A stretch of 64,000 bases of DNA from Agromyces bauzanensis (lineage in GTDB: Bacteria > Actinomycetota > Actinomycetes > Actinomycetales > Microbacteriaceae): contig NZ_BMMD01000006.1 in the NCBI RefSeq assembly GCF_014645655.1, positions 88,377-152,376 of the forward strand, read 5' to 3'. This document shows, piece by piece, positions 1 through 64,000 of this stretch. The notes under the pieces were generated by a model that made no database searches, was not told the DNA's origin, and saw nothing but the letters and a program-made list of their open reading frames with translations. Positions within the stretch are counted from its first letter, which is position 1; each line of letters starts with the position of its first letter. The translations under genes and the position numbers were made by a program.

Positions 1-174
1 GTGAACGTCGGCTCAGTGGACTTCGCGCTCATCACAACTCCTACGTCGTACGAGCGCCCTGGCAAGGGCGCCGACGTGCGTTACTTTGCCAAAGAGTTCG
101 CTCCCGATCCTGCAGCGGGGGAGGATGATCGTGAGAGTTCGGCGCTGTCGGCAACGACGCCGGCGCCGCACTGA
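1..174 (+). CDS. C-terminal fragment of an unidentified protein (cut by window edge)
   Basis: Frame 1 is open from the first base to a TGA at 172-174, giving 57 residues with actinobacterial-looking codon use (DFALITTPTSYERPGKGADV and onward) and an acidic, Ala/Thr/Pro-rich tail. No family is recognised. It may be the 3' end of a gene that starts to the left, or a chance open frame. The next gene has its own ribosome binding site 60 bases further on. Confidence 0.35.
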   Translation: MNVGSVDFALITTPTSYERPGKGADVRYFAKEFAPDPAAGEDDRESSALSATTPAPH

Positions 175-248
175 CCCGCGGGACGCCCGTCGGGCCGACC
201 GATTCACGCGCAGCTCGGTTGCGATGACGCCGATAGGAGGACACGCCC

Positions 249-545
249 ATGGCCGGCGTTTCACATCTCGTCAGGGCGACGCTCGGGGGCGCGCTGCTGG
301 CCAACGCCATCCCGCACGGGATCAACGGCATCTCCGGGCGGTCGTTCCCGACGCCGTTCGCCGCGCCGCCGGGGGTCGGCCTCTCGGCGCCCTGGGTCAA
401 CGTCGCATGGAGTTCGCTGAATGCGATGGCCGCAGCACTGGTGCTGCGCGGAGTGCGGCGCGACTTGGGCACCGGAATCGCGTTCACGGCAGGCGCGACC
501 GGCACCGCGGTCGCGCTCTCCCGGTTCTTCGGAGCCGAACACTGA
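249..545 (+). CDS. Small integral membrane protein of unknown function
   Basis: A 98-residue protein with an AGGAGG ribosome binding site (235-240) eight bases before the ATG. Three hydrophobic stretches lie around residues 7-22, 53-68 and 76-92. Between the first two is a Pro/Gly-rich loop (NAIPHGINGISG, then FPTPFAAPPG). That loop resembles a family of short actinobacterial membrane proteins of unknown role, recognised here from memory only. No catalytic residues are apparent. It is followed by a decayed methyltransferase gene, so operon partners cannot be inferred. Confidence 0.7.
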   Translation: MAGVSHLVRATLGGALLANAIPHGINGISGRSFPTPFAAPPGVGLSAPWVNVAWSSLNAMAAALVLRGVRRDLGTGIAFTAGATGTAVALSRFFGAEH

Positions 546-590
546 AGCACCGCGGACGGCCCGGACGGGCCGGCTGCCGGCCGGGCACCG

Positions 591-1614
<1,024 letters not shown>

Positions 1615-1726
1615 GCCTCGAATGAAGCAGAATGCGCCACGAATCGCAAACTGATCGAAGGATCAGTACAATCGAGTCAGAATCTCGAAGTTCCTGCAAA
1701 GCGGACACGATGCCGGGAGGCCACCG

Positions 1727-2203
1727 ATGGCGCAACGACCCGAACTCGACCGCGTCGACCGCGCCCTCCTGCAGGCGCTGTCGGCGAACGCCCGTGCGTC
1801 GGGCGCGGCCCTCGCCGCCGAGGTCGGCGTCGCCGAGTCCACCGTATCGCTCCGGCTCCGGCGACTGCAGAGCCTCGGCACGATCCGCGGCTACCGGGTC
1901 GACGTCGACCTCGCCGCGCTCGGGGCGTCGCTGCAGGCGCTCATCGCCGTCCGGCTCGTGAAACACGACCGCAGTGAGATCGACGCGTTCCGCGCCCAGG
2001 CGCCGCACCTGCCGGGCGTGCTCGGGGTCTTCCACATGGCCGGCGCCGACGACTACCTCATCCACGTCGCGGCGCGCGATGCCGAGGAACTCCGCGAATT
2101 CGTCGTCGCCTACCTCACGGGGCATCCGGCGGTCGCGCACACCGAGACGAACCTCATCTTCGAGCACGTCGACGGCGACGGCTGGAACAAGCTCGTCGGC
2201 TGA
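1727..2203 (+). CDS. Lrp/AsnC family transcriptional regulator
   Basis: A 158-residue DNA-binding regulator. Residues 4-60 form the AsnC-type helix-turn-helix (LDRVDRALLQALSANARASG, then VAESTVSLRLRRLQSLG with GTIRGYRVDVD). Residues 65-150 form the RAM/AsnC effector domain with the usual repeated beta-alpha units (LQALIAVRLV, LPGVLGVFHMAGADDYLIHV). Such proteins bind amino acids and form octamers. A GGGAGG ribosome binding site precedes the ATG. The divergent trans-sulfuration gene is destroyed, so this regulator appears to have lost its likely local target. It may be orphaned or still act elsewhere. Confidence 0.92.
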   Translation: MAQRPELDRVDRALLQALSANARASGAALAAEVGVAESTVSLRLRRLQSLGTIRGYRVDVDLAALGASLQALIAVRLVKHDRSEIDAFRAQAPHLPGVLGVFHMAGADDYLIHVAARDAEELREFVVAYLTGHPAVAHTETNLIFEHVDGDGWNKLVG

Positions 2204-2227
2204 GCGCCGCTCGGCGCCGAGCGTCGC

Positions 2228-3322
2228 TCATCCCAGCGTGGTGCCGAACGCCAGACCGAGCAGGTACGTGACGGCCGCCGCGCCCAGGCCGATGCCCAGC
2301 TGGCGCAGCGCCCGCTTCAGCGGCGAGGCGCCCGACAGTAGGCCGACGATGGCGCCGGTCGCGAGCAGGGCGATGCCCACCAGGACGGTGGCGGTGACGA
2401 CGGCCGTCGTGCCGCTCAGGCCGAAGATCCACGGCAGCACCGGGACCAGCGCGCCCGAGGCGAAGAAGGCGAAGCTCGACACGGCCGCCGACAGGCCCGT
2501 GCCGACCCCGTCGTCGTCGTGCGCCGCCACCGCGAGTGCGTCGGTCTCCAGCTGCCGCCCGGCGGCCTGCACACGCGCGACCACGAGCGCCGCGTGCTCG
2601 CGGGACTCCTCCTCGCTCATGCCGCGGGCGCGGTAGACGAGCGCGAGCTCGTTGGCGTCGATGTCGAGGTCGACGAGCGCCTCCCCGGTCGTCGGGTCGG
2701 GGGCGGATGCCTCCAGCAGCTCGCGCTGCGAGCGCACCGAGACGTACTCGCCGGCGCCCATCGACAGCGCACCGGCGAGGAGACCGGCGATCCCGGTGAA
2801 GAGCACGACGGGCGCCGGCACCCCGGTCGCACCGATGCCCAGCACGAGTGCGAGGTTCGAGACGAGCCCGTCATTCGCGCCGAACACGGCCGCGCGGAAG
2901 GTGCCCGCGAGTCGTCGCCGGCCACGGGCCGCGAGCCCGCGGACCACCTCGCCGTGGATTCGCTCGTCCGCCGCCATCGCGGCCGTGGCGTCGGGGTCGC
3001 TGGCATACGGCGAGCGGGCCTCGGCGCGCTGCGCGAGCGCGAGCACGAAGATCGATCCGAAGCGTCGTGCGAGCGCGCCGAGCATGCGTGTGCGCAGGTC
3101 GGCGCGAGGCAGTCCGTCGTCATCATCGCCGAGAAGGCTGAGCCAGTGCGCCTCGTGGCGGCCCTCGGCGGCGGCGAGCGCGAGGAGGATCTCGCGCTCC
3201 TCACCCTCCCGTCGTGCGGCGAGCTCGCGATAGACCGCGGCCTCCGCGCGCTCGTCGGCGAGGTACCGGCGCCACCTGGCCCGGTCGGCGGCGCTCCCGA
3301 GGCGCTGCTCGTCGTCGTTCAT
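2228..3322 (-). CDS. VIT1/CCC1 family metal transporter with N-terminal ferritin-like domain
   Basis: About 364 residues. The N-terminal third (to about residue 150) is a rubrerythrin/ferritin-like helical domain with ExxH-type acidic/His motifs (YLADERAEAAVYRELAARRE, AAEGRHEAHWLSLLG, MAADERIHGEVVRGL). The C-terminal part is the CCC1/VIT1 membrane domain, with the signature FGANDGLVSNLALVLGIG, the MGAGEYVSVRSQRE loop and three later membrane helices. The family moves Fe2+/Mn2+ across the membrane; export or detoxification is inferred. The start chosen is the ATG at 3322 (GGAG four bases upstream) rather than the one at 3334. The gene converges with the Lrp gene. Confidence 0.9.
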   Translation of the reverse strand: MNDDEQRLGSAADRARWRRYLADERAEAAVYRELAARREGEEREILLALAAAEGRHEAHWLSLLGDDDDGLPRADLRTRMLGALARRFGSIFVLALAQRAEARSPYASDPDATAAMAADERIHGEVVRGLAARGRRRLAGTFRAAVFGANDGLVSNLALVLGIGATGVPAPVVLFTGIAGLLAGALSMGAGEYVSVRSQRELLEASAPDPTTGEALVDLDIDANELALVYRARGMSEEESREHAALVVARVQAAGRQLETDALAVAAHDDDGVGTGLSAAVSSFAFFASGALVPVLPWIFGLSGTTAVVTATVLVGIALLATGAIVGLLSGASPLKRALRQLGIGLGAAAVTYLLGLAFGTTLG

Positions 3323-3481
3323 CGTGCTCCACACATCGTCGGCGGGAACGCGCGCAGGCCCGCTCGCCCCGTCACGTCGTCGCCGCCTCGGCGGCCGACA
3401 GCAACCATATCGGCGCGCCCGGCGGCATCCGGCCGGAATGTCGGGATTGGCAGCATTTCGGAGCGCCGAAGCGCCTGCGGT

Positions 3482-4354
3482 TCAGGACTCCAGCGGCGCC
3501 GTGACGAAGTCGATGAGTTCCTCGACCCGGCCGAGGAGCGCGGGCTCGAGGTCGCCGTAGCCGCGCACGCGACCGAGGATGTGCTGCCACGCCCGCGCGA
3601 TGTCGGCCTGCTCGGCGTGCGGCCACCCGAACGCCTCGCAGACGCCGTGCTTCCACTCGGTGCCGCGGGGGATCACGGGCCACGCGTCGCGACCGAGGCG
3701 GGCGGGCTTCACCGCCTGCCAGATGTCGATGAACGGATGCCCCACCACGAGCACGTGCGCACCGTGCGGCCCGCGGGCGACCGCGTCGGCGATGCGCTGC
3801 TCCTTCGAGCCCGGAACGAGGTGGTCGACGAGGATGCCCGCGCGTCGCCAGGGGCCCGGACGGAACTCGTCGAGCTGGGCCGCGAGCACATCGACGCCCT
3901 CGAGGTACTCCACGACGACGCCCTCGATGCGGAGGTCCGCCCCCCACACCTTCTCGACGAGTTCGGCGTCGTGCCGGCCCTCGACGAAGATGCGGCTCGG
4001 CAGCGCGACGCGAGCGTGGGCATCGCGCACGGCGAAGGAGCCTGACGCCGTGCGGGCCCGGCCGGCCGGCGCCGTGGGCAGGGGACGCACGAGCTCGACT
4101 GCCTCGCCGTCGACCAGGAAACCGTGTCCGAGTGGGAAGAGCCGCTTCTGGCCGCGTCGATCCTCGAGCACCACGTGCTGCGTGTCGAGGCCCACGACCG
4201 CGCCGACGTACCCGTCGCCGGCGAGTTCGACGACGAGGTCGCGTTCGGCCGCGACCTTCGGGATCGTGCGTCGCCCCCGCGCGCGCCAGTCGCCGGCGAG
4301 CACGTCGTCGCCGTAGCGGTCGAGTCCATTCGAGTCGTGGGTCGTGGTCGGCAC
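3482..4354 (-). CDS. DUF3097 family protein
   Basis: A 290-residue soluble protein matching the actinobacterial DUF3097 family in length and motifs (DRYGDDVLAGDWRARGRRTI near the N-terminus, IFVEGRHDAELVEKVWG, ILVDHLVPGSKEQRIAD and VVGHPFIDIWQAVKP). The EGRHDAEL and LVDHLVPGSKE segments resemble a TOPRIM-like fold (conserved Glu, then acidic residues). That suggests a nucleic-acid enzyme or regulator, but no function is established. It is not linked to neighbours in an operon. The 150 bases between it and the VIT1 gene hold no gene. Confidence 0.88.
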   Translation of the reverse strand: MPTTTHDSNGLDRYGDDVLAGDWRARGRRTIPKVAAERDLVVELAGDGYVGAVVGLDTQHVVLEDRRGQKRLFPLGHGFLVDGEAVELVRPLPTAPAGRARTASGSFAVRDAHARVALPSRIFVEGRHDAELVEKVWGADLRIEGVVVEYLEGVDVLAAQLDEFRPGPWRRAGILVDHLVPGSKEQRIADAVARGPHGAHVLVVGHPFIDIWQAVKPARLGRDAWPVIPRGTEWKHGVCEAFGWPHAEQADIARAWQHILGRVRGYGDLEPALLGRVEELIDFVTAPLES

Positions 4355-4537
4355 CGGACGAGGCTAGTCGACGTCAGCGGCCGGATGCCTCGGCGACACG
4401 TCAAGCCGTCGAAATCACGGCCGGGCGTCGGCAAGGCGACGCCGAGTGCGATGAACGGCGCCGTGAACAGTCGCTTGGCGGTGGGCGGCGGCGGCGTCGA
4501 GTCGGTGAATCGGCTCACGGCGAATAGGGTTCGGGAC

Positions 4538-4696
4538 ATGCGAGCAGAGGCCGTCGTTGTGGATGCGTTCAGGTACGACACCGATCTGCGATTCTGCGCG
4601 TTCGTGTTCGGAGAGTCCGAAGTCGCCGTCACCGACATCCTGGACGCCACCGTCGAGGAAGCGCTGGAGTCGGCCCGCGCGCTGTCGAAAGACTGA
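4538..4696 (+). CDS. Small hypothetical protein (52 aa)
   Basis: A short ORF starting MRAEAVVVDAFRYDTDLRF with an acidic C-terminal helix (ATVEEALESARALSKD). A TAGGGT hexamer at 4525-4530 stands seven bases before the ATG. That is the leaderless-promoter spacing seen at many other genes here, and it is the main reason to accept this small gene. No family is recognised. A longer in-frame extension upstream to 4124 runs antisense to the DUF3097 gene and is rejected. Confidence 0.45.
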   Translation: MRAEAVVVDAFRYDTDLRFCAFVFGESEVAVTDILDATVEEALESARALSKD

Positions 4697-4958
4697 GCAC
4701 AGCGCTGTATCAAGGAACGAAGACTGGCTTTCGCGTGACGAGGGGAGCCCGACGCCCGACGGCTGGATCGAGCGCGGCGACGCTCCTTTCCAACGATTGC
4801 GGTTCGAGCTCGAAACCATCGTCGAGATACGACCGGAGTACATGTTCTGACGACACGACTGAGGGATCCGGGGCAACAAGCGCCGACCGTCTGCATCGAC
4901 TCCATAACGAATCGATCTCCGTTGTCGCACCCGGGCCCCGTCAGGACACGATCTCCGC
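4697..4958. other. Intergenic stretch with a possible gene remnant
   Basis: No complete gene. One plus-strand frame reads DEGSPTPDGWIERGDAPFQR and ends PEYMF before a TGA at 4848-4850. It looks like the last 40-odd residues of a coding sequence without any upstream part, and may be a decayed 3' end. This is weak evidence, based only on amino-acid texture. Confidence 0.25.
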
Positions 4959-5441
4959 ATGAGGGCATCAGGTTGGGGTCGCCGCGCTGCTCGAGGGCCG
5001 GGTCATGTCGCAGTGGGCGTGATGGTGCTGGCCGGGCTGATGACGATGACGGGGTGCGCCGCGGGCGTGCCAGGCAACGGCTTCTTCGGGGACGGCTCTC
5101 GGGCCGACCGGGTGGTGAAGGGGGTGGCCTCGGACTGGGATGGGCCCGATCCTGATCTGCTCAACGGCCACCCGGTGGTCGGCTGGGTCAGCGATACCGA
5201 GTTCGGGGTGATCACGGTAGGCAGCAGCAGCAGCTGCCCGGCCGTTGCCGGCGAGCTCCAAGTCCTCGGCGCCGACGAGGTACAGATCGAGTTCGGCCTA
5301 TCACCGCACGACCCCTGCACGGCAGACATGGCCGCGACGACGCACGTGTTCGTACTCCCGCCCGAGGTCACGGAGCGACCCGTGACCGTCACGGTGCAGT
5401 ACGCGGAATATGAGACGGAGTACGTTCTCGAGCTCGAGTAG
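4959..5441 (+). CDS. Putative secreted lipoprotein of unknown function
   Basis: A 160-residue protein with an N-terminal signal peptide: basic start (MRASGWGRRAARG), hydrophobic core (VAVGVMVLAGLMTM) and lipobox TGC, so Cys33 is the probable lipidation site. The mature part is acidic and contains two further cysteines (SSSSCPAVAG and PHDPCTADMA) that could form a disulfide. The C-terminus is beta-rich with Tyr/Glu (VTVTVQYAEYETEYVLELE). No enzymatic motif is seen. Lipidation would depend on Lgt/Lsp and the Lnt-like protein encoded at 23.8 kb. Confidence 0.7.
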   Translation: MRASGWGRRAARGPGHVAVGVMVLAGLMTMTGCAAGVPGNGFFGDGSRADRVVKGVASDWDGPDPDLLNGHPVVGWVSDTEFGVITVGSSSSCPAVAGELQVLGADEVQIEFGLSPHDPCTADMAATTHVFVLPPEVTERPVTVTVQYAEYETEYVLELE

Positions 5442-5500
5442 CCAGCCAGCGGATCGGGGGCCCGCTCGAGATGCGCCTGCAGGGGGATCCCCTCTGACGC

Positions 5501-5731
5501 CTACTCCGATCCGAGGCCGACCTGCCACCGCCGCTGTTCGCGTGCGAATAGCGCGGCGAAGATGGCCCATACTCCGATGTCGTCCGCGAATCCCAATGGG
5601 CCGAGTACGAGTTCGGGGATCAGATCGATCGGCGCGAACGTGTAGACAACAGCAGCGATCGCGACGACCCAAGTAGTCGGCGCGACACGGTGCTCACGGT
5701 CCTTGATCGCTTTGAGGAACCTCCACCACAT
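5501..5731 (-). CDS. YkvA/DUF1232 family small membrane protein
   Basis: About 76 residues from the ATG at 5731 (MWWRFLKAIKDREHRVAP). The DUF1232 signature is clear: a first helix (TTWVVAIAAVVYTFAPIDLI) running into PIDLIPE, then GPLGFADDIGVWAIF. Members are small predicted membrane proteins of unknown role. A longer in-frame start at 5794 is possible, but the extra residues do not resemble the family. It converges with the lipoprotein gene. Confidence 0.82.
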   Translation of the reverse strand: MWWRFLKAIKDREHRVAPTTWVVAIAAVVYTFAPIDLIPELVLGPLGFADDIGVWAIFAALFAREQRRWQVGLGSE

Positions 5732-5956
5732 GCATCCAGTGTGCGGCACAACGGCGGCGACGTCGAACGACTGCAGGTTCTCGCTCGAAGGCAAACCGCG
5801 ACCCGGGCGCAGCGGTCCTTATGTCAGGGCGAAGCGGTCCTCATCTCAGCTGGGCGGGTCGGGAGATGGTTGCGCTCGAGTCGAGAGTGCCCTGCGCCCA
5901 CCGCCGAATCATCGCCTTGACATTCGGACTGACCTGGTTCCATTCGACCTTGAGCG

Positions 5957-8900
5957 TCACCGGAAGTCGCGCGAGCGACCGGGCGCCGCAAGCACGAGCC
6001 GCTCGAACCGGTCGGCGACGAGGTTCGTGACGCCCTCGGGCGAACGCTCCAGGATGCCGCGCACGATCATCGCGGGCGCCTCGCGCGCCACCCGGCGGTA
6101 CCGGGTCCACACGCCGACCCCGGCGATGACGTTGAGCGTGCCGGATTCGTCCTCGAGGTTCAGGAACGTGATGCCGCTCGCCGTGGCCGGACGCTGCCGG
6201 TGCGTGACGACCCCGCCGACCTCGACGCGCCGGCCGCTCTCCGCGTGGCGCAGCAGGTCGATGCGCACAGCGCCCCGCTCGTCGAGCCGATCCCTGACGT
6301 GCCGGATGGGATGGTCGTCGGGGGAGATGCCCGTGGCCCACAGGTCGTAGACCACCTGCTCCGCGTCGGTGAGCATCGGCAGGAGCGGCGGCTGCACGAC
6401 GACGACCGACCCGGCGAGGTACTCCTCGCGGTCCTGCGCGGCCTCGCCGGCGAGCCAGAGCGCCTCGCGGCGTTGCAGGCCGAACCCCTCGAACGCGCCG
6501 GTCGCGGCGAGCGCCTCGAGCTGCTCGGCGCTCAGCGCGGCCCGGCGGGCGACGTCGGCCATGTCGCGGTACGGCCCTCGGGCGTCGCGCTCAGCCACGA
6601 TGCGCTCCGCCACGATCGCGCCGATGGAGGAGACGTCGGCGAGCCCGAGCCGCACCGCGAAGGCGGCGTCGCGCCGGTGCTCGGCAGAGCGATCGGGGGC
6701 ATCGCGGTGGAAGGCGCCGACGGGCGGCTGCACGGGGGTGGCGCACGCGGCCATGCCGGTCGGCTCGCGGCATCCGTCAGCTGAACCGTCGATCACACCG
6801 TCGACCGTACGGCCGCTGTCACGGGATGCCGCGCCGACCGCCTCGAGGCCCGCGCTCACGCCCGACCGGAGGATGTCGGGACGGAGCACCTCGACGCCGT
6901 GCCGGCGCGCGTCGGCCGTGAGTGTCTGCGGAGAGTAGAAGCCCATCGGCTGGGCGCGCAGCAGGGCGGCGAGGAACGCGGCGGGGTAGTGCAGCTTCAG
7001 CCATGAGCTCGCGTACACGAGGAGCCCGAAGCTCAGCGCGTGGCTCTCGGCGAAGCCGAAGTTGGCGAACGCCTCGATCTTCTCGTAGATCGCATCCGCC
7101 ACGTCGGGCGCGATGCCGTTGCGGGCCATGCCGTCGTAGAGCTTCGCACGCAGCCGCTCGATCTTCTCGACACCGCGCTTGGAGCCCATCGCCCGGCGCA
7201 GCAGGTCGGCGTCGGCCGCGTCGCAGTCGCCGACGGCGACCGCCATCTGCATGAGCTGCTCTTGGAAGAGCGGCACGCCGAGCGTGCGCGCGAGCACGGG
7301 TTCGAGCTTGGGATGCAGGTAGCTGACGGGTTCCTCACCAGTGCGCCGCCGGATGTACGGATGCACCGCGCCGCCCTGTACGGGACCGGGGCGGATGAGC
7401 GCGATCTCGACGACGAGGTCGTAGAAGCAACGCGGCTTCAGGCGGGGGAGCGTGCCCATCTGCGCCCGGCTCTCGACCTGGAACACCCCGATCGAGTCGG
7501 CGCGGCAGAGCATGTCGTAGACCGCCGCCTCCTCCTTCGGGATCGTCGCGAGCTCCCACTCCTCGCCGGTCGCCTCACGCACGAGGTCGAACGTGTACTG
7601 GAGGGCGGCGAGCATGCCGAGGCCGAGCAGGTCGAACTTCACGAGGCCCATCCACGCGCAGTCGTCTTTATCCCACTGCAGCACGGTGCGGTTCTCCATG
7701 CGGGCGTGCTCGATGGGGCACACCTCGCCGACGGGCCGGTCGGTGAGCACCATGCCGCCCGAGTGGATGCCGAGGTGGCGCGGGAAGGTGAGCAGCTGCT
7801 CGGCGAGCTCGACCACGGGCTCGGGGATGTCGTGGTCGTCGGTCGACACCACGGCGCCCCATCGCTCGACCTGGCGCGACCAGGCGTCCTGCTGGCCGGT
7901 GGAGTAGCCGAGCGCCTTCGCCATGTCGCGCACGGCGGCCTTCGGCCGGTAGCTGATGACGTTCGCGACCTGCGCGGCGTTCATGCGGCCGTACTTCCCG
8001 TAGACGTACTGGATGATCTCCTCGCGGCGGTCGGAGTCGAAATCCACGTCGATGTCGGGCTCCTCGTCGCGCAGCGCCGACAGGAACCGCTCGAACGGCA
8101 GGTCGAAGTAGATCGAGTCGACCGCCGTGATGTCGAGCACGTAGCAGACCGCCGAGTTCGCCGCAGATCCCCGGCCCTGGCACAGGATGCCGCGGCTGCG
8201 GGCCTCGCGCACGAGGTCGTACACGATGAGGAAGTACCCGGGGAAGTCCTTCTGCTCGATGACGTCGAGCTCGCGGGCGAGGCGCTCGCGCACGTGCTCG
8301 GGCACGCCGGGGTAGCGCTTCGCGGCGCCCGTCCACACGAGCTCACGCAACCAGCTCATGGGCGTGTGGCCCGCGGGCACCTCCTGGCGGGGCAGGCGCG
8401 GGCGGGCGCTGCGCAGCCGGAAGCCCAGTTCCTCGGCGAGCGTCACCGAGCGCGCGACGGCGCCGGGGTACCGCTCGAACCGCCGTATCATCTCGGCGCC
8501 CGAGCGCAGGTGCAGGCCGTCGGAGGCCGTGAGCCAGCCGTCGAGCTCGTCGAGGCTGCGCCGGGCCCGCACCGCCGCGAGTGCCGACGCCAACCGGTGC
8601 TCGCCGGGGGTCGCGTAGTGCACGGCATTCGTCGCGAGGAGCGGCAGGCGGGCGCGCGCGGCGAGCTCCGCGAGCGCGTCGTTCGCGACCTGGTCGAGCG
8701 GGTGCCCGTGGTCGAACAGCTCCACGACGACGTGGTCGCGGCCGAAGAGCGCGACGAGGCGGTCGAGCGCGCGCCACGCGGCATCCGGCCCGTCGGTCGC
8801 GAGCGCACGCCGCACGGCGCCCTTGCGGCATCCGGTGGGCACCACCCACTCGCCGCCCGCGCGCTCGGCGAGCTCCTCGAGCGAATACACCGGCCGCCCC

Positions 8901-9415
8901 TTCTCGCCGCCCGCGAGCTGCCCGGCGGTGATGGCGCTCGCGAGCCGGTGGTAGCCCTCCTCGCCGTGCGCGAGCACGAGCAGGTGCTCACCCTCGGGGT
9001 CGGCGACGCCCATCTGCGGCTCACTCAGCCCGAGCGAGAGCTCGGCGCCGAACACCGTCTGGAGCTCGGGGAAGCTCTCGGCGGCCTCGGCGAAGCGGAC
9101 GATGCCGTAGAAGCCGTCGTGGTCGGTGACGGCGAGTCCCGAGAGCCCGAGGCAGTGCGCCTCCTCGACGAGCTGCTCGGGCGTGGAAGCGCCGTCGAGG
9201 AAGCTGAACGTCGAGTGCGCGTGCAGTTCGGCGTAGGGCACGATGGGCCCGGCCGGCGCCTCGAGGCCGTCGGACGGGCGATACGGATGCCGCTTCCTAC
9301 TCCACGCGGGACTGTCGCCGCCGTCGGCGATGACCGCGGACCCGCCCGGCCGCCGCCGATCGGAGAGCTTGCGCTCGAGCTCCGACCACGGGACGCCAGG
9401 GTTGTTCCAGCCCAT
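5957..9415 (-). CDS. dnaE2: Error-prone DNA polymerase III alpha subunit DnaE2 (ImuC)
   Basis: 1152 residues from ATG 9415, the usual size for DnaE2. An N-terminal PHP domain (YAELHAHSTFSFLDG, VTDHDGFYGIVRFAEA) is followed by the C-family polymerase core: GRGSAANSAVCYVLDIT, the catalytic aspartates in EEPDIDVDFDSDRREEIIQY, and FANFGFAESHALSFG. Tandem HhH elements and an OB-fold near the C-terminus (GGVVTHRQRPATASGITFLN) follow. This polymerase does translesion synthesis together with ImuA' and ImuB. The start overlaps the imuB stop as TGATG, so the pair is translationally coupled. A long upstream in-frame extension lies inside imuB and is not real. Expression should follow the SOS box upstream of imuA'. 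Confidence 0.97.
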   Translation of the reverse strand: MGWNNPGVPWSELERKLSDRRRPGGSAVIADGGDSPAWSRKRHPYRPSDGLEAPAGPIVPYAELHAHSTFSFLDGASTPEQLVEEAHCLGLSGLAVTDHDGFYGIVRFAEAAESFPELQTVFGAELSLGLSEPQMGVADPEGEHLLVLAHGEEGYHRLASAITAGQLAGGEKGRPVYSLEELAERAGGEWVVPTGCRKGAVRRALATDGPDAAWRALDRLVALFGRDHVVVELFDHGHPLDQVANDALAELAARARLPLLATNAVHYATPGEHRLASALAAVRARRSLDELDGWLTASDGLHLRSGAEMIRRFERYPGAVARSVTLAEELGFRLRSARPRLPRQEVPAGHTPMSWLRELVWTGAAKRYPGVPEHVRERLARELDVIEQKDFPGYFLIVYDLVREARSRGILCQGRGSAANSAVCYVLDITAVDSIYFDLPFERFLSALRDEEPDIDVDFDSDRREEIIQYVYGKYGRMNAAQVANVISYRPKAAVRDMAKALGYSTGQQDAWSRQVERWGAVVSTDDHDIPEPVVELAEQLLTFPRHLGIHSGGMVLTDRPVGEVCPIEHARMENRTVLQWDKDDCAWMGLVKFDLLGLGMLAALQYTFDLVREATGEEWELATIPKEEAAVYDMLCRADSIGVFQVESRAQMGTLPRLKPRCFYDLVVEIALIRPGPVQGGAVHPYIRRRTGEEPVSYLHPKLEPVLARTLGVPLFQEQLMQMAVAVGDCDAADADLLRRAMGSKRGVEKIERLRAKLYDGMARNGIAPDVADAIYEKIEAFANFGFAESHALSFGLLVYASSWLKLHYPAAFLAALLRAQPMGFYSPQTLTADARRHGVEVLRPDILRSGVSAGLEAVGAASRDSGRTVDGVIDGSADGCREPTGMAACATPVQPPVGAFHRDAPDRSAEHRRDAAFAVRLGLADVSSIGAIVAERIVAERDARGPYRDMADVARRAALSAEQLEALAATGAFEGFGLQRREALWLAGEAAQDREEYLAGSVVVVQPPLLPMLTDAEQVVYDLWATGISPDDHPIRHVRDRLDERGAVRIDLLRHAESGRRVEVGGVVTHRQRPATASGITFLNLEDESGTLNVIAGVGVWTRYRRVAREAPAMIVRGILERSPEGVTNLVADRFERLVLAAPGRSRDFR

Positions 9416-10959
9416 CAGTCGTACCTCGCCTCGGCCCACCAGCCCTCGTGGTCGCGCACGAGGAGCCAGGCGCAACCGTCGTCGTCGACGATCTGGAACC
9501 GGTGCACGCGCTTGGCGTGCTCGGCGTCCCACCAACGCTCGACGACCGGCCACGGGCCGGCCCAGGCGCGCACCGGAGCCGCCTCGCCGCCGCCCACGGC
9601 GAACCGCTCGGGTGACGCGGAGATCGCCCCCCGCTCGTCGATGGCGACGGCGGAGCCGCGCTCGTCGAGGAGCGCGATCGGCAGCCGCTCGCGGAAGACG
9701 CTCGCGGGCGCGAGTGCGGGCAGGCTCCCGGGCCACGGCGCGTCGCTCGTGCGCTCGGGGGGTCGGTCGCCCCACGGCACGAGCACCTGCCGATCGGCGA
9801 GCATACGGCCCCCGCCGATCGCGGCGGTCACCACGGCCTCGTGCCCGAGCATGCTCTGCACGCGCGTGAGCCCGTGGTGCACGCGCTCGTCGGGGCCGCC
9901 GCCCCAGAGCCCCTCCTCGTGGTTGCCGGTCGAGTCGATGCGCTCGGGGATGACGCGCAACCGCACGATGGGGGAGGCGAGGCCCGCGTCGGCCGAGCCC
10001 GCGCCCTGCAGCTGCCAGCGGATGCGGTCGACGACGTCGGCCGGCGTGAACCAGCGCGGATGCAGCCAGCTCCGGCTCGAGTGCCCGCCGCGTTCGTCGT
10101 CGAGCTCGATGCGCAGGCCCGTGCACACGAGCCGCACGGCGCGCATGCGCTCGATGAACTCCTCGGCGCCCACGCGGAACGCGAACGCGAGCTGGTCGAT
10201 GCGATCGAGCGGGGGCTCGAAGTGCAGCTCGGCCTCGAACTCGGGCGGCGGCGTGCGCGCGATGACGCGGGCCTGCTCGCGCCCGGCCGCTCGATCGTGC
10301 GCGAACGCGCCGGCCGCCCCGAACCGGCGCCGCACGTCGGCCGCGGGCAGGGCGGCGAACTCGCCGAGCGTGCGCACGCCGAGCCGGTTCAGCAGGGTGG
10401 CCGTGCGCGGGTCGACCACGAGCGCGACGGGGAGCGGCGCGATGAACGCGGCGGATGCCCCGGGCGGCACGATCCCGACGGGCGACTCGCGCGCGGCGCG
10501 CGCCGCCTGCTCGGCCGCGAACGGCCCGTCGGCGATGCCGACCCGCGCACCCGGCACCCCGTGCTCGGCGACGGTCGCGAGGAGGGCCGACGCCGCGGCA
10601 TCCTCACCGCCGTAGTAGCGGGCGGGACCCCTCGCCCGCATCGCGAGCGTGCCCGGCCGGACGAGCTGCACGCCCGGCACGGCGGCTTCGACGGCCCGCA
10701 CGATCGGCTCGAAGACGCGGGCGTCGAGGTCGGCGTCGTAGCCGTGCACGATGAGGCCGGGGGAGCGGTACTGCGCCTCGCGGAGCTTCAGTCCGCGGGC
10801 GACGCCGTCGCGACGCGCGGCCGGCGAGCAGGCGAAGACGAGGCCGGCCTCGGTGAGCGCGATGGGCGCGGTCGGGTCGAGACCTGTCTCACGACAGGTG
10901 GCGAAGACGGGCCAGTCGGGGCACCAGAGCACGATGGTGCGGCCGAGTTCGGCGGTCAT
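9415..10959 (-). CDS. imuB: ImuB, Y-family DNA polymerase-like mutasome protein
   Basis: 514 residues with the DinB/UmuC fold but not a normal active site. The first motif is IVLWCPDWPVFATCRETG, where real polymerases have two acidic residues around a D-x-D. ImuB acts as a scaffold linking the beta clamp, ImuA' and DnaE2 rather than as a polymerase. Other landmarks are VFACSPAARRDGVARGLKLR, ARYYGGEDAAASALLA and the HhH segment LLNRLGVRTLGEFAALPAAD. The start at 10959 overlaps the imuA' stop (ATGA) and the stop overlaps dnaE2 (TGATG). The tight coupling matches co-expression of all three subunits. Confidence 0.94.
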   Translation of the reverse strand: MTAELGRTIVLWCPDWPVFATCRETGLDPTAPIALTEAGLVFACSPAARRDGVARGLKLREAQYRSPGLIVHGYDADLDARVFEPIVRAVEAAVPGVQLVRPGTLAMRARGPARYYGGEDAAASALLATVAEHGVPGARVGIADGPFAAEQAARAARESPVGIVPPGASAAFIAPLPVALVVDPRTATLLNRLGVRTLGEFAALPAADVRRRFGAAGAFAHDRAAGREQARVIARTPPPEFEAELHFEPPLDRIDQLAFAFRVGAEEFIERMRAVRLVCTGLRIELDDERGGHSSRSWLHPRWFTPADVVDRIRWQLQGAGSADAGLASPIVRLRVIPERIDSTGNHEEGLWGGGPDERVHHGLTRVQSMLGHEAVVTAAIGGGRMLADRQVLVPWGDRPPERTSDAPWPGSLPALAPASVFRERLPIALLDERGSAVAIDERGAISASPERFAVGGGEAAPVRAWAGPWPVVERWWDAEHAKRVHRFQIVDDDGCAWLLVRDHEGWWAEARYD

Positions 10960-11687
10960 CCGGTGGCCCTCCGTTCGAAGTCGTCGAGGGGGATCGGATC
11001 GGCGAGGCCGGGGGCAGGGCCCAGCGCCGCCGGCGCGAACTCGAGATGGCGACCGGGCAGCCGGAGGCGGGAGCGCGTGCGCCGAACGAACTCGCCGCGG
11101 CCGGCGACGCTCACGACGACCTCGCGTTCGGCGAGATGCCCGTGGCCGCGCTCGAGTCCCCGCCACTCGCTCGCCTCGACGCCGAGCCGGGCGTCGCTGC
11201 CGGGCCAATCGCCCGCGACGAGCAGGGTGGTGCCGCGCTGGCGGAGCCTCGCCTGGAGGCGACTCGACTCGGCGGGCGAGACCCTGCCCCCCGGCCGCAC
11301 CGCGACGACGGGGATGACGTCGGCGAGCGCCGCGACGACCGTGAGCCACTGGCGTCCGGGATCGGGTACGAGCACCAGCCGGTCGAGGGCGATGCCGAAC
11401 CGCGCGGCGGCCTCGACGCCGAACTCGGGCATGCCCGCCACCGCGACCCACCGACCGCTCGCGCTCGGCCCGGCGAGGAGCGCCATGAGCAGGGTTGTCG
11501 ACCCCTCGACCTGCACGACCGTGCCCTCGCGGAGCGTGCCGCCCGGCAACACCTCGGCAAGGGCCGGATGCGTCGGCACGGCCTTGGAATCGAGGCGCGT
11601 GGCCTGCATCCCGCGGATGCGGGCCTGCAGCTCCTCGACGCGCGCCGGCCGAGGGCTTGGAGCGGCGTGGGGAGCGGTCATGGTCAT
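10956..11687 (-). CDS. imuA: ImuA'-like RecA-related mutasome protein
   Basis: About 243 residues from ATG 11687 (MTMTAPHAAPSPRPARVEEL; a second ATG two codons on is also possible). It follows the actinobacterial ImuA' pattern: VEELQARIRGMQ, LAEVLPGGTLREGTVVQVEG, STTLLMALLAGPSA, ALDRLVLVPDPGRQWLTVV, then a C-terminal VVSVAGRGEFVRRTRSRLRL. It is a truncated RecA-like fold without an obvious Walker A Gly-Lys. It is the first gene of the imuA'-imuB-dnaE2 operon and sits nine bases downstream of a LexA-type box. Its stop overlaps the imuB start by four bases. Confidence 0.88.
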   Translation of the reverse strand: MTMTAPHAAPSPRPARVEELQARIRGMQATRLDSKAVPTHPALAEVLPGGTLREGTVVQVEGSTTLLMALLAGPSASGRWVAVAGMPEFGVEAAARFGIALDRLVLVPDPGRQWLTVVAALADVIPVVAVRPGGRVSPAESSRLQARLRQRGTTLLVAGDWPGSDARLGVEASEWRGLERGHGHLAEREVVVSVAGRGEFVRRTRSRLRLPGRHLEFAPAALGPAPGLADPIPLDDFERRATG

Positions 11688-11695
11688 ACCCCAGT

Positions 11696-11713
11696 TTCGA
11701 ACACATATTCGAA
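11696..11713 (-). promoter_or_regulatory. LexA (SOS) box upstream of imuA'-imuB-dnaE2
   Basis: TTCGAACACATATTCGAA on the plus strand. Read toward imuA' it contains TCGAATATGTGTTCGA, which differs from the actinobacterial SOS consensus (TCGAAC-N4-GTTCGA) at one position. It lies eight bases upstream of the imuA' start codon. A repressor bound here would block transcription initiation, consistent with DNA-damage induction of the mutasome genes as known in mycobacteria. Confidence 0.88.
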
Positions 11714-11771
11714 TGAGGCAAGCCGGGAAGGCCGTCCGTCCACCCCGCGTTCGGGCCGCCCAAGAACGACG

Positions 11772-11802
11772 GAAGGCCCAGATCGGCACGATCCGGGCCT
11801 TC
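11772..11802 (-). terminator. Rho-independent-type hairpin downstream of tRNA-Leu
   Basis: GAAGGCCC (11772-11779) pairs with GGGCCTTC (11795-11802), with a further GATC/GATC pairing inside, giving a strong stem around a short loop. It lies ten bases past the tRNA 3' end on the minus strand and before the imuA' promoter, so it would insulate the SOS operon from tRNA transcription. Confidence 0.7.
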
Positions 11803-11812
11803 TCGCAACGCG

Positions 11813-11896
11813 TGCGCGAGGGGGGACTTGAACCCCCACGCCCGTTAGGGCACTAGCACCTCAAGCTAGCGCGTCTGCCATTTCCGCCACCCGCGC
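11813..11896 (-). tRNA. tRNA-Leu (anticodon GAG)
   Basis: An 84-base class II tRNA. The 5' acceptor GCGCGGG pairs with CTCGCGC (one G-U pair) before discriminator A at 11813. The anticodon stem CTAGC/GCTAG encloses loop TTGAGGT with anticodon GAG, reading CTC leucine codons. There is a long variable arm, and the T-arm contains GGTTCAAGTCC. CCA is not encoded, as usual for actinobacteria. A terminator hairpin follows it. Confidence 0.96.
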
Positions 11897-12008
11897 GTTG
11901 TCTCGGGCCCTAGATCGCTCGGTGGCCCGAGAGAAGACCTTAGCACGGATTCAGGGGGGCCTCGAACGCCGGTGGCCCGCCTCGATCGCCGCGGCTACGG
12001 TGAAACGC

Positions 12009-13334
12009 ATGGCCTCCTCACCCGCAGTCCCGCAGCCGACGACCGAGCTCGAGGAGACTGCCGTGATCGCGCGGGATCTCATCCGCATCGACACGTCGAA
12101 CTACGGCGAGGGGAAGGCCACGGGCGAGCGCGAGGCCGCCGAATACGTCGAGGCCAAGCTCGCCGCGCTCGGCCTCGCCCCGCAGCTGTTCGAGCCCGAG
12201 CCGCGTCGCACGAGCGTCGTCGCGCGCGTGCCGGGGCGCGACCCCGACAAGCCGGCGCTCGTGCTGCACGGCCACCTCGACGTGGTGCCTGCCGACGCGC
12301 GCAACTGGAGCGTCGACCCGTTCGCGGGCGAGATCCGCGACGGCATGCTCTGGGGTCGCGGCGCGGTCGACATGAAGGACATGGACGCCATGATGCTCAC
12401 GGCGCTCGGCGACATCATCGGCGCCGGCTCCCTGCCCGAGCGCGAGATCGTCGTGGCCTTCTTCGCCGACGAGGAGGCGGGCGGCGGCCTCGGCGCGAGC
12501 TGGCTCGTCGACCACCATCCCGAGCTCTTCGCGGGCGCCACGGAGGCGATCAGCGAGGTCGGCGGCTACTCCATCACGGTCGGCGGCACTCGGGCGTACC
12601 TCTTGCAGACGGGGGAGAAGTCGCTCATCTGGGTCCGTCTCATCGCCCGCGGTGTCGCCGCGCACGGCTCTCGGCTGATCCGCGACAATGCCGTCACCAA
12701 GCTCGCCGTGGCGATCGCGCGCATCGGCCGCCGGGAGTGGCCGCTGCGGCTCACCGACACCACCCGCGAGCTCCTCGCCGAGATCGCGGGCGTGCTCGGC
12801 GTGGACCCCGAGCAGGTCTCGCCCGACGAGCTCGCACTCGCCACGGGCTCGGCGTCGGGGTTCATCACGGCCACGCTCCGCACGACCGCGAACCCGACAG
12901 TGCTCGACGCCGGCTACAAGCACAACGTCATCCCCGACCACGCCGAGGCCCTCGTCGACATCCGCACCCTGCCGGGCGAGGAGGACGCGGTGCTCGCCGA
13001 GATCGAGGAGCTCATCGGCGACGACATCGAGATCCGGATCGTGCATCGCGACATCGGGCTCGAGACATCCACCTCGGGTCCGCTGGTCGACGCCGTCAGG
13101 CGCACGATCGAGGTGCACGACCCGGGGGCCCCGGTCTTCCCGTATCTCCTGTCGGGCGGCACCGACAACAAGTCCCTGAGCCGGCTCGGCATCGCGGGCT
13201 ACGGGTTCGCGCCGCTGCGCCTGCCCGCGGGCCTCGACTTCCCGGGCATGTTCCACGGGGTCGACGAGCGCGTTCCGCTCCACGCACTATCCTTCGGGAG
13301 GCGGGTCCTGCGCGACCTGCTCCTCGGCTACTGA
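12009..13334 (+). CDS. M20 family metallopeptidase (dipeptidase/deacylase)
   Basis: 441 residues of the M20/M25/M40 zinc hydrolase family. Metal-binding and catalytic landmarks are [13 protein letters not shown] (first His plus Asp), [17 protein letters not shown] (bridging Asp), [16 protein letters not shown] (catalytic Glu-Glu pair) and the C-terminal [13 protein letters not shown] region. The dimerisation domain lies between, with [20 protein letters not shown]. The substrate is probably a peptide or N-acyl amino acid; specificity cannot be read. The ATG at 12009 is chosen because TACGGT (11996-12001) sits seven bases before it, the leaderless arrangement. A longer upstream frame overlaps the tRNA region. 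Confidence 0.9.
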
Positions 13335-13371
13335 CCGCGACCGGTCTCGATCCACGACTCCCGGAAGGCGG

Positions 13372-14199
13372 ATGTCCCAGTTGCTCGACGCGATAATCCT
13401 CGGCCTCGTTCAAGGCCTCACCGAGTTCCTCCCCATCTCCTCGAGCGCCCACCTGCGAATCCTGGGGGAGTTCCTCCCGAGCGCCCAGGACCCGGGCGCC
13501 GCGTTCACCGCGATCACGCAGATCGGCACCGAGACGGCGGTCGTCGTGTTCTTCTGGCGCGACATCACGCGCATCATCTCGCACTGGTTCCGATCGCTCT
13601 TCGGTCGCGTTCCGCGACACGACCCCGACGCGCGCATGGGCTGGCTCATCATCATCGGTTCGATCCCGATCGTCGTGCTCGGCATCCTCTTCCAGGACGA
13701 GATCGAGACGACGTTCCGCTCGCTCTGGATCGTCGCGACCATGCTCGTCGTCTTCGGCGTGATCCTGGGCCTGGCCGACTGGGCGGGCGCGAAGAATCGC
13801 TCACTCGACCGGCTGAACGTGCCGCACGGCATCCTGTTCGGGCTCGCCCAGGCACTGGCGCTCATCCCGGGCGTGTCGCGCTCCGGGGGCACGATCACCA
13901 TGGGACTCCTGCTCGGCTACGCACGGCCCGCGGCGGCGCGATACGCGTTCCTCCTCGCCATCCCTGCGGTGTTCGGCTCGGGCTTCTACCAGCTCTTCAA
14001 GAGCTGGGGCGAGCCGGCCGTCTTCGGCCCGCTCGAGACCGGGGTCGCGACGCTCGTCGCGTTCATCGTGGCGATCCTCATCATCGCATTCTTCATGAGC
14101 TGGATCTCGAAGCACAGCTTCCTGCCGTTCGTGATCTACCGCCTCGCGCTCGGCGGGTTCATCTTCTGGCTGCTGGCCACGGGCACCATCGACGCCTGA
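13372..14199 (+). CDS. uppP: Undecaprenyl-diphosphate phosphatase UppP (BacA)
   Basis: A 275-residue polytopic membrane enzyme that dephosphorylates undecaprenyl pyrophosphate to recycle the lipid carrier of peptidoglycan synthesis; overexpression is known to confer bacitracin tolerance. Both BacA signatures are intact: [19 protein letters not shown] (Glu-rich motif and the SSSAH segment) near the N-terminus and [18 protein letters not shown] in the middle. About seven to eight membrane helices are visible, with a hydrophobic C-terminus. It follows the M20 gene by 38 bases and may share its transcript. Confidence 0.96.
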
Positions 14200-14249
14200 T
14201 CGCCCGGTGTGCCCGGGGTCGGCGTCCCGCAGTGGGCCGGCGTCGTTCC

Positions 14250-14331
14250 GTTCGCCGAGTCGCAGGACGACACGCCGATTCGCGCGGTGGGATGTCGGCG
14301 TGTCGCGCAGAAGTTCCTGCGACTCGCGAAC
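14250..14331. repeat. Large imperfect inverted repeat between uppP and the PAC2 gene
   Basis: Outer arms GTTCG-C-CGAGTCGCAGGA (14250-14267) and TCCTGCGACTCGCGAAC (14315-14331) are complementary except for one extra C. Immediately inside, CGACACGCCGA (14268-14278) pairs with TCGGCGTGTCG (14295-14305). The loop is 16 bases, and a nine-base bulge sits on the right arm. The 82-base structure is much larger than an ordinary terminator and has no U-tract. It lies between convergent genes. It could be a bidirectional terminator, a structured RNA or a dispersed genomic repeat. Confidence 0.7.
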
Positions 14332-14375
14332 GGCGACGCGGTGGGGCAGCGGATGCCGCAGCCGGCGCGTGCGGC

Positions 14376-15362
14376 TCAGGCGCCGTCGCGCGGGCGCCAG
14401 GGCTCGTCGCGCGGGCCGTCGCCGCGACCGTCGGCCCGGCCCTCGGGTCCGTCGCCGCGACGGCGCAGGTAGCGCTCGAACTCCTGCGCGATGGCCTCGC
14501 CGCTCGCCTCGGGCGCGTCGACGGCGTCGCGCGCCTGCTCGAGCTGGGTGATGTAGCCCGCCATGTCCTCGTCGTCGGCCGCGAGTTCGTTCACTCCGGC
14601 CTCCCACGCCTTGGCCTCCGCCTCGAGGTTGCCGCGCGGGATGCTGAGCCCCGTGAGCTCCTCGACCTTGCCGAGCAGGGCGAGCACGGCCTTCGGCGAG
14701 GGCGCGTTGTGCACGTAGTGCGGCACCGACGCCCACAGCGACACCGTCGGGATGCCGACGCGTTCGGCCTGGTCGGCGATGACGCTGAGGATGCCGACCG
14801 GTCCCTCGTAGCTCGAGCGGTCGACGCCGAGCGCCCGGCGCACCTCGGCGTTCTCGCTCGACGCGAACACCGAGAGCGGGCGCGTGTGCGGGGCATCCGC
14901 CAGCATCGCGCCCAGCAGCACGATGCCCTCGATGTCAGCGGTGAGCGCCGCGTCGACGAGCTCGGCCGCGAATCCCCTCCAGCTGCGAGCGGGCTCGGCG
15001 CCGATGAGCACGTGCAGCGAGTCCGCGCCAGGGCCGGTCACGCCCTCCTCGTCGTCCGATGTGGGCATGCCGCTCGGGCCGAGGATGGCCGCGCCGGGCC
15101 ATTCGAGCCGGCCCATGCCGTCGTCGCCGGCGACGACCGTCGGGCGCGTGAACTGGTAGTCGAAGTAGAGCTCGGGGTCGACCGCGGCGATCTCGACGAG
15201 GCCGAGGCGATCGATGAGGAGCTTCGCGGCACCGGTCGCCGCCTCGCCGGCGTCGTTCCAACCCTCGAACGCGACGATGAGCAGCCTTCCGCCCTCGAAT
15301 CCGGCCGGCTGTTTCACTCCTGGTGCCCCGCTTTCCGCCCGGTGGACCCGGGACACCTCCAC
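14376..15362 (-). CDS. PAC2 family protein (proteasome assembly chaperone-like)
   Basis: 328 residues of the actinobacterial PAC2 family: LLIVAFEGWNDAGEAATGAA at the start of the domain, then ELYFDYQFTRPTVV, HVLIGAEPARSWRGFAAEL, VSLWASVPHYVHNAPSPKA and a charged, Arg-rich C-terminal tail after residue 290. The fold is that of eukaryotic proteasome assembly chaperone 2; the bacterial role is not established. The GTG at 15362 gives the longest protein. A GTG at 15317 (VKQPAGFEGG) is an alternative that fits the family start better, so the first 15 residues are uncertain. It is divergent from the HAD gene. Confidence 0.88.
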   Translation of the reverse strand: MEVSRVHRAESGAPGVKQPAGFEGGRLLIVAFEGWNDAGEAATGAAKLLIDRLGLVEIAAVDPELYFDYQFTRPTVVAGDDGMGRLEWPGAAILGPSGMPTSDDEEGVTGPGADSLHVLIGAEPARSWRGFAAELVDAALTADIEGIVLLGAMLADAPHTRPLSVFASSENAEVRRALGVDRSSYEGPVGILSVIADQAERVGIPTVSLWASVPHYVHNAPSPKAVLALLGKVEELTGLSIPRGNLEAEAKAWEAGVNELAADDEDMAGYITQLEQARDAVDAPEASGEAIAQEFERYLRRRGDGPEGRADGRGDGPRDEPWRPRDGA

Positions 15363-15377
15363 AATAGGCCGTGCCCG

Positions 15378-15383
15378 TAGACT
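15378..15383 (+). promoter_or_regulatory. Leaderless-type -10 element for the HAD gene
   Basis: TAGACT ends eight bases before the GTG at 15392. This places the expected transcription start at or next to the start codon and decides the start in favour of 15392 over the upstream ATG at 15371. Confidence 0.6.
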
Positions 15384-15391
15384 TGCGGGTT

Positions 15392-16066
15392 GTGACCACT
15401 CGCCTCCCCGCCGCCGTCCTCTGGGACATGGACGGCACCCTCGTCGACACCGAACGCTACTGGATGGCGGCCGAGGAGGAGCTCGTGGAGTCCTTCGGCG
15501 GCCGCTGGACGCACGAGGACGCGCTCGGCCTCGTCGGCAGCGGGCTGTGGGAGGCCGCGGTGGTCTTCCAGTCGGCGGGCGTCGACCTCGACGCCGACAC
15601 GATCGTCGCCCGGCTCACCGCGCGCGTGCAGGAGCAGCTCGCCGGGCACGGCGTGCCGTGGCGGCCCGGCGCCCGCGAGCTGCTCGAGGCGCTGCGCGAG
15701 GCATCCGTGCCCACCGCCCTCGTCACCATGTCGGTGCGATCGATGGCCGACGACGTCGTGCGGGCGATCCCGTTCCGCGCGTTCGACGTGCTCGTCACGG
15801 GTGACGCCGTGCAGCACGCGAAGCCGCACCCCGGGCCGTACCTGAAGGCGGCGAAGGAGCTCGGCGTCGACGTGCGCGAGTGCGTCGCCATCGAGGACTC
15901 ACCCGCCGGCCTCACCTCGGCGTGGGCGTCGGGTGCCGTCACGGTCGGCGTGCCGAACATCCTCGCGCTCGACGAGGCGCCCGCCCACGTGCTGTGGCCG
16001 ACGCTCGAAGGTCGGTCGGTCGCCGACGTCGCCGCACTCCTCGACCATCGGGAGGCGCACGCATGA
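15392..16066 (+). CDS. HAD superfamily phosphatase (beta-phosphoglucomutase/phosphatase-like)
   Basis: About 224 residues. HAD motif I is LWDMDGTLVDTE (nucleophile and acid/base aspartates), motif II is the TALVTMS threonine/serine, motif III lysine is in HAKPHPGPYLKA, and motif IV is VAIEDSPAGL. A helical cap domain (residues about 20-85) makes it a subfamily IA enzyme, usually acting on small sugar or nucleotide phosphates; the substrate is unknown. Its TGA overlaps the ATG of trmI (ATGA), so the two genes are translationally coupled, as in other actinobacteria. Confidence 0.9.
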   Translation: MTTRLPAAVLWDMDGTLVDTERYWMAAEEELVESFGGRWTHEDALGLVGSGLWEAAVVFQSAGVDLDADTIVARLTARVQEQLAGHGVPWRPGARELLEALREASVPTALVTMSVRSMADDVVRAIPFRAFDVLVTGDAVQHAKPHPGPYLKAAKELGVDVRECVAIEDSPAGLTSAWASGAVTVGVPNILALDEAPAHVLWPTLEGRSVADVAALLDHREAHA

Positions 16067-17109
16067 TCGAGAGTCGCGGCGGGCGCAGCGGGCCGTTCCG
16101 CGCGGGCGACCGGGTGCAGCTCACCGGCCCCAAGGGACGCATGCACACCATCACGCTCGAGCCCGGCAGGCTCTTCCACTCCCACAAGGGCGCGATCGCG
16201 CACGACGACCTCATCGGCCTGCCCGACGGCTCGGTCGTGACCAACCAGACGGGTGTCGAGTACCTCGCGCTGCGGCCGCTCCTCAGCGACTTCGTGATGT
16301 CGATGCCGCGCGGTGCGGCCATCGTCTACCCGAAGGATGCCGCGCAGATCCTCGCCCAGGCCGACGTCTTCCCCGGCGCCAACGTGGTCGAGGCGGGTGT
16401 CGGCTCCGGAGCACTCGCGCTGTGGCTGCTCCGGGCGATCGGACCGACCGGGCGCCTGCATTCGTTCGAGCGGCGCGAGGAGTTCGCGGACGTCGCGCGC
16501 GGCAACGTCGCGACGTTCCATGGCGCCGACCCCGAGAACTGGTCGATCACGCTCGGCGATCTCGCGGAGTCCCTGCCCGGACAAGTGGCCGAGGCATCCG
16601 TCGATCGTGTCGTGCTCGACATGCTCGCGCCGTGGGAGTGCGTCGACGCCGTGTCGACCGCGTTGAAGCCCGGCGGCGTGCTGCTCTGCTATATCGCGAC
16701 CGTGACGCAGCTGTCGCGGGTGGCGGAGGCCATCCGCGCGACCGGGTGGTACACGGAGCCGCAGGCGAACGAGACGATGGTGCGCGGCTGGCATGTGCAG
16801 GGCCTCGCCGTGCGACCCGACCACCGCATGATCGCGCACACGGGCTTCCTCGTCACGGCTCGCCGGCTCGCCCCGGGCACCGTGCTGCCCGAGCTCAAGC
16901 GCCGTCCGTCGAAGACCGAGTTCAGCGACGACGACGTCGAGGCGTGGACGCCGGGTGCGCTCGGCGAGCGCCAGGTGAGCGACAAGGCCCTCCGCAAGCG
17001 CGCGCGAGCAGCGGATGCCGCGGCCGCGAGCTCCCGTGCGGCCGAGCCCGATGCGAGCGCCGCCGATTCCGACGCCGGCGCCACCGACTCAGCGGGCGAA
17101 GCCGGGTAG
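16063..17109 (+). CDS. trmI: tRNA (adenine-N1)-methyltransferase TrmI
   Basis: 348 residues. The N-terminal beta domain (FRAGDRVQLTGPKGRMHTIT, HSHKGAIAHDDLIG) and the Rossmann methyltransferase core (VVEAGVGSGALALWLLRAIG as AdoMet motif I, VVLDMLAPWECVDAV as the catalytic-site strand) are those of the homotetrameric TrmI/Trm61 enzymes. These make m1A58 in the T-loop of tRNAs. The tail after residue 285 is low-complexity Ala/Asp/Ser and probably disordered. It is coupled to the HAD gene by a four-base overlap. The Mycobacterium homologue is often linked to proteasome genes; here pafBC follows 1 kb downstream. Confidence 0.95.
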   Translation: MIESRGGRSGPFRAGDRVQLTGPKGRMHTITLEPGRLFHSHKGAIAHDDLIGLPDGSVVTNQTGVEYLALRPLLSDFVMSMPRGAAIVYPKDAAQILAQADVFPGANVVEAGVGSGALALWLLRAIGPTGRLHSFERREEFADVARGNVATFHGADPENWSITLGDLAESLPGQVAEASVDRVVLDMLAPWECVDAVSTALKPGGVLLCYIATVTQLSRVAEAIRATGWYTEPQANETMVRGWHVQGLAVRPDHRMIAHTGFLVTARRLAPGTVLPELKRRPSKTEFSDDDVEAWTPGALGERQVSDKALRKRARAADAAAASSRAAEPDASAADSDAGATDSAGEAG

Positions 17110-17152
17110 GCTACCAACGCCCCTCCGCGACCCATCGAAGAATCGAGGATCA

Positions 17153-18097
17153 GTGCGCTCGTCATTCGTGCTCATCGCCACGGCCGGTCTCGTCGCCGTG
17201 ACGCTCTCCGGATGCGCTTCGGCGCCCGCCCCCGAGGCGCAGGCCGGGCAGTCGTCCGACGTCGTCGTCGTGACAGGGGACTTCGGCGAGACGCCGAGAG
17301 TGGAGTTCCCGACACCGCTCGTGCCCGGCGAGACCCAGTGCGCCGAGGTCATCGCGGGCGAGGGCGAGCGGCTCCGGGAGGGCCAGCACGCGCTCATCCG
17401 CTACGCCGTGTACAACGGCGCGAACGGCGACCAGGTCGAGGTGACGGGGTACGGCGATCAGGATCCGGTCGAGGTGACCCTCGTGGAGGGGCTCATGCCC
17501 GGTCTGCGGAAGGCCCTCACGTGCGCGAACGAGGGTTCCCGGGTAGTGGCGGTGATCCCGTCCGACGACGGCCTGGGCGACGCCGGCAATGCCGCACTCG
17601 GCATCGCCGGCGGCGACAGCCTCGTGTTCGTCGTCGACGTGGAGCGTGCGTTCCTCACGCGTGCGGACGGCTCGGTGCGCCTGTCCCGGGACGGATTCCC
17701 CGCGGTCGTGCTCGCGCCCGACGGGCGCCCGGGCATCACCATTCCGAACAACGATCCGCCCGTCGGCGACACGAGCGAGGTCGCGGTCCTGAAGCAGGGC
17801 AACGGCCAGACCATCGAGGACGGCGACGCGGTGGTCGTGCACTACACCGGCGTGCTGTGGGATGACAGCAAGACGGTGTTCGACTCCAGCTGGGAGAACG
17901 GCCGGCCGGCGACCTTCGTCGTCGGCGAGGGTGGCAACGTGATCCCGGGCTTCACGACGGCGCTCGTCGGCCAGAAGGTCGGCTCGCAGATCGGCGTGAT
18001 CGTGCCCCCGTCGGAGGGCTACGGCGAGGAGGGCAACGGCCAGGTGCCGGGCGGCGCGACGCTGTTCTTCGTGGTCGACATCCTGGGTGTCATCTGA
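17153..18097 (+). CDS. FKBP-type peptidyl-prolyl isomerase lipoprotein
   Basis: 314 residues from GTG 17153, with a GAGG site upstream and a TAGGCT -10 candidate at 17107-17112. The signal peptide ends in a lipobox (VAVTLSGC), so the protein is a predicted surface lipoprotein. Residues about 35-190 resemble a degenerate first FKBP domain. The C-terminal FKBP domain is complete (DGDAVVVHYTGVLWDDSKTV, FDSSWENGRPATFVVGEGG, VIPGFTTALVGQKVGSQIGV, PPSEGYGEEGNG). It probably assists folding of secreted proteins, which fits the Tat genes downstream. Confidence 0.92.
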   Translation: MRSSFVLIATAGLVAVTLSGCASAPAPEAQAGQSSDVVVVTGDFGETPRVEFPTPLVPGETQCAEVIAGEGERLREGQHALIRYAVYNGANGDQVEVTGYGDQDPVEVTLVEGLMPGLRKALTCANEGSRVVAVIPSDDGLGDAGNAALGIAGGDSLVFVVDVERAFLTRADGSVRLSRDGFPAVVLAPDGRPGITIPNNDPPVGDTSEVAVLKQGNGQTIEDGDAVVVHYTGVLWDDSKTVFDSSWENGRPATFVVGEGGNVIPGFTTALVGQKVGSQIGVIVPPSEGYGEEGNGQVPGGATLFFVVDILGVI

Positions 18098-18134
18098 CTC
18101 GGTCGGCGACGGTCGGGGGCGGCCCCCGGATGAG

Positions 18135-18140
18135 TATGAT
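18135..18140 (+). promoter_or_regulatory. Leaderless-type -10 element for pafB
   Basis: TATGAT, seven bases before an in-frame GTG at 18148. It would make the ATG at 18130, which lies upstream of this element, untranscribed. That is the reason for choosing 18148. Confidence 0.5.
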
Positions 18141-18147
18141 CGCTCGT

Positions 18148-19167
18148 GTGGCTGGCGCAGCGGGCATGGGGGAGTCGAGGGTTCCGGTCGAAGACCGGCT
18201 CTTCAGCCTCGTGCTCGCGCTCCTCGCGACGGAGACCGGACTCCTGAAATCCGAGATCCTGTCGTCGGTGCGCGGCTACGCCGAGCGGTACGACGCATCG
18301 GGCGGCAACGCCAACCTCGAGCGCCAGTTCGAGCGCGACAAGGACGACATCCGCGAGCTCGGCATCCCGCTCGAGACGGTCGAGTCTCCCGACCGGCCGG
18401 GTGACAACCAGGCGCTGCGCTACCGCATCCCGAAGGGGCAGTACGACCTGCCCGACGAGGTGCGGTTCACGCCCGACGAGCTGACGCTCCTCGGCCTCGC
18501 CGCCGAGGTGTGGCGCGAGGCATCCCTGTCGGCCGACTCGCAGCGCGCGCTCACCAAGCTCCGCTCGTTCGGCATCGAGCCCCGTGAGCCCGTGATCGGA
18601 TACGCCCCGCGCCTGCGCGTCCGCGACGCCGCGTTCGAGCCGCTGCGTCACGCGCTCGACCGTCGGCACGCCGTTCGGTTCCGCTACCTCAAGCCCGGCG
18701 AGGCGGAGCCGCGCCTGCGCACGGTGAACCCGCTCGCGGTGGTGTTGCACGAGGGGCGCTGGCACCTGCACGCGTACGACCGCGATGCGGCCGGTCCGCG
18801 CACCTTTCTGCTCTCCCGCATCGTGGGCGAGGTCGAGTCGGTGCCCGGCATGAGGTTCGACGCGCCGCCGCCCGGCATCCAGGACCGCATCCTCGCCGAG
18901 CTCGACGACCTGCGGCTCCGCCACGCCGCCGACCTCGCCGTCACGGCGGGCACCGACGCCGAGGTGCGTCTCGGCAAGCGCGCCGTGCTCCGTGACGAGG
19001 ATGCCGGCGTCATCCGCCTCCACTACACGGATGCCGCGGTGTTCGCCGACGAGCTCGCCGCGTACGGTCCCGAGGTGCGCGTCATCAACCCCGCGTCGCT
19101 GCGGGAGGCCGTACGCGGCCGCCTCGCCGCCGTCGCCGCAACCCATCGCGACGAAGGAGCCGCGTGA
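18148..19167 (+). CDS. pafB: WYL domain regulator PafB
   Basis: About 339 residues: an N-terminal winged helix (VEDRLFSLVLALLATETGLL, NLERQFERDKDDIRELGIPL), the WYL domain (RFRYLKPGEAEPRLRTVNPL, EGRWHLHAYDRDAAGPRTFL) and a C-terminal WCX-type domain. PafB with PafC forms the transcriptional activator of the LexA-independent DNA-damage response in actinobacteria; the WYL domain senses single-stranded DNA. The stop overlaps the pafC ATG (TGATG). ATG 18130 and ATG 18166 are alternative starts. Together with the imu operon, this window carries both arms of the mycobacterial-type damage response. Confidence 0.93.
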   Translation: MAGAAGMGESRVPVEDRLFSLVLALLATETGLLKSEILSSVRGYAERYDASGGNANLERQFERDKDDIRELGIPLETVESPDRPGDNQALRYRIPKGQYDLPDEVRFTPDELTLLGLAAEVWREASLSADSQRALTKLRSFGIEPREPVIGYAPRLRVRDAAFEPLRHALDRRHAVRFRYLKPGEAEPRLRTVNPLAVVLHEGRWHLHAYDRDAAGPRTFLLSRIVGEVESVPGMRFDAPPPGIQDRILAELDDLRLRHAADLAVTAGTDAEVRLGKRAVLRDEDAGVIRLHYTDAAVFADELAAYGPEVRVINPASLREAVRGRLAAVAATHRDEGAA

Positions 19168-20186
19168 TGGCCACGCGCCGCGCCAGGCCGCTGAAGGCGC
19201 CCGACAAGCTCGTCTTCCTGCTCTCGTTCGTGCCGTACCTGCTCGAGCAGCGCGTCGTCGCCGTGCCGGAGGCGGCGGCACACTTCGGCATGACGGACGA
19301 CGAGATCCGAGACGCGGTGCGGCTCATCGCGACGTCGGGCCTGCCCGGATCCACGGGCACGTACCAGCCCAACGACCTGTTCGACATCGACTGGGACGCG
19401 TTCGAGGACGACGACGTCATCGTCATCGTGCACCACGTCGCGATCGACGACGCGCCGCGGCTCTCGGCACGCGAGGCGGCGGCGCTCATCGCGGGCCTCC
19501 AGTACCTCTCCGCGTCACCCGAGAACCAGGGCAGCGCGTCACTCGCCTCGCTCATGGCGAAGCTCACCGCTGGCGCCTCCGCGGCACCGAGCCGGCTCGC
19601 CGTCGCCGAGACCGAGGCGGACGCGTCGCTCGCCCTCATCCGCGGGGCCGTGTCGGTGGGCCGTCAGATCGAGTTCGACTACCTGAACGCCCGGGGCGAG
19701 GGGAGCCGGCGTCGCGCCGACCCTCTGCGGATCATCTCGCAGGACGCCGACTGGTACCTGCAGGCCTACTGCCACACGCGCGAGGACGTGCGCAACTTCC
19801 GCGTCGACCGCATGAGCGACCTCGTGCTCACCGACGAGCCCGTCGGCGACCACTCGCAGCACGCGGTGCCGGACACGCTGTTCCAGCGTTCGGACTCCGA
19901 CCTCGACGTCGTGGTCGACGTGTCGCCGTCGACACTGTCGCTCCTCGCCGACTACCTGGCCGACTCGCGCGCGCGTGAGGTCGGCGGACGCCTTCGGGTC
20001 ACGCTGCGCCTCGCGCACGTGCACGGGCTGAAGCGCCTCGTCGCCGGCCTCCCGGGCCTCGTCACGGTCGTCTCGCCGCCCGAGGCGCGCGCCGCGGTCG
20101 CGGAGTGGGCGGAGGCGGGCCTCGCCGGATATCGCGAGGTTGAGGCATCCGAGATCCCCCGAACGACGGGCAGCGACGACATCTAG
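19167..20186 (+). CDS. pafC: WYL domain regulator PafC
   Basis: About 339 residues, paralogous in layout to PafB. It has a divergent N-terminal wHTH (DKLVFLLSFVPYLLEQRVVA, EAAAHFGMTDDEIRDAVRLI), a WYL domain (GRQIEFDYLNARGEGSRRRA, QDADWYLQAYCHTREDVRNF) and a C-terminal WCX domain (RLRVTLRLAHVHGLKRLVAG). It works as a heterodimer with PafB. The start at ATG 19167 overlaps the pafB stop, ensuring balanced synthesis. The Tat genes follow after 100 bases with their own promoter-like hexamer. Confidence 0.93.
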   Translation: MATRRARPLKAPDKLVFLLSFVPYLLEQRVVAVPEAAAHFGMTDDEIRDAVRLIATSGLPGSTGTYQPNDLFDIDWDAFEDDDVIVIVHHVAIDDAPRLSAREAAALIAGLQYLSASPENQGSASLASLMAKLTAGASAAPSRLAVAETEADASLALIRGAVSVGRQIEFDYLNARGEGSRRRADPLRIISQDADWYLQAYCHTREDVRNFRVDRMSDLVLTDEPVGDHSQHAVPDTLFQRSDSDLDVVVDVSPSTLSLLADYLADSRAREVGGRLRVTLRLAHVHGLKRLVAGLPGLVTVVSPPEARAAVAEWAEAGLAGYREVEASEIPRTTGSDDI

Positions 20187-20242
20187 CCTCGCCGGCAGCG
20201 GACGATCGACCGATCGTTCGTTCCGCAGGCGCCGACGGCGGG

Positions 20243-20248
20243 TAGACT
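20243..20248 (+). promoter_or_regulatory. -10 promoter element upstream of tatA
   Basis: TAGACT in the 99-base pafC-tatA gap. A GGAG-like site (near 20270) follows before the ATG at 20286. Unlike the leaderless genes here, this transcript would carry a leader of about 30 bases. Confidence 0.5.
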
Positions 20249-20285
20249 GACGTGACGATCCCCCCGGAGAAACGGACGAACACCT

Positions 20286-20555
20286 ATGTGGCAAGGCTTC
20301 ACTGGTTGGCATGCGCTGATCATCCTCGTGGTCATCCTGCTGCTCTTCGGCGCGCCCAAGCTCCCGGCTCTCGCCCGTAGTCTCGGTCAGTCGATGAAGA
20401 TCCTGAAGAGCGAGGTTCGCCCCGAGAAGGACGAGACCGATACGACCGAAGGCACCGCGACGAGCGACGCCGCCGCGCCTACGGCCCCCGAGGCGAGCGG
20501 CACCGCCGGCGTCCGGGCCAAGAGCGACGAGGCCGACTCGGGCACGAGTCGTTGA
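20286..20555 (+). CDS. tatA: Sec-independent translocase subunit TatA
   Basis: 89 residues with the TatA/E layout. A single N-terminal membrane helix (WHALIILVVILLLFGAPKLP) carries the FG hinge, followed by an amphipathic helix (ALARSLGQSMKILKSEVRPE) and an acidic, Ala/Thr-rich, probably unstructured tail. It oligomerises to form the pore for folded proteins. tatC follows four bases after its stop, so the two form an operon; a TatB is not present nearby. Confidence 0.96.
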   Translation: MWQGFTGWHALIILVVILLLFGAPKLPALARSLGQSMKILKSEVRPEKDETDTTEGTATSDAAAPTAPEASGTAGVRAKSDEADSGTSR

Positions 20556-20559
20556 CCCG

Positions 20560-21357
20560 ATGTCCGCGGTGAAAGATCGCGGGGAGAAGAACCGCGAGAA
20601 GCGGATGTCGCTCGGTGCGCACCTCATCGAGTTGCGCAAGCGCCTCTTCATCTCGGCGATCGCCATCGTGGTCGGCGGCATCGTCGGCTGGGTGCTCACC
20701 GACCTCTTCGTCTGGGAGGCGATCCAAGAGCCGGTGTACCGCGTCGCGGAGGCGAGGGACGATGCGACCAGCATCATCTTCCCGACGATCTCGAGTGCGT
20801 TCGACCTGCGGCTGCAGATCGCGTTCACCCTTGGTATCGTCCTCTCGAGCCCGGTGTGGCTCTACCAGATCTTCGCGTTCCTCGTGCCCGGTCTCAACAC
20901 CAAGGAGCGCAAGTTCACGTTCGCGTTCTTCGCGACCGCTATCCCGCTGTTCTTCGCCGGTTGCGCCGCCGGTTGGTTCGTGCTGCCGAACATCGTGAAG
21001 CTCATGACGAGCTTCGTGCCCGAGGGCGGTGCGTCGCTGCTCACCGCCAAGGAGTACATCGACTTCGTGCTGAAGCTCGTGGTGGCGATCGGCATCGCCT
21101 TCGTCGTGCCGGTGTTCCTCGTGCTGCTGAACTTCGCCGGCATCCTGAGCGCCGCCGCGCTCATCAAGTCGTGGCGCATCGCGATCCTCGTGATCGTGCT
21201 CTTCACGGCCATAGCGACCCCCTCGGCCGATGTCGTCTCGATGTTCATGCTCGCGATCCCGATGGTCGCGCTGTACTTCGCCGCGTGGGGCATCGCCCAC
21301 CTGCACGACAAGCGCGTCGAGCGCCGGAACCGAATCGAGTTCGGGGCCGCGGTCTAG
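20560..21357 (+). CDS. tatC: Twin-arginine translocase subunit TatC
   Basis: 265 residues with six membrane helices. Family landmarks are MSLGAHLIELRKRLFISAIA (the LxELRxR motif that contacts the twin-arginine signal), the conserved SSPVWLYQIFAFLVPGLNTKERK segment and the PSADVVSMFMLAIPMVALYF region near the C-terminus. It is the receptor of the Tat system for folded, cofactor-containing proteins such as the Rieske protein encoded at 55 kb. It starts four bases after tatA. Confidence 0.97.
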   Translation: MSAVKDRGEKNREKRMSLGAHLIELRKRLFISAIAIVVGGIVGWVLTDLFVWEAIQEPVYRVAEARDDATSIIFPTISSAFDLRLQIAFTLGIVLSSPVWLYQIFAFLVPGLNTKERKFTFAFFATAIPLFFAGCAAGWFVLPNIVKLMTSFVPEGGASLLTAKEYIDFVLKLVVAIGIAFVVPVFLVLLNFAGILSAAALIKSWRIAILVIVLFTAIATPSADVVSMFMLAIPMVALYFAAWGIAHLHDKRVERRNRIEFGAAV

Positions 21358-21367
21358 CTGCGCTGTC

Positions 21368-21373
21368 TAGGCT
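21368..21373 (+). promoter_or_regulatory. Leaderless-type -10 element for the helicase gene
   Basis: TAGGCT six bases before GTG 21380 and nine before ATG 21383. It lies ten bases after the tatC stop, so the helicase gene has its own promoter candidate. Confidence 0.55.
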
Positions 21374-21379
21374 GGAGAG

Positions 21380-23812
21380 GTGATGAGCCTCTCCCCGGCC
21401 GAACGGTACGCGATCTCTCGCGAACAGCGTCGGAAGCCGCGACTCGCGGAGTTCGCCTCGAGGCTCCGCTTCGACCTCGACCCGTTCCAGCGGGCCGGAT
21501 GCACCGCGCTCGACGAGGGACGGAGCGTGCTCGTCGCGGCACCGACCGGTGCGGGCAAGACCGTCGTGGCCGAGTTCGCGGTGTTCCTCGCCATGCAGGA
21601 GCCGGGAGCGAAGGTGTTCTACACCACTCCCATCAAGGCGCTCAGCAACCAGAAGTACCAGGAACTCGCCGACGAGTGGGGCGCCGCCGAGGTGGGCCTG
21701 CTCACGGGCGACACGAACGTGAACTCGGGTGCCCGAATCGTGGTGATGACCACCGAGGTACTGCGAAACATGCTCTACGCCGACTCACCACTGCTCGACC
21801 GGCTCGCCTACGTCGTGATGGACGAGGTGCACTACCTCGCCGACCGCTTCCGCGGGGCCGTGTGGGAGGAGGTCATCATCCACCTTCCCGAGGAGGTGCG
21901 GCTCGTCTCGCTGAGCGCGACGGTGTCGAACGCGGAGGAGTTCGGCGACTGGTTGCAGGCCGTGCGGGGCGACACCGACGTGATCGTCTCCGAGGACCGC
22001 CCAGTGCCGCTCGAGCAGCACGTGCTCGTGAAGGCCAAGCTGATCGACCTGTTCGACTCCTCGGGCCAGGCCTCGACGAACCGCGTGAACCCCGAGCTGC
22101 AGCGTCTCGCGCGCTCGGGCGGCAGGTCGATCACGTCACGTTCTGCGCGTGGACGGCGCGGCGGAGATCGCGGGGGCTTCCACCAGCAGGCGCAGGCGAG
22201 CGGGCGGCTGGAGCGGCCCGACGTCGTCGAGCTGCTGCATGGCAAGCACCTGCTCCCGGCGATCGTGTTCATCTTCTCCCGGGCGGGGTGCGATCAGGCC
22301 GTGCGCCAGGTGCTCCGCTCCGGCATCCGGCTCACCGACGCGGCGGAGCGCGACGAGATCCGGTCCATCGTCGAGGAGCGGGTCCGGATGGTTCGCGACG
22401 AGGACCTCGCGGTGCTGGGCTACTGGGACTGGATCGAGGCCCTGCAGCGAGGCGTCGCGGCGCACCACGCGGGCATGCTGCCGGCGTTCAAGGAGGTCGT
22501 CGAGGAGCTGTTCCAGCTGAAGCTCCTGAAGGTCGTGTTCGCGACCGAGACGCTCGCGCTCGGGGTGAACATGCCGGCGCGCTCGGTGGTGCTCGAGAAG
22601 CTCGGGAAGTTCAACGGCGAGGCGCGGGTGCCGATCACGCCGGGGGAGTACACGCAGCTGACGGGCCGCGCGGGCCGTCGCGGTATCGACGTCGAGGGGC
22701 ACTCGGTCATCCAGTGGGTCGACGGGCTCGATCCCGAGGCCGTCGCGTCGCTGGCCTCCCGCCGCAGCTACCCGCTCAATTCGAGCTTCAAGCCGACCTA
22801 CAACATGGCCGTGAACCTCATCGACCAGTTCGGGAGGGAGCGCACCCGGCAGATCCTCGAGCTCTCGTTCGCCCAGTTCCAGGCCGACCGCGCGGTCGTC
22901 GACCTCGCACGTACGCTGCGGAAGCAGGAGGAGTCGATGGCCGGATTCGAGGAGGCCATGCGGTGCCACCTCGGCGACTTCGGCGAATACGCCGCGATCC
23001 GCCGTCGCATCGGCGAACTCGAACGGCAGACATCGAAGGGCAATCCGACGCACGCCCAGCGGGAGCGCCTGCAGCGCGAGCTGAACGGCGCTCGAAAGGC
23101 GATGCGGGCGCATCCCTGCCACGGCTGCGCCGAGCGCGAGCAGCACGCGCGCTGGGCCGAGCGCTGGTGGCGGCTGAAGCAGGAGCACGACCAGCTCTCG
23201 CGCCAGATCCGCACGCGCACCGGCCAGGTCGCGAAGCGGTTCGACCGGGTGACCGAGGTGCTCGAATCCCTCGGGTACCTCGAGCGCGACGCGTCCGGCG
23301 ATCTCGTCTCCGCGGCGCCGGGTCGCACCCTGAAGCGGATCTACGGGGAACGCGACCTCCTCGTGGCCGAGAGCCTGCGGCTCGGCCTGTGGGACCGCCT
23401 CGACGTGCCGTCGCTCGCCGCGATGGCGGCCTCGATCGTGTACGAGCCGCGCCGCGACGACCGCGGTGAGCAGTTCCGGATGCCGCGGGGCCGGTTCCGT
23501 GACGCATTCGATCGCACGACGGATGTCTGGAGCGGGCTCGACGACCTCGAGCGCGAGCACCGCCTGTCGGGCACGGAGCAGCCGTCGCCGGCGCTGGCCT
23601 CGGCGATGCACGCGTGGGCGAGCGGCGCGGATCTCGGCAGCGTGCTCGCCGACACCGAGCTCGCCGCCGGCGACTTCGTGCGGCTCACGAAGCAGGTCGT
23701 CGACCTGCTCGATCAGATCTCGATCGTGGCGGATGCGGAGCTCGGCAGCACGGCTCGTGCGGCGATCGATGCCGTGCGCCGCGGCGTGGTGGCCTACGGC
23801 TCGGTCGCCTGA
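21380..23812 (+). CDS. Ski2-like DEAD/DEAH-box RNA helicase (HelY/Mtr4 type)
   Basis: 810 residues. Helicase motifs: I is LVAAPTGAGKTVVAEFAVF, II is VVMDEVHYLADRFRG (DEVH), III is LVSLSATVSNAEEFGDW, IV region is PAIVFIFSRAGCD, V is TETLALGVNMPARSVVLE, VI is QLTGRAGRRGIDVEGH. The C-terminal third carries the DSHCT-type domain and a CHGCAEREQH cysteine cluster. It resembles mycobacterial HelY and eukaryotic Ski2/Mtr4 RNA helicases, suggesting a role in RNA turnover. The order tatA-tatC-helicase-lnt is conserved in actinobacteria. GTG 21380 and ATG 21383 are both plausible; GGAG at 21374 supports the latter if there is a leader. Confidence 0.93.
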   Translation: MMSLSPAERYAISREQRRKPRLAEFASRLRFDLDPFQRAGCTALDEGRSVLVAAPTGAGKTVVAEFAVFLAMQEPGAKVFYTTPIKALSNQKYQELADEWGAAEVGLLTGDTNVNSGARIVVMTTEVLRNMLYADSPLLDRLAYVVMDEVHYLADRFRGAVWEEVIIHLPEEVRLVSLSATVSNAEEFGDWLQAVRGDTDVIVSEDRPVPLEQHVLVKAKLIDLFDSSGQASTNRVNPELQRLARSGGRSITSRSARGRRGGDRGGFHQQAQASGRLERPDVVELLHGKHLLPAIVFIFSRAGCDQAVRQVLRSGIRLTDAAERDEIRSIVEERVRMVRDEDLAVLGYWDWIEALQRGVAAHHAGMLPAFKEVVEELFQLKLLKVVFATETLALGVNMPARSVVLEKLGKFNGEARVPITPGEYTQLTGRAGRRGIDVEGHSVIQWVDGLDPEAVASLASRRSYPLNSSFKPTYNMAVNLIDQFGRERTRQILELSFAQFQADRAVVDLARTLRKQEESMAGFEEAMRCHLGDFGEYAAIRRRIGELERQTSKGNPTHAQRERLQRELNGARKAMRAHPCHGCAEREQHARWAERWWRLKQEHDQLSRQIRTRTGQVAKRFDRVTEVLESLGYLERDASGDLVSAAPGRTLKRIYGERDLLVAESLRLGLWDRLDVPSLAAMAASIVYEPRRDDRGEQFRMPRGRFRDAFDRTTDVWSGLDDLEREHRLSGTEQPSPALASAMHAWASGADLGSVLADTELAAGDFVRLTKQVVDLLDQISIVADAELGSTARAAIDAVRRGVVAYGSVA

Positions 23813-23841
23813 CGGCGCGCCGGTTCGCTTAGGCTGATCTG

Positions 23842-25440
23842 GTGTCCGAACGAGACCAGCGACCCCTCCTGCCGCTGCCGCTGTGGGCGGCTGTGCTCGC
23901 GTCGATCGCCGGCGGGCTCGTGTACGACCTCGGGTTCCCGGGGGCGAGCGTGTGGCCGCTCGCCTTCGTGGGCATCGGGCTCGCGCTCGTCAGCCTGATC
24001 GGCCGCTCCTCGTGGGCGGCATTCCACCTCGGGCTCGCGTTCGGCCTCGCCTTCTACCTGCCGCAGGTCTCGTGGACGTCGTTGTACCTCGGACCGATCC
24101 CGTGGCTCGCGTTGTCGATCTTCCAGTCGTTGTTCGTGGCGGGTGGCGCCGTGCTGATCACGCTCGCCTACCGGTGGGTGCCACGCGCGAGCGCGTCGCG
24201 TTGGGTGAGGTTGGTCTGGCTGCCGCTGCTCGTCGCGGGCCTCTGGATCGTGCGCGAGGCGGCGACGGGGTCGATCCCGTACGGCGGGTTCCCCTGGGGG
24301 CGGGCGGCGCTCAGCCAGGCCGAGAGCCCGTTCGCCGAGACGGTCTCCTGGATCGGGTCCACTGGCCTCGGGTTCGTGATGGTCGCGCTCGTCGCGGGCC
24401 TCATCGAGTGGATCCGGCTGCGCGGCTGGCGGGACCTGCGGTCGGCGATCCCGGTCGCGGCGCTGGCTCTCACCGCCGTCGCCGTGCCCGCCTGGCCGAC
24501 CGTCGCCGTCGGCGAACTGCGGGTCGCGAGCGTGCAGGGCAACGGTCCTGCCGGGTACTTCGACGAGCGCGAGCCCGGCGACCTGCTCGCGACGCAGCTG
24601 GCGGCGACGGAGCCGATCCTCGACGAGCCGGGCGTCGATGTGCTGCTGTGGCCCGAGGGCGGGTCGGACATCGACCCGACACGCAGCGATTCGGCGGCCC
24701 GCGTCCTCGACTCGCTCAGCAGCGAGCTCGATGCGCCGGTCGTGCTCAACACCGTCACCGCCCGTGATGAGCGGTTCTACAACACGTCCCTCCTCTGGCG
24801 CGCCGGCGAGGGTGCGGTCGACAGCTACGACAAGCGTAATCCGGTGCCGTTCGGCGAGTACATCCCCGATCGGTGGTTCTTCGACGCGATCGCGGGCGAT
24901 CTCACGGGCCTGATCCAGCGCGGCTACTCGCCCGGCACGAATTCGCCGGTCTTCGATCTCGGCAACGCGGTGGCCGGCCTCGCGATCTGCTTCGACGTCA
25001 TCTACGACGGACTCATCTGGGAGGGCGCGCGCGAGGGCGCACAGGTCTACCTGTTCCAGACGAACAACGCGGACTTCCGGGGTACCGACGAGAACGAGCA
25101 GCAGCTCTCGATCGCGCGCCTGCGCGCGATCGAGACGGGCCGCTCGGTCGTGAACATCTCGACGGTGGGCACGAGCCAGGTCATCGGCCCGACGGGGCGC
25201 ACGGTCGACTCGCTGCCCGCGTACGAGCCGGGGGCCATGGTCACCGACGTCGAGTTGCGCCAAGGCCTCACGCCGGCCGTCGTGCTCGGCGGGGCGGTGC
25301 CCGTCACGATCGTGGTGGGCGCGATCGGCGGGCTCATCACGGCAGGCGTCGTCGCACGGCGTTCGCCGCGCCGCCGCGGCGATGCGACCGACGACGACGT
25401 GAGCGACGAGGACGCGAGTGACGAGGTCCGGGCGGACTGA
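23842..25440 (+). CDS. lnt: Apolipoprotein N-acyltransferase
   Basis: 532 residues. Six to seven N-terminal membrane helices (to about residue 215) precede a nitrilase-fold domain with the Glu-Lys-Cys triad: LLWPEGGSD, YDKRNPVPFGEYIPDRWFFD and LAICFDVIYDGLIWEGAREG. A last membrane helix near residue 480 is followed by an acidic tail. The enzyme adds the third acyl chain to the N-terminal cysteine of lipoproteins; substrates here would include the FKBP lipoprotein, CtaC and the 4959 protein. The GTG is preceded by TAGGCT (23830-23835) with a six-base gap, consistent with a leaderless transcript. Confidence 0.93.
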   Translation: MSERDQRPLLPLPLWAAVLASIAGGLVYDLGFPGASVWPLAFVGIGLALVSLIGRSSWAAFHLGLAFGLAFYLPQVSWTSLYLGPIPWLALSIFQSLFVAGGAVLITLAYRWVPRASASRWVRLVWLPLLVAGLWIVREAATGSIPYGGFPWGRAALSQAESPFAETVSWIGSTGLGFVMVALVAGLIEWIRLRGWRDLRSAIPVAALALTAVAVPAWPTVAVGELRVASVQGNGPAGYFDEREPGDLLATQLAATEPILDEPGVDVLLWPEGGSDIDPTRSDSAARVLDSLSSELDAPVVLNTVTARDERFYNTSLLWRAGEGAVDSYDKRNPVPFGEYIPDRWFFDAIAGDLTGLIQRGYSPGTNSPVFDLGNAVAGLAICFDVIYDGLIWEGAREGAQVYLFQTNNADFRGTDENEQQLSIARLRAIETGRSVVNISTVGTSQVIGPTGRTVDSLPAYEPGAMVTDVELRQGLTPAVVLGGAVPVTIVVGAIGGLITAGVVARRSPRRRGDATDDDVSDEDASDEVRAD

Positions 25441-25449
25441 ACCCCGGCC

Positions 25450-25815
25450 TCAGGCGCCGATCTTCTGGTGGCCGCGCCGAGCGCGGAGGTAGTTGAGGCG
25501 CTCCTCGAGGATCTCCTCGAGCTCGGCGCGCGTGCGGCGCTCGAGCAGCATGTCCCAGTGGGTGCGCGCGACCTTCTCACCGGAGCGGTCGATCTCCACG
25601 GGCTTCGAGTCGACGAGGAGCGTGGCGGCGGCGCCGCAGTAGCGGCACTCCCACGTCTCGGGGAGCTCGGCCTCGGTCGAGAAGGTCATCACCGTTTCGC
25701 GACCGCACGTCTCACAGCGGTAGGTGTAGTCGGCACGGTCTGCAAAGACGACGCCGTCCTCGCTCTGCAGGCTCTGTGCGCCGATCCGCATGCCCCGTAG
25801 GCTCCGGTCCGCCAT
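25450..25815 (-). CDS. rbpA: RNA polymerase-binding protein RbpA
   Basis: 121 residues. The N-terminal segment MADRSLRGMRIGAQSLQSED, a core domain with paired cysteines (RCETCGRE and WECRYCGAA) and the C-terminal sigma-interaction region (THWDMLLERRTRAELEEILE, RLNYLRARRG) identify RbpA. It binds the primary sigma factor and stabilises the open complex in actinobacteria; it modulates rifampicin sensitivity in Streptomyces and mycobacteria. A strong GAGAGGAG site precedes the ATG at 25815. It converges with lnt. Confidence 0.96.
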   Translation of the reverse strand: MADRSLRGMRIGAQSLQSEDGVVFADRADYTYRCETCGRETVMTFSTEAELPETWECRYCGAAATLLVDSKPVEIDRSGEKVARTHWDMLLERRTRAELEEILEERLNYLRARRGHQKIGA

Positions 25816-25901
25816 GGCGTACTCCTCTCGATCGTCTACAAGGTATAAACGATCAAGCTGAGCATTCCCTTGCCGGGGGCTGGACGATTGCCGGGGAATT
25901 C

Positions 25902-26669
25902 TCAGCTTCGGGCGGCGATGAGCGGAACCGCGAGGTCGGCCCGGTCGGTGACCAGCCCATCGACGCCGAGATCGAGCAGCCGCGTCATGTCGGCGGGGTC
26001 GTTCACGGTCCAGACATGTACCTCGGCACCTGCGCGCTGCACCGCCCTCACGAAGCCGGCCGTGACGAGCCGGACCGAGCCCACCCGCTCGGGGACCTGC
26101 AGCGCGGCCGCCCCGCGTCTCGCGAGTGACACGACTGCCCGCCAGTGGATCGACGACGCCAGACGCGTCGAGATGACGCCGGTCCGCCCGGCGGAGGTCA
26201 CCGCTTGCGGGACGAGCCTCCCGAGACGACGCCGGCGCCGATCCGAGAAGCTCGTGAGCAGCGCGCGGCCCGCCGCGCCCGTGCGTTCGAGCGCCGTCAC
26301 GGCGGGGCCGACGGCCCCCGCGACTTTGACGTCGATGTTGAACCGCAGGTCGGGGAACGCGCCGAGCGCCTCCTCGAGCGAGGCGAATCCCTGGCCGGCT
26401 CCGAGATCGACGCGCCGCAGCTCGGCCATCGAGAGTTCCGACACGGCCGCGTCGCGCCCGGCGACCCTGCGGAGGGATGGATCGTGCGCGACCACCGCCA
26501 CGCCGTCGGCCGACACGTGCACGTCGGTCTCGATGTACGCAGCGCCGACGGCCGCGGCGCGCTCGAACGCGAGCAGGGTGTTCTCGGGCGCCTCGGTCGC
26601 GAGGCCGCGGTGCGCGAGCACGCGCGGCCTCGGCAGGTCGAAGTACGTCGACATGGCGCTCGTCTGCAT
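25902..26669 (-). CDS. Glycerophosphodiester phosphodiesterase family protein
   Basis: 255 residues with the GDPD TIM-barrel signature: LAHRGLATEAPENTLLAFER (catalytic His-Arg and Glu-Asn), YIETDVHVSADGVAVVAHD (metal-binding Glu-Asp and second His), then FNIDVKVAG and the C-terminal VHVWTVNDPADMTRLLDLGV. It hydrolyses glycerophosphodiesters to glycerol-3-phosphate and an alcohol. No signal peptide is seen, so it is probably cytosolic. Its ATG overlaps the stop of the SPFH gene (TGATG), which suggests membrane-lipid context for the operon. Confidence 0.93.
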   Translation of the reverse strand: MQTSAMSTYFDLPRPRVLAHRGLATEAPENTLLAFERAAAVGAAYIETDVHVSADGVAVVAHDPSLRRVAGRDAAVSELSMAELRRVDLGAGQGFASLEEALGAFPDLRFNIDVKVAGAVGPAVTALERTGAAGRALLTSFSDRRRRRLGRLVPQAVTSAGRTGVISTRLASSIHWRAVVSLARRGAAALQVPERVGSVRLVTAGFVRAVQRAGAEVHVWTVNDPADMTRLLDLGVDGLVTDRADLAVPLIAARS

Positions 26670-27640
26670 CAGGCGCGGCCGGGCGACCCGCCACCGGGCC
26701 CGGTGCGCGGCGTCGCGGCATCCGTCCCCGACGCGGCGCCCGGCGCACCCGGCGTGAAGGCGCGGCCGATGCCCTTGAGCGCCTCGCTGAGCTCGCTGGG
26801 CACGATCCAGAGCTTGTTCGCCTCGCCCTTGGCGATCTGCGGCAGCATCTGGAGGTACTGGTAGCCCAGGAGCTTGGGGTCGGGGTCGCCCTTGTGGATG
26901 GCGTCGAAGACGGTGAGGATCGCCTCGGCCTCGCCTTGCGCGCGGAGCACGGCGGCCTTCGCGTCGCCCTCGGCCTCGAGGATGGCGGCCTGACGTTCGC
27001 CCTCGGCCGTGAGGATCGCGGACTGCTTCGTGCCCTCGGCGGTGAGGATGAGCGCACGACGGTCGCGCTCGGCGCGCATCTGCTTCTCCATGGAGTCCTG
27101 GATCGAGTGCGGCGGGTCGATGGCCTTGAGCTCGACCCGGGAGACACGGATGCCCCACTTGCCGGTCGCCTCATCGAGCACGATGCGCAACTGTCCGTTG
27201 ATGTTGTCGCGGCTCGTGAGCGCCTCTTCGAGATTGAGCCCGCCGACGACGTTCCGGAGCGTCGTGGTCGTGAGCTGCTCGACGGCGCCGAGGTAGTTCG
27301 CGATCTCGTACGTCGCAGCCCTGGCATCCGTCACCTGGAAGTAGACGACGGTGTCGATCGAGACGACCAGGTTGTCTTCGGTGATGACCGGCTGCGGCGG
27401 GAACGAGACGACCTGTTCGCGCATGTCCACGAGCGGGCGCACCCGGTCGATGAACGGCACCAAGATGTTGAGGCCCGGTGAGAGCGTCTTGTGGTATCGG
27501 CCGAGTCGTTCGACGACGCCTTCATAGGCCTGCGGGATGATCCGGATCGCGCGGACGAGCACCACGATCACGAAGATCGCGATGACTATCAAGAGCACGA
27601 CGACGAAGATCTGGCCGGCGAAACCATCGATGCTGATCAT
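26669..27640 (-). CDS. SPFH/Band 7 family membrane protein (stomatin-like)
   Basis: 323 residues. One N-terminal membrane helix (IFVVVLLIVIAIFVIVVLVR) precedes the SPFH domain (AYEGVVERLGRYHKTLSPGL, LVDMREQVVSFPPQPVITED, YEIANYLGAVEQLTTTTLRN) and a long Ala/Glu coiled coil (residues about 185-240, RAERDRRALILTAEGTKQSA and following repeats). The tail is Gly/Pro-rich. Stomatin-like proteins oligomerise in membranes and are often paired with NfeD, as here. The conserved pairing and the downstream GDPD point to a membrane-microdomain operon. Confidence 0.92.
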   Translation of the reverse strand: MISIDGFAGQIFVVVLLIVIAIFVIVVLVRAIRIIPQAYEGVVERLGRYHKTLSPGLNILVPFIDRVRPLVDMREQVVSFPPQPVITEDNLVVSIDTVVYFQVTDARAATYEIANYLGAVEQLTTTTLRNVVGGLNLEEALTSRDNINGQLRIVLDEATGKWGIRVSRVELKAIDPPHSIQDSMEKQMRAERDRRALILTAEGTKQSAILTAEGERQAAILEAEGDAKAAVLRAQGEAEAILTVFDAIHKGDPDPKLLGYQYLQMLPQIAKGEANKLWIVPSELSEALKGIGRAFTPGAPGAASGTDAATPRTGPGGGSPGRA

Positions 27641-27672
27641 GCGGAGACTCCTGTGCGGTTGGGGGGCGGGTG

Positions 27673-28143
27673 TCAGGCGCTGTCGCGCTCTACCGGGACG
27701 ATGACGACGGTCGCTCCGTCGACGACCACCACCCTGACGGATGCACCGGCGCCGACGACCTGTTCGTCGGCATCGGGAGCGAGGCGCGCCGTCCAGGTCT
27801 CGCCGTTCGCGAGCTTCACGAGTCCGGCCGCCTCGGAGACCGAGGAGACGACTCTGCCCGACATGCCGAGGATGGCCGCGACGTTGCTCGGGGTCGGGTC
27901 CGCGCCTCGGCGCATGTAGCGGAGCATGACCGGGCGGATGGTGAGGATGAGCAGCACCGAGACGGCCGCGGCGATGAGGATCTGCGCCCACCATTCCCAG
28001 CCGAGGAGATCGACGCCGAGTCCGGCGACGGAGCCGAAGGCGATCATGAGGAACGTGAACTCGAGCGTCAGGAGCTCGATGATGACGCAGACGAGGATCA
28101 GGATGAGCCAGACGATCCAGGTGTACTGGGTCAGGTCCACCAT
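27673..28143 (-). CDS. NfeD family membrane protein (first copy)
   Basis: 156 residues. Four hydrophobic helices in the first half (YTWIVWLILILVCVIIELLT, FTFLMIAFGSVAGLGVDLLG, WAQILIAAAVSVLLILTIRP) are followed by the C-terminal OB-fold of NfeD proteins (ILGMSGRVVSSVSEAAGLVK, TWTARLAPDADEQVVGAGAS). NfeD proteins bind the SPFH partner encoded 33 bases downstream. No protease domain is present, so this is the short NfeD1b-like type. Confidence 0.9.
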   Translation of the reverse strand: MVDLTQYTWIVWLILILVCVIIELLTLEFTFLMIAFGSVAGLGVDLLGWEWWAQILIAAAVSVLLILTIRPVMLRYMRRGADPTPSNVAAILGMSGRVVSSVSEAAGLVKLANGETWTARLAPDADEQVVGAGASVRVVVVDGATVVIVPVERDSA

Positions 28144-28198
28144 GCGATCGCCTCTTTTACGTCTCCTTCCATGAACCTAGCACCGCACCGGCGGCCGT

Positions 28199-28675
28199 TC
28201 ACGGGTTCGGAGTGGCGCGCTCGATGGGGACGACGACCGCCGTCGCGCCGTCGATTCCCGTGACGAGCACCCGGTCGCCGACCGCGACATCCGACTGCTC
28301 GGTGATGGGAGAGAGGCGCGCCGTCCAGATGTCTCCGTTCCGGAGACGAACCTGCCCGCCCGATGCGGTAACGGTGCGCACGACCGAGCCCTCCGCGCCG
28401 ATCAGGGCGTCGATGTTGCTGCGGGCGGGATCGCCGCGCTGCCGGAGCATCCGGAGCAGTGGTGGTCGCAGGGTGAGGATGAGCGCGATGGACACGACGG
28501 CAGCGACGATGAACTGGGCCCACCACGGGATGCCGAAGAGGCCGGAGAGCAGACCCGCGACGCTGCCGAGGGCGAGCATCAGGAACGTCATCTCGAGGGT
28601 GAAGATCTCGATGGTGGCGAACACGAGGATCAGCACCAACCAGACGATCCACGCGTACTGGGTCAGCACGTCCAA
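28199..28675 (-). CDS. NfeD family membrane protein (second copy)
   Basis: About 158 residues, a clear paralogue of the next gene: YAWIVWLVLILVFATIEIFT, MTFLMLALGSVAGLLSGLFG, WAQFIVAAVVSIALILTLRP, then the OB-fold (LIGAEGSVVRTVTASGGQVR, VGDRVLVTGIDGATAVVVPI). The start is TTG 28675, chosen because AAGGAG stands seven bases upstream; GTG 28669 is the alternative. It is the first gene of the nfeD-nfeD-SPFH-GDPD operon. Tandem duplication is evident from shared residues and 55-base spacing. Confidence 0.88.
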   Translation of the reverse strand: MDVLTQYAWIVWLVLILVFATIEIFTLEMTFLMLALGSVAGLLSGLFGIPWWAQFIVAAVVSIALILTLRPPLLRMLRQRGDPARSNIDALIGAEGSVVRTVTASGGQVRLRNGDIWTARLSPITEQSDVAVGDRVLVTGIDGATAVVVPIERATPNP

Positions 28676-28810
28676 TAGCGGTCTCCTTCGCCTGCGGTCC
28701 GCTCCGAAACTAGCAGGGCGGCAGCGGCCGCGGGGCGAGTTGATAGTCTCGGTTCGGCGCATCGCCGAGGACCGTCGAGGTCCGTTCCCCGAGCCACGAG
28801 GAGTCCCGCC

Positions 28811-29578
28811 GTGACCAATCCACTTTCCCCCGGATCGCTCGACGGCCGCGTCGCCCTCGTGACGGGCTCGTCACGAGGCATCGGCGCCGACACCGCCCGG
28901 TACCTGGCGGGCGCCGGGGCATCCGTCGTCGTGAACTACCGCAGCAAGGCGCCCCGGGCCGAGAAGGTCGTCGCCGAGATCAACGCCGCGGGAGGGCGTG
29001 CGATCGCCGTCGGCGCCGACCTCACCGACGCGGCCTCCGTCGCGGCGATGTTCGAGCAGGCCGTCGCCGAGTTCGGTCCGATCGACATCCTCGTGCTGAA
29101 TGCCTCCGGCGGCATGGAGACCGGGATGGGCGAGGACTACGCCATGCGCCTCAACCGCGATGCCCAGGTCAACGTCGTCGAGGGTGCCCTGCCGCACCTC
29201 GCGCCGGACGCGCGCATCGTGCTCGTCACGAGCCACCAGGCGCACTTCATCCGCACGACCCCCACGATGCCCGAGTATGAGCCCGTGGCGCTGTCGAAGC
29301 GTGCCGGCGAGGATGCGTTACGGGCGAAGCTGCCCGAGCTCGATGCCGCGGGCGTCGAGTTCGTCGTCGTGTCGGGCGACATGATCGAGGGAACCATCAC
29401 CGCGACGCTCCTCGAGCGCGCGAACCCCGGCGCCATCGAGGCGCGAAAGCAGGACGCCGGCCGCCTCTACAACGTGTCGGAGTTCGCCGCCGAAGTGGCG
29501 CGGGCCGCGGTCGATCCCGTGCCGGTCGACCACACGCGCTACGTCGGCGACACGTCGGGCTTCGCGCACGGGACCTGA
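28811..29578 (+). CDS. Short-chain dehydrogenase/reductase (SDR)
   Basis: 255 residues from GTG 28811, with GAGGAG nine bases upstream. The cofactor motif is VTGSSRGIGADTARYLAGAG, with VVNYRSKAPRAEKV suggesting NADP preference (Arg after the second strand), and LVLNASGGME replaces the usual NNAG. The active site is unusual: after the serine region (LVTSHQAHF) comes PEYEPVALSKRAGEDALRAK, where Tyr and Lys are seven residues apart instead of the classic YxxxK. It may be an atypical reductase; the substrate is unknown. Confidence 0.88.
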   Translation: MTNPLSPGSLDGRVALVTGSSRGIGADTARYLAGAGASVVVNYRSKAPRAEKVVAEINAAGGRAIAVGADLTDAASVAAMFEQAVAEFGPIDILVLNASGGMETGMGEDYAMRLNRDAQVNVVEGALPHLAPDARIVLVTSHQAHFIRTTPTMPEYEPVALSKRAGEDALRAKLPELDAAGVEFVVVSGDMIEGTITATLLERANPGAIEARKQDAGRLYNVSEFAAEVARAAVDPVPVDHTRYVGDTSGFAHGT

Positions 29579-29596
29579 CCGCGTCGTCATGCCCGA

Positions 29597-29642
29597 CGAA
29601 GGGCCGGTCGCGAAGCGCTGAGCGCTCGAGACCGGCCCTTCG
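29597..29642. terminator. Bidirectional hairpin between the SDR and DUF308 genes
   Basis: CGAAGGGCCGGTC (29597-29609) and GACCGGCCCTTCG (29630-29642) are perfectly complementary over 13 bases, with a 20-base AGCGCT-containing loop. It lies between convergent genes and can serve both. Confidence 0.8.
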
Positions 29643-29658
29643 TGGTTCGGGGTCTGCG

Positions 29659-30267
29659 CTATGCGGTGGCGGTCACCCCACGACCGAACGTGAACGCGCG
29701 CACGATCTGCATGATGCCGAGCACGATGAGGCCGATACCCGTGATGATCCACAGGATGACCACACCCCACAGCGGCGAGAACAGCAGTACGACGCCCGCG
29801 ATGACGCCCAGGATGCCGAAGAAGATCGACCAGCCCCGTGATGGCGAGTCCGACGACTGTACGAGCGCCACGATGCCCTCGATGATCCAGAGGATACCGA
29901 TGAGGATGCCGAGGAACACCGCGAGGAATTCGGCGGCCCCCTGCACGTTCACGAGGGCGAGGATTCCGCCGATCACGAACAGCACGCCGAGGATGATGTC
30001 GAGCGCCCTGGCGCCGCCCGAGATCCCCTTCGAGAAGATACCGAGGCCGGCGTAGGCGAGTCCGGCGATGATGAAGTAGATGCCGAGCATCACCGTCAGC
30101 ACGAGGGCGGAGTTCTTGGGCCAGAAGGTGATGAAGATGCCCACGATCAGCGCGACGGCGCCGCTGATCCCGAGGGTGGTGCGGACGGTGTTGATAGCAG
30201 CCTTCGACAGGCTCGCTGAGTCCAGCGAGAACGCGGCGAAGACCGTGTTGGACTGCGGCGTCGACAT
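29659..30267 (-). CDS. HdeD/DUF308 family membrane protein
   Basis: 202 residues. The protein is made of six membrane helices in the two-helix repeats typical of HdeD-like DUF308 proteins (ISGAVALIVGIFITFWPKNS, ILGVLFVIGGILALVNVQGA, GILIGILWIIEGIVALVQSS, VILWIITGIGLIVLGIMQIV). E. coli HdeD is tied to acid resistance; the actinobacterial role is unknown. No partner gene is adjacent. Confidence 0.88.
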   Translation of the reverse strand: MSTPQSNTVFAAFSLDSASLSKAAINTVRTTLGISGAVALIVGIFITFWPKNSALVLTVMLGIYFIIAGLAYAGLGIFSKGISGGARALDIILGVLFVIGGILALVNVQGAAEFLAVFLGILIGILWIIEGIVALVQSSDSPSRGWSIFFGILGVIAGVVLLFSPLWGVVILWIITGIGLIVLGIMQIVRAFTFGRGVTATA

Positions 30268-30416
30268 GACGGGTCCTTTCTGAGCGATGAGGTACGTTGC
30301 AGGGTCAGGCTAGACCGCCACGGCACCTGAATGTCGGATGTGAGCCCGCGCGTCCCGGCGCGTCGTCGCCCGGAATTCCGGGGGAGCTTTCCGTGCCACT
30401 CAGCAAACACCCAGCT

Positions 30417-30681
30417 TCAGACGTCCGACGCGCGGCGCGCCCACTCCTCGAACGAGGTCGCCGGCCGCCCCAGCACTCGCTCGACGTTCGTCGTTCCTGC
30501 GCAGCACCGAGTCGGGCGACGGACTCGTCGAAGCTGATCGCCACCGGGCCGGACAGTTCGAGCACCCGCCCTCCCACCCGCTCGTCGTGAGCACGGCTGC
30601 GGCGACCTCTGCGGTCCCGCCGATGATGAGCGTCGTGGACGTGGTTGAAATCTCTGGTCCTCGGTCGACGGAGGTGGACAT
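30417..30681 (-). pseudogene. Internally deleted NAD(P)H-binding (NmrA/SDR-like) oxidoreductase
   Basis: From ATG 30681 the N-terminus runs to TSTTLIIGGT, the start of a Rossmann NAD(P)-binding fold. It then jumps directly to a segment normally near residue 200 (AEVAAAVLTTSGWEG). Two frame changes follow: RVLELSGPVAISFDESVARLG in the next frame, and TNVERVLGRPATSFEEWARR with ASDV and a TGA at 30417-30419 in the third. About 190 residues are missing from the middle. It lies divergent from the AraC regulator, which probably once controlled it. Confidence 0.75.
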
Positions 30682-30808
30682 CGGGATCCTCGTGAGGTGG
30701 TTGCACAGCAGACGGATGACTCGACGGCGCGAGCGTCGCACTATTCCCGTCGGCCGTCCCGCGTGCTGGACAACGTCGGTGCGACGTGTCACGATCTGGC
30801 GGGTGAGC

Positions 30809-31240
30809 ATGAGTTCCAGCCACGATCAGCACCTGCGCGACCTGGCGCGGCTGCGCCGAGTGCGCGACCGCATCGACCGGGAGTTCGCGCAGCCGCTCGA
30901 CGTCGAGGAGCTGGCGCGCGGCGCCAGCATGTCGGCCGGTCATCTCAGCCGCCAGTTCCGGCTCGCGTACGGCGTCGCGCCGTACTCCTACCTCATGACA
31001 CGGCGCATCGAGCGCGCGATGGCGTTGCTGCGCCGCGGCGATCTCAGCGTCACCGAGGTCTGCTTCACCGTCGGCTGCTCGTCGCTCGGTACATTCAGCA
31101 CCCGCTTCACCGAGCTCGTCGGGGTCCCGCCGAGCGTCTACCGCGAGCAGGAGGCGCGGGCCACCGAGGGACTACCCGCCTGCACCGCGAAGCAGGTCAC
31201 AAGGCCGATCAGGAATCGAGAAGCGCACACCGTCTCGTAG
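30809..31240 (+). CDS. AraC family transcriptional regulator (DNA-binding domain only)
   Basis: 143 residues containing essentially just the double helix-turn-helix of AraC/XylS proteins: REFAQPLDVEELARGASMSA, HLSRQFRLAYGVAPYSYLMT, then IERAMALLRRGDLSVTEVCF, TVGCSSLGTFSTRFTELVGV, PPSVYREQEA. No N-terminal effector domain is present, which is common for short members controlling glyoxalase-type operons. The start is ATG 30809; GTG 30803 is possible. It lies directly upstream of a VOC gene and divergent from the decayed oxidoreductase. Confidence 0.92.
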   Translation: MSSSHDQHLRDLARLRRVRDRIDREFAQPLDVEELARGASMSAGHLSRQFRLAYGVAPYSYLMTRRIERAMALLRRGDLSVTEVCFTVGCSSLGTFSTRFTELVGVPPSVYREQEARATEGLPACTAKQVTRPIRNREAHTVS

Positions 31241-31256
31241 CGGTTAGCGTGGCGGC

Positions 31257-31667
31257 ATGAAACTCACGATCCACCACAGCTTCCTTCCGCACACCGACCC
31301 AGACGCCTCGATCGCGTTCTACCGCGACCTCCTCGGCTTCGAGATCCGCAATGACGTGGGCTACCAGGGCATGCGATGGATCACGGTCGCCCCAACCGGG
31401 CAGCCCGACACCTCGATCGTGCTGCACCCGCCGACCGCACAGCCCGACCTGACCGACGACGAACGCACCACCATCCTCGAGTTGATGGCGAAGGGCAGCT
31501 ACTTCGGCGCCAACCTCGCGACCGACGACGTCGACGACACGTTCGCGAAGCTCGAGGCAGGCGGCGCCGAGGTCGTCCAGGAGCCCACGGATCAGCCCTA
31601 CGGGGTGCGCGACTGCGCGTTCCGCGATCCGTCGGGCAACATGATCCGGATCCAGGAGCGCGCCTGA
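31257..31667 (+). CDS. VOC family protein (glyoxalase/dioxygenase-like)
   Basis: 136 residues forming one vicinal-oxygen-chelate module pair: IHHSFLPHTDPDASIAFYRD, LLGFEIRNDVGYQGMRWITV, ATDDVDDTFAKLEAGGAEVV, CAFRDPSGNMIRIQE. Metal ligands are likely His-3 of the first strand and Glu near the end. TAGCGT at 31245-31250 lies six bases before the ATG, so a separate leaderless transcript from the AraC gene is likely. The AraC-VOC-UvrA-like order suggests a small resistance module. The substrate is unknown. Confidence 0.9.
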   Translation: MKLTIHHSFLPHTDPDASIAFYRDLLGFEIRNDVGYQGMRWITVAPTGQPDTSIVLHPPTAQPDLTDDERTTILELMAKGSYFGANLATDDVDDTFAKLEAGGAEVVQEPTDQPYGVRDCAFRDPSGNMIRIQERA

Positions 31668-31669
31668 GG

Positions 31670-33000
<1,331 letters not shown>

Positions 33001-33141
33001 ATTCTCATGTGTCTGCACCTGGCGTGAGAAATCGGGGGAGCGGGAACCCGCTCCGAGCCCGGAACGCCGGCGGCACTGGTGCTCGTGGGCGTCGCAGCAT
33101 CCGCCGCCGACCTCGCATCCGCCGGGCTCGCGGGCGTCGCA

Positions 33142-34656
33142 TCAGAGGTTCTGCCCGATGTCCCAGAGCCGGTCGGGGCGGCCGTCGATCGCCTCCGACA
33201 CCGCGAGCGCCTGGTCGTCTGAGAGTGAGGCGACGTAGTCGATCACCCCTCGCCCCACCCCGAGCGTGAGCACATCGGATGCCTCGGGGATCAGGATGCC
33301 CTCGGGCCGCGCCGCTCGCAGCCGTGCGTAGCCGTCGGCGGCGATGTCGACGAGCTCCCTCAGCCGCAGCGGAACGCGGTTGCGGTCATAGTCGTCGGTG
33401 ATCCACGCGGCGAGCCCCTTGACGGCTCGCGTCAGCACGCGGCTGAGCCCGCGCTGGTACATCACGATGTCGGCCCGGTCGAGGATGAAGTGGCGGTGCA
33501 CGAACTTCAGGATCTCGACCTCGTGCCAGGCGCGCCGGTCGAGCGTCACGAGCCCCGAGCGGACGACGTCCGCCGGCGCCGGCACGACCGAGGTCTGCAG
33601 GTGGCCGATCCAACGATTCGTGAATGACGAGAGGGCACGCTCCGAGGCGATCGACCCGTCGAACGGCGTTGCGAGGAGGCCGTCGACGAGGTCGTCGGCG
33701 ACGACATCGACCGCTTGCGCGAACGCGTCGTCGTCGGCGATCCACGGGTCGCTGCGCCTGAGCTTGCGACGGAGCCCGTCGAGCGCGGCCCCCGGCGGCG
33801 CCGAGTGCATCGCCAACTCGGCTTCCGGGAGTCGGCCGAGCTCGGCGGCGCCCGAGAGCCAGCCGCGGAACTCGCGCGCGACCGCCCCGTGGCTGAGCAG
33901 TCCCGCCCGATAGAAGTCGTCGACGTCGTGGATCGAGTAGGCGATGTCGTCTGCGATGTCCATGATGGAGCACTCGAGCGACTGCTCCATCGGCGGCAGT
34001 CCGCGCCGAGCGGCGACGAGGTCGTCGGCGTCGAGGTCGTACGCCGAGAACTTCACGACCTCGATTCCGCCGTCGGCCCGCCGGAGCCCGCGGGGGAGTC
34101 CGTCGCCGAGATCCGAGGCGTCGACGAACCGCGTCCACGGGTACTTCGCGACAGCGGTCCGCACCGCCGCGGTGAGGTTCAGCCCGCGCGGCGCGGCCTC
34201 GCACACGTCGAGTGTGGTGATGATCCGGTACGTCTGCGCGTTGCCCTCGAACCCGTCGGCGAGGCCGAGGCTCTCACGAGCGAGACGGTCGAGCACGCGC
34301 TCGCCGATGTGCCCGAATGGCGGGTGCCCGAGGTCGTGGGCACTCGCGGCGGCCTGCACGACGACGGCGTCGCAGCCGTGCTCGAGCGCGAGATCACGCG
34401 CCGGCGACGAGGCATCCGTCAATCCGACCGCGATCGCACGCGAGACTGCGGTGACCTTGATCGAGTGGGTGAGCCGGTTGTGGATGAGCGGTCCTGCGCC
34501 CGGCTGGGCGATCACCTGCGTGACGGCGGAGAGGCGTGAGAAGTAGGGGGAGAAGCGGATGCGCTCGAGGTCGAGCCGGAACTGCGAGTGCTCGCCCGTG
34601 ACCTCCACGCTGCTGCTCGGCTCGGCGACCAGTCGGGTGGCGCGTTCCCGGTTCAT
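33142..34656 (-). CDS. dgt: Deoxyguanosinetriphosphate triphosphohydrolase-like protein
   Basis: 504 residues with the HD-domain metal-site motifs of dNTP triphosphohydrolases: [20 protein letters not shown] (His), [20 protein letters not shown] (HD pair), [14 protein letters not shown] and [20 protein letters not shown] (later Asp). The enzyme hydrolyses dNTPs to deoxynucleosides and triphosphate. GTPase specificity is not provable from sequence. The C-terminal end lies just past the UvrA-like remnant, with about 140 bases of non-coding DNA between them. Confidence 0.92.
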
Positions 34657-34802
34657 CCGATGCCTCCCTCTGCTCGGTTCGCGGGCGACGGATGCCGCGG
34701 CCGCTCGTGTCCCAATCTAGGCCGGGTCGTGTCGAGATGGGCCCGAGGGGGCGAGCGACCGTGATGAGGCATCCGGAACCGGGATCGTGTCGATCCGAGC
34801 CC

Positions 34803-35243
34803 TCAGCTGACGGCCGTGCGAACGAGCTCGGTGATTCTCTGCTCCACCGACGGCGTCCAATCGCGGATCGCGAAGGCGACGGGCCACAGGTCGCCGTCGT
34901 CGAGGGCGGCCTTGTCTTCGAAGCCGATCGTCGCGTAGCGGGTCTTGAACTTGTGTGCCGGCTGGATGAACAGCATCATCTTGCCCTCGGCGTTCGCGAA
35001 ACCGGGCATGCCGTAGTAGGTCTTCGGCACGAGGTCGGGCGCGACCTCGGTGACGACGCGGTAGAGCCCTTCGGCGAGCACCTTGTCGTCGGGCTCCAGC
35101 TGGGCGATTGCCTCCAGGACGGCCTCCTCACCGGCCGCGCGATTCTTGCCCGCCTTCTCCTGCTCGCGGAGCTCCTTCGCGCGCTGCTTGACCGCGTCGC
35201 GCTCCTCCTGGCTCAGCCCTCCGGACGTGTCGGTCTTGGCCAT
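34803..35243 (-). CDS. DUF1801/YdhG-like iron-chaperone family protein
   Basis: 146 residues. A charged N-terminal helix (LSQEERDAVKQRAKELREQE, KAGKNRAAGEE) is followed by the compact DUF1801 alpha/beta fold: VTEVAPDLVPKTYYGMPGFA, GKMMLFIQPAHKFKTRYATI, GFEDKAALDDGDLWPVAFAI, TELVRTAV. Homologues include YdhG and frataxin-like proteins; biochemical function is not established. It stands alone, with 150-base gaps on both sides. Confidence 0.85.
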   Translation of the reverse strand: MAKTDTSGGLSQEERDAVKQRAKELREQEKAGKNRAAGEEAVLEAIAQLEPDDKVLAEGLYRVVTEVAPDLVPKTYYGMPGFANAEGKMMLFIQPAHKFKTRYATIGFEDKAALDDGDLWPVAFAIRDWTPSVEQRITELVRTAVS

Positions 35244-35427
35244 CGTCGTTTCCCCTTCCGGAACTGTGATCGCGACACCGCTGCATCCGGCGTCGATCTC
35301 AGGCTATTCGGGTGCGTTCGTCGCCGGCTTCTTCATTCCTGATCGATCCGAGGAATCGGGGGATGAGCACCTTCGTCGCTGATCTCACCGAACGGATCGA
35401 ACCTCACGGGGCACCCGCGAGTGTCAT

Positions 35428-35684
35428 CATTCCTGCAATCGCCTGGCGCGGGCGATCAGGTACTCGCGTTCCGGGATCGAGTGGGTCATTCGGGCGGCCT
35501 CACGATACTCCTCGACCGCTTCGCCGGTTCGGCCTGCGCGTTCCAACAGGTGAGCGCGCACCAAGGAGATGCGTTTGGGACCGGTGGGCTGCCACTCTCG
35601 ACGAGTTCGTCGATGGAGGCCAGCCCGGCAGCAGCACCATACACCATGGCTTCGGCCACGGCGCGGTTGAGGTGGCGATCGGAC
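35428..35684 (-). pseudogene. C-terminal remnant of an ECF-type RNA polymerase sigma factor
   Basis: Read on the minus strand, one frame gives RHLNRAVAEAMVYGAAAGLA, SIDELVESG. After a frame change near 35580 it continues RISLVRAHLLERAGRTGEAV, EEYREAARMTHSIPEREYLI, ARARRLQE and a TGA at 35428-35430. This is the TPR-like C-terminal extension of the large actinobacterial ECF group often paired with YciI-like proteins. The sigma-2 and sigma-4 regions are gone, and no partner gene remains nearby. Confidence 0.72.
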
Positions 35685-35851
35685 TATGCGTGGTGGCTCG
35701 AGCAGGCCGAGTCACCGGCCGTGGGTGATGGTGCGGACTGCGGCACCTGGGTGCTCGACGCCGTGCACGCGGCGAGGTCGTGGCCGTCGCAATCGTCACG
35801 ATGCCCAACAGGAAATGCGGATGGTAGATCCGGCTGCGGGCGATTCGCGGT

Positions 35852-36278
35852 ATGCCGGCGGACCTCATCTGGCGATCCGCCGTACTCCGCCAAGCCGAGT
35901 CCGGCGTCCGCCTGGCGCTCCGGGCCGACGCGGCATTGCTCGCCGTGCTCGTGATGATCGGCGTACTGGATGTCGCGCCGGACGGGTTCGTGCTGTTCCG
36001 GCTCGTGCACGCGTCGGTGATCGGCGACGTACAACGCATCCCGGAGCCCTCGCTGGGCGTGATGAGCCTGGGTCTCATCGCCTTGCTGGCGTTGTCGGCA
36101 TTGGTGGGTGAACGGCAGCGGGCTTGGGCCGCGCTTGTACTCGCCGTCCCGACCGCCCTGATCCGGCCGAGCCCTTTACGTCCTCAGCGCGAGCGCCGTC
36201 GTCCTGGTGAACCGGCTTCGCACGAAGAGGAATCCTCCGCCGTCGACGAGTTCATGGCGTCGTCGCTCGAGGAGCTGA
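35852..36278 (+). pseudogene. Probable frameshifted small membrane protein
   Basis: From ATG 35852 the frame gives MPADLIWRSAVLRQAESGVR, then hydrophobic stretches ALLAVLVMIGVLDVAP and LGVMSLGLIALLALSALVG, then AWAALVLAVPTALI. At about 36160 the hydrophobic pattern continues in another frame as ALYVLSASAVVLVNRLRTKR and ends at a TGA at 36276-36278. The original frame instead stays open as a non-hydrophobic sequence to 36661. I read this as a three- or four-helix membrane protein with a frameshift. An alternative is a genuine 269-residue protein. Family not recognised. Confidence 0.4.
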
Positions 36279-36984
36279 AGTCGACGGTCGAGCCACGACG
36301 GAGCGCCGGCGAGTCGACGCCCACTGAGCCGTCAGGGTCTGCTCAGCCGGCGCAGAACAAGTTCGGCTCACCCGCCTACGACGTGTCCACCGACATCGCG
36401 ACCATCCCTCGACCGGTCGATGACCACTGCTTCGGAGCGCCGATAATGCACATTATGTCGGATAGAGTTAACTGCCACACTCTCCCGGTCCACCACTGCT
36501 GCCCGTTGCAGCGAACCTGTCATTCTTGCCAACCGACGTGCCAATCCCCGGATTCCGGGGCTTTGAAACCCAGATGTCAACTGGTCGAGCCGCTTCACGG
36601 CGCCTACCCGTGGGCGCGTTCCGTCCCCGCGCTCGCGCCGCAGTCCGAAACGGCGAACTAACCTGTGAGTCCGCTGGGAACGCCTAGACTATTGCGCTGC
36701 AACCCTGATTCGGGATCCTTCTGGCAAGGCTTGGGGCGGGGGTGGCACGTGCGAACAGTACGGAACCTGCTGCCGGCCGCGCGCGCGATATGCCGGACTG
36801 CCGACTCCCCCGAGCCGCGGAACCTGAGCATGCGGGAGTTCGAGACCGCGTCCACTCTGCGGATGGGATGAACACGGGCAGATGCAGGTCTGCGCCGACG
36901 CTCGGAGCGATCTCGGGACCGGGCCGCTCATTCCTGTTTCCTGACTCTGACCACGTCAGATGTATGCCGGAGGTGGCACCGTCG
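36279..36984. other. Gene-free stretch containing a dif-like site
   Basis: No convincing gene on either strand; the open frames have poor coding texture. It holds the dif-like site at 36436-36463 and a CCCCGGA-T-TCCGGGG palindrome at 36546-36560. A TAGACT hexamer at 36687 has no gene after it. Base composition is slightly less G/C-rich and less periodic than the surrounding genes. Confidence 0.5.
36436..36463 (+). other. dif-like XerC/XerD recombination site
   Basis: A 28-base site with the dif layout. The left arm AGCGCCGATAA (11) and six-base centre TGCACA precede the right arm TTATGTCGGAT (11). The ATAA-N6-TTATGT core matches E. coli dif (CATAA-TGTATA-TTATGT), and GCCGATAA resembles actinobacterial dif left arms as I recall them. 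The right-arm outer bases (CGGAT) depart from the usual. It may be the chromosomal dif, or a XerCD-dependent attachment site. Confidence 0.6.
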
Positions 36985-37377
36985 TCAGGCGGTACCGACC
37001 GTTAGGTCAACCAGGAGCATCACGCCGACAGCCACCGCCAGCCCGCCGCCGACCCAGACCGCGGTCCGGAGCACCCGCCCCTTGGTAATGGCTGCGTAGG
37101 TCACTGCAAGCCCGGTCAGGAAGAACTACAACACCACGAGGACGAACGAGGCCATGACGATGTTGCCGCGTTCCTCCTCCGCCTTCATCGCAGCGGCGTC
37201 CCCGTACTCTGCGATCGACGCCGTATACGACTGGTACTCATCAATGCTCAGCGCGAGCAGTCCCGTGACAAAGAACAGCGGCAGCAAGGCCAAGACCGCC
37301 GCCACCACGCTCGTGACCAGATTCCGGTTCGATCCTCTGCGTCGCATTTCGGCGGCGTTGGTCCGCAGGTTGGTCAC
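36985..37377 (-). pseudogene. Small membrane protein gene interrupted by an amber codon
   Basis: From ATG 37377 (MTNLRTNAAEMRRRGSNRNL) the frame encodes a membrane helix (VVAAVLALLPLFFVTGLLAL), a polar segment and the start of a second helix (MASFVLVVL). It then reaches TAG at 37126-37128. The same frame continues beyond it with FFLTGLAVTYAAITKGRVLR, then VWVGGGLAVAVGVMLLVDL, to a TGA at 36985-36987. Hydrophobicity and frame persist across the stop, so one substitution (for example TTG to TAG) has split a 130-residue three-helix protein. If the 83-residue product is stable it may still be functional. Family not recognised. Confidence 0.6.
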
Positions 37378-37600
37378 GGACGCGAGCCTATCGGGAGCAC
37401 ACCGGCCGACGACTCAAGTCGGTGATCCTGCCCACCCAAGGATCGTCCAGTGTGTCTCGCGGGCTACGGAGTTGACGTCTGCGATGGCACGACATCCTCG
37501 CCGAGCGTGACACCACGGATGTCAAACCCCTGATCAGAGAGGATCGCTCGCTGACATCTCTGTAGGCACCGGGCAACCACTGCCCTTTGACTCGAAGCAC

Positions 37601-38536
37601 TCACTGAATCCAGGCGAGGACCTCGCGTGGAATACGACCGCTCATGGCAGCGCGCATGTGCCCCATGCCCTCGAACCAGACCACAGTGCAGTCAGGGATG
37701 CCCGCCGCTGTCTCCCTGACGATATCGGGTGTGAAGAACTGATCGCTGTCGCCACAGAGTAGAAGGACTGGCACCGTGATACGCCCCAGCACGCCGCGGG
37801 CGTCGAAGGATGCTTCGGCATCTCCCTCCACGAGCAGGTCGCCGGCAGGGATGTGGGAATTCGCGAACATTCGGCCGACGAGGGGGCCGAGCCGGTGCCG
37901 CAGTCCGGCCATCTCGTCACCGCGGAGGACGTACTCGAGGGCGATGGCACCGGCATCGCTGAACCGTCCCTCTGCGCGCGCTCGCGCCCATCGCCGGTCC
38001 AGTTCCCGTCCGCTGTCCGTGATCGTCGCAGCGGCGAGCGCGAGGACCACGCGGCCGGTCAGGGCGGCATGATCGGCCGCGAGGTAGATCGCGATCATCC
38101 CGCCATAGGATTCGCCGATGACCACGTCGACGTGCCCGCCGAGCTCCTCGCGGATGAACCGCGCGTAGTCGTCAGCCATGTCGGCGACCGTGTGGCCCAC
38201 GGGCATGTTGCGACGCCTGCACACCTGCCACACCGTGTACCCGGCCTCCGTATACGGCTTGAGTTGCCCCAGGATTCCCTTCCTTGCAAGGCCGCCTGTC
38301 GGGATCTCACTGCCGGGCCCGCCGGGGATGAAGAGGATCGTCTTGCGCCCGTCACCGAGCACCGCGTACTCCATTCCGTTGGCGGCGACTGCAACCCGAG
38401 GTGTGGACGCATCGACCCTCGCGCGTTCGCGCCGTGCCACGAGAACGCCTGCCGCACCAATCGCGGCGAGTAGGGCGAATGCGCCGACGAGCCACACGGC
38501 TCGCCTACGCCCCGTTTGGTGTGCAGTTGTCGCCAT
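37601..38536 (-). CDS. Membrane-anchored alpha/beta hydrolase
   Basis: 311 residues from ATG 38536. An N-terminal anchor helix (AVWLVGAFALLAAIGAAGVL) follows a basic segment. The hydrolase core has the oxyanion loop (ILFIPGGPGSE), nucleophile elbow VVIGESYGGMIAIY (GESYG), acid LLLCGDSDQFFTPDI and catalytic His in FEGMGHMRAAM. The active site would face outward. It is probably an esterase/peptidase-like enzyme; the substrate is not readable. No operon partner. Confidence 0.88.
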   Translation of the reverse strand: MATTAHQTGRRRAVWLVGAFALLAAIGAAGVLVARRERARVDASTPRVAVAANGMEYAVLGDGRKTILFIPGGPGSEIPTGGLARKGILGQLKPYTEAGYTVWQVCRRRNMPVGHTVADMADDYARFIREELGGHVDVVIGESYGGMIAIYLAADHAALTGRVVLALAAATITDSGRELDRRWARARAEGRFSDAGAIALEYVLRGDEMAGLRHRLGPLVGRMFANSHIPAGDLLVEGDAEASFDARGVLGRITVPVLLLCGDSDQFFTPDIVRETAAGIPDCTVVWFEGMGHMRAAMSGRIPREVLAWIQ

Positions 38537-38734
38537 TGGCCCTCCCCCAGGGCGGTCGACCTCCGAGTGGCCCCACCACTCATAGAGGCCATGATCCCGC
38601 ACACAGGTGGTTCACGCTAGAGACACGCGAGCTGCGAGCGCCCGGTGAACCCGCCCACGAAGTCGCCTCATCTGCGACACCGTAAGTGTTTCGCAACCCA
38701 AAGCCATACGAGACGTCTCACCACTGCGGACAGA

Positions 38735-39505
38735 TCAATGTCGACGGTCGATGTCAGGACCACCCGTCGTCGCCGCAACCGGTCTGTCGTGTTGTCCGGT
38801 GGGTGTTTCGCGGGCAACCCGCAGCAAGTGCGGGATGAGCAGTATCAACCAGACGGCGGTGGGAAGAAGGGACACCATGGCAATGGTCAGTCCGACCGGG
38901 CCGGCATTCGCGGGGACGAGCATGGTCAGTCCGGTGAGGATGCCGACGAGGCCGGGCAACCGGCCGAAGATGTGGTGCCGCACCATCATGGCCGAGAAGA
39001 GGAGGGTACTGATCGCACCGAGTATGTAGCTGGTTGCGAACGTGCCGCCGTTGTAGAGGGTGAGCAGGGTCGTGCCTGCCGCCAGCAGTGCGGCCTTGTC
39101 GGTTGCGGAGGTCGCTGCGGCGTACTCGTTGCTCAGCATCCACATCGAGAAGGTGGCTTCGCGGGAGACGACCAGGAGTACGACACTGAAGAGGCCGAAG
39201 ACCAGTGCCAGCAGCCCCCACGCGGGGGCTACCCGGCGGACCACCACGTACAACGCCAGGTAGAAGGGGATCATGACGAGGTAGTCGAGAGTCAGGAGGA
39301 GGTCGAGGTCGAGCAGGCCGAGCAGCGGGTTGTCCTGGAACAACGCGAAGAAGCCCTCGACAGTGCTGGGTGGTGGGCTGAGGATGAAGACGGCTGCTTG
39401 GAGGGGGATCATCACCACCACGAACACCGCTGCGGCGGCGCCGAGCCTGACCAACCCTCGCCATCCAGTGCCGACCGGCTCCATCGTTCTGGCTTCAACG
39501 GTCAT
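38735..39505 (-). CDS. DUF4386-like multi-pass membrane protein
   Basis: 256 residues, about seven membrane helices: LGAAAAVFVVVMIPLQAAVF, LDYLVMIPFYLALYVVVRRV, AWGLLALVFGLFSVVLLVVS, GGTFATSYILGAISTLLFSA, LPGLVGILTGLTMLVPANAG and AMVSLLPTAVWLILLIPHLL. It fits the DUF4386 type of uncharacterised membrane proteins, without known motifs. It starts 30 bases after the SRPBCC gene ends, so the two form an operon. A longer in-frame start (39676) overlaps that gene and is rejected. Confidence 0.8.
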   Translation of the reverse strand: MTVEARTMEPVGTGWRGLVRLGAAAAVFVVVMIPLQAAVFILSPPPSTVEGFFALFQDNPLLGLLDLDLLLTLDYLVMIPFYLALYVVVRRVAPAWGLLALVFGLFSVVLLVVSREATFSMWMLSNEYAAATSATDKAALLAAGTTLLTLYNGGTFATSYILGAISTLLFSAMMVRHHIFGRLPGLVGILTGLTMLVPANAGPVGLTIAMVSLLPTAVWLILLIPHLLRVARETPTGQHDRPVAATTGGPDIDRRH

Positions 39506-39534
39506 CTCCGCGCCTCCCGCGTCATTCGTATTGG

Positions 39535-39981
39535 TCACGAGGTGCGAGGCGCGGCGTCGGCCTCGAGTCTGCGCTTCAGCCCGGTCCAGATCTTGCGCTC
39601 CATGCGTCGACCGACCGGTCCCACCAGGGGACCGAGCATCCGGAACCATCCCTTGGGGTGTACCTGCCAGTCCCACACCATGAGCGTGGCGTCAGTGTCG
39701 GTGGTGAAGGTCAGCGTCCCGGAGGTCTCCATGATCGAGCTGGTGGTCAGCGAACCCAGCCGGTGGGGGCGGTCGAACTCGGTCAGCTCCACGAGCATGT
39801 CCATGCCGGCGTTGCCCATGCGTGCACGAAATCTGGTGCCGAGTCCAATGGGCTCGGGGGTCAGCAATTCGACCTGAGACATGGCGGTGTTGAACGAGGG
39901 CTCGTTTCGCGAATCGGCCACCGTGTCGAAGACCTGCTCCGGCGGTGCCGCGATCCGCACGCTCCCAGTGACATGAGCCAC
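39535..39981 (-). CDS. SRPBCC family protein
   Basis: 148 residues with the START/SRPBCC helix-grip fold: VTGSVRIAAPPEQVFDTVAD, SRNEPSFNTAMSQVELLTPE, GTRFRARMGNAGMDMLVELT, FDRPHRLGSLTTSSIMETSG, ATLMVWDWQVHPKGWFRMLG and a long C-terminal helix. The family binds hydrophobic ligands or acts as a polyketide cyclase/lipid carrier. It is first in a two-gene operon with the DUF4386 gene and divergent from the ArsR-AHSA1 gene. Confidence 0.88.
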   Translation of the reverse strand: MAHVTGSVRIAAPPEQVFDTVADSRNEPSFNTAMSQVELLTPEPIGLGTRFRARMGNAGMDMLVELTEFDRPHRLGSLTTSSIMETSGTLTFTTDTDATLMVWDWQVHPKGWFRMLGPLVGPVGRRMERKIWTGLKRRLEADAAPRTS

Positions 39982-40075
39982 CTGTTCAGGCTATACGGCT
40001 CTTGCCCGTTGAGGGGGCCGAGGAACTTCGAACTCCCCCGAGCGGGCGACCCCGCGATGTGGCGGGGAATATTCC

Positions 40076-40105
40076 TTGACACGAATAGTCATGACCGAGA
40101 ATACT
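40076..40105 (+). promoter_or_regulatory. Promoter of the ArsR-AHSA1 gene with direct repeats
   Basis: TTGACA (40076-40081) and AATACT (40100-40105) are 18 bases apart, and the ATG at 40113 follows after seven bases, implying a leaderless mRNA. GAATAGTCAT and GAATACTCAT (15-base offset) form a near-perfect direct repeat across the -10 region and are candidate ArsR-type operator half-sites. Confidence 0.6.
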
Positions 40106-40112
40106 CATCTGC

Positions 40113-40982
40113 ATGCACGAAAGGCTCGCCGCCCTCGCCGATCCCGCCCGCTGGCGCATCGTCGAGCTCCTCGCCGAGCGTCCGCGAGCGGTGGGTGTCG
40201 TCGCCTCCCTCACCGGGTTGCGCCAACCGCAGGCGACCAAGCACCTGCAGACCCTCGAACGGGCAGGGCTCGTGGTCGCCCGGCGGTTCGGGCAGCGTCG
40301 CATCTACGCGCTGCAGGTCGACGCGGTGCAGTCCGTGATCGCCGAACTCATGCGGGTCGCGGCGATCGCCCACGAGAATCGCGCCAACCGGGAGACGTAC
40401 GACCAATACGCCAGCCAGGTGGACGCCGAAGTGCTCGCCGCCGATCGCGACCGTTGGGCCGACGAGCGGGAGTACGTCTTCCGTCGCACGCTCACCGCGT
40501 CGCGTGACACCGTCTGGAGGCACCTCACGCTGCCCGAGCTGGTGCCCGAGTGGTGGGCGACCGACGGCCTGCGGCTCTCGCACATCGAGTTCAGCACCCG
40601 GCCGGGCGACCGCCTCGTGCAGCTGTACACCGGTGACGACGTCGGCGAGGGTGCCGATTCCGTCATCGGTCGTGCTGAGGGCGTCGTCGAATCCGTCACC
40701 CCGGCTGAGCGGTTGGCATTCCGCCTCTCCCCCGTGCTGCCTGACGGGAGCACCGCGTTCAACGGTCACTACACGTACTCGCTGACCGAGGCCGGCGAGA
40801 ACACCGAGCTCGAGGTGCGACTGCGCATCAGCGACAGCACGGTGCCGTCCGCGGAGTTCATCGCGGGCGTGCAGCTGGGCTGGGATCAGTGCCTCGACAA
40901 GCTCGCCGCGGCCGTGGCGGTGAGCACTTCCCGTAACACCACCACCATGAACACCATCACCAGTAAGGAAACGGATGACTGA
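40113..40982 (+). CDS. ArsR-type regulator fused to an AHSA1/SRPBCC domain
   Basis: 289 residues. Residues 1-85 are an ArsR winged helix (ERLAALADPARWRIVELLAE, GLRQPQATKHLQTLERAGLV) lacking metal-binding cysteines. Residues 115-270 are an AHSA1-like SRPBCC domain (YVFRRTLTASRDTVWRHLTL, EWWATDGLRLSHIEFSTRPG, ERLAFRLSPVLPDGSTAFNG, QLGWDQCLDKLAA). Regulator and effector are normally adjacent genes, as at 43.9-44.9 kb; here they are one polypeptide. The SRPBCC part may sense a small hydrophobic ligand. The next gene overlaps its end, so both are co-transcribed. Confidence 0.9.
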   Translation: MHERLAALADPARWRIVELLAERPRAVGVVASLTGLRQPQATKHLQTLERAGLVVARRFGQRRIYALQVDAVQSVIAELMRVAAIAHENRANRETYDQYASQVDAEVLAADRDRWADEREYVFRRTLTASRDTVWRHLTLPELVPEWWATDGLRLSHIEFSTRPGDRLVQLYTGDDVGEGADSVIGRAEGVVESVTPAERLAFRLSPVLPDGSTAFNGHYTYSLTEAGENTELEVRLRISDSTVPSAEFIAGVQLGWDQCLDKLAAAVAVSTSRNTTTMNTITSKETDD

Positions 40983-41580
40983 GAACGGACGCCGCGTGGT
41001 CGTCAACACCAACGTGAGCATCGACGGTTATTATCATGGCCCCGGCGGCCCCCAGGACATGGGCTTCGTGATGCCATATGCGATCACGGATGCCGCGCGC
41101 GACCACCTCACGCGGCTGTGGGAGCCCGCCACCACGGCGCTGCTGGGACGCACGAACGCCGAGGGATTCCTGGCCTATTGGCCGCCCGTCGCCGACCAGG
41201 CCGATGCCGACCCGCGCGACCGCGGCTACGCCGCCTGGCTCCGCGATGCCGACAAGGTCGTGCTCTCGAGCACCCTCACCGAGTCGCCATGGGAGCGCAC
41301 CCGGATCTTCAACGAGCCCGCCGAAGACGTCGTCGACCGCCTGAAGGCGGAAGACGGCGGCGACATCGTCGTGTTCTCGAGCGCGAGCGTCATCAAGGCA
41401 CTGCTCGCCGCGGATCGCGTCGACCGGCTCTCGTTCATGATCTTCCCCGAGATCCTCGGCGGCGGTGCACGCATGTTCGAGGAGGGACTGCCGGCATCGA
41501 AGTGGAGGCTCGCGACCGCCGTGAGCGGCGAGCACGGGGCCGTCGCGCTCGTCTACGACCGGCTGCGCGCCGCCGACTGA
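40975..41580 (+). CDS. Dihydrofolate reductase family protein (RibD C-terminal-like)
   Basis: 201 residues: VVVNTNVSIDGYYHGPGG, DHLTRLWEPATTALLGRTNA, KVVLSSTLTESPWERTRIFN and SVIKALLAADRVDRLSFMIF with FPEILGGGARMFEEG. These are the landmarks of the YyaP/RibD-C-like dihydrofolate reductase-fold proteins, which are NADPH-binding and of mostly unknown activity. It starts eight bases before the upstream gene ends, forming an operon with the ArsR-AHSA1 fusion. True folate reductase activity is not implied. Confidence 0.9.
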   Translation: MTENGRRVVVNTNVSIDGYYHGPGGPQDMGFVMPYAITDAARDHLTRLWEPATTALLGRTNAEGFLAYWPPVADQADADPRDRGYAAWLRDADKVVLSSTLTESPWERTRIFNEPAEDVVDRLKAEDGGDIVVFSSASVIKALLAADRVDRLSFMIFPEILGGGARMFEEGLPASKWRLATAVSGEHGAVALVYDRLRAAD

Positions 41581-41584
41581 GCAG

Positions 41585-43726
41585 TCAACGGGTGAGGATC
41601 ACGAGTTGCTCAGTCGCCCGGGTCATCGCGACGTAACGATCGACGGCGCCCTCGGTGCCGGTTCCGAACGCCTGAGGGTCGACGAGCACGACGAGGTCGA
41701 ACTCGAGCCCCTTCGAATGCTCCGGCCGCAACGAGCGGACCCGCGACGTCGAGGCGAACGACGAATCCCCGATGACGCACGCGATTCCTTCCGGATGCGT
41801 GGCGAGCCACGTCTCCACGATCGAGTCCAGTTCCGGCCTCGACGCATGCACGACCGGACGGCCGTTGCTCCGGATCGACGTCGGCACGTTGGCATCCGGA
41901 AGCGCTGCTCGGATCACCGGCTCAGCCTCCGCCATCACCTCCGCCGGCGTGCGGTGGTTGATGCTCAGCGAGGAGAGTTCCACCCGCCCCAGCCCGACTC
42001 GCTGCAGTCGCTCCTGCCAGGACTCTGCGAAGCCGTGCCGGGCCTGGGCCCGGTCCCCCACGACGGTGAAGCTTCGTGACGGGCAACGGCGCAGCAGCAT
42101 CTGCCACTCCGCATCGGTGAGTTCCTGAGCCTCGTCGACGATCACGTGCGCGAACGGACCGGCGAGCAGGTCGGGGTCGGTGCTCGGGAGGCCCGCTTCG
42201 TCGTCAAGGGTGTTCTGGAAGTCCCGCCCCCGCAGCATCGTCATGACGAGCATCTCGGAATCGTCGGCAGCGATCAGGTCGTCGACCACGTCGGCCATGC
42301 GCTGCCGATCGGCGGCGAGGGCCGCCTCCCGCCGGCGTCGGCGGCGTGCGGCATCGGGGTCGCCGATGCGCTGCCGAGCCGCGTCGAGGAAGGGCAGGTC
42401 CGACACCGTCCAACTCCGGGCATCAGCGCGCTGCAGCATGCCGACCTGCTCGGAACTCAGCCACGGAGCGCACCTCCGCAGGTAGGCGGGCACCGTCCAC
42501 AGGTCTCCGACGACGCCAGCCGGGTCGAGCAGCGGCCATGCCTTCGCGAACGTCGCGGCGAGCGATTCGTTCTGCAGCAGCGACCGTCGGACAAGATGCG
42601 GCGGCACCTCCTCGTCCTCGAACTGGTCGATCAGGATGTCGAGCAAGGCCTCCCACACCTCGTCACGCGCGTCGTTGTGCGCCGTCCCGGGCTCCACCGC
42701 ATCGAAGGCCTCGGCCCACTCGGCGGGACCGAGCCACAGGTCGGCCCAGGGCGTCTCGACCGTCAGTTCCTCGGCGGGTGACTCCTCGTAGAACCTGACG
42801 GCCGCCTCGACCGCGCCGACGAGTTCCGCCGACGACTTGAGCACCGCGACATCCGGGTCCGGCTCCGTTCGTGCCGTCGCCCCTTCGGTGACGAGATCGC
42901 TGAGCGTGCAGATCTGCACGCTCTCCTCACCGAGGCTCGGCAGCACGTCGTCGACGTACGCCAGGTAGGCCGGGGTGGGACCGACGAACAGTACTCCCCC
43001 ATGGCTCGGCGCGAGGCGCGGGTCCGCGTAGAGGAGAAAGGCCGCGCGGTGCAGCGCGACCACGGTCTTGCCGGTGCCTGGTCCACCGTCGACCACGAGC
43101 GCGCCACGGGAGCCGGCACGGATGATCGCGTCCTGATCGGCCTGGATCGTGCTGAGCACGTCCCGCATCCGGGGCGATCGGCTGCTGCCCAAGCTCGCGA
43201 TGAACGCCGACTGGTCGTCGAGCGCCGCGTTCCGAACCAGGCCATCGGGCGTGAACACCTCGTCCCAGTAGTCGCTGATCCGGCCTCCGGTCCACCGGTA
43301 CCTCCGGCGGCTCACGAGGCCCATCGGCTTCGCGTGGGTCGCGGCGAAGAATGGCTCGGCGGCAGGCGTCCGCCAGTCCACCAGGAGACGGCGGCCGCTC
43401 GCATCCGTGAGCCCCCGGCGACCGATGTAGATCGTCTCGCCGTCGTCGCCGACGATGCGGCCGAGGCACAGGTCGAGGCCGAACCGACGCAGCAGGCGCA
43501 GCTGCGCCGTCAGCCGATGGATCTCGAGGTCGCGATCCAACGCCGCCTGCCCGATGCCGCCGCCGGACCTGCGCGCGGCGTCGAGGCGTCGCGTCAGCTC
43601 TGCGGTCGACTCCTCGATGCTCTCGGCGATGGCTTCGAAATGCCGCTCGTCGGCGGCGATCAACGCCGGGTCGGCCTTCGCGGCGAGGCGATCGGGAAGG
43701 TTGAACGCGCGCTGATTCGCAGTCAC
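41585..43726 (-). CDS. helR: HelR, RNA polymerase-recycling motor ATPase (rifampicin tolerance)
   Basis: 713 residues from GTG 43726. It matches the actinobacterial HelD-like HelR group: an N-terminal coiled-coil arm (ADERHFEAIAESIEESTAEL, LEIHRLTAQLRLLRRFGLDL), the GRRGLTDASGRRLLVDWRTP region, Walker A in VVDGGPGTGKTVVALHR, motif II VIVDEAQELTDAEWQ, the SLSINHRTPAEVMAEAEPVI segment and the C-terminal VAMTRATEQLVIL. HelR displaces stalled or rifampicin-bound RNA polymerase in Streptomyces and Mycobacterium abscessus. A rifamycin-associated element stands 26-44 bases upstream of the start. The ATG at 43774 lies upstream of that element and is rejected as the start. Confidence 0.94.
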   Translation of the reverse strand: MTANQRAFNLPDRLAAKADPALIAADERHFEAIAESIEESTAELTRRLDAARRSGGGIGQAALDRDLEIHRLTAQLRLLRRFGLDLCLGRIVGDDGETIYIGRRGLTDASGRRLLVDWRTPAAEPFFAATHAKPMGLVSRRRYRWTGGRISDYWDEVFTPDGLVRNAALDDQSAFIASLGSSRSPRMRDVLSTIQADQDAIIRAGSRGALVVDGGPGTGKTVVALHRAAFLLYADPRLAPSHGGVLFVGPTPAYLAYVDDVLPSLGEESVQICTLSDLVTEGATARTEPDPDVAVLKSSAELVGAVEAAVRFYEESPAEELTVETPWADLWLGPAEWAEAFDAVEPGTAHNDARDEVWEALLDILIDQFEDEEVPPHLVRRSLLQNESLAATFAKAWPLLDPAGVVGDLWTVPAYLRRCAPWLSSEQVGMLQRADARSWTVSDLPFLDAARQRIGDPDAARRRRRREAALAADRQRMADVVDDLIAADDSEMLVMTMLRGRDFQNTLDDEAGLPSTDPDLLAGPFAHVIVDEAQELTDAEWQMLLRRCPSRSFTVVGDRAQARHGFAESWQERLQRVGLGRVELSSLSINHRTPAEVMAEAEPVIRAALPDANVPTSIRSNGRPVVHASRPELDSIVETWLATHPEGIACVIGDSSFASTSRVRSLRPEHSKGLEFDLVVLVDPQAFGTGTEGAVDRYVAMTRATEQLVILTR

Positions 43727-43751
43727 GATCGACGATTCTCGGCCACGACCC

Positions 43752-43770
43752 CCGTCTTGCGGCAAGTCCC
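43752..43770 (-). promoter_or_regulatory. Rifamycin-associated element (RAE) upstream of helR
   Basis: CCGTCTTGCGGCAAGTCCC, with the exact palindromic core CTTGCGGCAAG at 43756-43766. As I recall, the published actinobacterial RAE is GGGGCTTGCGGCAAGGCCC. The core matches and the TCCC flank matches the minus-strand GGG. Its position just before a helR gene is the expected one. Confidence 0.85.
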
Positions 43771-43877
43771 CCACCCACCGTTAAACTGGAAATGCGAGGA
43801 GATCCAGGGCTTCGGATGCCCCATCGCCCGTCTGTTACCGATAGCGCAGCACGAACTCGCCGCGCCATCCTGAACAT

Positions 43878-43912
43878 AAGTCTGGACTTAAATAAGTCTC
43901 GGCTGATACGCT
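43878..43912 (+). promoter_or_regulatory. Operator and promoter region of the second arsR gene
   Basis: AAGTC-TG-GACTT (43878-43889) is an inverted repeat, and a third AAGTCT follows at 43894-43899. TACGCT at 43907-43912 stands six bases before GTG 43919. The repeats next to a -10 element are the expected layout of an autoregulated ArsR-type operator. Confidence 0.5.
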
Positions 43913-43918
43913 CCCCCT

Positions 43919-44269
43919 GTGCACGCGTTCGACATCCTCGGAGACCCGGTGCGCCGGCGGATCCTCGAGTTGCTCCTCGAGGACGAGCAGTCGTCGGGCC
44001 AGATCGTGGCTGTCATCGCCTCGGAATTCGGCATCAGCCAACCCGCGGTCTCGCAGCACCTGCGTGTGCTGCGAGAGAACGGTTTCGCGCGCGTTCGCGC
44101 GGAGGGCACTCGCCGCCTCTACGCCGTGGAGGCTGCGCCCCTGCAGGACGTGGATCGCTGGCTCGAGCCATTCCGTGCCTTCTGGAATCAGCGACTCGAT
44201 GCGCTCGGCACCGAGCTCGCCAGGGGGCGCCGTGACGAGCGCAAATCTCACTCCTCGAACGAAGACTGA
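43919..44269 (+). CDS. ArsR family winged-helix regulator
   Basis: 116 residues: FDILGDPVRRRILELLLEDE, VIASEFGISQPAVSQHLRVL, GFARVRAEGTRRLYAVEAAP and WLEPFRAFWNQRLDALGTEL. No cysteines are present for metal sensing. It belongs to the non-metal ArsR group that is typically paired with an AHSA1/SRPBCC gene, which follows two bases after the stop but is frameshifted. The GTG start is supported by the -10 hexamer six bases upstream. Confidence 0.92.
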   Translation: MHAFDILGDPVRRRILELLLEDEQSSGQIVAVIASEFGISQPAVSQHLRVLRENGFARVRAEGTRRLYAVEAAPLQDVDRWLEPFRAFWNQRLDALGTELARGRRDERKSHSSNED

Positions 44270-44271
44270 CC

Positions 44272-44882
44272 ATGTTCGACCTGCTCGAAGAGCTCGCTGC
44301 CATCCACCGCTCGGTGGCACGCGACGATGCGGCAGACACCGTCTCGGTCACCGTTTCCAGAACGTATGACGCCGACCGTGACGCCGTCTGGGACGCACTG
44401 ACCAATCCCGAGCGTCTCCCCCGCTGGTTCTACCCCATCAGCGGAGACCTCCGACCAGGGGGCACCTTCCAGCTCGAGGGCAACGCCGGCGGTGAGATCC
44501 GCCAGTGCGACCGGCCGACGGCGCTGCGGGTGACCTTCGGTGCGCCCGACAGTGTGCTCGACGTGCGCCTGACCGACGCGCGCACCGGTACGACGCTGGA
44601 CTCGTGCACACCGTGCCGATCGCCATGACCCAAAGCGGGGCCGGTGCACTCTTCGTCGGCCCCGGCTGGGACGGCGCGCTGCTCGGGCTCGGACTCCACC
44701 TTCGCGGCGAGTCCGTCGGCGACCCGCTCCAGGCGGCGAACTCGCCCGAGGTGATCGAGTTCAACCGCGGCTCGATCGACCGCTGGACCGAGGCCGTCGA
44801 GTCGTCGTCGACGGCCTCGGCCGGGGAGATCGCCGGCGCCCGTGATGCCGCCGTGGCGCAGTACACGGTGTTGCCCTCCTGA
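44272..44882 (+). pseudogene. AHSA1/SRPBCC gene broken by a single-base deletion
   Basis: The first frame encodes VSVTVSRTYDADRDAVWDAL, TNPERLPRWFYPISGDLRPG, ALRVTFGAPDSVLDVRLTDA and GTTLD, then drifts to a stop at 44628. The family continuation LVHTVPIAMTQSGAGALFVG, GPGWDGALLGLGLHLRGESV, EFNRGSIDRWTEAVESS to 44882 is in another frame. Inserting one base near 44599 (CTGGA[G]CTCGTG) restores TLELVHTVP and a continuous protein of about 203 residues. The rest is undamaged, so the break is recent or is a sequencing error. Confidence 0.85.
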
Positions 44883-44936
44883 GCGACGGATGCCGCGGCC
44901 CCGCCCTGGCCCGACGACCTCGCTCGCCCGCAGCCG

Positions 44937-45326
44937 TCAGCCGCGGGCGAGCACGTCGAGGTAGTGCTGGTTGTACATGACGCCCAGCACGTTGCCGAAG
45001 GGATCGACCACCGCCGCCGTCGTGAACCCGGGCCCGTGCTCGATGGGCGGCTGGTAGCTCGTGGCGCCGAGTTCGAGCAGCCGTTCGTACGCTCCCTGCA
45101 GGTCGTCGACGTGCCAGTGGATGACCTCGCCCCCCGGCTGTTCGGGCGTGTTCGGCCGGTACTTCGCGTCGATGATGCCGAGTTCGTGCTGGTAGTCTCC
45201 CACCCGGAACTCCAGGTACCCGGGACGCTCGAAGTACGGTTCGATGCCGAGCACCTCCGAGTACCAGGCGGATGCCGCGGCGAGGTCGGCGGCGTAGTAA
45301 CTGACGGTGGCGAATCCCCTGAGCAT
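44937..45326 (-). CDS. VOC family protein (lactoylglutathione lyase-like)
   Basis: 129 residues from ATG 45326 (AAGGA site seven bases upstream). VOC landmarks: VSYYAADLAAASAWYSEVLG, EPYFERPGYLEFRVGDYQHE, VIHWHVDDLQGAYERLLELG, VDPFGNVLGVMYNQHYLDV. Likely metal ligands are the His of HWHVDD and the Glu/His of GDYQHELG. Substrate unknown. It lies divergent from the WYL regulator, which may control it. A longer start at 45395 reaches into that promoter region. Confidence 0.9.
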   Translation of the reverse strand: MLRGFATVSYYAADLAAASAWYSEVLGIEPYFERPGYLEFRVGDYQHELGIIDAKYRPNTPEQPGGEVIHWHVDDLQGAYERLLELGATSYQPPIEHGPGFTTAAVVDPFGNVLGVMYNQHYLDVLARG

Positions 45327-45427
45327 GTCGTGATCCTTCTGTTTCGGTGTCGATGTCGATCTGTTGAACCCATTCTCGGACGCAGAAGTGCTCATCTCGT
45401 GACCACTTTTCCGGCGAGAATCGGAAC

Positions 45428-46369
45428 ATGCGCGCAGACCGCCTCGTCGCCACCCTCCTCACGCTGCAGGCACGCGGAAGGGTGACCGCCGCCCAACTCG
45501 CCGAGGAACTCGAGATCTCGGTCGCCACCGTGCGCCGTGACCTCGAGGCACTCTCCTCCGCAGGCATCCCCGTGTACCCGCAGCCGGGCCGCGGCGGCGG
45601 GTGGCAGCTCCTCGGTGGCGCGCGCACCGACCTCAGCGGACTCACCGCCCCCGAGGCACGCGCCCTCTTCCTCCTCGTCGGGCCCGCGGCGTCCGTCGAC
45701 CCCGATGCGAAGGCCGCGCTGCGCAAGCTCGTGCGTGCCCTGCCCGAGACCTTCCGAGCGGATGCCGCGTCCGCCGCCGAGGCGATCGTGATCGATCCCG
45801 ATGACTGGGGAGAACCGCCGACCGAGCGTCCTGCGCTCCTTCCCGTGCTCGAGTCGGCGGTGGTCGCGCGCCGCCGGGTGCGAATCCGCTACGCAGCGTG
45901 GAATCGGGACCCGGCCGACCGGCTCGTCGACCCCTGGGGTCTCGTGCGCAAGCGGGACCACTGGTACCTGCTTGCCGGGGTCGGCGGCGCGGAGCGCACC
46001 TACCGGGTTGATCGGATCCTCGAGGCCGAGGTGACGGATGCGCCGGCCGAACGCCCCGACGGACTCGACCTCGCCGAGGTCTGGGAGCGGGTCACGGCTG
46101 CCGTGGACGCGCAGCGCGCGGCAGCATCCGCCACGATCCTCGTCGACACCGGCATCGTGCCGCTCCTGAGCACCCAATTCGGACAGCGGGCCGTCGAAGC
46201 GGAATCCGTCGACCCCATCCGCTCCCGCGTGCGCGTCACGGCTCCGACCGAGCAGTTGCTCGCCCGCGGACTCGCGGGCTGGAGCGAGTACGTCGAGGTC
46301 CTCGAACCGGCCTCGGTCCGCACTGAACTGCGGCGCCTCGGCGAAGCGCTCGTACGGCGGAACGCGTGA
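45428..46369 (+). CDS. HTH/WYL domain transcriptional regulator (YafY type)
   Basis: 313 residues. A DeoR-like helix-turn-helix (MRADRLVATLLTLQARGRVT, LAEELEISVATVRRDLEALS) is followed by a linker (GIPVYPQPGRGGGWQLLGGA) and the WYL domain at residues about 140-205 (RRRVRIRYAAWNRDPADRLV, GLVRKRDHWYLLAGVGGAER), then a C-terminal WCX domain. Unlike PafB/C it is a single-gene regulator. The divergent VOC gene is the obvious candidate target. Confidence 0.93.
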   Translation: MRADRLVATLLTLQARGRVTAAQLAEELEISVATVRRDLEALSSAGIPVYPQPGRGGGWQLLGGARTDLSGLTAPEARALFLLVGPAASVDPDAKAALRKLVRALPETFRADAASAAEAIVIDPDDWGEPPTERPALLPVLESAVVARRRVRIRYAAWNRDPADRLVDPWGLVRKRDHWYLLAGVGGAERTYRVDRILEAEVTDAPAERPDGLDLAEVWERVTAAVDAQRAAASATILVDTGIVPLLSTQFGQRAVEAESVDPIRSRVRVTAPTEQLLARGLAGWSEYVEVLEPASVRTELRRLGEALVRRNA

Positions 46370-46372
46370 CGG

Positions 46373-46705
46373 TCAGCCGGAGCTGCGCTGCTCGAACTTC
46401 TCCCGTCGACGGCCGGATGCGGGCATGCCGAGCTCGTTCAGCGGACCCGTGGTGGGCTCGTGCTCGGGCAGCCGTTCCTCCGTGGGGCAGACGAGCACGG
46501 TGTTCGGAGTCGAGTGATCGACCACGTGCTCGAACATGGGATGCCCGCAGATCGGGCATGCTCGCTCATCGAGCGGCGTGGTGTCCTCGTCGCGGTCGTC
46601 GAGAATCGGCGGCAGGCCGAACGCGGGCAGCAGGGCCCGGTCGACGCGATCGAAGAATCGTGTGAACGTGTTGCCCTCAGGCGGGCTCGCCTCTTCGCGT
46701 GCCAT
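46373..46705 (-). CDS. Hypothetical protein with a CxxC zinc-ribbon-like pair
   Basis: 110 residues from ATG 46705. The N-terminal half is acidic and helical (FTRFFDRVDRALLPAFGLPP). The second half holds CPICGHPMFEHVVDHS and VLVCPTEERLPE. The CPIC pair with later His and Cys residues suggests a small zinc-binding fold. A similar short protein next to SDR genes occurs in relatives, but no function is known to me. It is convergent with the WYL gene (3-base gap) and divergent from the SDR gene. Confidence 0.65.
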   Translation of the reverse strand: MAREEASPPEGNTFTRFFDRVDRALLPAFGLPPILDDRDEDTTPLDERACPICGHPMFEHVVDHSTPNTVLVCPTEERLPEHEPTTGPLNELGMPASGRRREKFEQRSSG

Positions 46706-46770
46706 GGCCCGATGGTACGCCCGCTCCCCCGGGCCGCGCCAGAGCACCCCGCCCACCTAGGCTGGCCGTC

Positions 46771-47535
46771 ATGCAGATGAATGAAGGGCTTCGCCCCGTC
46801 ACGATAATCACCGGCGCGAGTCGCGGCATCGGCGCCGCCATCGCCGAGCGACTCGCCGCTGACGGGCACGACCTCGTCTTGACCTACCGGGATCGGGCGA
46901 CGGATGCCGCGGCCGTCGTGCGCGCGTGCGAGGCATCCGGTGCCCGCGTGCTGCTGCTCCGCGCGGACCTGGCCGATCTCGAGCAGGCCGCGTCGGTGGT
47001 GCCGGCGGCGATCGCGGAGTTCAGCACGGTGACCGGGCTCGTCAACAACGCCGGCATCACCGGACGGATCGGCGGATTCCTCGACGCCTCGATCCACGAG
47101 GCCGAGCTCCTCTTCCGCGTCAACGTGCTCGCGCCCATCGTGCTCACGCAGGCCGCGATTGCCCACATGGCCACCGATCGCGGCGGGGCCGGCGGATGCA
47201 TCGTGAACATCTCCTCGGGTGCGGCCACCTCGGGCGCGCCGAACACGTACATCCCCTACGCCATGAGCAAGGCCGCGATCAACGCGCTGACCACGGGCAC
47301 CGCGAAGGAGTTCGGGCCGGTCGGCGTACGCGTGAACACCGTCTCTCCGGGTACGACGCGCACCGAGATGCACGCGGCGGCCGGCCGGCCGAACGCGCCC
47401 GACGAGCGCGCCCCCAGAATCCCCATGCGACGCCCGGGCGAGGTGCACGAGATCGCCGGTGCGGTCGCATACCTCTTCTCAGCGGATGCCTCGTACACGT
47501 CGGGCGCGGACATCCGGGTCGCAGGCGGCATCTGA
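46771..47535 (+). CDS. SDR family oxidoreductase
   Basis: 254 residues of the classical SDR type: IITGASRGIGAAIAERLAAD (cofactor), LTYRDRATDAAAV (NADP-type Arg), LVNNAGITGRIGG, NISSGAATSGAPNTYIPYAM with YIPYAMSKAAIN giving the YxxxK catalytic pair, then PGTTRTEM and the C-terminal SGADIRVAGGI. It fits glucose dehydrogenase or 3-ketoacyl reductase-like enzymes; the substrate cannot be assigned. TAGGCT at 46758-46763, seven bases before the ATG, gives a leaderless start. Confidence 0.93.
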   Translation: MQMNEGLRPVTIITGASRGIGAAIAERLAADGHDLVLTYRDRATDAAAVVRACEASGARVLLLRADLADLEQAASVVPAAIAEFSTVTGLVNNAGITGRIGGFLDASIHEAELLFRVNVLAPIVLTQAAIAHMATDRGGAGGCIVNISSGAATSGAPNTYIPYAMSKAAINALTTGTAKEFGPVGVRVNTVSPGTTRTEMHAAAGRPNAPDERAPRIPMRRPGEVHEIAGAVAYLFSADASYTSGADIRVAGGI

Positions 47536-47574
47536 CCTGAGCCGGTCGCCTGGGCGCCCGGACGCGGCCGGCGC

Positions 47575-48303
47575 TCAGTGCTCGCCGAACCCCGACTCCG
47601 CCAGCGCGGCGATCGCATCGACGGCCTCGCGCCCGTCGGGGTCGTCGCTCGCGATCACGATCGTCGCGCCTTTCGTGAGCCCGAGCGACATGATGCCGAG
47701 CAGGCTCTTCGCGTCGGTGCCGTTCACGGTGACCCGCTGCCCGAACGTGCTCGCGAGCTTCACGAGCTCGGCGGCGGGACGGGCGTGCAGGCCGTCGGCA
47801 TTGATGAGCGTCACCTGGCGCGTGTGCGTCGCGTGCGGCGCCGCTTTCGTGGGCGGAGCGGCGACGGATGCCGCGTCAACACCGGTCTCGGTCGCACCGG
47901 CGCCCCCGGCGGGGGCACGTGCGCTCTCCGCCGCGGCGACCACCTCGTCGAGGCCGTCGCCAGCCTCCGCCGCCACGGCGGCGGCCACGCCGCCCTCGAC
48001 GAGCGGCGCGTCGACGATGCGCACGCGGGCGCGCGTCTCATCGTCGAGGAAATCGAGCGCGGTCTCGGCGGTGAGGATCGCCGAGCCCAGGTCGCAGAGG
48101 ATGACGACACCCGCACCCGCATCCGCCTCGGCGATGCCGGCGTTCACCAGGTCGAAACTCGTGCCGATCCGTCCGTCGTCGGTACCGCCTGCGGCGACGA
48201 GTCTCGCCAACGGCGCCATCTGCCTTGCCAGTTCGACCAGCCCCTCCGCGATCCGGGCGGAGTGCGAGACGAAGACCACGCCGACACGGTCGGCTGCCGC
48301 CAC
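47575..48303 (-). CDS. dhaM: Dihydroxyacetone kinase phosphotransfer subunit DhaM fused to HPr
   Basis: 242 residues from GTG 48303. Residues 1-125 are the mannose-EIIA-like DhaM domain, with the phosphorylated His in VGVVFVSHSARIAEGLVELA and VVILCDLGSAILTAETALDF. After an Ala/Pro linker, residues about 155-242 are an HPr domain (INADGLHARPAAELVKLAST, KSLLGIMSLGLTKGATIVIA) with active His in LHARPA. The enzyme I domain of the longest DhaM forms is absent, so phosphate must come from a general EI. One base separates its start from the dhaL stop. Confidence 0.94.
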   Translation of the reverse strand: MAAADRVGVVFVSHSARIAEGLVELARQMAPLARLVAAGGTDDGRIGTSFDLVNAGIAEADAGAGVVILCDLGSAILTAETALDFLDDETRARVRIVDAPLVEGGVAAAVAAEAGDGLDEVVAAAESARAPAGGAGATETGVDAASVAAPPTKAAPHATHTRQVTLINADGLHARPAAELVKLASTFGQRVTVNGTDAKSLLGIMSLGLTKGATIVIASDDPDGREAVDAIAALAESGFGEH

Positions 48304-48304
48304 C

Positions 48305-48952
48305 TCAGGCTCCAGCGGCGGCGGATGCAGCCTCCGCTGCCGCCCGCAGCAGCAGGGCCGACGACTGCGCGCCGGGGTCGCGGTGACCCGCCGAACGTTC
48401 GCCGAGATAGCTCGCGCGACCCTTGCGGGCGACGAGCGGAATCGTCGCGTCGGAACCCGTGGCCGCGGCATCCGCCGCCGCCCCGAGGACGGCCGCGACA
48501 TCCGACCCGTTCGACGCGGCCGCGTCGGCGGCCTCGGCGGCCGGCGTCCACGCGTCGACCATCGTCTTGTCGCCCGATTCGGCCTTGCCGCGCAGCACGA
48601 TGCCGTCTCGCGCCGCGGTCAGCACCGCGGCGATCGCCGAGCCGTCGAGCGAGGTGGCCGAACCGGCGGCGACCGCGCCCTTGAGGTAGGCGGTGCCGTA
48701 CAGCGGCCCGGCCGCGCCGCCGACCGTGGAGATGAGCGTCGTCGCCACGAGCTTCAGGACGTCACCCGGTGTGGATCCGGCGGGGAGGTCGTCGAGCTTC
48801 GGGAGCACGGCCTGGAAGCCGCGGTCCATGTTCTCGCCGTGATCGCCGTCGCCGATCTCGCGGTCGAGCTTGATCAGCTCGACCCGGTGCTCGGCGATGA
48901 CGTCCGCGCTCCGCCTGACCCAGTCCACCGCCCAGGTGATGTCCAGCCCCAA
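48305..48952 (-). CDS. dhaL: Dihydroxyacetone kinase ADP-binding subunit DhaL
   Basis: 215 residues. The nucleotide-binding signature is LDREIGDGDHGENMDRGFQA (Asp residues that hold Mg-ADP), then TLISTVGGAAGPLYGTAYLK and ESGDKTMVDAWTPAAEAADA, and the C-terminal RKGRASYLGERSAGHRDPGA with SSALLL. DhaL accepts phosphate from DhaM and passes it to dihydroxyacetone bound in DhaK. The start lies nine bases after the dhaK stop; dhaK-dhaL-dhaM form one operon. Confidence 0.96.
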   Translation of the reverse strand: MGLDITWAVDWVRRSADVIAEHRVELIKLDREIGDGDHGENMDRGFQAVLPKLDDLPAGSTPGDVLKLVATTLISTVGGAAGPLYGTAYLKGAVAAGSATSLDGSAIAAVLTAARDGIVLRGKAESGDKTMVDAWTPAAEAADAAASNGSDVAAVLGAAADAAATGSDATIPLVARKGRASYLGERSAGHRDPGAQSSALLLRAAAEAASAAAGA

Positions 48953-48961
48953 GGTCGCCCC

Positions 48962-49963
<1,002 letters not shown>

Positions 49964-50182
49964 GAGTATCCCTTTCCCCATCGCTGCCGCACGCCGTGCG
50001 ACCGTGCATCGGCGTCGACGCAGCACTCCCCCGTCAACCTACGCCCGCGCCGCAGCCCGCCGGAAGGGGCTTCGACGAAATCGGCGAGACCATTCCCACC
50101 TGAAGGCCTGCTGAGTATGGTGGGCAGTGTTCCGCCCCTGGGCGAAGCCCTGTGGGCCAAGCGAAAAGGATGGAAGGTCAAC

Positions 50183-50956
50183 GTGGACGATCTCGGTGTG
50201 CTGTTCCTGTCCGAAATGGTCGGGACGGCGATGCTGGTGCTCCTCGGTTGCGGTGTGGTGGCCAACGTCGCCCTCGCGAAGACGAAGGGCTTCGGCGGCG
50301 GGTTCCTCATGGTGAACGTCGGCTGGGGCCTCGCAGTCTTCGCCGGTGTCATCGTCGCCTATGCTTCCGGCGCGCAAATCAATCCGGCGGTCACGCTCGG
50401 CCTCGTGGCGAACGGCGCGACCGAGTTCGGCAATCCGGCCTTCGGCACGACGGTCCCGGTCGACGCACTGTCGGTGCTCGCGTTCATCGGTGCGCAGCTG
50501 CTCGGCGGCATCATCGGCGCGGTCTTCGTGTGGCTGGCCTACAAGCAGCACTTCGACGACGCGCCCGAGCCCGCGACGAAGCTCGGCGTGTTCTCGACCG
50601 GTCCGGCGATCCGCTCCTACGGCTGGAACGTCATCACCGAGGTCATCGGCACGTTCGTGCTGGTCTTCGTGGTGATCGGCTTCGGGCGGCAGGGAGACGC
50701 CTCGGGGCTCGCGGCGCTCGGCGCACTGCCCGTCGGCCTTCTCGTCATCGGAATCGGCGCCTCGCTGGGTGGTCCGACGGGCTACGCGATCAACCCGGCG
50801 CGTGACCTCGGCCCGCGCATCGCACACGCCATCCTCCCCATCCGCGGCAAGGGCTCCTCCGACTGGGCGTACTCGTGGGTCCCCGTCGTCGGCCCCATCA
50901 TCGGCGGGCTCCTCGCCGGCTGGGCCGCGATCCCGCTCCTTCCGCTACTCGGCTGA
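50183..50956 (+). CDS. glpF: MIP family glycerol uptake facilitator
   Basis: 257 residues from GTG 50183, with GGAAGG upstream. Six membrane helices and two half-helices with the aquaporin motifs: SGAQINPAVTLGLV (first NPA) and GYAINPARDLGPRIAHAILP (second NPAR with the Asp typical of glyceroporins). It admits glycerol for the kinase encoded next. A terminator hairpin (50963-50990) separates it from glpK, so kinase expression may need read-through or its own promoter. Confidence 0.94.
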   Translation: MDDLGVLFLSEMVGTAMLVLLGCGVVANVALAKTKGFGGGFLMVNVGWGLAVFAGVIVAYASGAQINPAVTLGLVANGATEFGNPAFGTTVPVDALSVLAFIGAQLLGGIIGAVFVWLAYKQHFDDAPEPATKLGVFSTGPAIRSYGWNVITEVIGTFVLVFVVIGFGRQGDASGLAALGALPVGLLVIGIGASLGGPTGYAINPARDLGPRIAHAILPIRGKGSSDWAYSWVPVVGPIIGGLLAGWAAIPLLPLLG

Positions 50957-50962
50957 ACCCGG

Positions 50963-50990
50963 CGGGGCCGGTCCGCAAGGACCGGCCCCG
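50963..50990 (+). terminator. Strong hairpin between glpF and glpK
   Basis: CGGGGCCGGTCC (50963-50974), loop GCAA, and GGACCGGCCCCG (50979-50990) form a perfect 12-bp stem with a GNRA loop seven bases after the glpF stop. It probably terminates or attenuates transcription before glpK. Confidence 0.8.
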
Positions 50991-51059
50991 CTCCGTTCCG
51001 CCGGTTCCCCGTGCCCCCGCCGACGGTGGCGGGGCATCCGCATCATCTGAGAGGAAGTC

Positions 51060-52580
51060 ATGGCTGACTACATCCTGGCGATCGACCAGGGCACGACGTC
51101 GTCGCGCGCGATCATCTTCGACAAGAGGGGTTCCATCGTCGCGACCGGACAGCTCGAACACGAGCAGATCTTCCCCAAGGCCGGCTGGGTCGAGCACGAC
51201 CCCATGGAGATCTGGCGCAACACTCGGGAGGTCACCGGCCAGGCCCTCGGCAAGGCCGACCTCACCCGGCACGACATCGCGGCCGTCGGCATCACGAACC
51301 AGCGCGAGACCGCGGTGGTCTGGGACAAGAACACCGGCGAGCCCGTCTACAACGCCATCGTCTGGCAGGACACGCGCACCCAGCCCATCGTCGACCGGCT
51401 CGCGGCCGACGGCGGCGTGGAGCGGTTCAAGCAGGATGTCGGCCTTCCCCTCGCCACGTACTTCTCGGGCACGAAGATCGTCTGGATCCTCGAGAACGTG
51501 CCCGGTGCTCGTGAGAAGGCGGAAGCGGGCGACCTGCTCTTCGGCACCACCGACTGCTGGGTGCTCTGGAACCTCACCGGTGGCACCGACGGCGGCGTGC
51601 ACGCCACGGATGTCACGAACGCGAGCCGCACGTTGTTCATGGACCTCGCGACGCTCGAGTGGCGCGACGACATCCTCGCCGCGTTCGGCGTGCCGCGCTC
51701 GATGATGCCCGCGATCAAGGCGTCGTCCGAGGTGTACGGCACCGTCGAGCCCTCGAGCCTGCTGCGCGAGGTGCCGGTCGCGGGGATCCTCGGCGACCAG
51801 CAGGCGGCGACCTTCGGGCAGGCGGCGTTCGATCCGGGCGAGTCGAAGAACACCTACGGCACCGGCAACTTCCTCATCTTCAACACCGGCGAGGAGATCG
51901 TCCACTCCAGGAACGGCCTGCTCACGACGCTCGGCTACAAGCTCGGCGACGACAAGCCGCACTACGCGCTGGAGGGCGCGATCGCCGTCACGGGCTCCCT
52001 GGTGCAGTGGGTGCGCGACAACCTCGGGCTCATCTCGAACGCGTCCGAGATCGAGGACCTGGCGAAGACCGTCGACGACAACGGCGGCGCGTACTTCGTG
52101 CCGGCGTTCTCCGGCCTGTTCGCGCCGTACTGGCGACCCGACGCCCGCGGCGCGCTCGTCGGCCTCACCAGGTACGTGCACAAGGGCCACATCGCCCGGG
52201 CCGTCCTCGAGGCCACCGCGTTCCAGACCCGCGAGGTGCTCGACGCGGTGAACGCCGACTCGGGCGTCGACCTCACCGAGCTCAAGGTCGACGGCGGCAT
52301 GATCGCCAACAACACGCTGATGCAGTTCCAGGCCGACATCCTGGGCGTACCGGTCGTGCGTCCGGTCGTCGCCGAGACCACGGCGCTCGGAGCCGCCTAC
52401 GCGGCCGGCCTCGCGGTCGGGTTCTGGTCGAGCCTCGACGAGCTCCGTGCCAACTGGCAGGAGGACTCGCGCTGGGAGCCGAAGATGGATCCCGCCGAGC
52501 GCGACCGTCAGCTGCGCCTCTGGAAGAAGGCCGTCACGAAGACGTTCGACTGGGTCGACGAGGATGTGTCGCACGGCTGA
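51060..52580 (+). CDS. glpK: Glycerol kinase
   Basis: 506 residues, full length. FGGY-kinase landmarks: [20 protein letters not shown] (phosphate 1), [80 protein letters not shown] (phosphate 2) and [20 protein letters not shown]. It phosphorylates glycerol to sn-glycerol-3-phosphate. AGAGGAAG precedes the ATG. It is next to glpF and divergent from the Dha kinase operon, a complete glycerol-use locus without a glycerol dehydrogenase in the window. Confidence 0.97.
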
Positions 52581-52608
52581 TGCCGAGCGTGCTCCAGCAG
52601 TGAGGCGA

Positions 52609-52633
52609 GGGCCCCGCGGATGCCGCGGGACCC
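52609..52633. terminator. Hairpin between convergent glpK and trpD
   Basis: GGG-C-CCCGCGG (52609-52619), loop ATG, CCGCGGG-A-CCC (52623-52633). The stem contains the over-represented 12-mer CGGATGCCGCGG (52617-52628). It lies between convergent genes and may serve both. Confidence 0.7.
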
Positions 52634-52640
52634 TTCGTCG

Positions 52641-53693
52641 TCACCGCTTCGTGGCGTCGATCCACTCCTCGAGCTTCCGGGCCGCGGCGCCGCTGTCGAC
52701 CGCCTCCTCGGCCACGGCCAGCTTGTCGTGGAACCGGTCGAGCACGGCGCGCTGGAACTGGCTCGGGTCCTTCGCCAGCTCGAACGACACCAGGCCGGCG
52801 GCCGCGTTGAGCACGACGATGTCGCGCACCGGACCGCGCTCGCCGGCGAACACCCGGTGCACGATCTCGGCGTTGTGGGCTGCGTCGCCGCCGACCAGCT
52901 CGTCGATCGTCGTGCGCCGGATGCCGAGTTCCCGCGGGTCGAGATCGTGCTCCTTGACCGTGCCACGCGAGACCTCCCAGATGTGGCTGTGCCCGGTGGT
53001 CGTGAGCTCGTCGAGGCCGTCGTCGCCCCGGAACACGAGCGCCGTCGCGCCGCGCGTCCGGAACACGCCGACGATGAGCGGCACCCGGTCGAGGTTGGCG
53101 ACCCCCACTGCCGACGCCTCGGGGCGGGCAGGGTTGCAGAGCGGGCCGAGGAAGTTGAAGACGGTCGGCACACCGAGTTCGGACCGCACCGGACCCGCAT
53201 GACGGAAGCCGGGGTGGAAGGCACCGGCGAACGCGAACGTGATGCCGACCTCACCGAGCACCCGGGCCACTCGCTCGGCAGGGAGCGCCAAGTCGAGGCC
53301 GAGCGCGGCCAGCACGTCGGAGGATCCCGACGACGAGCTCGCGGCGCGGTTGCCGTGCTTGATCACGGGGACTCCGGATGCCGCGGCCACGACCGACGCC
53401 ATCGTCGACACGTTCACCGTGCCGAAGCGGTCGCCGCCCGTGCCCACGATGTCGAGCGCCATCGGATCGACGGGCAGCGGGATCGCGTGCTCGAGCACCG
53501 CGTCGCGGAACCCGACGATCTCGTCCACCGTCTCCCCCTTCACGCTGAGGGCGATGAGGAATCCGGCCAGCTGTGCGGGCGTGACCGTGCCGGTCATGAC
53601 CTGTTCCATGCACCACGCCGCGTCCGACACGCTGAGGTCCTCGTGCTCGAGGAGCGCGGAGATGATGGTCGGCCAATTCTGTCGGGTGGGCAT
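52641..53693 (-). CDS. trpD: Anthranilate phosphoribosyltransferase
   Basis: 350 residues. Family motifs: VDPMALDIVGTGGDRFGTVN (the GTGGD PRPP-binding loop), VSTMASVVAAASGVPVIKHG with NRAASSSSGSSDVLAALG, FAFAGAFHPGFRHAGPVRSE, GPLCNPARPEA and the C-terminal VLNAAAGLVSFELAKD. It transfers phosphoribose to anthranilate in tryptophan synthesis. Other trp genes are absent from the window. The head-to-head trpD-ctaE arrangement is conserved in actinobacteria, including Mycobacterium. Confidence 0.97.
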   Translation of the reverse strand: MPTRQNWPTIISALLEHEDLSVSDAAWCMEQVMTGTVTPAQLAGFLIALSVKGETVDEIVGFRDAVLEHAIPLPVDPMALDIVGTGGDRFGTVNVSTMASVVAAASGVPVIKHGNRAASSSSGSSDVLAALGLDLALPAERVARVLGEVGITFAFAGAFHPGFRHAGPVRSELGVPTVFNFLGPLCNPARPEASAVGVANLDRVPLIVGVFRTRGATALVFRGDDGLDELTTTGHSHIWEVSRGTVKEHDLDPRELGIRRTTIDELVGGDAAHNAEIVHRVFAGERGPVRDIVVLNAAAGLVSFELAKDPSQFQRAVLDRFHDKLAVAEEAVDSGAAARKLEEWIDATKR

Positions 53694-53833
53694 GGACTCG
53701 ATCCTATCTGCCGGATTCAGGGCGGATTCCCGGCTTCGACCCTTGAGAACTTAGGGTTCCCTAACCGGCCGGGACGGACATGGCTGTCCGGGTTGACGAG
53801 AACTCACCCGCGATTTCAGCCATAATGGTGTGC

Positions 53834-54463
53834 GTGACGAGCACCTCAATCACTTACCAGGCGAGCGCGCCCGTGATCAAACGACCGAACACCGTCGCGG
53901 TGGGCACGATCGTCTGGCTCGGCAGCGAGGTCATGTTCTTCGCTGGGCTGTTCGCGATCTACTTCACGCTGCGATCGATGTCGCCCGAGTTGTGGGCGTT
54001 CGAGGCGGGTCGCCTCAACTTCCCGTACTCGCTGACGAACACGATCATCCTCGTGGCGTCGTCGTTCACGTGCCAGTTCGGCGTGTTCGCGGCCGAGCGG
54101 CTGCAGCCCTACGCCACCGGCTGGAAGCCCACGCAGTGGGGCATGGTCGAGTGGTTCTTCCTGACCTATGCCATGGGCGCCATCTTCGTCGCCGGCCAGA
54201 TCTGGGAGTACGCGACGCTCGTCTCCGAGGGCATCGCGATCGACTCGAACGCCTACGGGTCCGCGTTCTACCTCACCACCGGCTTCCACGGCCTGCACGT
54301 CACGGGCGGGTTGATCGCCTTCCTCCTCGTGATCGGCCGGGTGTTCGCCGTCAAGAACTTCGGCCACCGCGAGGCGACGAGCGCGATCGTGGTGTCGTAC
54401 TACTGGCACTTCGTCGACGTCGTCTGGATCGGTCTGTTCCTCGTGATCTACATCCTCAGATGA
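53834..54463 (+). CDS. ctaE: Cytochrome c oxidase subunit III
   Basis: About 209 residues, five membrane helices as usual for actinobacterial Cta[81 protein letters not shown] and [20 protein letters not shown]. The GTG at 53834 is chosen because CATAAT (53821-53826) stands seven bases upstream; ATG 53825 and GTG 53828 overlap that element. It is part of the aa3 oxidase within the bc1-aa3 supercomplex and is followed directly by qcrCAB. Confidence 0.95.
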
Positions 54464-54513
54464 GCCTCGACAGGAGCGTCACGAACAGCATGCCCGCGAA
54501 CAGGAAGAAACTG

Positions 54514-55305
54514 ATGAACCGCTCGAAGCGACGCACCGGCCGCCGGCACCCGCTCGCAACCGTCGCGCTGCTCGCGCTCGGACTCGTCTTCACCGGTGGC
54601 GCCTATGCGGCTCTGAGCTCCGGCTCCGTGGCGCAGGCCGAGGCGGAGCCCACGTCGCAGGAGACGATCGAGGAGGGGAAGAAGCTCTTCCAGGCGAACT
54701 GCGCGACCTGCCACGGGCTCGACGCGCAGGGCAACAACGGCCCGAGCCTCATCGGCGTGGGCGCGGCATCCGTGGACTTCCAGGTGGGCACCGGCCGTAT
54801 GCCCATGCAGATGCAGGGCCCGCAGGCGCAGGTGAAGCCGCCGCAGTTCACCGATGAGCAGGTCAAGCAGCTCGCCTACTACGTGGCCTCCCTCGGCCCC
54901 GGTCCCGACATCCCCGCGGACCACCTCGTCAACGGCGGCGGCGATGCGGCCAACGGCGCCGAGCTCTTCCGCATCAACTGCGCCATGTGCCACAACGTGG
55001 CCGGCGCCGGTGGTGCGCTCACCGAGGGCAAGTTCGCTCCGGCGCTGACGGGTGTCTCCGGCGTTCACATCTACGAGGCCATGGTCACCGGCCCGCAGAA
55101 CATGCCGGTGTTCAACGACCTGAACATCTCGCCGGAGGACAAGCGCGACATCATCACGTACCTCAAGTACGTCCAGGACAATCGCTCCCCCGGCGGTTTC
55201 GAGCTCGGCTCGCTGGGTCCCGTGGCAGAGGGGCTGTTGATCTGGATCTTCGGTCTCGGCTCGATCGTCGCGATCACCGTGTGGATCACGGCGAAGTCCA
55301 ACTAG
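54514..55305 (+). CDS. qcrC: Diheme cytochrome c subunit QcrC of the bc1 complex
   Basis: About 263 residues from ATG 54514, chosen for AGGAAG six bases upstream. ATG 54460, which overlaps the ctaE stop as ATGA, and ATG 54490 are alternatives. A signal-anchor segment (HPLATVALLALGLVFTGGAY) is followed by two cytochrome c domains with heme motifs CATCH and CAMCH, axial Met candidates in GRMPMQMQGP and NMPVFNDL, and a C-terminal membrane helix (AEGLLIWIFGLGSIVAITVW). This diheme subunit passes electrons directly to CtaC, replacing soluble cytochrome c. Confidence 0.95.
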   Translation: MNRSKRRTGRRHPLATVALLALGLVFTGGAYAALSSGSVAQAEAEPTSQETIEEGKKLFQANCATCHGLDAQGNNGPSLIGVGAASVDFQVGTGRMPMQMQGPQAQVKPPQFTDEQVKQLAYYVASLGPGPDIPADHLVNGGGDAANGAELFRINCAMCHNVAGAGGALTEGKFAPALTGVSGVHIYEAMVTGPQNMPVFNDLNISPEDKRDIITYLKYVQDNRSPGGFELGSLGPVAEGLLIWIFGLGSIVAITVWITAKSN

Positions 55306-55343
55306 CGCACGCCCGGCACCGAAGCAGCTGAAGAAGGAGAACC

Positions 55344-56420
55344 ATGGCCCAGGACGACAACAGCGGCGTCGATCTCGTCGCTGCCGACTCGTCGCACGCC
55401 GAGCAGGAGTTCGCCGGTTCGACCGGCACGGCAGTCATCCCCCGCGACGCGTTCGAGAACCCCGGTTTCGAACCGCATCGTCCTCGTGTCACCGACGAGA
55501 ACCCCAAGCGCGAGAAGCGCGCGCAGCGCACGGTCTACACGCTCTTCTACCTCTCGATCCTCGGCAGCGTGTGGGCGATCGCCGCGTACATGTTGTTCCC
55601 GATGGAGTCGAACGACGTCGGCGCCGTGCGCCTGAACAACATGTTCGTGGGCATCGGCGTCACGCTCGCGCTGCTGGGCATCGGGTTCGGCGCAGTGCAC
55701 TGGGGCAAGTCGCTGATGACCTCAGCCGAATCGATCGACATCCGGCACCCCATCAGCTCGACGCCGGCGACCCAGCAGGGCGCCGTCGAGGTCATGCGAC
55801 AGGCCGACGAGGAGTCGGGATTCAGTCGCCGCACGGTCATCCGCAACAGCCTCATCGGGGCCCTCCTCGCGTTCCCGCTGCCGGCCGTCGTGCTCTTCCG
55901 GGGTCTCGCCCCGCAGGACCAGCTGCCCGTCGAGCTGCTCAGCCACACGATGTGGCGACGGGGCACCCGCCTGACGCTCGACCCATCGGGCACGCCGATC
56001 AAGGCTTCCGATGTCACGATCGGCAGCGCATTCCACGTGGTTCCCGAGGGACTCGCGGAGCTCGAGCACGGCAAGCTGGAGGAGAAGGCGAAAGCGGCGG
56101 TGCTCCTCATGCGCCTCGAGCCGAGCCAGCTCAACCCGGCGCCAGGCCGCGAGGACTGGGCGTACGACGGCATCGTGGCGTACTCGAAGATCTGCACCCA
56201 CGTCGGATGCCCGGTAGCACTGTACGAGCAGCACACGCATCACCTGCTCTGCCCCTGCCATCAGTCGCAGTTCGACGTCTCGAACAACTGCGAAGTCATC
56301 TTCGGGCCTGCAAAGCGTGCCCTGCCGCAGTTGCCGATCGCCGTCGACGACGAGGGCTACCTCGTCGCCCAGAGCGACTTCAACGAACCCGTCGGCCCGA
56401 GCTTCTGGGAGCGCCATTGA
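55344..56420 (+). CDS. qcrA: Rieske iron-sulfur subunit QcrA of the bc1 complex
   Basis: 358 residues. An extended acidic N-terminus, then three membrane helices as in actinobacterial QcrA (TLFYLSILGSVWAIAAYMLF, NMFVGIGVTLALLGIGFGAV, RNSLIGALLAFPLPAVVLFR). The C-terminal Rieske domain has the cluster ligands in CTHVGCPVALYEQHTH and LLCPCHQSQFD. Twin-arginine-like SRRTVIRN before the third helix fits Tat-dependent export of the folded 2Fe-2S domain. A GAAGGAGA site precedes the ATG. Its TGA overlaps the qcrB TTG. Confidence 0.97.
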   Translation: MAQDDNSGVDLVAADSSHAEQEFAGSTGTAVIPRDAFENPGFEPHRPRVTDENPKREKRAQRTVYTLFYLSILGSVWAIAAYMLFPMESNDVGAVRLNNMFVGIGVTLALLGIGFGAVHWGKSLMTSAESIDIRHPISSTPATQQGAVEVMRQADEESGFSRRTVIRNSLIGALLAFPLPAVVLFRGLAPQDQLPVELLSHTMWRRGTRLTLDPSGTPIKASDVTIGSAFHVVPEGLAELEHGKLEEKAKAAVLLMRLEPSQLNPAPGREDWAYDGIVAYSKICTHVGCPVALYEQHTHHLLCPCHQSQFDVSNNCEVIFGPAKRALPQLPIAVDDEGYLVAQSDFNEPVGPSFWERH

Positions 56421-58051
56421 GCACCGCAACGACCCGATCAACCGCTCCTGAGAAGCGTTCGTTCACCGCGGCGGCATCCGAGTACGTCAACGATCGAACC
56501 GGCATCGCCGTCGCGATCAAAGGACTCGGCCGCAAGGCCTTCCCCGACCACTGGTCATTCCTCCTCGGCGAGGTCGCGCTCTTCAGTTTCGTCGTGGTGC
56601 TGGTCTCCGGCACGTTCCTGACGTTCTTCTTCCAGGCTTCGATGGCCGAGGTCGAGTACGACGGATCATACGTGCCGCTCAAGGGCGTCGAGATGTCGGT
56701 GGCGATGGCCTCCACCCTCGACATCTCCTTCGACATCCGTGGCGGACTCTTCGTGCGGCAGATGCACCACTGGGCGGCGCTGCTCTTCGTCGCCGCGATC
56801 GGCCTGCACATGCTCCGCGTGTTCTTCACCGGTGCGTTCCGCAAGCCCCGTGAGATCAACTGGGTGTTCGGCTTCCTCCTGTTCGTCCTCGCGATGGCCG
56901 AGGGCTTCACCGGGTACTCGCTCCCCGACGACCTGCTCTCGGGCAACGGCCTGCGCATCATCGACGGCATGGTCAAGGGCATCCCCTTGATCGGCACGTG
57001 GACCTCGTTCCTCCTCTTCGGCGGCGAGTTCCCCGGTACGGCCATCGTGGGCCGCCTCTACACGCTGCATATCCTGCTCCTGCCGGCGCTCGTGGTCGCA
57101 CTCATCGCCGTGCACGTCGGCTACGTGTTCATCCACAAGCACACGCAGTTCGCCGGACCCGGGCGCCAGCCGACGAACTCGGTCGGTCCGCCCATCCTGC
57201 CGATCTACGCCGCGAAGGCGGGCGGCTTCATGTTCATCATCTGGGGCGTGATCTCGCTCATCGCGGCGATGTTCACGATCAACCCGATCTGGAACTACGG
57301 CCCGTACGACCCGTCACCGGTGTCGGCGGGCACGCAGCCCGACTGGTACATCGGGTTCGCCGACGGCGCCCTTCGACTGATCCCGCCGGGCTGGGAGTTC
57401 GTGTGGCTCGATCGCACCTGGTCGTTCAACATCCTTGTTCCCCTCATCGCGATCGGCATCTTCCTCGTCCTCGTCGTGGGCTATCCGTTCATCGAGGCGT
57501 GGGTCAAGGGCGACAAGCGAGAGCACCACATCGCGGACCGTCCGCGCAACGCGCCGATCCGCACGGCGATCGGCGCCGCGGGCGTGACGTTCTACGCCGG
57601 TCTCTGGGCCGCGGCGAGCTCGGACCTCCTCGCCACTCACTTCTCGCTCACGATGGAGGGCGTCATCAACGCGCTCCAGGCAACGGTGATCCTCGGACCG
57701 ATCATCGCCTACTTCATCACCAAGCGCGTCTGCATCGCACTGCAGAAGAAGGACCGTGAGATCGTGCTGCACGGCTACGAGTCGGGCCGCATCGTGAAGC
57801 TGCCGGGCGGCGAGTTCATCGAAGTGCACCAGCCGCTCGACGAATACGACCGCTGGCGCCTGGTGAGCTTCGAGTCGTACGAGCCGCTCATGATCCGCCC
57901 GGACGCACGCGGCAAGATCACGGCCGGCCAGCGGCTGCGGGCGTCCGTGTCGCGATGGTTCTTCGAGGACCGGATCGCCCCGGTCACGAGGGGCGAGCTC
58001 GAGGCGGCGCACTCCAGCCACCATGCCGAGGTGGATACCACCCACGGCTGA
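56417..58051 (+). CDS. qcrB: Cytochrome b subunit QcrB of the bc1 complex
   Basis: 544 residues from a TTG start at 56417 that overlaps the qcrA stop (TTGA). The N-terminal four-helix cytochrome b core has heme ligands in FVRQMHHWAALLFVAAIGLH and LYTLHILLLPALVVALIAVH, and the Qo-site region GFTGYSLPDDLLSGNGLRII. Further helices extend to about residue 430, and an actinobacterial C-terminal extension (VLHGYESGRIVKLPGGEFIE) follows. No ATG exists before the conserved core, so the rare TTG start is well supported. QcrB is the target of anti-tubercular Q203-type drugs. Confidence 0.96.
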   Translation: MSTATTRSTAPEKRSFTAAASEYVNDRTGIAVAIKGLGRKAFPDHWSFLLGEVALFSFVVVLVSGTFLTFFFQASMAEVEYDGSYVPLKGVEMSVAMASTLDISFDIRGGLFVRQMHHWAALLFVAAIGLHMLRVFFTGAFRKPREINWVFGFLLFVLAMAEGFTGYSLPDDLLSGNGLRIIDGMVKGIPLIGTWTSFLLFGGEFPGTAIVGRLYTLHILLLPALVVALIAVHVGYVFIHKHTQFAGPGRQPTNSVGPPILPIYAAKAGGFMFIIWGVISLIAAMFTINPIWNYGPYDPSPVSAGTQPDWYIGFADGALRLIPPGWEFVWLDRTWSFNILVPLIAIGIFLVLVVGYPFIEAWVKGDKREHHIADRPRNAPIRTAIGAAGVTFYAGLWAAASSDLLATHFSLTMEGVINALQATVILGPIIAYFITKRVCIALQKKDREIVLHGYESGRIVKLPGGEFIEVHQPLDEYDRWRLVSFESYEPLMIRPDARGKITAGQRLRASVSRWFFEDRIAPVTRGELEAAHSSHHAEVDTTHG

Positions 58052-58089
58052 GCCTGCGGCTCATTCACCGATTCGGGCACCGGAACGCC

Positions 58090-58941
58090 ATGTCGATCGA
58101 CTGGACATGGCTCCGGTGCCCGAACTGCTTCGGCGACCTCTCTCCCGTCGACGACCGGGCGTACGGCTGCGACCACGGTCATCGATTCGATCCCTCGAAG
58201 CACGGGTATCTCACGCTGCTCCCGCCCAGGGCACCTCGCACGACCGGCGACGACCGCGAGATGCTCGTCTCACGCGCGGCGCTCCTCGACCGTGGCGCCT
58301 ACCGGCCGATCGCCGAGGAGTTGGCGCGAGCCGCGTTGCCGGCGAACCCCGGGCAGGCGGAGGTGCGCCTGCGCGTCGCCGATCTCGGCTGCGGCACCGG
58401 GTACTACTCCCGATTTCTCAGCGAAGCCCTGCCCGACGCGGACTTCCTGCTCGCGGACCGATCACCAGACGCCGTACGTGCCGCCCTGCGCGCGGTTCCC
58501 AGCGCCTCCGGCGTCGTCCTCGACATCTGGCGCCCATTACCCCTGCGTGACGACGTCGCCGACGTGGTCCTGAACGTGTTCGCTCCGCGGAACCCGAGCG
58601 AGTTCGCTCGGATCCTGCGACCAGGCGGTCGGCTGGTGGTCGTCGTTCCCCACGTGCACCACCTCCGTGAGCTCAGGGAGCTCGGGCTGCTCCTCGACGT
58701 CCCGGCGCAAAAGGCCGAGACGGTCACGGACCGGCTTGCGGCCGTCGGCCTCGTACCACGCGGTGCTGCTCGGGTGCAGTACGTCCTCGAGGCGGATCCC
58801 GACACGCGAGCGCTGCTCGCGGGGATGGGACCGTCCGCCCACCATGCTGTGTCACTCGCAGGACGACCCGCAGGAGGCGACCTCGACGTGACGATCGCCG
58901 TCGACGTCCTCGCGTTTCAACTCATATCGCCGTCGGGCTGA
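58090..58941 (+). CDS. Putative rRNA (guanine-N1)-methyltransferase (RlmA family)
   Basis: 283 residues. An N-terminal zinc finger (LRCPNCFGDLSPVDDRAYGC with CDHGHRFDPSKHGYL) and the AdoMet core (RVADLGCGTGYYSRFLSEAL, LLADRSPDAVRAALR, VVLNVFAPRNPSEFARILRP) are the RlmA arrangement. These enzymes methylate G745 or G748 of 23S rRNA; the second type (RlmAII/TlrB) gives resistance to tylosin-like macrolides. Which base is modified cannot be decided. It lies 38 bases after qcrB, inside the respiratory cluster. Confidence 0.9.
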   Translation: MSIDWTWLRCPNCFGDLSPVDDRAYGCDHGHRFDPSKHGYLTLLPPRAPRTTGDDREMLVSRAALLDRGAYRPIAEELARAALPANPGQAEVRLRVADLGCGTGYYSRFLSEALPDADFLLADRSPDAVRAALRAVPSASGVVLDIWRPLPLRDDVADVVLNVFAPRNPSEFARILRPGGRLVVVVPHVHHLRELRELGLLLDVPAQKAETVTDRLAAVGLVPRGAARVQYVLEADPDTRALLAGMGPSAHHAVSLAGRPAGGDLDVTIAVDVLAFQLISPSG

Positions 58942-58962
58942 CGCCGGGTGCATACTGGGCGC

Positions 58963-59421
58963 ATGCCCGATTGCTGCAATCAGGGCTCGGCGCGATACGA
59001 GGGCGTGTTCGACGGCCGCTTCTCCCACGACGTGGCCAAGCGGTACCGGGGCCGTCGAGGGTCGAACGGCGACCGGATCGCCATTGCCGATTACGTGGTG
59101 CTCCACCGGGTCGTCTGCTGCAATCCCGATTCGGATCGGCTCCTCGGGGCAGCGGCCGTCCACGCACGCCGGACCCTCGTGTTCAGTCATCCACCGAGAA
59201 CGCGGTTCACACGGATGTCGGTCGGAATCGGCAATGCGATGATGCGGCTCCGCGGACGCGAGTACCGCGGGTACGTGCACTCCCCCGCGGCGATGTACGA
59301 CGTCCTCGAGTGTGCAGGATTCCGTGTCCGCCCGCTTCGGACCGGCCCGAAGTGGTGGGTCATCGCCGCAACGCGGCGTGACCGCATCCGCCCGGGTCAG
59401 CGGGCGAAGTTGCCGCGGTAG
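58963..59421 (+). pseudogene. Methyltransferase-like gene with an in-frame deletion of its AdoMet-binding core
   Basis: 152 residues, one open frame. The start MPDCCNQGSARYEGVFDGRF, SHDVAKRYRGRRG and the end (DYVVLHRVVCCNPDSDRLLG, AAAVHARRTLVFSHPPRTRF, GYVHSPAAMYDVLECAGFRV) match the two ends of a class I methyltransferase family. The middle block, which should hold the GGGxG AdoMet motif, is absent: RRGSNGDRIAIA joins them directly. About 75 residues are missing in frame, so the product, if made, cannot bind AdoMet in the normal way. CATACT is six bases before the ATG. It overlaps the end of ctaF by 25 bases. Confidence 0.7.
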
Positions 59422-59819
59422 TACTCGTAGACCCAACCCACGATGGCCACGAGGAAGAGCACGATGGCGATGGGGAACATCCACCAGCCGACGGCCAACG
59501 AGAGGAAGCCGAGCGCCGCGGCGGCAGCGAGCGTGATCGGCCACCAGCTCCAGGGGCTGAAGAAACCGAGTTCGGGGTCGCCGTCGTCGATGTTCGCGTC
59601 GAGGCGGTCCTCTGGCAGCTCAGCCCCCTGCGCGCTGCGCACGCGCCCGAGGTAGAAGGCGATGAAGGCCGAGAGCACCGCCGTGAGCGTGAGCGCCACG
59701 GTCCCGGCCGGCTCAACGCCGGGCTGCCCATCGTCGAGCCAAGTCCAGAATGCGTAGATCGCCGCCAACAGCGCGAAGTAGACGAACAGGATCCAGAAGA
59801 GGATGACATTCGCACGCAT
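59397..59819 (-). CDS. ctaF: Cytochrome c oxidase subunit IV (CtaF)
   Basis: 140 residues: four hydrophobic helices in two pairs (ILFWILFVYFALLAAIYAFW, TVALTLTAVLSAFIAFYLGR, WWPITLAAAAALGFLSLAVG, IAIVLFLVAIVGWVYEYYRG) around an acidic loop. This is the actinobacteria-specific fourth subunit of the aa3 oxidase. Its ATG is directly adjacent to the ctaD stop, completing the operon ctaC-ctaD-ctaF. Confidence 0.93.
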   Translation of the reverse strand: MRANVILFWILFVYFALLAAIYAFWTWLDDGQPGVEPAGTVALTLTAVLSAFIAFYLGRVRSAQGAELPEDRLDANIDDGDPELGFFSPWSWWPITLAAAAALGFLSLAVGWWMFPIAIVLFLVAIVGWVYEYYRGNFAR

Positions 59820-61556
59820 CTACTTGACTTCCTTCGTCGCTGCATCGTACACGGGAGCATCCGGCGCATCCTTCGCCGGGCCGATACCCACAGGGATGCC
59901 CGCCTCGGGGTGGTTGAGGTCGAACGCCGGCGCCTCCGAACGGATGCGCGGGATCGAGGTGAAGTTGTGCCGCGGCGGCGGGCAGCTCGTGGCCCACTCG
60001 AGCGATCGACCATAGCCCCACGGGTCGTTCACGGTCACCTTCGGCGCGCGGCGAGCGGTGATGTACACATTCAGGAAGAATGGGATCATGGAGATCGCCA
60101 GAATGGCGGCGCCGACCGTCGACAGCTGGTTCATCCACGTGATGTTGTCTTCCGGCAGGTACGAGTAGTACCGGCGCGGCATCGCCACGACGCCCAGCCA
60201 GTGCTGCACGAGGAACGTCGTGTGGAAGCCGATGAACACCAGCCAGAAGTGCCACTTGCCGAGCCGCTCGTTGAGCATCTTGCCGGTCCACTTCGGCCAC
60301 CAGAAGTAGAAGCCCGAGAACATCGCGAACACGACCGTTCCGAAGACGACGTAGTGGAAGTGCGCGACGACGAAGTAGGTGTCGGAGACGTGGAAGTCGA
60401 GCGGCGGCGACGCCAGGATGACGCCGGTGAGGCCACCGAACACGAACGTGATGAGGAAGCCGACCGCCCAGACGAGCGGCGTCTCGAACGTGACCGAGCC
60501 GCGCCACATCGTGCCCACCCAGTTGAAGATCTTCACACCCGTCGGTACGGCGATGAGCATGGTCATGAGCGCGAAGAACGGCAGCAGGACCGATCCCGTG
60601 ACGTACATGTGGTGCGCCCAGACCGTGACCGACAGTGCGGCGATCGCGATCGTCGCGTAGATCAGGGTCTTGTATCCGAAGATCGGCTTCCGGCTGAAGA
60701 CCGGCAAGACCTCCGAGATGATGCCGAAGAACGGCAGCGCGATAATGTAGACCTCGGGATGCCCGAAGAACCAGAAGAGGTGCTGCCAGAGGATCACACC
60801 GCCGTTGGCCGGGTCGTAGATGTGCGCCCCGAGGATGCGGTCGGCGGCCGCGGCGAGGATCGCGGCCGCGAGCACCGGGAACACCATGAGGATCAGGATC
60901 GACGTGACGAGCGTGTTCCACGTGAAGATCGGCATGCGGAACATCGTCATGCCGGGTGCGCGCATCGTGATGATCGTGGTGATGAAGTTCACCGCACCGA
61001 GGATCGTGCCGAAGCCCGACAGGCCGAGCCCGACCATCCAGAGACTCCCGCCCATGCCTGGTGAGAATGTCGTGGAGGCGAGTGGCTGATACGCGAACCA
61101 GCCGAAGGACGCGGCGCCCTGCGGCGTGAAGAAGCCTGCGACCGCGATGAGCGAACCGAAGTTGAAGAACCAGTACGCCAGCGCGTTCAGCCGCGGGAAC
61201 GCGACATCGGGAGCGCCGATCTGCAGCGGCATGAGCACGTTCGCAAAGCCGGCGAAGAGCGGCGTCGCGAACATCAGCAGCATGATCGTGCCGTGCATCG
61301 TGAACAGCTGGTTGTACTGCTCACGCGTCTGCACGATCTCCAGGCCCGGCTCGAACAGCTGGGCGCGGATGATGAGGGCCATCACGCCGCCGACGCAGAA
61401 GTAGATGAACGACGTGATCAGGTAGAGGTATCCGATGACCTTGTGATCGGTGGAGGTGATCCACCGCACGAGGACGTTCCCCTTGCGCTCGACCTTTGAG
61501 GTGCCGAACGGCAGGCTGCTCGACTGCGGTCGAGCCGGTGCGGTCGTGGTGCTCAT
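59820..61556 (-). CDS. ctaD: Cytochrome c oxidase subunit I
   Basis: 578 residues, twelve membrane helices. Heme-copper oxidase landmarks: [20 protein letters not shown] (low-spin heme His), [20 protein letters not shown] (CuB His, HPEVY, cross-linked Tyr), [20 protein letters not shown] and [20 protein letters not shown] (heme a and a3 His). The ATG overlaps the ctaC stop (ATGA). It is the catalytic subunit reducing oxygen to water and pumps protons within the bc1-aa3 supercomplex. Confidence 0.98.
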
Positions 61557-62455
61557 TCGGCTTCCTGCTCCTCGTTCAATTCGGGCGCGCCCGGGCCGGG
61601 CTGGTTCTGACGGCGGTCGTATTCGGTGGAGAGCTGGCCCTCCTGGCCGAGGTCGCGGAGCGATTCGATGTAGGCGTCGTACTCGTCCTGGGAGACGACC
61701 TCGACGTTGAAGAGCATGAGCGAGTGGTATTCGCCGCAGAGCTCGGCGCACTTGCCGGCGTAGGTGCCCTCGCGCTCTGGGACGAACGACATGTAGTTCG
61801 TCTTGCCGGGGATCAGGTCCTTCTTGTAGAGGAAGTCGACGACCCAGAAGGAGTGGATGACGTCGCGAGCCTCGAGCTTGAGCTCGACGTTCTGGCCGAC
61901 GGGCAGGTAGAGGGTCGGGAGCTCGGACTGCACGAGCGACCCCGAGGGGCCCTCGTCGTCGAGCTGGCCCTGGATGCCGGGCGAGTAGACGTTCTCGTCG
62001 ATGTAGTTGATGTCCCACGCCCACTGCTTGCCGATCACCTCGATGCGCACGTCGACCTCGTCTTCGGCGAAGCGCTGCTCGATCGCCGCCTGGTCGCGCG
62101 CCGTGAAGGCGAAGAATCCCAGGACGAGAATGAGCGGGACGACGGTGTAGAACACCTCGATCGGCATGTTGTAGCGCAGCTGCACCGGCAGGCCCGTCTG
62201 GCCCTTGCGGCGGCGGTACGCGATCACGGCCCAGATGGTGAGTCCCCAGGTCACGAGGCCGACGACCAGCAGCACGATCCACGACGTGACCCAGAGGCCC
62301 GAGACGCGCTCGGTGTGGTTGGTGGCCGGACCCGCTCCGTCCTCGAACCCCGGGAGGAATCCGTTCAGCTGGGCCTGCGTGCATCCGGCGAGGACGAGGC
62401 TGAGCGACGCTGCGATCGGAATAGCAGCCCATCGGAGACGGCGATTATGGCGCAC
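61553..62455 (-). CDS. ctaC: Cytochrome c oxidase subunit II (lipoprotein)
   Basis: 300 residues from GTG 62455. A lipoprotein signal peptide ([14 protein letters not shown]) puts Cys24 at the mature N-terminus. Two membrane helices follow, then the CuA cupredoxin domain with ligands in [20 protein letters not shown] and [20 protein letters not shown] (Cys-x3-Cys-x3-His-x2-Met). CuA receives electrons from the QcrC diheme subunit. First gene of ctaC-ctaD-ctaF. Confidence 0.97.
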
Positions 62456-62603
62456 CGGTGACCTTTCGGGAGACTCGAAGGCGCTTCACAGCGAAGCGCG
62501 GTGATCGGTGCCTAGCCTACTCCGACTCGACCACCGGGGTGTGCATCGGAGGGCGGTGTTCGGCGCGTCGAAGCCGGAAATCCACGCTCGATCGGCCGAA
62601 ACG

Positions 62604-62637
62604 CCGAAGGGAGGCCGCTCGCGCGACCCCCCTTCGG
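62604..62637 (-). terminator. Hairpin downstream of erpA
   Basis: CCGAAGGG (62604-62611) pairs with CCCTTCGG (62630-62637), extended by GG/CC inside. It lies 20 bases past the erpA stop and upstream of the ctaC promoter region, so it would separate the two transcription units. Confidence 0.65.
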
Positions 62638-62656
62638 GAGCGATTCGGGCCCGGAA

Positions 62657-63007
62657 TCAGTGGAACGAGTCGCCACACGCGCAGCTGCCCTGCGCGTTGG
62701 GGTTGTCGATCGTGAAGCCCTGTTTCTGGATGGTGTCCTCGAAGTCGATCGAGGCGCCGTCGAGGTACGGCACGCTCATCTTGTCGACGACGACCTCGAC
62801 GCCCAAGAAGTCGACGATCGCGTCGCCGTCGAGGAGGCGCTCGTCGAAGTAGAGCTGGTAGATCAGCCCGGAGCATCCGCCCGGCTGCACCGCCACGCGG
62901 AGGCGTAGGTCGTCGCGGCCCTCCTGTTCGAGGAGGCCGCGGACCTTGTCGGCGGCGGCGTCGCTCAGCTTCACGCCGTGCATCGTCTCGGTGATCATGT
63001 CGCTCAT
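62657..63007 (-). CDS. erpA: Iron-sulfur cluster insertion protein ErpA
   Basis: 116 residues of the A-type carrier family: VKLSDAAADKVRGLLEQEGR, RVAVQPGGCSGLIYQLYFDE and the C-terminal GSCACGDSFH. The three conserved cysteines (GGCSG, SCAC) hold the transferred Fe-S cluster. It may serve the Rieske protein encoded in the same cluster. The neighbourhood with ctaC is conserved in actinobacteria. ATG 63007 has a GGAGA site upstream. Confidence 0.96.
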   Translation of the reverse strand: MSDMITETMHGVKLSDAAADKVRGLLEQEGRDDLRLRVAVQPGGCSGLIYQLYFDERLLDGDAIVDFLGVEVVVDKMSVPYLDGASIDFEDTIQKQGFTIDNPNAQGSCACGDSFH

Positions 63008-63087
63008 GTCTCTCCTCGGTGCGTCAGGGAACGCGGATGTCTCTTCCAATGGTAACCGCCGGAACGGCGAGTGGGCCCCACGCGCGG

Positions 63088-64000
63088 TCAGGAATCCGAT
63101 CGCGCGTCGAGCCGGGCGAGCAAGAGCGCCTCGGCGAGCAGCGCGCGCTTGAACACGCCGAGGTGGAGCGATTCGTTCGGACTGTGGGCTCGCGAGTCGG
63201 GGTCCTCCACGCCGGTCACGAGGATCTGTGCGTCGGGGAACTCCTCGACGAACTCGGCGATGAACGGTATCGAGCCGCCAACGCCGACCTCGACCGGTTC
63301 CCTCCCCCACGCCTCCGCCATGGCCGCCCGCGTCTCGGCCACCGCCCAGCCACTCGTGTCGACGAGGAACGGCTGCCCGGTGTCGATGTCCTCGAAGGTG
63401 AGTCGTGCCCCGAACGGCGCACGGGCCTCGAGGTGGCTCCTGATCGCCGTGAACGCCTCGTCGGCGTCCTGGCCGGGGGCGATGCGCGCGCTCACGCGCA
63501 CGCGGACGCCGGGAAGCAGCGTGTTCGACGCGTTCGCGACATCCGGAGCGTCAATGCCCGTCACGGTGACGGCCGGCTGCGCCCAGATACGGGACAGGAG
63601 CGAACCGTTTCCGATCGGCACGACACCCTCGAGCAGCCCGACCTCGGCGCGCAGCTGCGCCTCGTCGTACTCCGGGGTCGGCAGGTCGATGCTCCGCAGC
63701 CCCTCCACGACGACCGAGCCGTCGTCGGCCCACATGGAATCGAGCAGTCGGATGGCCGCCAGCATGGCATCGGGTGCGGCGCCTCCGAACATGCCCGAGT
63801 GCGACGCGTGCGTCAGCGTGTCGATGCGGAGGTTGAAGGCGACCGCGCCGCGCAACGCGACCGTGATGGCGGGTGTGGTGACATCCCAGTTGCCCGAGTC
63901 GGCGACGATGATAGCGTCCGCGGCGAGGAGGTCGCGGTTCTCGTGCACGAAGTTCGCGAACGAGCGCGACGCCCACTCCTCCTCGCCCTCGATGAACACC
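63088..64000 (-). CDS. M20 family dipeptidase, C-terminal part (5' end outside window)
   Basis: 303 residues without an N-terminus; the gene continues past base 64000. It holds the second half of an M20 peptidase: FIEGEEEWASRSFANFVHEN (catalytic Glu-Glu), ADAIIVADSGNWDVTTPAI, THASHSGMFGGAAPDAMLAA (lid/dimerisation His), and EVGVGGSIPFIAEFVEEFPD with SRAHSPNESLHLGVFKRALL (last metal-site His). It resembles the CNDP-like dipeptidases. It is distinct from the M20 protein at 12 kb. Confidence 0.93.
   Translation of the reverse strand, partial: VFIEGEEEWASRSFANFVHENRDLLAADAIIVADSGNWDVTTPAITVALRGAVAFNLRIDTLTHASHSGMFGGAAPDAMLAAIRLLDSMWADDGSVVVEGLRSIDLPTPEYDEAQLRAEVGLLEGVVPIGNGSLLSRIWAQPAVTVTGIDAPDVANASNTLLPGVRVRVSARIAPGQDADEAFTAIRSHLEARAPFGARLTFEDIDTGQPFLVDTSGWAVAETRAAMAEAWGREPVEVGVGGSIPFIAEFVEEFPDAQILVTGVEDPDSRAHSPNESLHLGVFKRALLAEALLLARLDARSDS

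Follow-up and report, generated by a model that had tools for sequence, protein, structure and literature searches.

The window analysed here is a 64,000-base stretch of the Agromyces bauzanensis genome (positions 88377-152376 of the 168,168-base contig C6), taken from a 3.72-Mb draft assembly of 93 contigs that is 99.89% complete. Comparison with ten Agromyces relatives, in which matches of at least 200 bases were considered, indicates that conserved blocks run to about 30.4 kb and restart at about 46.4 kb. The DNA in between is patchy and species-variable: pieces of the 30.8-33.0 kb segment are common to nine of the ten relatives, and pieces of the 40.1-43.8 kb segment to three. Within this interval, a UvrA-like frame shows three separate matches to UvrA models, with a score of 253 bits where the cut-off is 730, and is missing segments retained by several Agromyces relatives; it is probably a pseudogene. 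The frame that follows encodes a 504-aa dGTP triphosphohydrolase, which scores above the TIGR01353 cut-off and looks whole. Because this frame lies in between, the preliminary description, in which pseudogenes (30.4-37.4 kb) flank the site discussed below on both sides, is only partly right: the UvrA-like frame does look decayed, and the triphosphohydrolase frame does not. Further to the right, an open reading frame that spans the site had no Pfam match. The site itself, read directly on the forward strand, is AGCGCCGATAA-TGCACA-TTATGTCGGAT (Table 1).

Table 1. Features of the window around the predicted dif site; coordinates are those of the window, and the assignment of the left arm to XerC and of the right arm to XerD is our assumption, by analogy with E. 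coli dif.
Feature	Position	Strand	Basis
UvrA-like frame, probable pseudogene	31376-33238		Profile matches; comparison with relatives
dGTP triphosphohydrolase frame	33142-34656		TIGR01353
Last + oriented CGGGGGAG before dif, towards dif	34091..34098	+	Octamer scan of contig
Open reading frame spanning the site	35852-36661		
Predicted chromosomal dif site, 28 bp, 11-6-11 layout	36436..36463	+	Read directly; single in genome; 37/37 Agromyces
Left arm, expected XerC half-site	36436..36446	+	Layout read; XerC by analogy
Conserved core CCGATAATGCACATTATGTC	36440..36459	+	Comparison of 37 Agromyces
6-bp central region TGCACA	36447..36452	+	Read directly
Right arm, expected XerD half-site, TTATGT inner bases	36453..36463	+	Layout read; XerD by analogy
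First - oriented CGGGGGAG after dif, towards dif	36805..36812	-	Octamer scan of contig

A search of the window for the site at three mismatches returned one match, against 0.00 expected from 100 dinucleotide-preserving shuffles, and the dif-like 11-6-11 site of the preliminary description is thus borne out. The 18 specified bases of the core likewise match once in the entire genome when three mismatches or fewer are allowed, as expected for a dif, which occurs once per chromosome. At the same tolerance, neither a second dif-like copy, a better version of which had been named at the outset as something to look for, nor any match to a control pattern read backwards was found in the 3.72-Mb assembly. 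The dif sequence of Frankia alni as printed in Kono et al. 2011 (PMC3025954) is alike in its 28-bp, 11-6-11 organization, in the identical core (20/20 bases), in 23 of 28 bases overall and in being single copy; the differences from the Agromyces site comprise five outer bases, of which two are on the left side and three on the right, and G is a common base in Agromyces at the first two of the right-arm positions.

With up to two mismatches, the dif pattern was found in 58 of 60 genomes, namely, in all 37 Agromyces (our genome included in both counts) and in 21 of the 23 other genomes of the order; the remaining two, G046 and G051, had no match at this tolerance, and the backwards control pattern matched in none of the 60. 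One such site is present in every one of the 36 other Agromyces genomes; G032 has, in addition, a match with two mismatches on its small contig, and G059 also has an extra match with two mismatches. When 14 of the 37 Agromyces loci were aligned on the core, 19 of the 20 core columns were invariant, with 12/14 identity in the twentieth, and identity dropped to 4-10 of 14 in the columns beyond the 28 bp. Given that the loci were found via the core, this invariance is partly by construction, and a fairer measure of conservation is that, in a search that tolerated two mismatches, the core is identical in 32 of the 37 Agromyces, with a single differing base in the remaining five. Moreover, in all ten relatives compared, the site has the same orientation and the same flanking conserved gene blocks. 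Among named genome contigs, a set from which our genome was possibly left out, a 25-base part of the site is exact in 22 stretches, all from Agromyces or Agrococcus. A wider sample of the phylum, searched with up to two mismatches, yielded matches in 76 of 198 genomes, many of which are doubtful because the control pattern also matched in 10 of the 198; several genomes had two or more degenerate matches, and this search was used solely to pick, from the 76, ten further genomes with long enough flanks.

In the seven closed Agromyces genomes tested, dnaA and the dif match are separated by 0.47-0.53 of the main contig (G025, 0.53; G032, 0.49; G005, 0.51; G019, 0.50; G016, 0.47; G002, 0.51; G010, 0.48), that is, the site lies opposite the origin. 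In our draft, dif is on contig C6 and dnaA on contig C9; the dnaA distances come from the closed relatives, and the evidence from the genome itself is a switch in the orientation of a polar motif. Cumulative GC skew, which the preliminary description proposed to inspect for a turn at the site, does peak in the 34-36 kb bin of the window, but this test is weakly informative because the skew is faint and noisy in both relatives sampled (20 stretches each). Plain GC skew was therefore rejected as a terminus locator in favour of a polar octamer. Among the octamers in 40 stretches from the two relatives, with the sides set by dnaA and dif, CGGGGGAG has the strongest strand bias (101:3). Applied unchanged to contig C6, it occurs in the forward orientation 25 times to the left of the site and never to the right, and in the reverse orientation once to the left and 12 times to the right. 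The switch falls between the two copies listed in Table 1, which bracket dif, and the octamer thus converges on the site, as KOPS and architecture imparting sequences (AIMS) do. The one wrong-side copy, among 13 reverse copies in the contig, is about 107 kb away.

Thus, the proposal in the preliminary description that the replication terminus lies here is supported by the single copy, the presence in 37 of 37 Agromyces, the position opposite dnaA in seven closed relatives and the polarity flip. Judging from sequence evidence (the site, its uniqueness, conservation, position and motif convergence), the 36436-36463 sequence is almost certainly the primary dif of this Agromyces chromosome. It is well supported that this dif is an ordinary one, of the kind already described for the phylum, in a polar-motif landscape that is as expected. 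Such a 28-bp site would fix the replication terminus of the genome, which helps in ordering the contigs.

Binding by XerCD, recombination and the orienting of FtsK by the motif are predictions modelled on the E. coli system. Once replication is complete, FtsK, the septal translocase, would pump the terminus DNA to dif, guided by the G-rich polar GGGGGAG that points at dif from both arms; the gamma domain of FtsK would then activate XerD, and XerC/XerD would recombine the two sister dif copies, converting a chromosome dimer into monomers. We identified candidates for each of these proteins. A XerC-like gene (C8:76244) scores 304 bits to XerC and 257 to XerD, and a XerD-like gene (C26:24657) scores 229 bits to XerD and 182 to XerC; none of these scores reaches the curated cut-off. 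Contig C7 encodes one FtsK, which has both the motor and the gamma domain. In addition, two clusters of three or four adjacent tyrosine-recombinase-like frames are present in the genome (C36:8556-11263 and C55:256-2959), which possibly are recombinase trios of mobile elements.

In this assembly, the xerD gene (C26:24521-25391, minus strand), whose neighbouring frames we interpret as pyrG, a nudix hydrolase, parA and scpA, is missing the part that holds the catalytic H-x-L-R-H motif, and the frame changes there. If the break is real, dimer resolution at dif would be impaired in this strain, and the site could be an inherited dif that is now unused. We consider an unused dif improbable, even though the state of xerD in this assembly speaks for it: up to the break, the gene reads as one uninterrupted frame with 84% identity to the best relative, and the polar motifs around dif are still maintained. 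Furthermore, the break is seen in one draft assembly, and a short GC-rich stretch can be missing from an assembly by error. The gene is intact in all six relatives examined. From the sequence, the break may be either an assembly error or a real loss.

The preliminary description also considered a scar or target of an element using host XerCD; in this case, an IMEX-like integrative element would have left the sequence as a scar or an attachment site, and it would not be the chromosomal dif. The site does sit in species-variable DNA between conserved blocks, and the dif core pattern is matched exactly in 11 IMG/VR contigs. However, the site occupies the same place in ten of ten relatives although the adjoining DNA differs, and the motif polarity flips there. 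Besides, the genome has no second copy within three mismatches, and the site is absent from the repeats listed for 26-47 kb, which cover 20 of the 24 direct families and 25 of the 28 inverted pairs. Because no second site or repeat was found, a Xer-using element near the site is rejected, and the scar reading appears very improbable. Still less probable is that this is a secondary or degenerate dif, with the working dif in an unassembled part of the genome, as the outer bases of the right arm (GGAT, against AAGT in the printed Frankia sequence) and the draft state of the assembly in 93 contigs might suggest, given that the 99.89% complete assembly has no other match, that GG at these right-arm places is the majority in the 14 aligned Agromyces sites (9/14 and 12/14), that the other 36 Agromyces have one such site each (apart from the additional match in G032) and that the polarity switch is located at this site. 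Both the scar and the secondary-site readings are thus largely refuted.

In one of the IMG/VR contigs, L217, 29 bases separate the dif core match from the beginning of the stretch examined, and a phage large terminase gene comes just after the match; phages carrying a site of this type therefore seem to occur. Among the contigs L214-L224, L221 shares the ten bases to the left of the core. Possibly, L214-L224 are phages that use host Xer.

Turning back to the primary dif and its surroundings, we counted GGGGGAG in the 20 kb to either side of dif in 30 genomes, selected because the sequence flanking their dif match was long, and found 465 copies pointing towards the site and two pointing away from it. 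Broken down by group (towards:away), ten Agromyces, drawn from the 36 relatives, contribute 192:0, and ten genomes that represent ten other families of the order contribute 167:0; the remainder comes from five members of family f22 (27:1), from G195 (26:0) and from four genomes that are more distant (53:1). Control 7-mers with a similar composition are less polar in Agromyces (GAGGGGG, 33:13; GGGGAGG, 56:20; GGGAGGG, 42:8; GGGGGAC, 30:4). The E. coli KOPS, GGGNAGGG, was tried as the polar motif and rejected, being much less polar (17:7 in our contig and 38:12 in ten relatives).

We dropped the idea that GGGGGAG is a new motif, as it is already published as a corynebacterial AIMS: in the C. aurimucosum and C. 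resistens genome papers, (T/C)GGGGGAG and G(A/T/C)GGGGGA are the AIMS that locate dif, and Corynebacterium AIMS are credited to Hendrickson and Lawrence 2006 (PMC2830990, PMC3350403). AIMS are defined by an abundance and a strand bias that increase on nearing the terminus (PMC5993296). The motif reported here is alike in being the identical G-rich octamer, biased to the leading strand and used for finding dif. Unlike there, our counts are confined to the vicinity of dif, where the polarity is stricter: 0 of 359 copies within 20 kb point the wrong way in 20 genomes of the order. The published sum for AIMS octamers over the whole C. aurimucosum chromosome is 856:61 (PMC2830990), and the two ratios do not compare like with like.

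The KOPS of E. coli and Vibrio offer the other obvious parallel: GGGGGAG is polar and converges on dif, and an FtsK gamma domain is encoded, whereas the KOPS sequence itself is much less polar in Agromyces. The gamma sequence aligns with solved FtsK gamma domains. In E. coli, N1296, R1300 and E1303 are the residues given as reading KOPS (PMC2533119), and, in our own reading of the alignment, A, R and D occupy these places here. We lean, by a modest margin, towards GGGGGAG being the FtsK-orienting KOPS of Actinomycetota with circular chromosomes, read by a gamma domain whose recognition helix departs from that of E. coli at two of the three base-reading residues (N->A, E->D). A claim to this effect was not found in the literature searched, which mostly excludes subscription papers, and the sole match to a search for CGGGGGAG together with FtsK concerned clostridial disulphide enzymes. 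If this reading is true, the corynebacterial AIMS octamer would be the actinobacterial KOPS proper, only loosely kept in a chromosome that lacks dif. Its near-absolute polarity provides a clean test case for such a role. In practical terms, GGGGGAG polarity brackets dif to a few kilobases in high-GC actinobacteria with faint GC skew.

Finally, we examined G081, a 9.17-Mb genome of a relative from the same class that has no dif match and could, we infer, be a linear Streptomyces-like chromosome. Here, GGGGGAG points outward from dnaA, in a looser fashion (30:16 on the right and 10:42 on the left, counted in 10 stretches per arm). Since the polarity is kept in this genome without a dif match, the motif is not strictly dependent on dif.
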